From Bacteroidota bacterium (GTDB lineage Bacteria; Bacteroidota; Bacteroidia; Bacteroidales; Prolixibacteraceae): 37,359 nucleotides of DNA. The notes under the pieces are model-generated. The model was not told where the DNA came from. It was given only the letters and a program-made list of their open reading frames with translations, and did not search any database. Both the position numbers and the translations under genes were made by a program. Shown piece by piece: positions 1-37,359 of this stretch. Position 1 is the first letter of the stretch. Every line of letters starts with the position of its first letter. The DNA lies in NCBI GenBank assembly GCA_029265715.1, contig JAJUGZ010000033.1, forward strand, positions 1 to 37,359, written 5' to 3'.

Positions 1-501
1 AATGGCAACAATTTCGTCATCAACCAACCGAAAATATCTCAGGTCGCTGCACGATGAATTGTTTTCAACCAACGCCACATCGATATCGTTGTGTTTCAGT
101 TTTTGCTCCATTTCGAACGAGTTCCCGTTAAATACATTTAACTCAATCATCGGATATTTTTTCCGGAAAGCAGCCAAAACCGGCGGCAGCAAATATTGCG
201 ACACCGTTGAACTGGCGCCGATTCGCAGAATGCCCCTGTGTTCGTCTTTCAAAACGCCCAGTTCAAAATCGAGCTCGCTGTACTGCTGGGCGATACGTTT
301 CAGATGCTCGTAGGTAATCTCTCCGGCCCGGGTCAAATAAACCCGGTTCCCTTTTCGTTCGAAAAGGGCAATCCCAAGCTGGTTTTCCAACTCCCGGATA
401 TGCTTGGTAACAGCGGGCTGACTAATAAACAAGCTGGCTGAAGCTTTGGAAAAACTCAGATTTTCAGCAACAGCAATAAATACTTTATCGCGATAATCCA
501 T
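1..501 (-). CDS. LysR-family transcriptional regulator, N-terminal part (runs off the window)
   Basis: Reading leftward from an ATG at 501, the frame stays open to the window edge, giving 167 residues. The protein begins MDYRDKVFIAVAENLSFSKA and continues with a winged helix-turn-helix (SASLFISQPAVTKHIRELE, residues about 20-40, then LFERKGNRVYLTRAGE), the standard LysR DNA-binding domain. From about residue 88 it enters the effector-binding fold (GILRIGASSTVSQYLLPPVL). LysR proteins are cytoplasmic regulators, usually responding to a small metabolite and often controlling themselves and a divergent neighbour. The C-terminal half of the effector domain is missing only because of the window boundary. 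The target is not visible. The start is supported by a TATCTTTG promoter box about 18 nt upstream. Confidence 0.93.
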   Translation of the reverse strand, partial: MDYRDKVFIAVAENLSFSKASASLFISQPAVTKHIRELENQLGIALFERKGNRVYLTRAGEITYEHLKRIAQQYSELDFELGVLKDEHRGILRIGASSTVSQYLLPPVLAAFRKKYPMIELNVFNGNSFEMEQKLKHNDIDVALVENNSSCSDLRYFRLVDDEIVAI

Positions 502-518
502 ACCAAACAGGCTTTGAA

Positions 519-544
519 CAAAGATAAACGTTTCTGCCAGAAAC
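519..544 (-). promoter_or_regulatory. Promoter -7 box and dyad upstream of the LysR gene
   Basis: On the minus strand, TATCTTTG (526-519) matches the Bacteroidota -7 consensus TAnnTTTG. Just upstream lies a perfect dyad, GTTTCTGCCAGAAAC with a short centre (530-544), which also fits the T-N11-A pattern of LysR operators. A dyad overlapping the promoter spacer suggests autorepression. No good -33 TTTG is seen. Confidence 0.45.
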
Positions 545-549
545 AGTCA

Positions 550-578
550 GGCCGGGAAACCTGGAGGGTCGCCCGGCC
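550..578 (-). terminator. GC-rich hairpin between the beta-barrel gene and the LysR gene
   Basis: GGCCGGG (550-556) and CCCGGCC (572-578) form a perfect 7-bp stem with a 15-nt loop, about 50 nt past the stop of the outer-membrane protein gene. The following bases on the minus strand are only moderately T-rich (TGACTGTTTCTGG), so this is a possible rather than a textbook terminator. Confidence 0.4.
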
Positions 579-627
579 GTTCGTTTTCTGACATTGTAAT
601 TGGTTTGCAGCAAATATTCAGGAGAAT

Positions 628-1332
628 TTACTTCTTGCTTAATTGTCCGATTTTATACATCACCGAAAACTCCAGCCCGCGCGGATACAGCTTGGTGGTG
701 CTTGTAAAATTTTTATTTAACAAGGTAAGCGAACGGTTGTAGCGAAAATCGGCTCGGGCCCGGTCGGTCAATTGATATTGAACGCCACCAATAAGTCCCA
801 GGCTGAACCGACGATACTGGTCACCCGAAGGCAACGAAGGGCAGTCAACTTTCATCAGATACCCCAGCTCGGAGCCAACGTAAAACCTCAGGTCTTTATC
901 CGACCGAAAAACAATCGAGACAGGCAGGTTCAGCGTATGCAAAGCCTCCGATGAACTAATTGGTTCACCATACGACCCGTAACCATATCCGTAACCAGAA
1001 TATGACCCGTAGCCATAAGGAGAATAACCGGTGGGATAACTTCCATTGGGTGTAAAATAATTGTAGCCTTTATTCGTGTACAACAATTCCGTTTGCAGGC
1101 CAAGGTTCGCAACAACGTTTCGCGCAAACAACCAGACGCCAGCCGAGAGTCCATTTTTGTCACGAGTGCTGTAAAACGACGAGTTTTCTATTTTTTTATC
1201 GACCCCCGAATAGGTAAAACCGCCTTTCAGCCCATATTCCACCTGAGCATTCAGGTTTCCGGAGATCAGGAAAAGACACACAGACACAAAACAAGATGTA
1301 AAGAACGTTGGGTAAGGGTGAATTTTTTTCAT
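628..1332 (-). CDS. Outer-membrane beta-barrel protein (PorT/porin family)
   Basis: This is a 234-residue protein with a signal peptide (MKKIHPYPTFF then a hydrophobic run ending NLNAQ), followed by VEYGLKGGFTYSGV, the usual opening of the small Bacteroidota 'outer membrane beta-barrel' (OMP_b-brl_2/PorT-like) family. Alternating hydrophobic/polar strands and an aromatic end (GLEFSVMYKIGQL) fit an eight-stranded barrel. One surface loop is a Gly-Tyr-Ser-Pro-rich run (about 1000-1050 bp region), unusual in composition. I chose the internal ATG at 1332 over the longer frame to 1515 because it begins the signal peptide and lies just downstream of a -7 box; the upstream 61 residues look random. 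Its function is unknown; such proteins are often structural or adhesive rather than transporters. Confidence 0.8.
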   Translation of the reverse strand: MKKIHPYPTFFTSCFVSVCLFLISGNLNAQVEYGLKGGFTYSGVDKKIENSSFYSTRDKNGLSAGVWLFARNVVANLGLQTELLYTNKGYNYFTPNGSYPTGYSPYGYGSYSGYGYGYGSYGEPISSSEALHTLNLPVSIVFRSDKDLRFYVGSELGYLMKVDCPSLPSGDQYRRFSLGLIGGVQYQLTDRARADFRYNRSLTLLNKNFTSTTKLYPRGLEFSVMYKIGQLSKK

Positions 1333-1359
1333 GTTTGCTGAATTTTGAGTTCGACAATC

Positions 1360-1367
1360 CAAACGTA
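1360..1367 (-). promoter_or_regulatory. -7 promoter box for the beta-barrel gene
   Basis: TACGTTTG on the minus strand matches TAnnTTTG exactly and would start transcription about 20 nt upstream of the ATG at 1332. No clear -33 element is visible. Confidence 0.45.
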
Positions 1368-1536
1368 AGAAAATGTTATGTGAAATAATTTTAATTTTCA
1401 TGAAGAAATTGCAATAAATCTTTTTTTCTGTTAAATTTTGTTGCATCAAATCACCTCTTACCCAAAATAACCTGTCACCAACAGGCCAATTCAGTGAAAA
1501 CTTTTCTACCTTCAACTAAATTTTAAGGCTTAAACA

Positions 1537-3696
1537 ATGGTGAAGAAAAAAAAGAAACAGAAAAAAGGAAAGGTTGCAGATACCTTTAACAAACCCCGTC
1601 TGAAAAATGCCATCCTCACCGTATTTTATGACAATCCGGAAAAGACATTTAACTACAAACAGATATCGTCCCTGCTCGAAATAAAAGACCCGGAAAACCG
1701 GAAGCTGGTTTACGTGACCCTGGAAGAGCTGGTTGAAAGCGGAAACCTGGAATCGTCGCAGCGCGGTAAGTTCCAACTGAAATCGCGCGGCGGTTTCATC
1801 AGCGGGCGGGTCGAAATGCAGCCCCAGGGTTTTGCGTATGTCATTTCGGAAGAAGCCGACCAGCCGGTCCTGGTTTCGCTCCGGAACCTGAACCACGCCA
1901 TGGAAGGCGACAAAGTGAAAGTAGCCCTGTATGCCCGCCGAAAAAAACATCAGCCGGAAGGCGAAGTGGTTGAAATTGAAGAACGGGCCAAATCAACCTT
2001 TGTGGGCACGGTTTCACGTTCGCGTAATTTTGCTTTTTTCATCCCCACCGGGAAAGTCGGGTTCGACCTGTTTATTCCGAACGACAAGCTGAATGGCGCC
2101 GAAGACGGACAAAAAGCCATTGCCCGCATCACCGAATGGCCGGCCCGTGCCAAGAACCCGTTTGGCGAAATCATCGAAGTGCTTGGCAACGCCGGAGAAA
2201 ACGAAACCGAAATGCACGCCATCCTGGCCGAGTTTGATTTACCGATCCGTTTTCCGGAAAATGTATTGAAAGCTGCCGAAAAAATACCGGACGAAATTCC
2301 GGAGGAAGAGATTGCCAACCGCCGCGACATGCGCAATGTGACCACCTTTACAATCGACCCTCACGATGCCAAAGACTTTGACGATGCCCTGTCGTACCGA
2401 AAACTTGACGATGGGAACGTGGAAGTGGGCGTGCACATTGCCGATGTATCGTATTACATGAAACCCGGCTCTATCCTCGACGACGAGGCTTACGAACGCG
2501 CGACCTCGGTTTACTTAGTCGACCGCGTTGTCCCGATGCTACCGGAAAAGCTCTCGAACGGGGTTTGCTCCCTGCGTCCCAACGAAGACAAACTCTGCTT
2601 TTCGGCCATTTTTAAGATGAACGACAATGCCGAGATCGTGCACGAATGGTTTGGGCGGACCGTGATTCATTCCGACCGGCGTTTTACCTACGAAGAAGCC
2701 CAGGAGATCATCGAAACCGGCGAAGGCGACCTGAAGGATGAGATCCTGGCCTTAAACGAACTGGCCGTCAAACTGAGAAAACGACGCTTTCATTTAGGTT
2801 CCATTGCCTTTGAGCGGATCGAGGTTAAATTCGAAATCGACGAAACCGGCAAACCGCTCTCGGTTTATTTTAAAGAAGCCAAAGCCAGCAACCAGTTGAT
2901 CGAGGAATTCATGCTGCTGGCCAATAAACGCGTCGCCGAATTTATCGGAAAGCCAGCCGACCGCAAATCGGCGCCTAAAACATTCGTTTACCGGATACAC
3001 GACCGACCCGATCCGGAGAAACTGGAGAATTTTAACCATTTTATTCACAAATTCGGGTATACCATGCAATTGGGAACACCCAATGCTATTGCCAAATCGA
3101 TGAATACCCTGATGGAAAATGTGCGCGGGAAAGACGAACAGAACGTGATCGAAACGCTGGCAGTCCGTACCATGGCCAAAGCCGAATACTCGACCCGGAA
3201 CATTGGCCACTACGGGCTGGCCTTTGATTATTACACGCACTTTACCTCCCCGATCCGGCGATATCCGGACGTGATGGTCCACCGCCTTCTGGAGCGTTAT
3301 CTCGAAGGCGGCCGGTCGGTCAATGCCCAGAAATACGAAGAAATGTGCAAGCATTCGTCGGAGATGGAGGCCCGCGCCGCCAATGCCGAACGCTCATCGA
3401 TCAAATACAAGCAAGTCGAGTTTATGCAAGACAAAATCGGGCAGCAGTTCCAGGGCGTGATTTCCGGGGTTACCGACTGGGGCATCTATGTCGAACTGGA
3501 AAATAAATGCGAAGGGATGGTTTCGGTTAATTCGCTCGATGACGACTTCTACATTTTTGATGAAAAGAATTATTGTCTGGTCGGACGCCACAAACATCGG
3601 AAATACCAGCTGGGCGAAGTGGTTAACGTGGAGATTGTCAGGGCAAACTTAGAAAAGAAACAACTTGATTTCAGGTTGGTGAAACCGGAGAAATAA
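1537..3696 (+). CDS. rnr: Ribonuclease R
   Basis: This 719-residue protein has the full RNase II/R architecture. A Lys-rich N-terminus (MVKKKKKQKKGK) leads into a winged-helix region (NYKQISSLLEIKDPENRKLV) and cold-shock domains (GGFISGRVEMQPQGFAYVIS). The RNB catalytic domain carries the metal-binding aspartates in DPHDAKDFDD (D274, D277 and D280-283 region) and the RNA-contacting FTSPIRRYPD motif (about residues 569-578). A C-terminal S1 domain starts near residue 635 (GQQFQGVISGVTDWGIYVE). RNase R is a processive 3'-5' exoribonuclease that degrades structured RNA in quality control and takes part in tmRNA turnover. Its length is normal for Bacteroidota. It is divergent from the beta-barrel gene and followed at 44-74 bp by a TetR gene in the same direction. 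Confidence 0.97.
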   Translation: MVKKKKKQKKGKVADTFNKPRLKNAILTVFYDNPEKTFNYKQISSLLEIKDPENRKLVYVTLEELVESGNLESSQRGKFQLKSRGGFISGRVEMQPQGFAYVISEEADQPVLVSLRNLNHAMEGDKVKVALYARRKKHQPEGEVVEIEERAKSTFVGTVSRSRNFAFFIPTGKVGFDLFIPNDKLNGAEDGQKAIARITEWPARAKNPFGEIIEVLGNAGENETEMHAILAEFDLPIRFPENVLKAAEKIPDEIPEEEIANRRDMRNVTTFTIDPHDAKDFDDALSYRKLDDGNVEVGVHIADVSYYMKPGSILDDEAYERATSVYLVDRVVPMLPEKLSNGVCSLRPNEDKLCFSAIFKMNDNAEIVHEWFGRTVIHSDRRFTYEEAQEIIETGEGDLKDEILALNELAVKLRKRRFHLGSIAFERIEVKFEIDETGKPLSVYFKEAKASNQLIEEFMLLANKRVAEFIGKPADRKSAPKTFVYRIHDRPDPEKLENFNHFIHKFGYTMQLGTPNAIAKSMNTLMENVRGKDEQNVIETLAVRTMAKAEYSTRNIGHYGLAFDYYTHFTSPIRRYPDVMVHRLLERYLEGGRSVNAQKYEEMCKHSSEMEARAANAERSSIKYKQVEFMQDKIGQQFQGVISGVTDWGIYVELENKCEGMVSVNSLDDDFYIFDEKNYCLVGRHKHRKYQLGEVVNVEIVRANLEKKQLDFRLVKPEK

Positions 3697-3734
3697 ACCT
3701 GACAGGCAGCGGGACACGATTCAGAAAATAAGAC

Positions 3735-3742
3735 TATATTTG
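3735..3742 (+). promoter_or_regulatory. -7 promoter box for the TetR gene
   Basis: TATATTTG matches TAnnTTTG. The implied start of transcription (about 3749) lies downstream of the first in-frame ATG at 3740, which argues that translation starts at 3770 or 3776. The -33 region is not convincing. Confidence 0.45.
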
Positions 3743-3769
3743 CTAACTTTCAGAAAATTTTTATTGATT

Positions 3770-4378
3770 ATGGCGATGAACCAGGAAAGCGGCCTCAATA
3801 AAAAAGATGCCAACCGGGAAAACATCCTGAAAATTGCGCAGGAAATATTCAGCAAATACGGGTACAAAAAAACAACCCTCGACGACATTGCCAATGCTGT
3901 CCGGAAAGGCAAAAGCTCATTGTATTACTATTTCAACAGCAAAGAAGACCTATTCCAGGCCGTAATCCAGAAGGAAGTAGATGTGTTGCGCAGGGAACTC
4001 GAAATTGTGGTCAACCGCAATACCGACCCGGTAGAAAAACTTCGCGACTACATTTTAACCAAACTGACCACCTTCCGCGGACTGGCCAATTTCTATCACG
4101 CCCTTGAAAACGATGTGACAGCCATCGGGTTTATTGAAAACATCAAAAGCCGGCACGACCAGGAAGAAATCCGGATGATCAAGCGCATCCTGATTGAAGG
4201 GGTCCGCAAAAATATTTTTGAGGTGTATGACTTCACGCTGGCATCGACCGGGATCACCACTGCCATTAAAGGATTGGAAATGCCGCTTTCGGCAGGCGAT
4301 TACAGCAAGGTAAACCTGGAACAAAGCGTTGACAACATCCTGAAAATTATTTGCTACGGGGTTATGCGGCGGAAATAA
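3770..4378 (+). CDS. TetR/AcrR-family transcriptional regulator
   Basis: This is a 202-residue protein. Its N-terminal TetR helix-turn-helix reads ENILKIAQEIFSKYGYKKTT then LDDIANAVRKGKSSLYYYF, followed by NSKEDLFQAVIQKE, all diagnostic for the family. The alpha-helical C-terminal ligand/dimer domain has no match I can name. TetR proteins are mostly repressors released by a small ligand; in Bacteroidota they often control efflux or lipid genes. None lies adjacent here, so the target is unknown. The start was set at 3770 (MAMNQESG) because the promoter box sits over the longer frame's ATG at 3740; 3776 is equally possible. Confidence 0.9.
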   Translation: MAMNQESGLNKKDANRENILKIAQEIFSKYGYKKTTLDDIANAVRKGKSSLYYYFNSKEDLFQAVIQKEVDVLRRELEIVVNRNTDPVEKLRDYILTKLTTFRGLANFYHALENDVTAIGFIENIKSRHDQEEIRMIKRILIEGVRKNIFEVYDFTLASTGITTAIKGLEMPLSAGDYSKVNLEQSVDNILKIICYGVMRRK

Positions 4379-4544
4379 AAAAAGATGCCGCATCCCTAAT
4401 TGTTTATTTCGACTCACCTCCGCTCGCAATGCCCGCTTGGGATGAGTGAGGGTATTAGGTGCAACAATCATTTGTTACACGCACTTATGTTTCAGAAAAG
4501 AGGCAGCCCCCTCGATCTTTGAACCCGACAAAACTGCTTTAACG

Positions 4545-4573
4545 AAAAAACCGCCCCTGGCTTAGGGAGGCGG
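4545..4573 (-). terminator. Rho-independent terminator of the CarboxypepD_reg gene
   Basis: On the minus strand a GC-rich hairpin (CCGCCTCCCT...AGGGGCGG, 4573-4551) is followed directly by TTTTTTCGTT. It lies about 40 nt past the stop at 4613 and is the clearest intrinsic terminator in the left half of the window. Confidence 0.8.
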
Positions 4574-4612
4574 TCCAATCTTAAGTATAATAGAAAAATC
4601 AGCGGCTGCGGC

Positions 4613-4975
4613 CTACTTCGAGGCTTGCAGCTCAATTTTTATCTGATTCGAATTGCTCTTCACATCTAAGTTTTTCACGTTTTTGTCATACGACGTGTAC
4701 GAACTAACCAACTTGTATTCGCCCGGTTTCAGGTTTTCGAATACAAAATGGCCATCAAAATCAGTATAGGTCTTAACATCAGTTCCTTCCAGCTTTACTT
4801 CGACCCCAACCAGCGCTTCGCCCGATTTCTGGTCGATTACATTTCCGGAGAAACCTACAAGCTGAACTTTCTCTGCTTTTGTTTCGGCCTTGGCGTCGTT
4901 TTTTACCTGATTATTTTCGGCAAACGAAAAGCTGGCCATGCATGCAACAAACAGTGTAATAAATACTTTTTTCAT
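4613..4975 (-). CDS. Secreted single-domain CarboxypepD_reg-like protein
   Basis: This 120-residue protein has a signal peptide (MKKVFITLFVACMASFSFAE) and a short charged linker (NNQVKNDAKAETKAEKVQ). One beta-sandwich domain of the CarboxypepD_reg-like type follows: GNVIDQKSGEALVGVEVKL, then TYTDFDGHFVFENLKPGEYK. This is the same domain that starts TonB-dependent receptors, here standing alone. Free-standing copies are common in Bacteroidota and their role is not established; a periplasmic or surface partner-binding role is inference. The start at 4975 is preferred to 5011 because it begins the signal peptide and lies below a well-formed promoter. It is flanked by its own terminator, so it is probably monocistronic. 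Confidence 0.82.
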   Translation of the reverse strand: MKKVFITLFVACMASFSFAENNQVKNDAKAETKAEKVQLVGFSGNVIDQKSGEALVGVEVKLEGTDVKTYTDFDGHFVFENLKPGEYKLVSSYTSYDKNVKNLDVKSNSNQIKIELQASK

Positions 4976-5013
4976 ATCGATGTGTTTTTTGAATTTGCGA
5001 TAATTTGACAATT

Positions 5014-5043
5014 CAAAAGTACACCGGCTTGGTTACAACCAAA
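5014..5043 (-). promoter_or_regulatory. Promoter for the CarboxypepD_reg gene
   Basis: On the minus strand, TTTG (5043-5040), an 18-nt spacer and TACTTTTG (5021-5014) give a near-ideal Bacteroidota promoter. Transcription would start near 5007, leaving a leader of about 30 nt. Confidence 0.65.
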
Positions 5044-5083
5044 TTAAGCATCTATTACAGTTTGATTAAATAAGCTGCCCAGG

Positions 5084-5569
5084 TTACTTTTTCCGATCAG
5101 GCTCCGGATATTCCCGCTCGCTAATCACCTCTCCTTTCGGACCGTACTTGCGCCACATTCCGGTTTTCTCGCCCATTGTGTAATGCAGCTCGTAAAGCAA
5201 GCGCCCGTCGGCATCCCAGATTTTCCAGTCGCCATGTTTCTGCCCATCTTTGTAATTGGCTATTCCCACCTTTATGATCTTTTCGTTATAGGTGACCCAT
5301 TCGCCATCCATCAGGTTGTTTTTATAATGGCGGATTTCGTTCAACTGACCGTTCTCGAAATAAACGCGGGCCTCGCCATTCTTTAGTCCCTGCTCCAGGT
5401 TCATTTCCATTTTAACGTTCCCGCTCGCGAAATAACTGGTGTATTTCCCGGAATAAGGTTTCATATCCGGCGAAGTCATGTAAACGCCATCCACTTCGAC
5501 CAGGTTCTGGCTGAAAACATGAACCGAAAACAAAACCAACAAGCCTAAAATCAATCCTAACTTTTTCAT
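5084..5569 (-). CDS. Secreted MORN-repeat (YwqK-like) protein
   Basis: This 161-residue protein has a signal peptide (MKKLGLILGLLVLFSVHVFSQ) followed by at least four MORN_2-type repeats of the form Y-x-(N/D)-G-x-x-x-G-x-W/Y: YFASGNVKMEMNLEQGLKNG, YFENGQLNEIRHYKNNLMDG, YKDGQKHGDWKIWDADG and YTMGEKTGMWRKYGPKGE. Databases often label such proteins 'toxin-antitoxin system YwqK family antitoxin', but the signal peptide and the absence of a toxin gene nearby argue against that role. A structural or protein-binding function outside the cytoplasm is more likely. It is preceded by an unusually good Shine-Dalgarno site. Confidence 0.85.
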   Translation of the reverse strand: MKKLGLILGLLVLFSVHVFSQNLVEVDGVYMTSPDMKPYSGKYTSYFASGNVKMEMNLEQGLKNGEARVYFENGQLNEIRHYKNNLMDGEWVTYNEKIIKVGIANYKDGQKHGDWKIWDADGRLLYELHYTMGEKTGMWRKYGPKGEVISEREYPEPDRKK

Positions 5570-5574
5570 TTATG

Positions 5575-5580
5575 CCTCCT
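5575..5580 (-). promoter_or_regulatory. Strong Shine-Dalgarno site of the MORN-repeat gene
   Basis: AGGAGG lies 5 nt upstream of the ATG at 5569, inside GAAGGAAGGAGG. Most genes in this window, like most in Bacteroidota, have no such site, so it fixes the start and implies strong initiation. Confidence 0.6.
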
Positions 5581-5695
5581 TCCTTCTGAGTTCGTTTTTC
5601 CTTACCTGCTGAAAGCCCAAATCAGGTTCCTTAAATAAGAAGATACGAACTCTTTTATTCACTTTTGCCACTTTTATCTCCTAAATTCAGAAAGC

Positions 5696-5715
5696 TCCGG
5701 GCCCGAAGACCCGGA
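5696..5715 (-). terminator. Possible terminator of the TonB receptor / beta-helix operon
   Basis: A 6-bp perfect stem TCCGGG/CCCGGA with an 8-nt loop lies about 70 nt past the stop at 5783. The bases that follow on the minus strand are not a U tract, so termination here is uncertain. Confidence 0.35.
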
Positions 5716-5782
5716 ACTTCACAAAATTTACGGGAATTGAAGTCTCTACTTCAATTATTTTTAAACTTCTTATGCCCTGTTC

Positions 5783-6931
5783 TTAGAAGCTATACCCTGT
5801 CCAGGCAAATGCCGAAGTAGTAGCCCCGGTATTTGATCCGCCAACTGAAACATTCGGGAAGGTGCCAGTCCCCGTTTTGATATTGCTTGTTACAGCCGTA
5901 ACACCACTAACTGTTAAACTGATAGCCGATGCAGCATTACCATTGCCCAAATCGTCAGTCATATCGATATAGTAGAATGCTTTACCTGTACCTTTTAACA
6001 ACGCATTGGTAATAGTCGCAGTAGCTCCGCGACGGACCTTAATACCGCAGTTCATGATTTTTGTTTTATCCGAGTCGCTGGCTGGTACGGCGTTGTTCAC
6101 CATCGTAATGTTCTTCATAATGAAGTTCGATTGACCGCTGGCAGTTGGATACAAACCGTCGAAGTTCCCGTCGGCTTCAATCCCGCGCGGGTCTTTTTCG
6201 GTACTGCTGTAAGTTGAAGTCCAGATACCATACGCATTGTCCAATGTGCCCGACCATCCCTGGGTGCAGTCGAACATATCATCGTCAGGATTAATGACCA
6301 GCAGGTTTTTCACGCTGACAGTCCCTCCAAAGAATTCAATGGCATCGTCGCCTCCATAAGTAATGTAAATGTTTTCGATTGTTGTACCGCTGCCAACCGC
6401 ATTCAGGGTCAACCCGTTGTGTTCGATATTATCGCTTGATTGAGCGCCGGTGTATTCCAGAATGACATATTTCAGTACGCCTGAATTGTCGCTGGCATCG
6501 GTTCCACCATATACTTCAGAGTTGTCGATTTCGGTCAACCCAGTTGTAGTCGGGCCAGAAATCGGGGCATACCCGTTGATGATCAAGCCACCCCAGTCGG
6601 CAGCTGCAGGGCTTGACGCAGCAGAGGTAAATTTAATTGGTTTTGATGCAGTACCTTCGGCCATGATCTTAGCTCCTTGTTCAACCAGGATGTACGAGCT
6701 GAAACCACCTGAGGCTTTAATTACGGTACCGGCCGGGATAGTCAACGTCGCGCCTGTTTTTACTTTTACCGGACCGGTCAATTTGTAAGTAACCGATGCG
6801 TCGAGAGTTACATCGCTGGTGATGTTGCTGTTCAATGTATCGCCAGAAAATACCGGAATTGGATCTTCGTCGTCGGTACACGCAGTGAAAATTGTTGTTG
6901 CAATTGCAAGTACAAATAGTAACTTTTTCAT
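5783..6931 (-). CDS. Beta-helix lipoprotein paired with a TonB-dependent receptor
   Basis: This is a 382-residue lipoprotein with a lipobox (MKKLLFVLAIATTIFTAC) followed by an acidic stretch (TDDEDP) that resembles the Bacteroidota surface-export signal. The body is Gly/Asn/Asp-rich with regularly spaced short strands, typical of a right-handed parallel beta-helix, and contains the family's recurrent blocks DDAIEFFGGTVSVKNLLVI, DDDMFDCTQGWSGTLDNAYG and DPRGIEADGNFDG. Proteins of this type occur next to SusD-less TonB receptors. Their ligand is not established, and a surface ligand-binding role is inference. It lies 58 nt downstream of the receptor gene in the same direction, so it is almost certainly cotranscribed. 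The ATG at 6931 is chosen over 6976 because it begins the lipoprotein signal. Confidence 0.75.
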   Translation of the reverse strand: MKKLLFVLAIATTIFTACTDDEDPIPVFSGDTLNSNITSDVTLDASVTYKLTGPVKVKTGATLTIPAGTVIKASGGFSSYILVEQGAKIMAEGTASKPIKFTSAASSPAAADWGGLIINGYAPISGPTTTGLTEIDNSEVYGGTDASDNSGVLKYVILEYTGAQSSDNIEHNGLTLNAVGSGTTIENIYITYGGDDAIEFFGGTVSVKNLLVINPDDDMFDCTQGWSGTLDNAYGIWTSTYSSTEKDPRGIEADGNFDGLYPTASGQSNFIMKNITMVNNAVPASDSDKTKIMNCGIKVRRGATATITNALLKGTGKAFYYIDMTDDLGNGNAASAISLTVSGVTAVTSNIKTGTGTFPNVSVGGSNTGATTSAFAWTGYSF

Positions 6932-6989
6932 TTTTTCTGATTTAAGTGAATTGAACTGATATTTTTTAATCCTCATTTATCGTGCTGAT

Positions 6990-9707
6990 TTACAAAGTAT
7001 AACTAATCCCTACGCCGAAGTTTATACCTTTCTTGTATTCTTTTATCGTAATCGGCCTGGCCCCGTCGACATTGGGTTTCCGGGATAAACGATAGCTTGG
7101 GTCAAGCAGGTTCTTAGCTTTCAGGCTTAGACCGAAGTGTTTGCCAAATTTGGCAGAAGAGATGAAGTCGAGCGTTGTAACCCCGTCTTCGTTAATATCC
7201 TGATAAGTCCCCGTGCCAATGGTATAAATGCGGTCGCTGAAGTAGTTGGCAACGACCGAATTGGTCCAGCTTAGCTTTTCGCGGTTAATTTCGTACGACA
7301 GGTCGGCATTCATGATTACCGGCGCTGCCCCTTCGAGTTCCGACTTCTCGTTGGTAAAACTCAGATAACCTAGGTCCTTACGCAGTTTGACGTCGGTCTT
7401 AATGTACGAACCATTAAAGCCCATCGACAATTTGGCACCTTTGCCATCTTCAGTCATCGTTTTGAAGATGTTCTTGCGCAATTCAAGTTCGAACCCGCCA
7501 ATGGTTGCATGGTCGGCAATATTTTGATAGCTTAGATAACCTCCGGCGCTAGCAACCTCAATCCGCGAAATCGGGTCCTGGATGTTTTTACCGAACGCAG
7601 TCAATGAAATCAGTTCGTCCGAACTCAGGTAATAATCCCATTTCAGGTCGATGTTGATATTAACCGACGGTTTCAGGTCGGGGTTCCCCTGCGATGAAAA
7701 GTCGCGCCCGTTAAACCGGAACGGCGACATTTCCTTGGTTTGCGGGAGCGTATAAGTCCGGCTGATTCCAAGGCGCAGGCTGTTTTTTTCGTTTAAATCG
7801 TGTTTCAGGTTAAAACTTGGCAGAAAATAGAGGTAGTTGTAACTGTTTGAGCCCACATTGCCCCCCTGGTTTACGTTGTAGCTGATTTTAAAATCGACAT
7901 AATCTGCTTTTAAGCCCAGGTTGGCAGTGGTTTTTTCGGCCAGCCCGCAAGTTAATTCGCCAAATGCCGAGTTGATAAACTTGTCAACCGCATACGTTTG
8001 CAGGTAGCTGAAGTTCCTGAATGTTCCGTTATCTAAATTAGCCTGGGTGAAAATATTATCCAGCACGACGTTATCCAGCGGTACGTCGATTCCCTTCTGG
8101 ACCGACTGGTCGTAGGTATTCGATCTGAAATCGTCGGTAATATAACGGCCGGTGTAACCTATTTTCAGCACGTTCTTTTCGTTCGGAGGGGTTATTTTGT
8201 AACTGAAAATCAGCTTACCGTTCAAATCGTTTTCTTTCAATTCCTGAAACTCGCGTAATTGGTAACCCGAGCCCAGGGTAAGTTGCAGGATATCGTTGCC
8301 CTGGTAAGACAAATAGTTTTGGCGACGGTCGGGCTGGCTGCCGGTAACCATATTGTACGACAATCCTGCCTCCAAAACGCTTCGATCAGAAAGTGTCGAG
8401 ATGCTATTGATCTGATTCACCAACAGGCTGTTATCAATTACTTCCTGACGGCGCAGCAACCCTTTCGACCCCTGGTCGGCCACATCCTGAAAGAAATCCT
8501 TGTCGACCCCGAAATAATCGCCCAGAAAGCGCTCTGAGGTGTGGATATAAACACCGTTGTACGTGAGCTCTGTTTTTTTCAGCTTAAAATCGACATTGCC
8601 CATCAGCAAATGCGAGCTGTTCTGTTCGTATTTGTCGGTGGTCACATCGCGCGAGATATTGGCGTTGGTCAGCGTTTCGCGCAGGACACCATTCTCGTAA
8701 GTATAATCGGTCGAATACGAGCCAATGATGTAAAAATTCAAGGGCTTTTTATCGGCGCCGATGAACAAACGCTTGCCGCCTGAGAAACCAAACCCTCGGT
8801 TTAGTTGAAAATCCTGCGTACCCGGATCAAGCGAGTTCGGATAGTCGTAAACCGACAATGAACTTGATTCTGCTTTTCTTTTGCCATATCCCAACGTGTT
8901 AACTCCATCGGCCAAAAGGAACTTTTCGGATATCGTTTCACTGTTTGCGCCAGATGAAAGGCTAAAGCCCAGATCTTTTTCGCCTACCAGTTCTTTTGAG
9001 TTGATATTGATCTCGGCTCCGCCCACGTCGCCCGACATGGAAGCGCTGAATACTTTGTTAACGCCAACCGCTTTGATGATATCGCTGGAGAAGAAATCGA
9101 GCGAAATGTTTTTGTATTCCGGATCTTGTGAAGGGACCGGGAACCCGTTCAACAAGGTCGCATTAAACCGGTCGCCCAACCCGCGCACGAAAACATTATT
9201 CTCGCCTTCTTTCTTCGAGATGCCTGAAACTTTTGTAACAGCAGCTTCGGCATCGCTGGCTCCCTTGCGCGAAATTTCCTGGGCGCCAATCGCCTGAGTG
9301 GCCAAAACTGCATTTTTCTGTTGTACCAGCAACATACTTTCCGATTCGCGATTGGCCTTGGCAACAACCTTCACATCTTCGATTTCGACAGTCGATTCGC
9401 CCAAATCGAAATTAAACGTCAATGATTGCCCGGCTTTCACCTGAACATTTGGAATTTGTTTGGTTTCGTAAGAAATAAAGGAGCAACGCAACGTGTAAGT
9501 ACCTGGTTTAATGTTTTCAACTGTGTAGTTCCCGTCAAAATCTGTGATTGTTCCGGTTGTAGTCCCTTCGAGCACGACGGTGGCCCCAACGAGCGGCTCA
9601 TTCGTGTTTTTGTCTTTTACCAGCCCTTTTATCGTCCCATTTTGTGCCACAGCAAACAACGAACTGATCCACAAAAGCTGAAGCAGTAGTAACTTTCTAA
9701 TTCCCAT
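6990..9707 (-). CDS. TonB-dependent outer-membrane receptor (SusD-less type)
   Basis: This is a 905-residue protein with a signal peptide (MGIRKLLLLQLLWISSLFAVAQ), a CarboxypepD_reg domain (about residues 24-105: GLVKDKNTNEPLVGATVVLE, GTITDFDGNYTVENIKPGTY), a plug domain (about 125-240: AIGAQEISRKGASDAEAAVTK, NVFVRGLGDRFNATLLNG) and a long 22-strand beta-barrel ending in an aromatic-rich strand (GINFGVGISYTL). The family imports ligands across the outer membrane using TonB energy. It differs clearly from the SusC in this window, having no SusD partner and a different plug signature. Downstream in the operon is the beta-helix lipoprotein, the likely surface partner. The substrate is unknown. 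Confidence 0.92.
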   Translation of the reverse strand: MGIRKLLLLQLLWISSLFAVAQNGTIKGLVKDKNTNEPLVGATVVLEGTTTGTITDFDGNYTVENIKPGTYTLRCSFISYETKQIPNVQVKAGQSLTFNFDLGESTVEIEDVKVVAKANRESESMLLVQQKNAVLATQAIGAQEISRKGASDAEAAVTKVSGISKKEGENNVFVRGLGDRFNATLLNGFPVPSQDPEYKNISLDFFSSDIIKAVGVNKVFSASMSGDVGGAEININSKELVGEKDLGFSLSSGANSETISEKFLLADGVNTLGYGKRKAESSSLSVYDYPNSLDPGTQDFQLNRGFGFSGGKRLFIGADKKPLNFYIIGSYSTDYTYENGVLRETLTNANISRDVTTDKYEQNSSHLLMGNVDFKLKKTELTYNGVYIHTSERFLGDYFGVDKDFFQDVADQGSKGLLRRQEVIDNSLLVNQINSISTLSDRSVLEAGLSYNMVTGSQPDRRQNYLSYQGNDILQLTLGSGYQLREFQELKENDLNGKLIFSYKITPPNEKNVLKIGYTGRYITDDFRSNTYDQSVQKGIDVPLDNVVLDNIFTQANLDNGTFRNFSYLQTYAVDKFINSAFGELTCGLAEKTTANLGLKADYVDFKISYNVNQGGNVGSNSYNYLYFLPSFNLKHDLNEKNSLRLGISRTYTLPQTKEMSPFRFNGRDFSSQGNPDLKPSVNINIDLKWDYYLSSDELISLTAFGKNIQDPISRIEVASAGGYLSYQNIADHATIGGFELELRKNIFKTMTEDGKGAKLSMGFNGSYIKTDVKLRKDLGYLSFTNEKSELEGAAPVIMNADLSYEINREKLSWTNSVVANYFSDRIYTIGTGTYQDINEDGVTTLDFISSAKFGKHFGLSLKAKNLLDPSYRLSRKPNVDGARPITIKEYKKGINFGVGISYTL

Positions 9708-10059
9708 AATTTTGTCGTAAATTTTTCTATCTAAAGCTCAACATGAGTCATTTTTTCATTGCAGGGTCCTTTTTAATTCTGCATAAAGTGTTTAATCAAT
9801 TCCTGAATTCTATCAGGGGAAAATTGCTGGTTTAGCAGGAGAGTTTGTGAAATAATCTTTGTTCACCGTTTTACTTTTTTGCAGATACTGTCTGCTTTTA
9901 TTTGACGCTGCTAAGCAACGGCAATCATGTTACATTTTGATTAATGTACTTATAATCTTGAATTACATTTATGAAACAGAATTGTAATAAAATTGCATTA
10001 TCTTCTGATAGTTAGAGATTTATGGCCGAAAGGACAAAAATCACCGATTACAAAAGCAT
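9708..10059. other. AT-rich intergenic region, no gene seen
   Basis: This stretch lies between the start of the TonB receptor gene and the terminator of the HTCS gene. It should hold the promoter of the receptor operon, but I find no exact TAnnTTTG on the relevant strand and no convincing operator. No conserved small ORF is visible. Confidence 0.5.
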
Positions 10060-10084
10060 AAAAAGGCCACCGAACCCGGCGACC
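10060..10084 (-). terminator. Terminator of the HTCS gene
   Basis: On the minus strand GGTCGCC and GGTGGCC form an imperfect 7-bp hairpin with a 6-nt loop, followed by TTTTT. It lies about 55 nt past the HTCS stop. Confidence 0.6.
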
Positions 10085-10138
10085 TACTCAATATTATCTG
10101 ATAACTTTAAAGGGGAAAATACAGACAAAAACCTTCTC

Positions 10139-13100
10139 TCAATATTCTTCCATGTATTCCCAAGGAGTTTTTCCAAACTCGCTCTTGAAACATTTGGAAA
10201 AATAGGAATGATTAGAAAAACCGACCATGTACATCACTTCGGCAACCGAGAATTTTTTCTGGCGAAACAGCATGGCCGCTTTTTTCATGCGGACCGACCT
10301 GATGTATTCAACCGGGGTCATGCCTGTGAGCTGCTTAAGTTTTCGGTAGATTTGCTTGTTGTTGATCCCGGATATATCGCAGAGCGCGGAAACATTCAGA
10401 TCCGAATCAGACAACCGGTCCTCGATGATTTGGGTAATACTCGATAGAAACTTTTCATCATACGAAACCGCTTCAATCTCCTTCGGTTCACTCAATGACT
10501 CGATCCGGATTTTTTCTTCCATTTTCCGGTTTTTTCTGATCAGTTGCTCAATGCGCGAAAGCAGGATATCAGGTTCGAACGGTTTCGGAATAAACGCATC
10601 GATATTGAGTTGAATACTTGCCAGTTCGGTTTCTTTGTCGTCTCTGGCTGTAAGCAGGATTACCGGAATGATTGACGTGGGCATGTGCTTCCGTATTTGC
10701 CGGCACATCTCCAACCCGTCCATTCCGGGCATCATTACATCCGAAATGACCAGATCGGGTGTCTGTTTGAAACACAAATCAAGTCCCGATTTTCCATCGG
10801 CAGCAATCAGGCAACGATAGCGGGCATGAAGAATATCACAGACAAATGCCGTGATTTCCGGATTATCGTCAACTACCAATACCAGCGGCTTATTCTTGTC
10901 GGCAAGACTGCTCATTTCGGTGGCTTGACTTGCAGTTGAAACAAGTGTCATTTCTTCTCTGTGAAGCGGCAGCGAGATGGTAATCTTAGTCCCTTTATTT
11001 TCTTCAGAAACAACAGATACCTTTCCTCCATGCAGTTCGGTATAGGTTTTTACCAAGTACAGGCCTATGCCGGTCCCTTCTTTTTTCCCGGCTGTTTGCG
11101 GCGACTGGAAGAATCGCTGAAAAATGTACGGGATATCTTTTGCCGGAATGCCGACTCCGGTATCCAAAACACTTATTTCCAACTCACCGGGGTCATCTTT
11201 ATAATGTACAGAAAGAGTAACAGTACCTCCCTGCTGAGAGTATTTCACCGCATTAGACAACAAATTATTCAGGATCGATTCGAACTTAACCACATCCAGA
11301 TCAAGATAAATTTTCTCGGGTGGGGCTATAAATCGGAAAAAAATCCCATCTTCTTTCCCTGCCTCTTCAAAAACAGACAGGATATTCCGGGCATACGAAA
11401 CCACCTCGGTCCGCGAAAGGATCAGCAATGAGTTGGTTTCGCTGTCAATCCGGTTAAAATCGAGCATTTGGTGGATCAGTGCATTCAGTTTCATGGCATT
11501 CTGCTGAACCAGTTTAAGCTGCTGCTTTTCGTGCGGACCTTTAATGCCCGGCAAGAGCCGGCTCAACGGCGCGATAATCATACTCAGGGGAGTTTTCAGC
11601 TCGTGCGACAAATTGGTCAGGAAGTCCATCTTCATTCGCGATTGTTCCATGAGTTTCTCTTTTTCGATCCGCTCGATTTTCAAACGGTTTTTTACCCTGA
11701 AAAAACTGATGGTCCAACTCGCCATACCGATCAGTAAAAGCGCATAGACACTTTTTGCCCAAATGGTATAATACCATGGTGGGTTAATCCTGATTTCCAG
11801 AGAATACTGGTTATCCGACGGCTTCCCGGTCATATCGAGCTTGCTGACAATCAGCCGGTAGGTCCCATGGCTAAGGTTGCTATATGAAATGCGGTTGGTG
11901 TTCGGGCTGAGCAGGTTCCAGTTTTGGTCGACGTCCCCGAGCCGGTAAACAAATTTATTTTTCCCATCGAGCGAGTATGGTAAATCGGATAATTCAAGCG
12001 AAATGTTGTTTTGCCGGTAGTTCAGCTCGATCTGGCTGGCATAACGGATGCTTTTACCTTCAGGCTCCAACAACCGCCCGTTCACATATAACGTTGTGGC
12101 TACAATCGGACGGTTAATAACACTTTCAGTAATCACATCGGGCGACGTGATAGCAAACCCATCCACATCGCCCAGGTAAATGCGGTTTTCTCTGGCGTCA
12201 AAAAACATACACAAAAAACGTCGGTCGGACAGGTTCAAGTTCCGAACTTTTAAGGTTTCCATGTCGACCAGCCAAAGGCCATCGGTGGTCGAAACCCAGA
12301 TGTGCCCGTTTGCTTCCATCATCGAAAGCACTTCGTTTGTGCTAAACGTATCAAAAAAAATAGTATCGATGTGGTTATTCTCCGGTGTGATACGCATGAC
12401 CCCTCCCCGGAAACCGGCCCAAATATATCCGGAGTGATCGCAAAAGATGAACGTCGGGTTCTTGGCACCAGTTAGTTCGCCCAACGGCAGTTTCTCCACC
12501 TTTCGCGTGCCAATCTTGATTTTATCAATCCCGTTGTTATACAGCAAAACCCAAACGTTGCCCACACGGTCGGGAACAATCTGATTAATAAACATTCCGG
12601 AAAGCCCGTTGCGGGTCGAAAAATTAAATTCGCCCACATACGTTTTTGAGTTGCTTCCCATGAGCTTTTTCTTATCCACAACGAAGATTCCGCCCAAGCA
12701 GGTCGCGACCCAAAGTTGCCCGCGATTGTCTTCGAAAATATAATAAGCCCAATTGGCATTGTATGTGCCGGTGCTGTCGACCACATTATACTGAACGAAT
12801 TGCCGGGCTTTATAATCATACCGGTTAATGCTTCCGTCAGTGGCAATCCACAAATCTGAGTTTCTATCTTCATAGATATGCCTGATACGGCCATGGGGCA
12901 ACGGATTTTTTTTATCGCCCATGTTGTACCAAACGGCATCGCCCCAGCTCTCCCCGTTTCGGGGTGCACGAATAATTCCGTTTGTCCCTCCAAACCAGAA
13001 GTTATTTTTTGAATCCCGAAAAATGGAATAAAACTGATTGCCTTCGCCAGTCCCGGTCAGATCGGAAATCGGGACATACTGCAAGGCCCGGTTATAGCGG

Positions 13101-14059
13101 AAGAGCGAGATGCCGTAATCGGTCCCCAACCAGATATTTTGATCCTGATCGACAAAAATATTCCAAACGATGTTATTCGATAGGGAGTTCCGGTTACGCG
13201 AATCGTGCATTACGTGCTGCACCGGCCCGGTATCGGAATAAACATACAGGCCATTGTCAGTTCCGGCAAGCAAACGTGAATTACCGTCCAACTCCAGCGA
13301 CTTGACTGAATTATCACGGAACATTTCAATCTCATCGATCGATCCATTCGTCAAATTATATTTCAAGAGATTCCCTTCCATGCCGACCCAAATACACCGG
13401 CGCGTGGTATCTTCGAGCAGCGAATTGATGAATTGGTTATTTTTCTGCGGGTTCGCCGGAAGTTTTACCCGTTGAAAGCTATCATCACGAGGCGAGTAAC
13501 GGCAAAGCCCGTTATAAGTTCCCACATAGATACTGTTATCGTGAGCCCGGATAATGGAATAAATGGTCGGATGCGACAAGTTGACGTATTTCTTCGGATC
13601 AAAATAATGTAGTTTGTTCTCTTTCAGATCAAAACGGTACAAGCCATTCAGGGTGCCAAGCCAAAGGTCTTCGTCCTGCAGCAGCAGTGTGCGCACATCG
13701 GTCGGGAAATTAACCGGGGCATTTTCGTAACGGTCAGTTTCAATGTTGTAAATCAGTACGCCATTGTCGGCTCCCAAATACAGATATTTTTGATCAACAA
13801 TGACCCCGCAATAGATTTGCGTATTGCTTTTCTCGTCAAACATAAAATGCGGCTGGACATTGTACCCGTCGTAACTGAACAACCCCCTGTTTGAGCCGAT
13901 CCACACAAGCCCCTGCCTGTCTTGCAAAAAACAACCGACAACCGAAGCACCAGTTCCCAAATTGATATTTTCGAACATTTGGTATTTCGGCTTCTGGCTG
14001 TAAACTCCGGGAAAACACAAAACAAGAAGTAAAAACAACAAACTGGTTTTCGTGAGCAT
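10139..14059 (-). CDS. Hybrid two-component system regulator (HTCS) of the galactan PUL
   Basis: This single 1306-residue protein joins sensor, kinase, receiver and DNA-binding domain. A signal peptide (MLTKTSLLFLLLVLCFPGVYSQ) precedes a periplasmic double beta-propeller of Reg_prop repeats (GLVWIGSNRGLFSYDGY, NIWLGTDYGISLFR, WVSTTDGLWLVD) and a Y_Y_Y domain (about 680-757). One transmembrane helix lies at about 767-787. HisKA has its phospho-acceptor at H819 (FLTNLSHELKTPLS); HATPase_c has the N box LNNLLSNAVKYS and the G boxes DTGVGIP and GTGIGLYLVK. The receiver's phospho-acceptor is D1107 (VISDVMMPGMDG), and the protein ends in an AraC helix-turn-helix (GFSNHSYFSKCFKSEFGKTP). In characterised PULs such proteins bind oligosaccharide in the periplasm and activate susCD transcription. 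It lies at the distal end of the PUL but has its own promoter. Confidence 0.96.
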   Translation of the reverse strand: MLTKTSLLFLLLVLCFPGVYSQKPKYQMFENINLGTGASVVGCFLQDRQGLVWIGSNRGLFSYDGYNVQPHFMFDEKSNTQIYCGVIVDQKYLYLGADNGVLIYNIETDRYENAPVNFPTDVRTLLLQDEDLWLGTLNGLYRFDLKENKLHYFDPKKYVNLSHPTIYSIIRAHDNSIYVGTYNGLCRYSPRDDSFQRVKLPANPQKNNQFINSLLEDTTRRCIWVGMEGNLLKYNLTNGSIDEIEMFRDNSVKSLELDGNSRLLAGTDNGLYVYSDTGPVQHVMHDSRNRNSLSNNIVWNIFVDQDQNIWLGTDYGISLFRYNRALQYVPISDLTGTGEGNQFYSIFRDSKNNFWFGGTNGIIRAPRNGESWGDAVWYNMGDKKNPLPHGRIRHIYEDRNSDLWIATDGSINRYDYKARQFVQYNVVDSTGTYNANWAYYIFEDNRGQLWVATCLGGIFVVDKKKLMGSNSKTYVGEFNFSTRNGLSGMFINQIVPDRVGNVWVLLYNNGIDKIKIGTRKVEKLPLGELTGAKNPTFIFCDHSGYIWAGFRGGVMRITPENNHIDTIFFDTFSTNEVLSMMEANGHIWVSTTDGLWLVDMETLKVRNLNLSDRRFLCMFFDARENRIYLGDVDGFAITSPDVITESVINRPIVATTLYVNGRLLEPEGKSIRYASQIELNYRQNNISLELSDLPYSLDGKNKFVYRLGDVDQNWNLLSPNTNRISYSNLSHGTYRLIVSKLDMTGKPSDNQYSLEIRINPPWYYTIWAKSVYALLLIGMASWTISFFRVKNRLKIERIEKEKLMEQSRMKMDFLTNLSHELKTPLSMIIAPLSRLLPGIKGPHEKQQLKLVQQNAMKLNALIHQMLDFNRIDSETNSLLILSRTEVVSYARNILSVFEEAGKEDGIFFRFIAPPEKIYLDLDVVKFESILNNLLSNAVKYSQQGGTVTLSVHYKDDPGELEISVLDTGVGIPAKDIPYIFQRFFQSPQTAGKKEGTGIGLYLVKTYTELHGGKVSVVSEENKGTKITISLPLHREEMTLVSTASQATEMSSLADKNKPLVLVVDDNPEITAFVCDILHARYRCLIAADGKSGLDLCFKQTPDLVISDVMMPGMDGLEMCRQIRKHMPTSIIPVILLTARDDKETELASIQLNIDAFIPKPFEPDILLSRIEQLIRKNRKMEEKIRIESLSEPKEIEAVSYDEKFLSSITQIIEDRLSDSDLNVSALCDISGINNKQIYRKLKQLTGMTPVEYIRSVRMKKAAMLFRQKKFSVAEVMYMVGFSNHSYFSKCFKSEFGKTPWEYMEEY

Positions 14060-14087
14060 AAAAAAGACCCTGAAAAAGGTTGTTCGA

Positions 14088-14117
14088 CAAATTTATGGGT
14101 TCCGCACTAAAATCCAA
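14088..14117 (-). promoter_or_regulatory. Promoter of the HTCS gene
   Basis: On the minus strand TTG (14117-14115), a 19-nt spacer and TAAATTTG (14095-14088) match the Bacteroidota consensus at both boxes and in spacing. It lies 29 nt upstream of the ATG. It would allow the regulator to be expressed independently of the operon it controls. Confidence 0.7.
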
Positions 14118-14165
14118 AAATCCTTTTCCAGGGACTGACAGCTTATTTACTGATCTAACCCACGC

Positions 14166-16586
14166 CTATTTTGAATGAATTGTAATCTCTCCTGTTTTTA
14201 ATCCTTTCCCTTTTACCTCGAGCATAATATTTCCGGCTTGCTCCTTGCTTTGAACCAGCACGACCAGCTTCCCGCTAAACAGCTTCATTGTTGGCAAGTG
14301 GAATAGCTCGAGCGAAGTCGCGTCACCGTTGCAAGCTGCCCGGTAGGTTCCGGCGCCTTCAACCTTAAACTGAAGTTGGTTGCTTGCCGTAGGGCAGGGA
14401 ATGCCGTTTTTATCGACCACAGAAACGGTTACGAAGCTGATGTCCTTGCCATCGGCGCTGATGACTTTACGGTCGGGCTCCAATACCAGGCGGTAGGGTT
14501 TGCCGGCCGTGCGAACAATTTCTTCGGCAACTGCTTTCCCTTTATCGTCCCAAACAACCACTTTCAATTCTCCGGGTTCATAAACCACATTGTTCCACAT
14601 CAGCCGGTAACGCTCCAGTTTCGAATCCTTGTTTTTGGTTCGGACACCCATGCTTTTGCCGTTCACAAACAGCTCGGCGCTGGTGTAACTGGTGTAGACA
14701 AACACCGGAACAGTGTCTCCTTCCATGCCTTGCCAGTTCCAATGCGGCAACAAATGCAGGGTTGGTTCTGTGGTATTCCAGCGGCTTTTGTACCAGTAAT
14801 AACGGTCTTTTGGCAAGCCGGCCAGGTCGCAAATACCGAAATACGAGCTGCGCGATGGCCAGTACTCGTCGTAAGGCGTTGGTTCCCCCAGGTAGTCGAA
14901 TCCGGTCCATACAAATTCGCCAATAACCCAGTCTTTGTCATCCTGCAGCACGGCATCGTCCTCGGGCAAATTACTCCAGTTGCAATATTCCAAATCATAG
15001 GACGAGCATTGGCCGTCGTCGTACATTTTGCCAACGGCTTTTTCAACCGGGAACTTATAAATGCCCCGCGAGCTCACGGTCGAAGCGGTTTCGGAGCCCA
15101 GCACAAAACCCTGCGGGAAGCGGTCGTAAGCTTCCTCGTACAGGTGGGTGCGGTAGTTCAGACCCGGAACATCCATAATCGCGCCGAAGCCTGATTCCAT
15201 TACCGCTTTTACCTGATCCATACCAACGGTAACCGGGCGGGTGGGGTCTTCGCGATGGAAAATTTCCTGCAGCATTTTGGCCCGTTTCACGCCTTCGCTT
15301 CCCCATTGGTCGGGAACTTCGTTGCCGCTGCTCCACATGACGATGCAGGGATGGTTGCGGGTTGCGCGAACCAGGTTCACAATATCTTTTTCGTGGTATT
15401 CGTCGAAGAAGCGGTTGTAGCCGTTTTTCACCTTCGGCTTTTTCCACTCGTCGAAGCTTTCGGCCAGGAACAGCATGCCCATCTCATCACAAAGCTCCAA
15501 CTGTTCCAACGACGGCATGTTATGCGAACTGCGAATTGCGTTGGCACCCATGTCTTTCATCATCTGAATCTGGCGGCGCAGGGCGGCTTTATTCACAGCT
15601 GCTCCCAGCGGACCCAGGTCGTGGTGCAAGCAAACTCCTCTAAACTTGGTGACCTGCCCATTCAGTTTAAACCCTTCACCGGCTGTGTAACTGATGGTGC
15701 GGATCCCGAAACGGGTCGTCTGCACATCCTGTAACGTGCCGTTTTTGTCATACAGTCTCGATTCGGCAACATACAGTGTTGGCGAGTCGAGTCCCCACAA
15801 TTTCGGATTCTTCAAAGCAATGTTTTGCTCAAATCCGTCGCCAAACAGTGTTTCACTTGAACCGCTGGCCAACACTTTGCCATCGCCATCTTTTATCACG
15901 GTTTCCAAACGAAGATCGTTCCCTTCAACCTTGGTTTTCACGTTAATCTGTGCCAGGCTGTCGCTCACAAAAGGCGTGGTCACGAAGGTGTTCCAAAGTT
16001 GGAAGTGGTTTTTGGGCTGAACGAGAATATGCACCTTGCGGAACAACCCGGCACCCGGGTACCAGCGGCTCGACAAGGGTTTAGGCGACAGGTGAACCGC
16101 CAGTAAATTGCTGTTTCCCGATTTCACCAGGTCGGTAATGTCGAGGTTGAAGTAGGCGTATCCGTAGCCCCACCCGCCGGCCTTTTGGCCGTTTACAAAC
16201 ACAACGGGGTCGCTCATGGCGCCTTCAAACACCACCAGTACACGGCTGCCTTCAGCCAGTTTGGGCAGTTCAAAACCGGTGCGGTACCAGCCGTCGCCAA
16301 TGTGCGGCAGAGAGCCGGTTCGTCCTGTTTTTTCACTGGCTTCGGTTTCGTTGTTTTGCGTAATGGCCACTACCTGTTTGTCTACTTCCTTATCGAAGGG
16401 CCCATAAATAGCCCAGTCATGCGGCACCGAAACGGTTTGCCACTTCGAGTCGTCGAACCCGGGTTGCTCGGCGCCTTCAATATTTCCTTTGGTAAACTTC
16501 CAGTTTTTCTCCAGGATGAAGTCTTTAGTCTGGGCTTTTGTACAGAGGTTAAAGAATAATAAAATAGCAATGAAATATATCTTCAT
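14166..16586 (-). CDS. GH2 beta-galactosidase
   Basis: This is an 806-residue secreted enzyme with signal peptide MKIYFIAILLFFNLCTKAQ. The N-terminal jelly-roll sugar-binding domain begins WKFTKGNIEGAEQPGFDDSK and VSVPHDWAIYGPFD. It is followed by an immunoglobulin-like domain, then the TIM barrel (FKLNGQVTKFRGVCLHHDLGP), with acid/base E423 in WSSGNEVPD and nucleophile E499 in LGSETAST. The C-terminus has a DUF4982-type domain (VFVYTSYTSAELFVNGKSMG) and a further beta-sandwich. GH2 enzymes with this layout are exo-acting beta-galactosidases, and beside a GH53 galactanase the likely job is to release galactose from beta-1,4-galacto-oligosaccharides in the periplasm. Its start is 12 nt from the GH53 stop, so the two are cotranscribed. 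Beta-glucuronidase or beta-mannosidase activity cannot be excluded from sequence alone. Confidence 0.9.
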   Translation of the reverse strand: MKIYFIAILLFFNLCTKAQTKDFILEKNWKFTKGNIEGAEQPGFDDSKWQTVSVPHDWAIYGPFDKEVDKQVVAITQNNETEASEKTGRTGSLPHIGDGWYRTGFELPKLAEGSRVLVVFEGAMSDPVVFVNGQKAGGWGYGYAYFNLDITDLVKSGNSNLLAVHLSPKPLSSRWYPGAGLFRKVHILVQPKNHFQLWNTFVTTPFVSDSLAQINVKTKVEGNDLRLETVIKDGDGKVLASGSSETLFGDGFEQNIALKNPKLWGLDSPTLYVAESRLYDKNGTLQDVQTTRFGIRTISYTAGEGFKLNGQVTKFRGVCLHHDLGPLGAAVNKAALRRQIQMMKDMGANAIRSSHNMPSLEQLELCDEMGMLFLAESFDEWKKPKVKNGYNRFFDEYHEKDIVNLVRATRNHPCIVMWSSGNEVPDQWGSEGVKRAKMLQEIFHREDPTRPVTVGMDQVKAVMESGFGAIMDVPGLNYRTHLYEEAYDRFPQGFVLGSETASTVSSRGIYKFPVEKAVGKMYDDGQCSSYDLEYCNWSNLPEDDAVLQDDKDWVIGEFVWTGFDYLGEPTPYDEYWPSRSSYFGICDLAGLPKDRYYWYKSRWNTTEPTLHLLPHWNWQGMEGDTVPVFVYTSYTSAELFVNGKSMGVRTKNKDSKLERYRLMWNNVVYEPGELKVVVWDDKGKAVAEEIVRTAGKPYRLVLEPDRKVISADGKDISFVTVSVVDKNGIPCPTASNQLQFKVEGAGTYRAACNGDATSLELFHLPTMKLFSGKLVVLVQSKEQAGNIMLEVKGKGLKTGEITIHSK

Positions 16587-16598
16587 GTTTTTCGTTTT

Positions 16599-17528
16599 TT
16601 ATTCAGCAAAAGCGTCCAGGGCAACCGTCGGCTTTCCACTGTTATCAAAGGCTCCCTGAGTGTACCCGTTCCAGTTGTTATATGCCTCGGGCTCCCAGTA
16701 AAAGACCCCCAGGCACTGATTATTTGAAATGCCTTTCGATTTTGCAATCAGATCGGTCAGAAACAATTTCGCCGCATCGGCTTCGTCCCACGGCATCCCG
16801 GTTTCACAAACCATCACTTCCTTGCCATACCGGCTGATCATATCGTTCATGTTTGAAATGCAGTCGGCGGTCATTTGCTGCCAGTTGGTTGTTGCCGGAT
16901 AAAGCGACATGCCGATAACATCCCATTTCCCTCCATTATTTTTGAGGCCATCGAATAACCATCTGAAAAGCGAATTGTTATTTCCGTTTTGCAAATGTAC
17001 GATGACTTTAATATCCGGGAAGACCGCTTTAGCAGCATTGTACCCTGCATTGTTAAGCGCTGCATACTGCGCCATGTTTTCAGAAGCTTTGCCATCGTCC
17101 CACAACATCCCGTTACCAGTTTCATTTCCGATCTGGACCCATTCCGGAGTAATCCCGTTTTCTTTCATCAAGCTGAGCACTTCAGTCGTGTGTTCGGCCA
17201 CAGCAGTTTTCAATTCGTTAAACGACAGGCATGTCCAAGCTGCCGGTTTGTTTTGTTTGCCCGGATCGGCCCACACTCGTAACCGGATGGAGTTCATTCC
17301 CAGATCACGCAATAAGTGCATGCATTCCATTTCCTTCCCATTGGTATTATAAAATTTGGCACCCGATTTTTCCATCTCGGTCAGCCAGCTCACGTCAGCT
17401 CCCTTGGCAAAACCGGTCATATCGTGCTCCGGCTCCGGAAGTGGTGTTTGAAGTTGCGGCTCATCGTTGCAGGCAACAAGCAAACTCATAAAAAGGCTCG
17501 CTGCCAAAAGAATAATTCCTGGTTTCAT
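16599..17528 (-). CDS. GH53 endo-beta-1,4-galactanase lipoprotein with an apparent internal deletion
   Basis: This is a 309-residue lipoprotein (MKPGIILLAASLFMSLLVAC). GH53 signatures are clear: FAKGADVSWLTEMEKSGAKF at the barrel start, acid/base E136 in WVQIGNETGNGML and nucleophile E242 in VMVCETGMPW. The family cuts beta-1,4-galactan internally. The oddity is at W86. RLRVW is joined directly to ADPGKQNKPAAW, whereas GH53 proteins normally have about 35-40 residues here, covering the second barrel strand with the FHYSD motif. The protein is correspondingly short. Either a real in-frame deletion or a sequence error is possible, and the enzyme may be inactive or altered. I chose the start at 17528 rather than 17585 because it begins the lipoprotein signal and lies at the end of the shared leader element. 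Confidence 0.88.
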   Translation of the reverse strand: MKPGIILLAASLFMSLLVACNDEPQLQTPLPEPEHDMTGFAKGADVSWLTEMEKSGAKFYNTNGKEMECMHLLRDLGMNSIRLRVWADPGKQNKPAAWTCLSFNELKTAVAEHTTEVLSLMKENGITPEWVQIGNETGNGMLWDDGKASENMAQYAALNNAGYNAAKAVFPDIKVIVHLQNGNNNSLFRWLFDGLKNNGGKWDVIGMSLYPATTNWQQMTADCISNMNDMISRYGKEVMVCETGMPWDEADAAKLFLTDLIAKSKGISNNQCLGVFYWEPEAYNNWNGYTQGAFDNSGKPTVALDAFAE

Positions 17529-17719
17529 TCGTATAAATTTTCGAAGTTGGTCCGTACAATTTTCGGAACAGCTATTATTTTTCAATCAAATTCGCACCGA
17601 CATGAAATTGAGCTTGCGAATCGGAGCGCAGCAAAGATCCACGCAGTGAAATCCGCGAAGCGAATAGCCATTTATACATTTTCGGTTTGTATGAGCTTTA
17701 GCTCTTAGGGCTATTTCAT
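17529..17719 (-). repeat. Shared leader element, copy A (upstream of GH53)
   Basis: Read on the minus strand, this copy begins GATGAAATAGCC, includes AAGAGCTAAAGCTCAT and ACCGAAAATGTA, closes its inverted repeat with GGCTATTC, and ends GAAAATTGTACGG...GAAAATTTATACGAATG at the GH53 start codon. The same blocks in the same order are found upstream of 19505 and 28925. This copy carries about 55 extra bases between the inverted repeat and the start-proximal part. Confidence 0.75.
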
Positions 17720-17754
17720 CAATTGTTTTTTATTCATCATGATAATCAGATCAT

Positions 17755-17816
17755 ATTCCTGAAATTACGTCACCGCTCCGTATACTGGCAACGGTGACGT
17801 AAAATTCCTGAAATTA
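17755..17816. repeat. Perfect 11-bp hairpin flanked by a 13-bp direct repeat, at the SusE-like stop codon
   Basis: ATTCCTGAAATTA occurs at 17755-17767 and again at 17804-17816, the second copy overlapping the stop codon of the SusE-like gene. Between and partly overlapping them, TTACGTCACCG (17765-17775) pairs perfectly with CGGTGACGTAA (17792-17802) around a 16-nt loop. The hairpin lacks a following U tract. It could act as a weak terminator or an mRNA 3'-end stabiliser between SusE and GH53. The flanking duplication looks like a slippage or insertion footprint. Confidence 0.65.
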
Positions 17817-19505
17817 TTGAGTAATACTATAAGTTCCGTTTAACAAATCAACAGTCAAGGTGTAGGTTCCCGGAGCCAAGCTTGCATCATCGGTTATGTT
17901 GCTTCCGCTGTAATACAATTTGCCTGACGAACCTCCGAACTTATGGTTCCACGAAGTATCCAGGTGAATCTGGAACCCCCACGAAGATGCCTTGCTGATT
18001 GTTACCTGTCCAGAATAAGTTCCAACCGTGGCCGTCGCCGCCAAGATTACGCTGAAATCCCAGACATCGTTCAATCCGGAGACATAAATCTGATTTCCAA
18101 TACCAACTAACTTGTAGGTCAACCCTTTCAGCGATGTATCAATCAGATAAAGTCCTGCAGCCGGGGCAGGAAGGTTAGACGAACCTTTGTATGCCAAGGT
18201 TCCCGAATAGGCATCGCCCGATGCGTAAACGTATTTTTCATCCCAATTATCTTTTTCGGTGTAGATACCGTACCCCCAAAGCGAATTGACATTGACAACC
18301 CCGGCATACGCAAGTTCGTCTTCGTTGTAAAGGCTTAAGGTATTATTAAATGTCCAACTTCCGGAGATCCCATCGTCGATACCCGGCAGATAAACATACG
18401 GATTGATAACAACCGGACCTCCAGTCCCTTCGACAGCCTCAACGGTCCAGTTTTTCGGGTTGCTCAGGTCAATTGTCAGGGTATATTCACCTTTCGCCGG
18501 AACTGTAATATTAATGTTTCCGGCCTGACTGGCAAAAACCAGGTTCCCGCCGCTTTGGGCGAATGCCACCGGAGTGTCAATTGCAGCTGCATCGTTGGTG
18601 CCAGTTGTGCTGTTATATAATTTACCGGTTCCGCTAATCTTCACGGTTAGATTTGTCGAAGTTGCCGTAAACGGAATTGTCCATTTCACATTCGGGCGAT
18701 CGAATGTCATTTCTCCTGAAATATCTCCGCTGACTGTCAGTGACGGTATCAGCAAGGCCGACCAAACTTTTTTAGTGGTGTTAACATCCACGTAGTAACA
18801 CCCACTAATCCCAGGGAACCAAAAGTTCCATCGTCCACTTGCCGAAGATGCAACAAATGGGGTTCCGGTAACGGCATCATTTCCCCAAATAGTGCCGTCG
18901 CCTTCTTTCAGGTAATAGTTATACCAGCCTGTCGCACCTATAAACCCAATGTATTCGCCATTTGACGTTGCCGAATACAAGGTCACACCGGTATCCTCCT
19001 GTTTCGAATTAAGAATGAACCCAACACTCATATCAATTTTATAAGCGGTCACGGTTACGGTTACTACATCGCTGTAAACCGGATCTATGTTATCGCCAAT
19101 GGATGATTTCAGCCGAAAATAGACAGAAGTTGCTTCGCCGGGCGTGGCTCCCAGTGTTTTGGCAATGGTATTTAGTTCGGCCCCGGTAAAAGTGCGCGAA
19201 AGGGTCGATTCAACCGATTCGACTACCGTCCCAGAGAAATTTTGTGTTTTTGATACTTGCAACGTAGTTTTCAGAATGTTGGGCGCCGACATGGAAGGAT
19301 CACTCACAGTCAGGGTACTCGTGGTCCAGGAAAGTGCCAACACATTTTCGGCACTATTGGCCTGTGTAAGTATCACCTCAGTCCGGGTTGCCATCAGGTT
19401 ATTTTTTTCAAGCCCCGACAACGTGATCAGGTCGCCATCTTTTTCGCAGGCAGTAAATGCCACAAGCGACAGTAATGCGAACAGGATTCGTTTTACATTT
19501 TTCAT
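17814..19505 (-). CDS. SusE/SusF-like surface glycan-binding lipoprotein
   Basis: This is a 563-residue lipoprotein with lipobox LLSLVAFTAC followed by EKDGD, a Lys/Asp-rich pattern fitting surface export. An N-terminal SusE-type Ig-like domain (about residues 25-160) contains LALSWTTSTLTVSDPS, LQVSKTQNFSG and FTGAELNTIAKTLG. It is followed by several beta-sandwich modules rich in aromatics (GATGWYNYYLKEGDGTIWG, GRWNFWFPGISGCYYVDV, GEYTLTIDLSNPKNWTVE, and the C-terminal APGTYTLTVDLLNGTYSITQ). This is the layout of SusE/F proteins, which bind glycan at the cell surface and have no catalytic role. It comes directly after susD, as in the starch locus, but with a shared leader element in the gap. 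Ligand inferred from context: beta-1,4-galactan. Confidence 0.85.
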   Translation of the reverse strand: MKNVKRILFALLSLVAFTACEKDGDLITLSGLEKNNLMATRTEVILTQANSAENVLALSWTTSTLTVSDPSMSAPNILKTTLQVSKTQNFSGTVVESVESTLSRTFTGAELNTIAKTLGATPGEATSVYFRLKSSIGDNIDPVYSDVVTVTVTAYKIDMSVGFILNSKQEDTGVTLYSATSNGEYIGFIGATGWYNYYLKEGDGTIWGNDAVTGTPFVASSASGRWNFWFPGISGCYYVDVNTTKKVWSALLIPSLTVSGDISGEMTFDRPNVKWTIPFTATSTNLTVKISGTGKLYNSTTGTNDAAAIDTPVAFAQSGGNLVFASQAGNINITVPAKGEYTLTIDLSNPKNWTVEAVEGTGGPVVINPYVYLPGIDDGISGSWTFNNTLSLYNEDELAYAGVVNVNSLWGYGIYTEKDNWDEKYVYASGDAYSGTLAYKGSSNLPAPAAGLYLIDTSLKGLTYKLVGIGNQIYVSGLNDVWDFSVILAATATVGTYSGQVTISKASSWGFQIHLDTSWNHKFGGSSGKLYYSGSNITDDASLAPGTYTLTVDLLNGTYSITQ

Positions 19506-19646
19506 GTGTATAAATTTTCAAAGTTGCTTCTTTCAATTTTCGTATCTATTTCTGTTTTCAGAATGGTTTTTCAACGAGATGGAATAGCCATGATCCGGTT
19601 ATTATTTTCATTATCTGTTGGTATTTGCAAATCATGGCTATTTCAT
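19506..19646 (-). repeat. Shared leader element, copy B (upstream of the SusE-like gene)
   Basis: On the minus strand it starts ATGAAATAGCCATGAT and closes with ATCATGGCTATTCC, a perfect 12-bp inverted repeat (19583-19594 with 19631-19642) around a 36-nt loop. It then continues with ATCTCGTTGAAAAA, CAGAAATAGATACGAAAATT and GAAAATTTATACACATG up to the start codon. From the inverted repeat to the ATG it is nearly identical to copy C at 28790, while the loop sequence differs. Confidence 0.8.
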
Positions 19647-19673
19647 TGTTGTACTCGTTTTTAATTAGCCAAA

Positions 19674-21269
19674 TCAATATCCATCGTTATATAAATTCGG
19701 ATTAGCCGTAAGGTCCGAAGTCGGAATCGGGTAATAATTGTATTTACTGTCAACGGCTTTCCCATCCTTCACGCCGCCTTTCCATTGCCAGATATATGCG
19801 TTGGTGGTGAATTTGCCAAAGCGGATCAGGTCGGTACGACGGGTACACTCCCAGCTCAGTTCGCGGGCCCGCTCATCCAAAATAAAATCGATTGTCAGGT
19901 CGGCGGCAGTCAGTTTGCCCTCAGTTTCGTAGTTATCGCCAAAAGCCCGTTGCCTCAACTGGTTTATTAAATTAAGGGCTGTGGCTGCAGAGCTCCCGCT
20001 GCCTCTGCGAATCACACTTTCGGCGAGCATCAGGTACACATCGGCCAGGCGAAACAGCGGGAAATCGGTATTGACGCCACCATCGGCCGTGTTCGAAGCG
20101 ATTTCACCGGCATCAGTCAGATTGGTCCATTTCGACATAAAATAGCCGTAACTTTGATTGTCCACTTCATCCAGATACTGAGTTTGTCCTTCGGTGAAGA
20201 ACAATTTACGTCCATCAGCATCGTTGTACAAATCCGGTAATTCACCGCGCACACGGAACATGCCCCAACCACTAGTTACACCATAGTCTTCGGGTTTTTG
20301 GTAGTCGGAAGTGTTACTCACTTCTCCGCAAATCAGATAAGTTGTAGCTCCCCACGAAACGGTGTGCGTGGCGTCGACCGGGAGCGGGAAAATAATCTCA
20401 TTGGTTCGCAGGTGGTTGTCCGCATTAAAGAGTTTTCGGAAATTGGCTTCCAACGAATAGTTTCCAGCATCGCCATTAATGACTCTGTTACAGTAAGTGA
20501 TACAATCGGTATAATGGTCTTCTCCCACGTAAACCTGCGCGTTCAGGTAAACTTTGGCCAATAGGGTCCAGGCGGCAGCTTTCGATGCCCGTCCATACTC
20601 AAAGTCGGCGTCATCTTTGCGAAGCAAGTCGGCTTCAATGTCTTTCAATTCCGATACCACGTAATCGAACACTTGCTTCGCGGTATAGCGTGGTGGAGCA
20701 TACGCGCCAACCGGATCGTTTTCGGTTACAAACGGAATATTCCGAAACAAGTCTAATGCGTGGGAATAAGCCAGCGAGCGGATGAAACGGGCTTCGGCAC
20801 GGTAATGCCGGATCTCGGCTTGTTCGGCTTCGGTAAAACCGGCAATCTTTTCATCGGTGGCATTGCGCAAAAACTCGTTGCTCAGCGCAATAGTATAATA
20901 AATACGGTAATACATATCCGATACCCAGGGGTCGTTGGCATCCCACGAAAGAAACGTCAGATCTCCTACCTTATCGCCTTCGAGCCAGGTTGAGGCCACT
21001 TCGTCGGTACCGCATTCCTGCAGGTTGAAGAAACAACGCATGTAATCTTGCCCATTGTTGCTTGACAGGTCGGAATTACCACCGCCTTTTTCCTGGCCGG
21101 TTGTTACAAACGAGGTGTACAGTTTCCCCAGCACAGCTTTGTAGTTTTCGGCTTTTTCATAAACCGAATTCGAGGTTGTTTCGGTTTTAGGGTACTGGTC
21201 CAGATCTTTCTCGCACGAGGCAAACAGAATGGTGCTTGCTACCAGCATATATAAAAATATTTTTTTCAT
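19674..21269 (-). CDS. SusD-family surface glycan-binding lipoprotein
   Basis: This 531-residue lipoprotein (MKKIFLYMLVASTILFASC, then EKDLDQYPKTE) shows the SusD signature. It has an early helical region (YEKAENYKAVLGKLYTSF), TPR-like helices (AEIRHYRAEARFIRSLAYSH), then FRLADVYLMLAESVIRRGSG, and the characteristic end RARELSWECTRRTDLIRFGK followed by YYPIPTSDLTANPNLYNDGY. SusD acts as the lid on the SusC transporter and helps capture oligosaccharide at the surface. It follows susC by about 110 bp in the same direction, and the pair is the core of the PUL. The ATG at 21269 begins the lipoprotein signal and is preferred over 21308. Confidence 0.95.
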   Translation of the reverse strand: MKKIFLYMLVASTILFASCEKDLDQYPKTETTSNSVYEKAENYKAVLGKLYTSFVTTGQEKGGGNSDLSSNNGQDYMRCFFNLQECGTDEVASTWLEGDKVGDLTFLSWDANDPWVSDMYYRIYYTIALSNEFLRNATDEKIAGFTEAEQAEIRHYRAEARFIRSLAYSHALDLFRNIPFVTENDPVGAYAPPRYTAKQVFDYVVSELKDIEADLLRKDDADFEYGRASKAAAWTLLAKVYLNAQVYVGEDHYTDCITYCNRVINGDAGNYSLEANFRKLFNADNHLRTNEIIFPLPVDATHTVSWGATTYLICGEVSNTSDYQKPEDYGVTSGWGMFRVRGELPDLYNDADGRKLFFTEGQTQYLDEVDNQSYGYFMSKWTNLTDAGEIASNTADGGVNTDFPLFRLADVYLMLAESVIRRGSGSSAATALNLINQLRQRAFGDNYETEGKLTAADLTIDFILDERARELSWECTRRTDLIRFGKFTTNAYIWQWKGGVKDGKAVDSKYNYYPIPTSDLTANPNLYNDGY

Positions 21270-21382
21270 ACTAATAATTTGTTTTTTTAAGGTAGTATAA
21301 AACTCCATGTTACTAAATTATAAGCATATCGCCGGATGTTATGAAGCAACATGTTCGTTTCATATCAGCTCAACTTATGCTA

Positions 21383-24355
21383 TTAAAAATTAAGGCCTAA
21401 ACCCAAAGAGAAGGTTGTTGGGCGCGGATAAAACGAAATGTCCATGCCGTTCGGGACTTCGGGATCAACACCGGAATACTTGGTGATAGTGAATACATTT
21501 TGCACCATCCCGTTGATGTTCAGGTTGCAAATATCCCCAATCTTACCGAAGTTGTAGGTCAGCGTCAGGTTGTCCATTTTCAGGAACGAAGCATTTTCAA
21601 TATAATAATCAGACAGGTACTGGCGGTTGTTGAACCCAGTTTTCAAGTAACTCTTATTCAGGTTGTTCAACTGATATGAGTTGTAACTTACCGTACTCCA
21701 GGCTCCGGTATTCATGGACATACCGTTGTAAACGTAGTTGCCCACATTAGCCCGGAAGTTCATGTTCATTGTCCATTTTTTATAGTTCAGCGAGGTACTG
21801 AACCCAAAAATGAAATCGGGCGCCGGCGAATGATAGCGGTACAGGTCGCTCGAGTTGATATTGCCATCGTGGTTCAGGTCGGCATAAGCACCTTCAATGG
21901 GTTTCCCGGTTTCGACATCATACAGCTGGTGGTACAGGTAAAACATGTACGGCTCGTAGCCCTCGGTCAAAACCTGGAACTGGTAGCTATCGATGCTTGG
22001 GCCAACCAGCGTATTGGTGGTCGAGCCGCCTTCAATAAGCGACAAGTTTTTCACTTTCATTTTTTGCCAGCTCATGTTGAAGCTCACATCCCAACTGAAG
22101 TTATCGGTTTTAACCGGCGTTGCATTAATGGTTATTTCAATACCATGGCTGTCCACATTCCCCACATTGGTCAGGATATTTTTGTCGAAGTTGGTTCCTG
22201 CAGCTGCCGGAACGGTAGCCAGCAAGTCTTCGGTTTTGCGGGTGTAGTAGTCGAAGGTCCCCGTGATTTTATCGTCGATGATACCGAAGTCAAAGCCGGC
22301 GTTCCACGATCTAGTAGTCTCCCATTTCAAGTTCGAAACATAGGCTTCAGGACGGTACGTATAGTACCATTGGTCGCCGAACTGTACCTGGGCCCCATTC
22401 TGGCTGTAAGTGTAAACCGGCAAATAGTTGTAGTTACCGATACCTTCCTGCTGCCCGGTAATACCGTAACTCAGGCGAAGCTTAAAGGTACTCAACTCCG
22501 GATTGTCTTTCAGAAATGATTCTTCGTCCAGTTTCCAAGCCAGGGCCACCGAAGGAAATACCCCCCAGCGATTATCGTAGCTGAAGCGCGAAGTTCCGTC
22601 GCGGCGCAAACTGGTGGTCAGCATATATTTCGAGTTATAGCTATAGTTCAGACGGGCATAGTACGACAGCATCACGTGACGTTGATCCCGGGCAGCCGAA
22701 GTGCTTTGCACATCGCCGGCCACGTTTAGTTCCGAATAGGTTGGGGTCGTGCTTTTCCAGTACTGGTAGTCGTAACCAACAATGGCTTCAACATTACTTT
22801 TAATGTTTTCGAAATACTTGGAGTAATTCAGATAAGTCGTCAGCAGGCGGTTTACATTTTTCTGCGGGCCATATTGGTAGTCGCGCCCTCCGGTGGTATA
22901 ATATTGCGTTGCCTCGGCCGGGACATAAATGTTCCCTTCGCCTTTGGCATAATCGTACCCCAGAGTTGCTTTAAAGCGCAGGTCGGGCAAAAACTGAAAC
23001 TTGTAATCGACGTCAAGGTTCCCAACTGCACGGTCAACCTGACTGGTCGAATGATACTGTTCAAGCAGTCCTAACGGGTTTCGGACAGCTGCGTTTACCG
23101 GCGCTCCCGAATTGTCGACGGCTTCGTTGTAACCGCCAAAGCTTCCATCGGTATTATAAACAGGCAAGGTCGGGTTAAAGGTTGAAGCTGCCCAGATAGC
23201 GTTTCCGTTGGCAAAACGGTTGTTGTTATGCGAAAGCTTGGCGTTCAGGTTCAGTTTGAGAAAATCGTCTAAAAATGAAGGCGAAACCGACACACTCCCG
23301 GTCAAACGTTCGGCATTGTCGGTTTTCAGTATTCCATTCTGGTTGTAGTATCCCACCGATACCCGAAGCGGCGTGTTCTGGGCAATACGGGCCGACAAGC
23401 TCAGATTGTTGTCGGTCCCGAAGGCCGCCTGATAAATTTCGTCGTTCCAGTCGGTATTGCCAGTTCCGATGAGGGCTCGTTGGGCAGCCGTTCCTTCACT
23501 GCTCATTACATCGATAAACTGGTCGCGCGACAACATGTCGGGCAGTTTGGTGCGCACCTGAATGGAATTCGTAGTCGAGAAGCTCATGCTCATCCCTTTA
23601 GCTCCAGCCCCTTTTTTCGTGGTAATGAAAATAACCCCATTCGATGCACGCGAACCGTAAATAGCGGTCGATGCCGCATCTTTAAGGATAGTGATATTTT
23701 CAATGTCATTCGGGTTGATCAGGCTCATAAAATTGCCTGAGTTTCCACTAATGCCGCCACTTTCCAGAGGGAGGCCGTCTAATACGATCAATGGGTCGTT
23801 GCTGGCATTCAGCGAAGCTCCGCCCCGAATGCGGATGGTACTTCCCGACGTTGGCGACCCACTATTCGACATGATCTGCACGCCCGATATCTTTCCGGTG
23901 ATCAACTGCTCGGGCGAACTGATCAAGCCACTGTTAAAATCTTTAGCGCTCACACTGGAAACCGAGCCGGTCAGATCGCTTTTGCGCTGCGTCCCGTATC
24001 CAACAACCACCATCTCGCTAAGCTCCTGTGTTTCGGTAGCCATTTTTACATTCAGCGTATTTCCCAAAGGTACGGGCAGCTGCTGTGTTTTATAGCCAAT
24101 GTATGAGAAGCTTAACTCCTGACTTTTGGCCGGAATACGGAGTGAATAGTTACCATCGGCATCCGTAATAGTCCCGATAGTGGTGCCAACGACAACCACC
24201 GTAACCCCGGGAAGCGGATCATTGGTTTCGTCGACCACATTTCCCGAAATAACCCGCTCAGTCTGCTGTGCCCAGGCTGAAGACATTCTCCCCCCAAGCA
24301 TGCAAAGCAGAAGCAAAATAGCCCAAATGCTAAATTTTACGTTTTTATTGTTCAT
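21383..24355 (-). CDS. SusC-family TonB-linked outer-membrane glycan transporter
   Basis: This 990-residue protein has a signal peptide (MNNKNVKFSIWAILLLLCML...SSAWAQ) and a CarboxypepD_reg domain (GNVVDETNDPLPGVTVVVVG, GTITDADGNYSLRIPAKS). The SusC-type plug contains ELSEMVVVGYGTQRKSDLTG, VSSVSAKDFNSGLISSPEQL and TIRIRGGASLNASNDPLIVL, followed by NPNDIENITILKDAASTAIY. A full beta-barrel ends in MDISFYPRPTTFSLGLGLNF. It imports oligosaccharides, here probably galacto-oligosaccharides, with SusD. Its start lies 70 nt after the upstream glycosidase stop, so it is cotranscribed with it. ATGs at 24415 and 24391 are possible, but 24355 gives a standard signal peptide. Confidence 0.95.
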   Translation of the reverse strand: MNNKNVKFSIWAILLLLCMLGGRMSSAWAQQTERVISGNVVDETNDPLPGVTVVVVGTTIGTITDADGNYSLRIPAKSQELSFSYIGYKTQQLPVPLGNTLNVKMATETQELSEMVVVGYGTQRKSDLTGSVSSVSAKDFNSGLISSPEQLITGKISGVQIMSNSGSPTSGSTIRIRGGASLNASNDPLIVLDGLPLESGGISGNSGNFMSLINPNDIENITILKDAASTAIYGSRASNGVIFITTKKGAGAKGMSMSFSTTNSIQVRTKLPDMLSRDQFIDVMSSEGTAAQRALIGTGNTDWNDEIYQAAFGTDNNLSLSARIAQNTPLRVSVGYYNQNGILKTDNAERLTGSVSVSPSFLDDFLKLNLNAKLSHNNNRFANGNAIWAASTFNPTLPVYNTDGSFGGYNEAVDNSGAPVNAAVRNPLGLLEQYHSTSQVDRAVGNLDVDYKFQFLPDLRFKATLGYDYAKGEGNIYVPAEATQYYTTGGRDYQYGPQKNVNRLLTTYLNYSKYFENIKSNVEAIVGYDYQYWKSTTPTYSELNVAGDVQSTSAARDQRHVMLSYYARLNYSYNSKYMLTTSLRRDGTSRFSYDNRWGVFPSVALAWKLDEESFLKDNPELSTFKLRLSYGITGQQEGIGNYNYLPVYTYSQNGAQVQFGDQWYYTYRPEAYVSNLKWETTRSWNAGFDFGIIDDKITGTFDYYTRKTEDLLATVPAAAGTNFDKNILTNVGNVDSHGIEITINATPVKTDNFSWDVSFNMSWQKMKVKNLSLIEGGSTTNTLVGPSIDSYQFQVLTEGYEPYMFYLYHQLYDVETGKPIEGAYADLNHDGNINSSDLYRYHSPAPDFIFGFSTSLNYKKWTMNMNFRANVGNYVYNGMSMNTGAWSTVSYNSYQLNNLNKSYLKTGFNNRQYLSDYYIENASFLKMDNLTLTYNFGKIGDICNLNINGMVQNVFTITKYSGVDPEVPNGMDISFYPRPTTFSLGLGLNF

Positions 24356-24425
24356 AACTGTAAGTTTTATAAAGGTTGCTATCCTTTCCATATTTATTAG
24401 AATTCTCTTAATCAAAATCTATTCA

Positions 24426-26975
24426 TCATTCAATCCAGACAGATCCGAGTTCAATTTCGCAGGACTGACCTTTTTCGCCATCAACCGACAATTCGAAGCT
24501 TTCGATGGTTTCAGCCCGGAAAAGTTCTGCTGTAACCGGATAAAAATGAGACTCTGTAAAAACCGGATAAGCAACCGGGAGCAAGGCTGTTTCTGCTTGT
24601 TGCAGCGCCGAAAGCGGAATCCGTACTATATTGTTTTCAGGCTGCGGACATGATGCCCGATAGGTGTAACCACTCGAAGTTACAAACCCGGCCTTTAGCC
24701 CTTCGGGGGCCTTTTTGACCTGAAGACACAGGTATTTCGCTAATTTTAAGCGATCGTGCAGGCATGCTACTTCGTCTCCAATGTATGTTCTCAGATAAAA
24801 CCGCGGATGGTCATCATCCGACTGAAACACAATCCGAAGCGTATTTTTCTCCGTCGGGGCGTTTTCGACTAGCATTCGCCCAACCGAACTCCATTCGGGC
24901 AACGTGAACGATTCCAGCCCACTGTATTTGTCGGTTACCGAAAACAACACAATAGGCTTTTGCTTATCAAGAACCTGTGTAGCATAGAATTGATCGCCAG
25001 TATAATCCCAATCCAGCGGACTGCCTGACTCATTTGCGGGAAACGTTTGTTTTTGATCGCTACTGAAAACAACGATGTTATACTTGAAACTTATTTCTTT
25101 TATATTGTCAGCCGGTATAACCACCTGATAATTGTAACCGCCCGTCCGTTTCATTTTGTAATACGGATTTTGGGGACTCCAGAAAGAAACGTTGTCGGGA
25201 TAAACCAGAACAGAATCAGGAAATTGGAACCCGGCTACAATGGCCTTGATTTTCAATGCTTCTCCAGCAGAAATGATTTTCGCAGGCTCATGATAAACCG
25301 TTAGATTTTTGTCTGATACCCGAGGCGCCACAAATTCATTCAACCGAATGGTTCCCCAAACAGTTTCACCCTGCCATGTTTTGCCCGGAACAATGCCTTC
25401 TTTTTGCAGCAGGTAAACACCGGGCATCAACGAACGAATGATCCCGTTGCCAGTTCTTCCACGTGTCGGATTACCCAGATTAATTCCGGTAATACTAAAG
25501 CTTTTACCCAGGTCGGGCAGGCTCAGTGTCATATCCCAGGCCCGCCGGTAAATGCGCCCTACATCTTTGTTCAATGATGGTTTGGCAAACGGGTCGCTTG
25601 CCCGGACCACATCAGGCATCACTTCCAAACGCCATATTCCGTCTTCCAGCTTGTCAATAAAATACGCTCCGGTTCCTTCGTAGCCCACCACCGGCGAACT
25701 GCCCACGCCGGCCACCGATTTCAGGCGCAAGGCATCAACCGGAACGGTTTGCGTACTGTTGGAATAATAGAATTTATCCGGGGAATTCAATTCGCTCAGG
25801 TCCTGTTTATAACTAACCCTGAAGTTGCCAAAAACCGTATCGGCCGGATAAACGCCAAACGATTTGTTCCGGGGAAGGCTGAATGCCGCCTCGGCTGCTA
25901 TTTTCATGCTGATCGCCTTCCCGGGCGTGTAGGCCAGGTTCAGATAATGCGTTTGATATTCGGTATTGACCCGGGCTAGTTCCATCGGGTCGTAGGCAAA
26001 CTGGGTGATCCACTGAAAACCGGCGCTCCGGAACGAACGAACCATCGCCGGATACATATAGGAATACAACAAATCGGCCGGATCGAATTCATAAACCAGT
26101 CTGGCCTTCTGACTAAACCCTCTGATTTTCGAAAAGGGGATTGGATATTGATCGACCGAAAGCAAAAAGTTACCTTTGCGCATGTGACCGGCTACTAGTC
26201 CCGTTGGGTACCACTGGTAGGTTGTTCCCTGAATATTGGTCGAAAAATAGGCCTCTTCTTGCTGAAGATTATGGCTTACGTTGTAAAAAACCGGTTTGCG
26301 GTTGCCGGCCTGCTGCAGTACATCAAGCATGCTGTTAATGTAGGCGCGGGTTTCGGCCGGGCTCCCCGGATGACAAGGTTCGTTATTAATCTCAAAACCT
26401 ACGATGCCCGGCTCATCTTTATAAGCTTTCCCGGTATATGGGTTAACATGCCGGGCCAATGCAGCAAGATAGTTCCACTGAGCCGCAACGGCCTCCGGAC
26501 TAACGTGAACATTACATTTATCGTAATTGTATGAAAAACCACCGGTCGCCTGATTTCGCTCCGGGTACCCGTTCCCAAAATTGGTCTGAGCTGTGATGAC
26601 CGTGTAAATATTCCGTTCTCTCAGTTTGGAGATTAAATAATCCAGAAGGTCCAGATGGTCGTTTTCAACCAGATTGCCCCGGGCATCGGTTATTTCAACA
26701 TCCCAGATATGAATCCGGAAAGCATTAAAGCCCAACCGGGCAAAATGGTAAACATCTTCGTCGATGGCTTTTTTGCGGTCGATGCCCAGATAACCGGCAG
26801 CTCGGTAAGCGTGAGCAAAAGGCATGGTGTAGTTAACCCCGAAGAACGAAGCCTCCTGGTTAGTCCCGCTCCACCGCATCGTCCCGTTTTTGTCAACATA
26901 AACCGACGGCGATTTTTGAGCCAGGCTCCCAATAGCAAACAATACGCCAATAACCACTGAAAGAATTTTTTTCAT
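24426..26975 (-). CDS. Clan GH-A glycoside hydrolase, GH147-like (probable beta-galactosidase)
   Basis: This 849-residue secreted protein has signal peptide MKKILSVVIGVLFAIGSLAQ. The TIM-barrel part (about 30-360) begins WSGTNQEASFFGVNYTMPFA and includes FARLGFNAFRIHIWDVE. The probable acid/base is E199 in VGFEINNEPCHPG, and a candidate nucleophile is E296 in ARLVYEFDPADLL, spaced as in clan GH-A. The C-terminal half is beta-rich accessory domains. In pectic galactan PULs of gut Bacteroides a GH147 beta-galactosidase accompanies GH53 and GH2, and this protein's size and neighbours fit that. The family name rests on memory and context rather than a search; a GH5- or GH35-related enzyme is the main alternative. 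It is the first gene of the PUL operon and lies below the predicted HTCS operator. Confidence 0.65.
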   Translation of the reverse strand: MKKILSVVIGVLFAIGSLAQKSPSVYVDKNGTMRWSGTNQEASFFGVNYTMPFAHAYRAAGYLGIDRKKAIDEDVYHFARLGFNAFRIHIWDVEITDARGNLVENDHLDLLDYLISKLRERNIYTVITAQTNFGNGYPERNQATGGFSYNYDKCNVHVSPEAVAAQWNYLAALARHVNPYTGKAYKDEPGIVGFEINNEPCHPGSPAETRAYINSMLDVLQQAGNRKPVFYNVSHNLQQEEAYFSTNIQGTTYQWYPTGLVAGHMRKGNFLLSVDQYPIPFSKIRGFSQKARLVYEFDPADLLYSYMYPAMVRSFRSAGFQWITQFAYDPMELARVNTEYQTHYLNLAYTPGKAISMKIAAEAAFSLPRNKSFGVYPADTVFGNFRVSYKQDLSELNSPDKFYYSNSTQTVPVDALRLKSVAGVGSSPVVGYEGTGAYFIDKLEDGIWRLEVMPDVVRASDPFAKPSLNKDVGRIYRRAWDMTLSLPDLGKSFSITGINLGNPTRGRTGNGIIRSLMPGVYLLQKEGIVPGKTWQGETVWGTIRLNEFVAPRVSDKNLTVYHEPAKIISAGEALKIKAIVAGFQFPDSVLVYPDNVSFWSPQNPYYKMKRTGGYNYQVVIPADNIKEISFKYNIVVFSSDQKQTFPANESGSPLDWDYTGDQFYATQVLDKQKPIVLFSVTDKYSGLESFTLPEWSSVGRMLVENAPTEKNTLRIVFQSDDDHPRFYLRTYIGDEVACLHDRLKLAKYLCLQVKKAPEGLKAGFVTSSGYTYRASCPQPENNIVRIPLSALQQAETALLPVAYPVFTESHFYPVTAELFRAETIESFELSVDGEKGQSCEIELGSVWIE

Positions 26976-27001
26976 CCGTTTAGTGCTTAGTTTCCTGAAT
27001 G

Positions 27002-27068
27002 TAAAATTACGGGAGCCAGTAGGTCAGGAAAAGCAGAAATCGGACATAAAAAGATAAAAAACGGACAT
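27002..27068 (-). promoter_or_regulatory. Predicted HTCS operator and PUL promoter
   Basis: CGGACAT occurs at 27041-27047 and 27062-27068 on the plus strand, i.e. direct repeats 21 nt apart (two helical turns), each with AT-rich flanks. On the minus strand the proximal repeat ends about 30 nt upstream of TAATTTTA (27009-27002), a 7/8 match to TAnnTTTG. This puts the repeats immediately upstream of the -33 position of the operon starting at 26975. Paired direct repeats next to -33 are what an AraC-type HTCS dimer would be expected to bind. Confidence 0.55.
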
Positions 27069-27434
27069 TAGGAGAAAAAACACCATCAATAACAAGCTGA
27101 CGAACAGAAATATAAAACAGAAGACACTACAATTTGCATAAAAAAGGCTCAAAACTTGCCCTGAAAAAACACCGAAGAGAAGTATATCACTCAGTTTAAT
27201 CCAAACTGCTCAATCACGAGCACAACCTCTATTCAATACGATATTGCTACCCCAATCTTATATCTTGAGAATTTCTTGTTCGTGTTTCGCCGGTCAGCAA
27301 CCATTTTCTTTCAGCTTTCAAAAAAAAAATTCGGGCATTACCCCATTTGTTACCCCGCGTATTATACCGCCCTGCCTTTCTTTGTATGTGACAATTACGT
27401 AAATTAACTACAAACTAAATCCAATTAAATACAA
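27069..27434. other. Divergent intergenic region between the PUL and the oxidoreductase gene
   Basis: No gene is seen. The region is AT-rich and contains a direct repeat TTACCCC at 27338-27344 and 27350-27356 (12-nt period), about 80-95 nt upstream of the oxidoreductase start. It may be an operator for the rightward pair. I do not find an exact TAnnTTTG box on the plus strand. Confidence 0.4.
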
Positions 27435-28703
27435 ATGACCGAAATGAAAAACAACCGCCGCGATTTTCTGAAAAAGTCGTTGGTGGCTGCCGCCGGGATC
27501 ACCATTATCCCGAGGCATGTGTTGGGCGGCCACGGGTTCCTGGCCCCCAGCGATCAACTTACCAAAGCAATTATCGGGGTCGGTGGAATGGGCAAAGGGC
27601 ATATTCCATATGAAGACACCCGCGTACTGGCCGTCTGCGATGTAGACAAAAACCATTTAGCCGAAGCCCTGAAACTGGCAGGCCCCGACGCCAAAGGGTA
27701 TGCCGATTTCCGCGAAGTTCTGATCCGCCCCGACATTGATATTGTTCACATTGCACCCCCCCCGCACTGGCACGGAATTATGTCGGTCATGGCAGCCCAG
27801 GCCGGGAAAGACGTTTGGTGCGAAAAACCCATGACCCGAACCATTGGCGAAGGCAAACGCGTGGTGGAAGCGATCAACGCAACAGGGCGAATGTTCCGCC
27901 TGAATACATGGTTCCGGTTCAAAGATGTTTTCTACGGACTGGACACGCCTGTTAAACCGCTAAAGAAAGCCGTTGAAAGCGGGGTTCTGGGCTGGCCCCT
28001 GAAAGTGACCATCAGCGGCGTGACCGGGTTCAACTGGAAATTCTACTGGGTCGGGAAAACCAACCTCGCCCCGCAACCGGTCCCCGATACACTCGATTAC
28101 AACATGTGGCTGGGCCCGGCTCCCGAAAAGCCATACAACGAGCACCGCACCCACCAGACTTTCCGCGGATACTGGGACTACGACGGTGGCGGGCTGGGCG
28201 ATATGGGGCAACATTATATCGACCCGGTGCAGTACATCCTGGGCAAAGACGACACCAGCCCGGTAAAAGTAGAAGTTGACGCCCCGCAACAACATTACGA
28301 TGCCATCGGGACCTGGCGCCGCATCACCTTCACCTATTCCGACGGGTGCCAGATTATCCTGGATGGCGAAAACCGCGACCAGCATGCAGCATACATTGAA
28401 GGGCCCAATGGCAAGATATACAAAGGATTTAAATCAAACATCCCGCGACTGAAGGAACTGATCGACACATTGCCCGATCCGGAGCCACAAATCACGGTAT
28501 TCAGCGACTCGGTCCGCAGCCGGAAGAAATTCGCGCTGAACGAAACCAATGGCCACCGCTCGGCAACCATTGTCAACATGGGTGTTGTGGCGCTGCGCCT
28601 CGGCCGGACGCTCGAATTTGACCCGGTCAAACAGGAGTTCATCAACGACGACGAAGCCAACAAACTGATCAACCAGCCCATGCGCGGCGAATGGCAGATA
28701 TAG
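27435..28703 (+). CDS. Gfo/Idh/MocA-family oxidoreductase with Tat signal
   Basis: This is a 422-residue protein. A twin-arginine signal (NNRRDFLKKSLVAAAGITII) sends it, folded with its cofactor, to the periplasm. The Rossmann fold begins KAIIGVGGMGKGHI, and the family's catalytic lysine is K131 in the EKP motif (DVWCEKPMTRTIGEGKRVVE). The C-terminal domain carries GGGLGDMGQHYIDPVQYILG, with the conserved D and H. Tat-exported members are thought to oxidise sugars at C3 using a tightly held NAD(P). The next gene encodes two DUF1080 domains, the partner activity in 3-keto-glycoside breakdown, so a 3-dehydrogenase role is likely. The start may be 27435 or 27444 (MKNNRRDF); both keep the Tat motif. 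Confidence 0.88.
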   Translation: MTEMKNNRRDFLKKSLVAAAGITIIPRHVLGGHGFLAPSDQLTKAIIGVGGMGKGHIPYEDTRVLAVCDVDKNHLAEALKLAGPDAKGYADFREVLIRPDIDIVHIAPPPHWHGIMSVMAAQAGKDVWCEKPMTRTIGEGKRVVEAINATGRMFRLNTWFRFKDVFYGLDTPVKPLKKAVESGVLGWPLKVTISGVTGFNWKFYWVGKTNLAPQPVPDTLDYNMWLGPAPEKPYNEHRTHQTFRGYWDYDGGGLGDMGQHYIDPVQYILGKDDTSPVKVEVDAPQQHYDAIGTWRRITFTYSDGCQIILDGENRDQHAAYIEGPNGKIYKGFKSNIPRLKELIDTLPDPEPQITVFSDSVRSRKKFALNETNGHRSATIVNMGVVALRLGRTLEFDPVKQEFINDDEANKLINQPMRGEWQI

Positions 28704-28789
28704 CTTCAGTCCCGAAACTTCAGGCTGCCTGTTTTAAGAAAGGCCGCTGATTACAACGAATAAACTACATTAAACCAAATTTTTACCGA

Positions 28790-28924
28790 ATGAAATAGCC
28801 ATAAGAGCTACAGCTCATACCAACCGAAAATGTACAAATGGCTATTCCATCTCGTTGAAAAATCATTTTGAAAAACAGAAATAGATACGAAAATTGTAAG
28901 AAATAACATTGAAAATTTATACGG
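28790..28924 (+). repeat. Shared leader element, copy C (upstream of the HEAT-DUF1080 gene)
   Basis: The copy begins ATGAAATAGCCATAAGAGCT and has the inner hairpin GAGCTACAGCTC. It closes with ATGGCTATTCC, so AATAGCCAT and ATGGCTATT form the outer inverted repeat, then continues ATCTCGTTGAAAAA, CAGAAATAGATACGAAAATT and GAAAATTTATACGG to the ATG at 28925. Its loop matches copy A and its start-proximal part matches copy B. Confidence 0.8.
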
Positions 28925-31900
28925 ATGAAATATCTTAAACATATACTGACTGTTGCACTGACAGTGTTACTGATGGCCCCGACATTTAGCCAGGACCGCC
29001 GAACGCTGGAAACCAAGGTGGCCGATATACTGGCCCAGTTCCCGGCCCAAAACAACGAACATACCGACCGGCTCGTGAGCGAAATTGCCCAGCTTGGCCC
29101 CGATGGAATAGCCAGGTTCTGCAACCTGATTGTCACGCCCGGCACCGGCGATGATACGCAGGCCCGCTATGCACTGAACAGTTTGGCCCAGTTTGCCGGC
29201 GCCCCCGGACAGGAAAATATCCGGGGCATGGTTGAAAACGCATTGCTAACCGCACTCGCCAAAGCATCTGATAAAGAAGTAAAAGCTTTCTTTATCGGCC
29301 GATTGGCGTATTGCGGCCAATCGGCAACCATTTCTGCGCTCGAGACATACCTGAATTCGCCAGATTTGTTTTCCCCGGCAGTAGCCACACTCACCACCAT
29401 CGGGTCTGAGGAAGCTGCACAGGCCATTTTCAGGAACCTCCCGAAGCAACCAGGAGCAGCGCAAATTGAGTTTATCAAGGATTTAGGCGTCCTGAAATAT
29501 CGCCCAGCCGAACCATACCTGATTTCATTGGCCAGCACTGCCGAACCGGCAACTCTGAAACAAGTCTATGCGGCTTTGGGGCAGCTGGGCGAAAAAGCTT
29601 CGGAACCGGTCTTCAGGGCAGCTGTTCAAAAAGCCGGCTACGCCCCTGATGCAACCAATACCATAGTTTCATACCTGGATTATCTTAAAAACCTGGCTGA
29701 CAATGGAGAAAGAAGCCTGAGTAATTCACTCTGTAACGACATTCTGAAAAAATGTACACACCCCGCACAACTGCAATTCCGATCGTCGGCACTTGCAATT
29801 ATCCGTGCGAACCAAGGTACCGAGGCCATGCCGGTCTTACTGAAAGAATTCAAAAATCCGGATAAAACCTACCGGAATGCCGTTCTGCAAGTAGCCGGGA
29901 ATGGGCTCACCACTGATGAGGTAAATCAATGGATTGGCCTCCTGAAAAAGACATCGCCTGAAACACAAGGAGAATTACTGGCCTTCCTGGCCAACCGCCC
30001 CGAAGAAGCGGTACTCGAGAAAGCCATTTTGCCGAGCCTCTCCTCTCCCGATTTGTCAGTCCGCCAAGAAGCTATTGCGGCACTGGTTATGAACCAAAAA
30101 GCGAAGTCAGTTCCCGTCCTGCTCGAACAATTAAAAAAAACACAATCAGACGAAGAACTTGCAGCCCTCGAAAAAGCCCTGCTAACAGCCTGTTCAACAA
30201 AGGAATGCGACATCCTGGCCGGTCAGATCAACGAACAACCGAACAGCGGCAAGGTAGTCATCCTGCATGTGCTGGCAGCCCGGCGTGCCACCAGGCATTA
30301 CAAGCTGGCCAAACAGCTGATCGCCTCAACCGATCCCAACGTAAGCCAGGCCAATTTCTCGGCGCTTAAATCTCTGGCTGAACCCGAAGACATCGAAAGC
30401 CTGATCGCTCTGCTGAAAAAAACCGACCGCCCCGACGAAACTGAAGCTGTCCGGCAAGCCATCATTGCACTTTATACCAACGACAATGCCCCTTCTTCAA
30501 CAATTATCCTGAACGAGATAACTTCCGGGGGCCAAAAAGAAAAATTGATTCCGGTCCTGCCATTCCTCAACGACAAAAGCGCACAGAAAAGCGTTGTTTC
30601 GATACTGAAAACCGGCCAACCCGGAGAAAAAGAATCGGCATTCAGAGCGCTGACCAACTGGCCCAGCGTCGACGCCCTTCCGGCGTTATTCGACGTATTT
30701 ACCAATCAGGCACAACCAGCTTTCCGCAAAGATGCCCTTGCATCCTACCTGAAACTGGCGCTCAACAATCAAAATCCGGACGACCAGAAACTACTTTGGC
30801 TGGAAAAGATCATGCCTCAATGCACCTCAACCGAAGAGCAAAACCGGGTTATCGATGCAGCCGGATCGGTCAAAACATTCCTGTCGCTGGTGTTCGTTGC
30901 GCCCTATCTCGATCAGGATGCTTTAAGCGGCACAGCCGCTATGGCAGCCATGAAGATTGCCCTGCCCTCGCCAGGCGAGAAAAACGGGCTGACCGGGCAA
31001 ATTGTCCGTCAAACCCTGGAAAAAGTAAAAGCTAAAATCACCGGGCCCGACAGTCAGTATTTCAAAATCGACATTCAGGAATACTTAGACAAAATGCCCG
31101 ATGAACCCGGCTATGTTCCCATTTTCAACGGGAAAGACCTGAGTGGCTGGCAAGGATTGGTGAAAAACCCCATTGAACGGGCCAAAATGTCTCCGAAAGA
31201 ATTGGCCAAAGAACAGGAAAAGGCTAACCTGAAAATGCTTGAAAACTGGTCGGTTAAAGATGGCTGCATCGTGTTTAACGGCAACGGCGACAACCTGTGT
31301 ACCCGGAAAAACTACAAAGACTTTGATATGCTGGTCGACTGGCGGATCAGCAAGGAAGGCGACAGCGGTATTTATCTGCGCGGATCGCCTCAGGTACAGA
31401 TTTGGGATACATCGCGCGTTGACGTGGGTGCCCAGGTTGGCAGCGGCGGATTGTATAATAACCAGAAAAACCCCAGTAAACCACTGGTCTTGGCTGACAA
31501 TGCCATTGGCGACTGGAACACATTCCGTATCCGGATGGTCGACCAACGGGTAACCGTTTACCTGAACGGCGTGTTGGTTGTCGACAATGTCATCATGGAA
31601 AACTACTGGGACCGAAACATCCCGATCTTCAGTGAAGGCCCGATTGAACTGCAGGCCCATGGAACCGACCTGGCTTTTCGCAACATTTATGTGCGCGAAA
31701 TCAATCCGGACAACGCTGCGTTGAGCGACGCCGAAAAGGCCGAGGGGTTTGTCTCGCTGTTTAACGGGCGCGACCTGGATAACTGGGTTGGCAACAAAAC
31801 CGATTATGTCGTGGAAAATGGCGTACTGGCCATCCACCCGAAAGAAGGCAGCCATGGCAACCTATACACCGCCAAAGAATATTCGAACTTCATTTTCCGT

Positions 31901-32320
31901 TTCGAGTTTTTGCTGACTCCCGGCGCCAACAACGGACTGGGCATTCACGCACCGTTTGAAGGCGATGCCGCTTATGTGGGCAAAGAACTGCAGATACTCG
32001 ACAACACAGCGCCAATCTATGCCGACCTGCAACCCTACCAGTATCACGGATCGGTTTATGGCATCATCCCGGCCAAGCGCGAATTTCTGAAACCAGTCGG
32101 AGAATGGAACTACGAAGAGGTAATCGTTAAAGGCGACGACATTAAAATTACCCTGAACGGCGAAGTGATTGTGGATGGCAATGTGAAAGAAGCTACTAAA
32201 AACGGGACCCCCGACCACAAAGATCACCCCGGACTGGAACGCCACACCGGGCATATCGGTTTCCTCGGACACGGATCGGAGCTGAAATTCAGAAACATCC
32301 GGATTAAAGAGCTTGATTAA
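28925..32320 (+). CDS. HEAT-repeat protein with two C-terminal DUF1080 (3-keto-glycoside lyase/hydrolase) domains
   Basis: This is an 1131-residue secreted protein (signal MKYLKHILTVALTVLLMAPTFSQ). Residues about 30-700 are alpha-helical HEAT/PBS-lyase-like repeats (SVRQEAIAALVMNQKAKSVP and similar units). Two jelly-roll DUF1080 domains follow: about 729-930, beginning GYVPIFNGKDLSGW with SKEGDSGIYLRGSPQVQIW, and 941-1131, beginning GFVSLFNGRDLDNW with LLTPGANNGLGIHAP and GKELQILD. DUF1080 enzymes cleave glycosides after oxidation to the 3-keto form. With the Tat-exported oxidoreductase just upstream this makes an oxidation-plus-cleavage pair acting outside the cytoplasm. The HEAT array may be a binding scaffold. 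It is separated from the oxidoreductase by 221 bp holding the shared leader and is followed by a strong terminator. Confidence 0.88.
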   Translation: MKYLKHILTVALTVLLMAPTFSQDRRTLETKVADILAQFPAQNNEHTDRLVSEIAQLGPDGIARFCNLIVTPGTGDDTQARYALNSLAQFAGAPGQENIRGMVENALLTALAKASDKEVKAFFIGRLAYCGQSATISALETYLNSPDLFSPAVATLTTIGSEEAAQAIFRNLPKQPGAAQIEFIKDLGVLKYRPAEPYLISLASTAEPATLKQVYAALGQLGEKASEPVFRAAVQKAGYAPDATNTIVSYLDYLKNLADNGERSLSNSLCNDILKKCTHPAQLQFRSSALAIIRANQGTEAMPVLLKEFKNPDKTYRNAVLQVAGNGLTTDEVNQWIGLLKKTSPETQGELLAFLANRPEEAVLEKAILPSLSSPDLSVRQEAIAALVMNQKAKSVPVLLEQLKKTQSDEELAALEKALLTACSTKECDILAGQINEQPNSGKVVILHVLAARRATRHYKLAKQLIASTDPNVSQANFSALKSLAEPEDIESLIALLKKTDRPDETEAVRQAIIALYTNDNAPSSTIILNEITSGGQKEKLIPVLPFLNDKSAQKSVVSILKTGQPGEKESAFRALTNWPSVDALPALFDVFTNQAQPAFRKDALASYLKLALNNQNPDDQKLLWLEKIMPQCTSTEEQNRVIDAAGSVKTFLSLVFVAPYLDQDALSGTAAMAAMKIALPSPGEKNGLTGQIVRQTLEKVKAKITGPDSQYFKIDIQEYLDKMPDEPGYVPIFNGKDLSGWQGLVKNPIERAKMSPKELAKEQEKANLKMLENWSVKDGCIVFNGNGDNLCTRKNYKDFDMLVDWRISKEGDSGIYLRGSPQVQIWDTSRVDVGAQVGSGGLYNNQKNPSKPLVLADNAIGDWNTFRIRMVDQRVTVYLNGVLVVDNVIMENYWDRNIPIFSEGPIELQAHGTDLAFRNIYVREINPDNAALSDAEKAEGFVSLFNGRDLDNWVGNKTDYVVENGVLAIHPKEGSHGNLYTAKEYSNFIFRFEFLLTPGANNGLGIHAPFEGDAAYVGKELQILDNTAPIYADLQPYQYHGSVYGIIPAKREFLKPVGEWNYEEVIVKGDDIKITLNGEVIVDGNVKEATKNGTPDHKDHPGLERHTGHIGFLGHGSELKFRNIRIKELD

Positions 32321-32330
32321 CTATAGACCT

Positions 32331-32386
32331 AAATGTGCAAAAGGGGCTGATCATTTTTAGATAATCGCCCCTTTTGCATTTATACT
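32331..32386 (+). terminator. Strong terminator after the HEAT-DUF1080 gene
   Basis: TGCAAAAGGGGC (32336-32347) pairs with GCCCCTTTTGCA (32367-32378), extended by flanking AAA/TTT, with a 19-nt loop. The T-rich 3' side of the stem runs into TTTATACTTTTA. It begins 11 nt past the stop codon. Confidence 0.8.
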
Positions 32387-32395
32387 TTTACGGTT

Positions 32396-32793
32396 TTAAA
32401 CATGCCCAAACCGGCCTTCGAGAATTCCGGTTACAGAAAGATCTTCATCCAACAACGGCCAATGAATCCCTGTCCCTCCACCGATAATTTCCATCACAGA
32501 AACTTCTTTCTCTATAGCATTCCTAAGTTTTTCATAAATAAATATTGTTGTTAAAATATTGAAATTTAGGCGTGTACTTATGAAACTCCATGCCATGGAA
32601 ATTAGCTTCTCTAATAATATTAACATGGCCTTTGGTGCCACCACCATAAATTTTGTTACCGTGGCATGTTCGTTTCATTCAGGTAAACGGGGAACCGCAC
32701 CTCCCGATTATCAGAAAGCAACAGACAAATCATCCCGTTTTCATACCACACCTTCTGACAAGTAAACATCCGTTCAGTTACCATGTATTTCAT
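32396..32793 (-). pseudogene. DUF2442-family gene interrupted by about 130 bp
   Basis: From the ATG at 32793 the frame reads MKYMVTERMFTCQKVWYENG, MICLLLSDNREVRFPVYLNE and TNMPR, then stops at 32656. The family's missing C-terminal part reappears in another frame at 32527-32396: LRNAIEKEVSVMEIIGGGTG then IHWPLLDEDLSVTGILEG. Joining ...NMPR to LRNA... would restore a normal DUF2442 protein, so about 130 bp (32528-32658) has been inserted. DUF2442 genes usually sit beside DUF4160 genes as a suspected toxin-antitoxin-like pair, as here. The gene is almost certainly dead. Confidence 0.75.
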
Positions 32794-32794
32794 A

Positions 32795-33009
32795 CTATTT
32801 CGTTTTTATTAGTTCAATATGATTTTTAATCAACTGTTCTGCTATTTTTAAATCAGAGACTTTCATCCCTTGGCAAAATCAAGTTCGATCGGTTCTACCC
32901 AGAATTTTGCAAATCCACCAGCTTTTCTCACATGAATATGCATTGGCTCCTGACCTTCATTTGAATAGAAAAAGAAAACAAAACCGAACTCCCTAAATAC
33001 TTCCGGCAT
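32795..33009 (-). pseudogene. DUF4160-family gene with a one-base frameshift
   Basis: The frame from 33009 reads MPEVFREFGFVFFFYSNEGQ, EPMHIHVRKAGGFAKFWVEP and IELDFAKG, then meets TGA at 32863-32865. Shifting one base there continues as MKVSDLKIAEQLIKNHIELI down to TAG at 32795, which completes the DUF4160 fold. The broken frame at GGATGA is therefore best read as a single-base deletion. The conserved HIHV stretch and the adjacent DUF2442 gene, one base further on, identify the pair. Translational re-initiation at the overlapping ATGA is the alternative. Confidence 0.75.
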
Positions 33010-33129
33010 AGCATTGGATCTTTTCTCAGAATTAGGGAATAATGCTATCTCTCACAACGTTAGCATAAAAAGATAATTTGATCCTGCATTGTTATATTTC
33101 TGTAATCAATTCTCCTTCTTTCCAACAGA

Positions 33130-33162
33130 TTGAAAATTCAAATCAGCATTTCAGTACTTTTG
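33130..33162 (+). promoter_or_regulatory. Promoter of the M19 dipeptidase gene
   Basis: TTG (33130-33132), a 22-nt spacer and TACTTTTG (33155-33162) resemble the Bacteroidota consensus. Transcription would start near 33169, so translation must start at 33186, not at the in-frame ATG at 33078. Confidence 0.6.
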
Positions 33163-33185
33163 GAAATATCCTGATCAAATACGCT

Positions 33186-34436
33186 ATGAAACTTGCAAAA
33201 AAACTTACATCCGCCCTGATTATCCTTAGTTTGATGAGTTTTACATCATCAAAAAGCGACGATCAGATCCTGAAGGAAGCCCGGCGCATTCATGCCAAAT
33301 GCCTGACCGTAGACACCCATTGCGACACGCCGATGTTACTGCTGAAAAACGACTTCGACATCAGCAAACGAAATGAAGCACCTAAAAGTCGCGTCGATTT
33401 GCCTCGGATGAAGGAAGGAGGCCTCGATGCCATGTTCTTCGCCGTTTTCACCGGACAAAAGCCCCGCACCGAAGAGAACTACAGATCGACATACAAATTG
33501 GCCAACCAGATGCTCGACTCGATTCATTCGATGGTCGAACATCATCCCGACCTGGTTACTCTGGCTTTGAAAGCTGATGATTTGGCCCGGATTGAAAAAA
33601 CCGGGAAACGGGCCGCTTACATTGGCATGGAGAACGGCTTTCCGATCGGCAAAGACCTGTCGCGCGTCGAAGAATTCTACAATCGGGGAGTCCGGTACAT
33701 CACACTTTGCCACTCGTTTCATAACGACATCTGCGACTCGTCGAGCGACCCCGCTCCGGCCGAACACAACGGATTGAGCAATTTTGGCCGTCAGGTGGTT
33801 GCCGAAATGAACCGATTGGGGATCATGGTCGATGTGTCGCACGCCTCCGATAAATCATTCTTCGATGCGGTTGAAGCCAGCAAAGCGCCGGTTATTGCTT
33901 CACACAGTTCGGTCCGTTCGGTATGCAAACACGACCGGAACATGAGCGACGAAATGATCCGCAAGCTGGCGGCCAAAGGCGGGGTTATCCAGATTTGCCT
34001 GCTCGACGACTACATCAAAGAACCGGATACTACAACTGTCAGATACCAGAAGGAAAAAGAATTTCGGAGGATTTACCGCAGCCAGTCGGCCAAAATGAGC
34101 GACCAGGAACGTCAGGAATTTTATGACAAATGGGACCGGTTCCAAGAAGAAAACCCCAAACCGCTTCCGTCGGTTAAAGATCTGGTCGACCACATCGACT
34201 ACGTGAAAAACCTGGTTGGCGTTGACTACGTAGGTATTGGCAGCGATTTTGACGGCGGTGGCGGCCTGTCCGACTGTGCCGATGTCAGCCAGTTCCCGGC
34301 AATTACCCTCGAACTGCTGAAGCGGGGCTATTCGGAAGAAGACATCCGGAAAATCTGGGGAGGCAACCTGTTACGGGTTTTCCGCGAAGTGGAACATGTG
34401 GCCGGAACGTTGGCCGATGCTCCGGCAAAAAAGTGA
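33186..34436 (+). CDS. Secreted membrane dipeptidase (peptidase family M19)
   Basis: This is a 416-residue protein with a signal peptide (MKLAKKLTSALIILSLMSFTSS). All M19 metal ligands are visible: H45 and D47 in TVDTHCDTP, E149 in GMENGFPIG, H219 in DVSHASDKSF and H240 in IASHSSVRSV. The substrate-binding D354 is in GSDFDGGGG. The family is a zinc dipeptidase acting on L-D or L-L dipeptides and some lactams; in bacteria this probably serves peptide or cell-wall recycling in the periplasm. There is an insertion of charged residues (KEKEFRRIYRSQSAKMSDQE) between the last histidine and the aspartate. The start at 33186 is supported by the promoter and signal peptide. It is monocistronic, ending in a shared terminator. 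Confidence 0.93.
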   Translation: MKLAKKLTSALIILSLMSFTSSKSDDQILKEARRIHAKCLTVDTHCDTPMLLLKNDFDISKRNEAPKSRVDLPRMKEGGLDAMFFAVFTGQKPRTEENYRSTYKLANQMLDSIHSMVEHHPDLVTLALKADDLARIEKTGKRAAYIGMENGFPIGKDLSRVEEFYNRGVRYITLCHSFHNDICDSSSDPAPAEHNGLSNFGRQVVAEMNRLGIMVDVSHASDKSFFDAVEASKAPVIASHSSVRSVCKHDRNMSDEMIRKLAAKGGVIQICLLDDYIKEPDTTTVRYQKEKEFRRIYRSQSAKMSDQERQEFYDKWDRFQEENPKPLPSVKDLVDHIDYVKNLVGVDYVGIGSDFDGGGGLSDCADVSQFPAITLELLKRGYSEEDIRKIWGGNLLRVFREVEHVAGTLADAPAKK

Positions 34437-34462
34437 TCGCCAGGATACTAATTGTTTATAAA

Positions 34463-34506
34463 ACAAAGAGGTAGCCGCAGAATGAAACCACAGGCTACCT
34501 CTTTGT
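34463..34506. terminator. Bidirectional terminator between convergent genes
   Basis: ACAAAGAGGTAGCC (34463-34476) pairs perfectly with GGCTACCTCTTTGT (34493-34506) around a 16-nt loop. On the minus strand it is followed by TTTATAAACAA, and on the plus strand the 3' stem is itself U-rich. It lies between the dipeptidase and acyltransferase genes, which converge. Confidence 0.8.
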
Positions 34507-34541
34507 CTATACATCGGGCCGACCGCTCAGAACCACGCCCG

Positions 34542-35726
34542 CTACAAAGCCTGATTTTCCCGTCTGCGAAACGAAATCATTGCAAAAGCTGGTCTGACCG
34601 TTTCTTTCGGGACAATGCTGTCTTTTCGCTTCATACCAAAAATCAGGCGCATAAAATTAAATGGCACAATCAGGAAATGATAAATGCTCCAGATAAGTAT
34701 CAAACTGATAGCCACAATAAATAATGCTTTCAGGAAGACCGGAAAACCCAACGGAACAACAAAATAAGCCACAACGATTATGATGGGCTGGTGCAGCAAA
34801 TAAAACGGGTAAATCGCCATATTCAACGAACTACGCAAAGGACGATCGCTGTTGGCATATTTACGGCCATAGCCGATGATTGCCAGGCCAACCGACCAAC
34901 TCATCAGCAGAGATAGAACATCATAAACGAGCCAACCTGCCCGGGAATGATTAAACAGGCTGAGGGCCCCAAACATCAAGCCTATGCAGATGATTGTCAC
35001 CGCCAAAAAAATCTGCCTGTCGCGCTGAATCGTTTCCACGATTTTCTGATTGCCAAGCAGAACAAATCCATACAGGAAGTAAAGAAAGTCGAGGCACATA
35101 TAAGCCCAGTCGTTTGTAAATGCATGAGTTTCTTTTGGGAAATATGGGCGCAAAACGATTTGCGAAAGCAGGATTGGGACATAAAGCAGCAAAAGTCCTG
35201 CCCTGCCCGAGGAAAGGCGCACCAACCATTCGTCAAAACCCCGATAATAGCGCGAACGATACAAGCCAATAAACGGCACAAATACCATCGAGATAAAAAA
35301 CAGGTACACAATAAACCAAAGGTGGTGCCAACTGAAATTTCCTGCCGGATAAACGCCATCGAACATATGCTGGTAGAAATTCAGCAAGTTGGGGTACTGA
35401 TTGATCTTTTCGATATAAACCTGCACCGGAACAAGCAGGAAAATCCCGAAAATTAACGGGACCAAAAGCCTTTTGCTCCGTTCCGCAACATACTGTTTTT
35501 TTCTCCTGAACCCAAGCGCAAAACGGGTCCCGGCACCCGACACCAAAAATAAGAGGGGCATCCGCCAGGCATGCAACAGCATCATAACCGGATTGAGAGC
35601 TTCAACCCGGACATCGTTTTTGATATGCCAGTCCCAGCCATTAAAAACCATGCCAACGTGAAAAAGAAAGACGCTAAAGATTAGGAAAATCCGAATCCAG
35701 TCGATGTAAATTTGCCGATCATTCAT
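34542..35726 (-). CDS. Membrane acyltransferase (Acyltransferase_3 family)
   Basis: This is a 394-residue integral membrane protein with about ten hydrophobic segments. The family's catalytic-region histidine is H23 in the first helix (IDWIRIFLIFSVFLFHVGMV), followed by WRMPLLFLVSGAGTRFALGF and SWHHLWFIVYLFFISMVF. This pattern is closest to the MdoC/OpgC-like branch. Such enzymes move acyl groups (acetyl, succinyl) from the cytoplasm onto extracytoplasmic sugars or lipids. The acceptor here is unknown. The start at 35726 (MNDRQIYIDW) is preferred over 35753 because the extra residues are unlike the family's opening. It lies downstream of the AraC regulator gene, separated by a hairpin. Confidence 0.85.
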   Translation of the reverse strand: MNDRQIYIDWIRIFLIFSVFLFHVGMVFNGWDWHIKNDVRVEALNPVMMLLHAWRMPLLFLVSGAGTRFALGFRRKKQYVAERSKRLLVPLIFGIFLLVPVQVYIEKINQYPNLLNFYQHMFDGVYPAGNFSWHHLWFIVYLFFISMVFVPFIGLYRSRYYRGFDEWLVRLSSGRAGLLLLYVPILLSQIVLRPYFPKETHAFTNDWAYMCLDFLYFLYGFVLLGNQKIVETIQRDRQIFLAVTIICIGLMFGALSLFNHSRAGWLVYDVLSLLMSWSVGLAIIGYGRKYANSDRPLRSSLNMAIYPFYLLHQPIIIVVAYFVVPLGFPVFLKALFIVAISLILIWSIYHFLIVPFNFMRLIFGMKRKDSIVPKETVRPAFAMISFRRRENQAL

Positions 35727-35789
35727 AGTTTCTGTTTTTAATTTTTTCAGCAAATCAACGGGTTACCTTATCAAAAAACGTAAAAGTTT

Positions 35790-35812
35790 ATCGGGCGATA
35801 CACCGTCCCGAT
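35790..35812 (-). terminator. Hairpin after the AraC regulator gene
   Basis: ATCGGG and CCCGAT form a 6-bp stem with an 11-nt loop, followed on the minus strand by AAACTTTTACGTTTTTTG. It lies about 25 nt past the regulator's stop and probably ends or attenuates its transcript before the acyltransferase gene. Confidence 0.55.
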
Positions 35813-35836
35813 GAATCAATACATACCAAAACGGCT

Positions 35837-36988
35837 TTAGCTAATGGAGTCCCGGAATTCGGAAGGGGTTTGTCCGGTCTGATTTTTAAACGCTTTATTG
35901 AAGGTTGCTTTTGAATTGTAACCAACCATTTCGGCAAGCTCTTCAATCTTGTACTTTTTCCGATCGGTCCCCGAAAGAATTTGTTTGGCTTCTTCGATCC
36001 GGTAGCTGGCAAGCCAGTTAAAGAAATTCATTCCATATTTTTCGTTTATGACTTGCGACACCCGGTGTGGTGTTTCTCCCACGCGATTCGCCAGATCGGA
36101 TAACGATGCCAGATTATTGGCAAAATAACGTTCGTCACGCATCAGGGCCTCCAGCTTCTCCTGTATCTCATCTTTTTGCGGCCCTGCCAGCGACGACTTC
36201 TGGTACTTAACCACAACTTCTGCTCCTGCCTCCGTAAAAAAGCTCGACCGGCTAACAATGGAGAAACTGGTGAGATACAACAAAAAAGCAGCATAACTGG
36301 CAATAAAATAATCGCCAATGTCGCGGCCAAACCGAAGTTTAACCCAAACAATAATCAGGATAACAACCACAAAATGAAGCTCAAAATTCCGGTAATGCGA
36401 TAATTCATCTTTCCCAAACAAGCGAAATTTGAAACCTCGTTTTTTATATTCCAGGTAAAGACGTCTTACGGCAAGGACCTGATAAAACAAGAAATGCAAC
36501 AAGGTCAGTTCATAAATATACCTTCTGATCAGGAATGGATCAGGATCAAACAGCGCATGGTAATCTCCGGGAAACAGATCGGGATGATAGCACGACAAAT
36601 ACGAGTTTAATTTGAATCCGGCTGGTTGAAGCTGGTAAAGCAAACTATACAACAGGTAAAGGCCAAAAATCACAAAATGAGGCCAGACCTTTGATTTTTT
36701 CTCCGGAGAAAGTCCATAAAAAATGTACAGATAAAAAAGCGGCGCTAAAGCAAAATTCAACGGTTCCGAAAAATTATCGAGCCAAATTACACGTGCAATT
36801 AACCCCGTGTAGTTAAGCAAGATTTCGAGAATAGTAAGCGACAACGACAACACAAATAACCCCAGGTAAATGTTCCGTTTCACCCCCCGGCTTATTCGTC
36901 GTAACAAAAAATAACCAATGAAAAATCCCTGAAAAACGCCCAAGAGAATCAGCAGGGAAAATATGTCAAAGCGAATTTCGATTGGCAT
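35837..36988 (-). CDS. Membrane-anchored AraC-family regulator
   Basis: This is a 383-residue protein. Residues 1 to about 255 contain roughly six or seven transmembrane segments (IFSLLILLGVFQGFFIGYFL, YLGLFVLSLSLTILEILLNY, FHFVVVILIIVW-like segments). The last 100 residues form an AraC double helix-turn-helix: LASLSDLANRVGETPHRVSQ, MNFFNWLASYRIEEAKQILS and ELAEMVGYNSKATFNKAFKN, followed by QTGQTPSEFRDS. This membrane-sensor plus AraC layout is common in Bacteroidota and probably responds to a membrane or external cue. Targets are unknown; the downstream acyltransferase is a natural candidate. Confidence 0.92.
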   Translation of the reverse strand: MPIEIRFDIFSLLILLGVFQGFFIGYFLLRRISRGVKRNIYLGLFVLSLSLTILEILLNYTGLIARVIWLDNFSEPLNFALAPLFYLYIFYGLSPEKKSKVWPHFVIFGLYLLYSLLYQLQPAGFKLNSYLSCYHPDLFPGDYHALFDPDPFLIRRYIYELTLLHFLFYQVLAVRRLYLEYKKRGFKFRLFGKDELSHYRNFELHFVVVILIIVWVKLRFGRDIGDYFIASYAAFLLYLTSFSIVSRSSFFTEAGAEVVVKYQKSSLAGPQKDEIQEKLEALMRDERYFANNLASLSDLANRVGETPHRVSQVINEKYGMNFFNWLASYRIEEAKQILSGTDRKKYKIEELAEMVGYNSKATFNKAFKNQTGQTPSEFRDSIS

Positions 36989-37049
36989 CTGGTTAAAATT
37001 ACAGAAGTAAAAATAATACAGTTTTCAACCGATCAAAGATCGCAATCAA

Positions 37050-37076
37050 TAAAAAAGGTGCCTTTTCAGACACCCT
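37050..37076 (-). terminator. Orphan leftward terminator beside the IS66 end
   Basis: On the minus strand GGTGTC and GGCACC (one G-U pair) form a stem with a 6-nt loop, followed by TTTTTTATTG. There is no complete leftward gene between it and the IS66 end 40 bp away. It probably terminated a gene lying to the right that the IS66 element now separates from it. Confidence 0.5.
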
Positions 37077-37116
37077 TAAACACAGTCTTATAGGAGAAAA
37101 ATATACTAATTCGTTG

Positions 37117-37359
37117 GTAAGCCCCCTGGCATCTACATCTTTTTCGGATTGAGGAAGCCGAGTACCTTGCGGCAAAAAAAACATGACACTTCAGGAAAAA
37201 AGGACATGGATGCTTTCTCTGATTGATAACTGGAAAGAGAGCGGCATGAGCCAGGTTGAATTTGCACGGAAACACCAGGTCGGTCTGGCCAAGTTTCGTT
37301 ATTGGATCAACCAACAACGAAAAGGCCAAGCGGAGGGCCCGGCCTTTGTCGAACTGAAC
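37117..37359 (+). mobile_element. IS66-family insertion sequence, left end (cut by window)
   Basis: The probable left terminal repeat begins GTAAGCCCCCTGGCATCTAC at 37117, the IS66-type GTAAG start, and a TnpA-like frame begins 66 bp inside. IS66 elements make 8-bp target duplications; the 8 bases before the end are ATTCGTTG. The rest of the element (tnpB, tnpC and the right end) is beyond the window. Confidence 0.7.
37183..37359 (+). CDS. tnpA: IS66 accessory protein TnpA, N-terminal part
   Basis: The 59 residues visible begin MTLQEKRTWMLSLIDNWKES, followed by GMSQVEFARKHQVGLAKFRY and WINQQRK. This is the helix-turn-helix of the small IS66 TnpA/OrfA protein, comparable to 'W-x-x-SG-x-SQ-x-EFC-x-x-x-x-x-x-x-x-FxYW' in other members. 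TnpA works with TnpB and the TnpC transposase. The frame is open at the window edge. The start is the first ATG after a run of A. Confidence 0.85.
   Translation, partial: MTLQEKRTWMLSLIDNWKESGMSQVEFARKHQVGLAKFRYWINQQRKGQAEGPAFVELN

Follow-up and report, generated by a model that had tools for sequence, protein, structure and literature searches.

REP sequences and REPtrons (TnpA-REP, RAYT, Y1 HUH) occur as many dispersed extragenic copies, both solitary and clustered, and in REP sequences a short conserved tag abuts the 5' side of the hairpin, the stem of which varies from family to family. IS200/IS605 elements, like the non-autonomous PATEs and IS605-type MITEs derived from them, have a subterminal hairpin, lack terminal inverted repeats and insert 3' of a fixed short target; their cleavage sites are described as pairing with a guide within the element (PMC6006769). 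The same paper reports that Y1 subclass 2.6 genes of Bacteroidetes are flanked by "atypical secondary structures" that are copied elsewhere in the genome (Quentin 2018, PMC6006769).

Here we analysed a window of 37,359 nt, the whole stretch of DNA under study, from contig JAJUGZ010000033.1 of the Prolixibacteraceae assembly GCA_029265715.1; all coordinates are positions in this window. Leaders repeated in it share the features listed above with REP sequences and with IS200/IS605 elements, with ATGAA serving as the tag and, at both ends, as the fixed short target; pairing of an internal guide with the cleavage site is evident in short elements and weaker in type I elements. Their likeness to the subclass 2.6 structures, which is one of description, lies in the phylum and in the dispersal of atypical structures through the genome. 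We put at about 0.7 the probability that these leaders are non-autonomous mobile elements whose target is ATGAA, the Met-Lys start codon pentamer. A limited literature search found no published description of it.

Repeated leaders in the window belong to a genome-wide family

The initial annotation described three leader copies, each lying between two genes, stopping directly before the ATG of the second gene and sharing sequence blocks with the other copies. Reading of the sequence confirmed the three positions, the junctions with the ATG and the shared strand of the flanking genes, and the best pairwise matches (93-95% over 37-58 nt) were far beyond chance. The features in the window are:

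17524..17719, minus strand: copy A, type I with a 57-nt insert; left ATGAA at 17719-17715, right ATGAA at 17528-17524, which is the start of the GH53 gene
19501..19646, minus strand: copy B, type II 5' half with type I 3' half; right ATGAA at 19505-19501, the start of the SusE-like gene
21265..21363, minus strand: fourth, diverged copy, ending at the SusD start codon (21269); model match with E 4.6e-5
28790..28929, plus strand: copy C, type I, full length; right ATGAA at 28925-28929, the start of the HEAT/3-keto-disaccharide hydrolase gene
28790..28850, plus strand: left hairpin of copy C, in which ATGAAATAGCCAT (28790-28802) pairs with ATGGCTATTCCAT (28838-28850) in both the fold and the family consensus structure
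32531..32678, minus strand: type III copy, sharing 95% identity with another of its type and away from any gene start

The extra insert of copy A (17605-17661) follows GGCTATTC; copy B combines two subtypes as a mosaic. The fourth copy, between the SusC-like and SusD (PF07980) genes, has a type III-like left end (ATGAAACGAACATG), the guide TTTTAT-ACT and the right end AGT-ATGAA, such that the element occupies three successive intergenic gaps of the same gene run (GH53/SusE-like/SusD). The earlier view that the copies did not arise by gene duplication was upheld; the genes after copies A, B and C matched the Pfam families of GH53 (PF07745, 6.9e-78), SusE-like proteins (PF14292, 4.4e-17) and HEAT/3-keto-disaccharide hydrolases (PF06439, 5.8e-86), respectively.

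The three copies first described are a tiny part of a genome-wide family. The own genome contains 163 exact ATGAAATAGCC left ends compared with 8 for a reversed-pattern control, as well as 119 exact right ends and 114 perfect hairpins, both compared with 0 in the control. The elements are often in tandem and precede genes that have no relation to one another, enolase, dnaN and lpxK among them. In these arrays neighbouring units have ATGAA in common, and 59 of 126 right ends lead directly into another element; four left ends follow one another at one locus (L166), and the three elements ahead of lpxK begin 9 nt past the stop of the upstream frame. Some copies lack the 5' side. The 88 proteins encoded after elements have matches to 121 Pfam families, none of which is represented by more than three of them, and housekeeping genes are among the genes concerned. 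Since copies occur throughout the genome and the genes downstream have no common function, the proposal that it links the galactan PUL to the 3-keto module was not sustained.

Elements are concentrated at start codons

Array ends were compared with other ATGAA sites. In the own-genome sample, an ORF of at least 90 codons begins at 44 of 67 array ends compared with 29 of 137 comparable ATGAA sites (Fisher p 1e-9), and in loci of public genomes 45 of 60 element ends coincide with an ORF start compared with 139 of 1724 in the comparison set. The remaining array ends (23/67 in the own genome, 15/60 elsewhere) have no long ORF start. Pfam alignments begin at residue 1 in DnaN and residue 4 in LpxK, and these are therefore true starts. 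A scatter over many positions unrelated to start codons had been named beforehand as the outcome that would mark a dispersed repeat; the dispersal was found, but the positions are mostly at start codons.

Units have a common plan with a covarying guide

Each unit runs from one ATGAA to the next over about 70-200 nt and consists of ATGAA, a hairpin, TTCCAT-NNG, an A-rich stretch and CN'N'-ATGAA. By reading, the unit ends are not inverted repeats, and the left ATGAA has a near-complement in TTCCAT. The types read have ATGAA as their left tag (one pattern search required ATGAA), and a few model matches carry CTGAA or AAGAA in place of ATGAA.

The suggestion of a leader-like element was borne out; its structure is supported by covarying pairs, and the consensus fold of the family takes in the AUG. 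In short elements, NNG covaries with CNN at the right end, with 0.828 paired compared with 0.690 (sd 0.022) after shuffling and 0.772 in the highest of 2000 shuffles, whereas the left flank showed no covariation in the same test (0.528 compared with 0.513 shuffled). A second covariation test gave 97.5% compared with 88.0%, a level reached in 0 of 500 shuffles and by no slid version (best 44%), with two of its five measures not above shuffles (pairs with both sides changed, 301/500; additional pair types, 462/500). In type I elements the third guide pair is C-C in 55 of 89 cases, and guide pairing is weaker than in short elements. The NNG/CNN covariation resembles the guide/cleavage-site pairing of IS200/IS605 and REP elements.

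Interrupted and empty sites are consistent with insertion

The Y1 transposase gene that is the sole PF01797 match found in the own genome is interrupted by an element unit after ...EYDE; beyond the unit the frame would go on KYLWTD-stop, and an uninterrupted homologue ends ...EYDEKYLWD-stop. Another gene, which we take from its sequence to be accC-like, has an element immediately ahead of its start in the own genome. No element was found within 70 nt before the start of this gene in the 26 relatives read (three more distant loci were left out of this comparison), and in 12 of these 26 the gene begins with ATGAA.

The exact hairpin is present in the own genome and, patchily, in 8 of 40 relatives, and elements of the same plan with unrelated stems were found in other families and in one further class of the phylum. 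The pattern TTCCATCTGN{16,40}CAGATGAA matched in 25 genomes, among which the own genome and 8 others were supported by the model at E 7.5e-4 or better, two of them (G116 and G317) with weak or shortened units. The model was run on 19 of the 25 and did not recognise the locus in 10. A reversed-pattern control of 0 thus gives too low an estimate of chance for this pattern, and we do not trust the spread count from the pattern alone. The model also matched 29 of 30 sources at E 0.0031 or better (L368 was the exception), an agreement that is not independent since the same pattern had pre-selected these sources. Phage or plasmid carriage of this type was not detected with the exact hairpin in viral contigs or with copy C by blastn.

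A model of insertion and its alternatives

ATGAA on both sides, arrays that share ATGAA, insertion into a coding gene and a patchy distribution fit a mobile element. Dispersal, ATGAA boundaries, array formation, the interrupted coding gene and the start-codon excess can all be read directly from the genomes, as can the right-end/TTCCAT-NNG covariation in short elements and the recurrence of the plan with unrelated stems in other families. In our model, each unit would insert at an ATGAA and leave ATGAA on both sides. In types I and II the old start would turn into ATG-AAA-TAG (Met-Lys-stop), and the AT-rich right arm of the element would become the new translation-start region of the gene. As ATGAA spells Met followed by two bases that open a Lys or Asn codon, a unit inserted at a gene start would leave the N-terminus intact, and the new ATGAA would again be a target, allowing tandem arrays to grow. 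We infer that the element itself supports translation and that the start-codon excess reflects tolerated insertions rather than active seeking of start regions.

A conserved cis-acting RNA leader, whose CAUNNG:CNNAUG pairing would mask the start codon and open under some signal, with dispersal having enlarged its set of targets, would also account for the covariation, the consensus fold including the AUG and the sense orientation of elements ahead of genes. The predicted probability that the AUG is unpaired, 0.25 in 27 element leaders compared with 0.43 in 152 native starts (in folding windows of different make-up), is likewise in its favour. However, we consider this explanation unlikely, since the downstream genes, housekeeping genes included, lack a common function, copies also lie at non-start ATGAA sites and within the transposase gene, and the left ATGAA, superfluous to an RNA switch, is retained in most copies read. 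Nor did Rfam place a family on the elements at gathering score, yielding only tRNAs elsewhere in the loci; a further Rfam comparison gave three chance-level matches, none on an element.

Far less probable still is a portable internal promoter serving a common regulator. Many type I copies have TAACTTTG/CAACTTTG near the right end, which we take to resemble the Bacteroidetes -7 box, but this string is absent from short elements, and the conserved parts are the hairpin, the guide and the right end. We give equally little credence to a retroelement that would spread through RNA and be integrated by a reverse transcriptase of the group II intron type: the single reverse transcriptase match in the own genome and the copies without a 5' side speak for it, yet two element-bearing genomes (G180 and G226) had no PF00078 match, as would not be expected of a group II intron derivative, and ordinary deletions may account for the truncations. 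The duplicated ATGAA could also stem from another recombination route.

Candidate mobilising enzymes

For the mobile element that we favour, a HUH (Y1) enzyme that would cut single-stranded DNA 3' of ATGAA, in the manner of IS200/IS605 and REP elements, is a tentative candidate, at slightly less than even odds, and the evidence for Y1 as the mobiliser is mixed. No mobilising gene was seen inside, or consistently beside, elements, and no autonomous version, in which the type I/II hairpin loop would house a gene, was found in the loci examined (mostly 1-8 kb). Composite units between orphan ends were not apparent either: twenty stretches with right ends, for most of which the left end was unlisted, had diverged, truncated or intact left halves and no visible cargo gene. 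Y1 genes occur in 37 of 41 genomes (the own genome included), many of them without the exact hairpin, and on this distribution the Y1 transposase was rejected as the obvious partner because it does not discriminate. One genome that is 100% complete in 5 contigs (G226) has elements and neither a Y1_Tnp nor a reverse transcriptase match; the copies there have diverged and may be relics. Among 50 further Y1 loci scanned, which are part of the Y1 matches, a covarying match was found in two (L181 and a locus of genome G234), that in L181 lacking a hairpin and probably due to chance. A cognate, flanked tnpA-REP gene was thus not found: the Y1 gene of the own genome is interrupted, and a hairpin copy lies near 1 of the 50 other Y1 loci.

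The elements also differ from the known systems in several respects. Their tag is ATGAA, in contrast with GTAG/GTGG or CGTC in REP sequences, and their units of about 70-200 nt have, besides the hairpin, a covarying pairing at the right end that is followed by another ATGAA; they form tandem direct copies and are concentrated at start codons, and no cognate Y1 gene was found. The guide is 3' of the hairpin, as opposed to 5' in IS200/IS605, ATGAA is common to the left and right cleavage sites, no tnpA or tnpB was seen inside the elements, and the target is a Met-Lys start codon. Unlike the subclass 2.6 genes, most of the Y1 frames listed here (17/21) have the Y..[NQ]Q..HH motif that marks subclass 1.2, a subclass described as generally without typical IS200 terminal structures (PMC6006769).

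Implications

If mobile elements can insert at start codons and leave the genes unbroken, this would be a route to wholesale replacement of leaders, and with them of translation rates, even for dnaN or enolase, and would account for repeated leaders in Bacteroidota genomes. This offers a testable guide/target code (NNG:CNN and TTCCAT:ATGAA) and suggests a tool for gene-start-directed insertion. It is also a warning that conserved "RNA leaders" from comparative genomics may be transposable elements. More speculatively, the elements could represent a superfamily, found across the phylum, that moves as single-stranded DNA and has specialised on the Met-Lys start codon; its members would carry their own ATGAA guide, rebuild the start codon, bring a ready-made leader to a phylum that makes no use of Shine-Dalgarno sequences, stack before essential genes and re-wire translation starts genome-wide.

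Copies of the element in the window

The initial annotation had proposed that three genes in the window share a leader, and this was borne out: the three copies lie at the coordinates given for them, the named blocks are common to all when aligned, and they directly precede the start codons of the GH53, SusE-like and HEAT/3-keto-disaccharide hydrolase genes. The best pairs among copies A, B and C are 93-95% identical over 37-58 nt. A model (R1) derived from a set of 34 short elements, of which 31 came from public genomes and three from the genome that contains the window, re-found copy B (E 7.8e-9) and copy C (E 6.4e-6), matched copy A weakly (0.079) and detected a fourth copy, which by reading opens with ATGAAACGAACATG and runs up to the start codon of SusD.

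17524..17719 (-), copy A, type I with a 57-nt insert, before GH53
19501..19646 (-), copy B, type II/I mosaic, before the SusE-like gene
about 21264-21363 (-), fourth copy (model E 4.6e-5), before SusD
28790..28929 (+), copy C, type I, before the HEAT/3-keto-disaccharide hydrolase gene
32531-32678 (-), type III unit, away from any gene start

The insert in copy A (17605-17661; GCTTCGCGGATTTCACTGCG...) occupies the identical spot in a number of type I units and is perhaps a nested repeat. Other type III copies carry a 48-codon ORF opening at the left ATGAA (MKRTCHGNKIYGGG...), whose stop, by reading, appears to overlap the next ATG, an arrangement that suggests translational coupling.

Guide triplets covary with the right end

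Element units span ATGAA to ATGAA. In the consensus fold of the 34 short elements, hairpin 1 (AATAGCCAT:ATGGCTATT) comes first and hairpin 2 (CATNNG:CN'N'ATG) second, the latter carrying the right-end ATG in its 3' arm. Hairpin 2 cells were paired in 97.5% of cases vs 88.0% when shuffled, with 19 double-changed cells vs 5.3 and a covariation score of 0.253 vs 0.085, and none of 500 shuffles was as good by any of these measures. No excess was seen in pairs with changes on both sides (2, shuffled 1.6) or in additional pair types (5, shuffled 5.8), and slid versions of the pairing reached 44% at most. The pattern used to gather 31 of the 34 elements did not include the NNG triplets, so the match was not forced by collection; it did require the outer stem of hairpin 1, whose pairs are therefore uninformative in this set.

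Among 60 distinct short elements, a few of them with a mis-assigned right end, right-end triplets matched the guide (0.828 vs 0.690, sd 0.022) and left-flank triplets did not (0.528 vs 0.513, sd 0.028); the right end is thus part of the element, and the target itself seems to need only ATGAA. A GAG/CGA variant of the triplet pair, which would give tandem G-A mismatches, occurs in 9/60. Long elements (n=89) showed a weaker triplet effect (0.566 vs 0.486, sd 0.016), with the third pair mostly C-C.

Array ends often lie at start codons

We examined right ends in the window and in 80 further stretches, which took in the first 100 left ends of the listing and several additional places, tolerating at most two mismatches to the right-end motif. 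Of 126 right ends, 59 were directly followed by another element and 67 terminated an array, and 44 of these 67 opened an ORF of at least 90 codons, some running off the stretch and two (loci L108 and L147) looking doubtful. Among 402 other ATGAA tested in the sample's 156 kb, 29 were start-like; 120 lay outside long ORFs, including 12 of the start-like ones. Compared with 137 other ATGAA (these 120 plus the 17 remaining start-like sites, 29 start-like in all), start codons were enriched at array ends (44/67 vs 29/137; odds ratio 7.1, p 1e-9), a nearby upstream stop having been demanded of the control ATGAA and not of element ends. Start codons are thus over-represented even allowing for selection against gene disruption. 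In the L209 unit, the right end is ATGAT rather than ATGAA, and its ATG apparently still opens a 309-codon ORF.

Homology confirmed the DnaN and LpxK start codons, the Pfam models aligning from residue 1 and residue 4, respectively. Two complete units lie upstream of dnaN, with a bare type I right end before them; three precede lpxK, the first beginning 9 nt past the stop of the preceding frame (open for at least 121 codons), and three precede enolase, reaching the contig end. In the genome that contains the window, a complete unit adjoins the start codon of the accC-like gene, with the 3' part of another upstream. None of 26 relatives with the start read has an element in the 70 nt before it (three further loci from distant relatives lie outside the 26), and ATGAA begins the gene in 12 of the 26.

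Abundance in the genome and beyond

The 4.2-Mb, 200-contig genome contains 163 exact ATGAAATAGCC left ends (77+86; reversed control, 8), 119 exact GAAAATTTATACNNATGAA right ends (control, 0) and 114 perfect hairpins (control, 0), and several of its contigs end inside element copies. The stretches read yielded 57 full-length type I copies, with a neighbour at least 99% identical in 11 cases and at least 90% identical in 50. Median pairwise identity was 0.81, so young as well as old copies are present.

When 1.14 Mb of loci were scanned generically for TTYCAT-NNG with its complement and ATGAA after it, 67 distinct matches emerged. Of these, 53 had a stem and a left ATGAA; their 13 different left-end strings can be read as about seven unrelated stems. 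The pattern TTCCATCTGN{16,40}CAGATGAA is present in 25/296 genomes of the phylum (highest counts: 40 matches in the genome under study, 30 in G234, 14 in G180). Model R1 recognised loci from eight of the other genomes, G116 and G317 weakly, and left 10 pattern-only loci unrecognised; its control set (20 accC-like and these 10 pattern-only loci, 30 sources) gave one match (E 0.43). In the R1-aligned matches, hairpin 1 showed both-side changes at 11/11 pairs with 82% of cells paired, in an alignment that leans towards the structure.

Besides the genome under study, 8/40 near relatives carry the exact type I/II hairpin, as do at least 62 stretches belonging to named Bacteroidota records, almost all of them MAGs and some evidently from the same genomes as the compared genomes G018 and G024. 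Among the matches listed, 46/62 opened a long ORF at ATGAA under one rule; under another, 45 of the 60 that had a recognisable right end opened an ORF of 90 codons or one running off the stretch, compared with 139/1724 other ATGAA in those loci. A glutamate-racemase-like gene (PF01177) of G180, a genome that falls outside the class, has a unit ending at its start. Loci L341, L376 and L372 (G180) carry a reduced form that is closer to a classical REP, with TTCCATCTG preceded by a simple hairpin (e.g. GAGTCCCGA...TCGGGACGAG).

A candidate mobilising enzyme

The fixed target, non-inverted ends, tag at the hairpin foot and arrays are as IS200/IS605 and REP chemistry would predict, as is covariation between a guide and the right cleavage site; pairing of this type is described in PMC6006769. 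By resemblance, the element is a putative variant of the IS200/IS605-REP kind. Titles and abstract openings searched, with most subscription journals outside the search, described no elements that target ATGAA or land on start codons.

Genes for Y1, the HUH transposase (PF01797) of these systems, were found in 37/41 genomes, the one under study included, and the Y..[NQ]Q..HH motif in 17/21 Y1 frames printed. No Y1 gene was tied to the elements in the genomes and Y1 loci scanned: a covarying match was present in 2/50 further Y1 loci, one of them without the hairpin, and G226, which carries elements, gave no profile match to Y1 or reverse transcriptase. At L363 (G234, contig C32), a Y1 transposase gene has two elements in tandem downstream of it, both on the strand opposite to the gene. 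The single PF01797 match in the genome under study is itself interrupted by a type I unit within its last codons:

L091:5388-5945 (contig C73), sole Y1 transposase gene detected in this genome, C-terminus replaced by element-encoded residues

The protein reads ...GIEYDE left of the unit, and the same frame right of it would give KYLWTD-stop; an uninterrupted homologue ends ...KIEYDEKYLWD-stop.

Possible consequences for the genes led by elements

That essential genes are led by elements suggests that the elements can act as leaders. According to PMC6847099, Shine-Dalgarno sequences are absent in members of the phylum, so the AT-rich right arm of the element could suffice. Predicted start-codon accessibility was 0.25 for 27 element leaders vs 0.43 for 152 native starts, computed over differing fold windows; this lower predicted accessibility raises the possibility that the element may also dampen translation of the genes it precedes.
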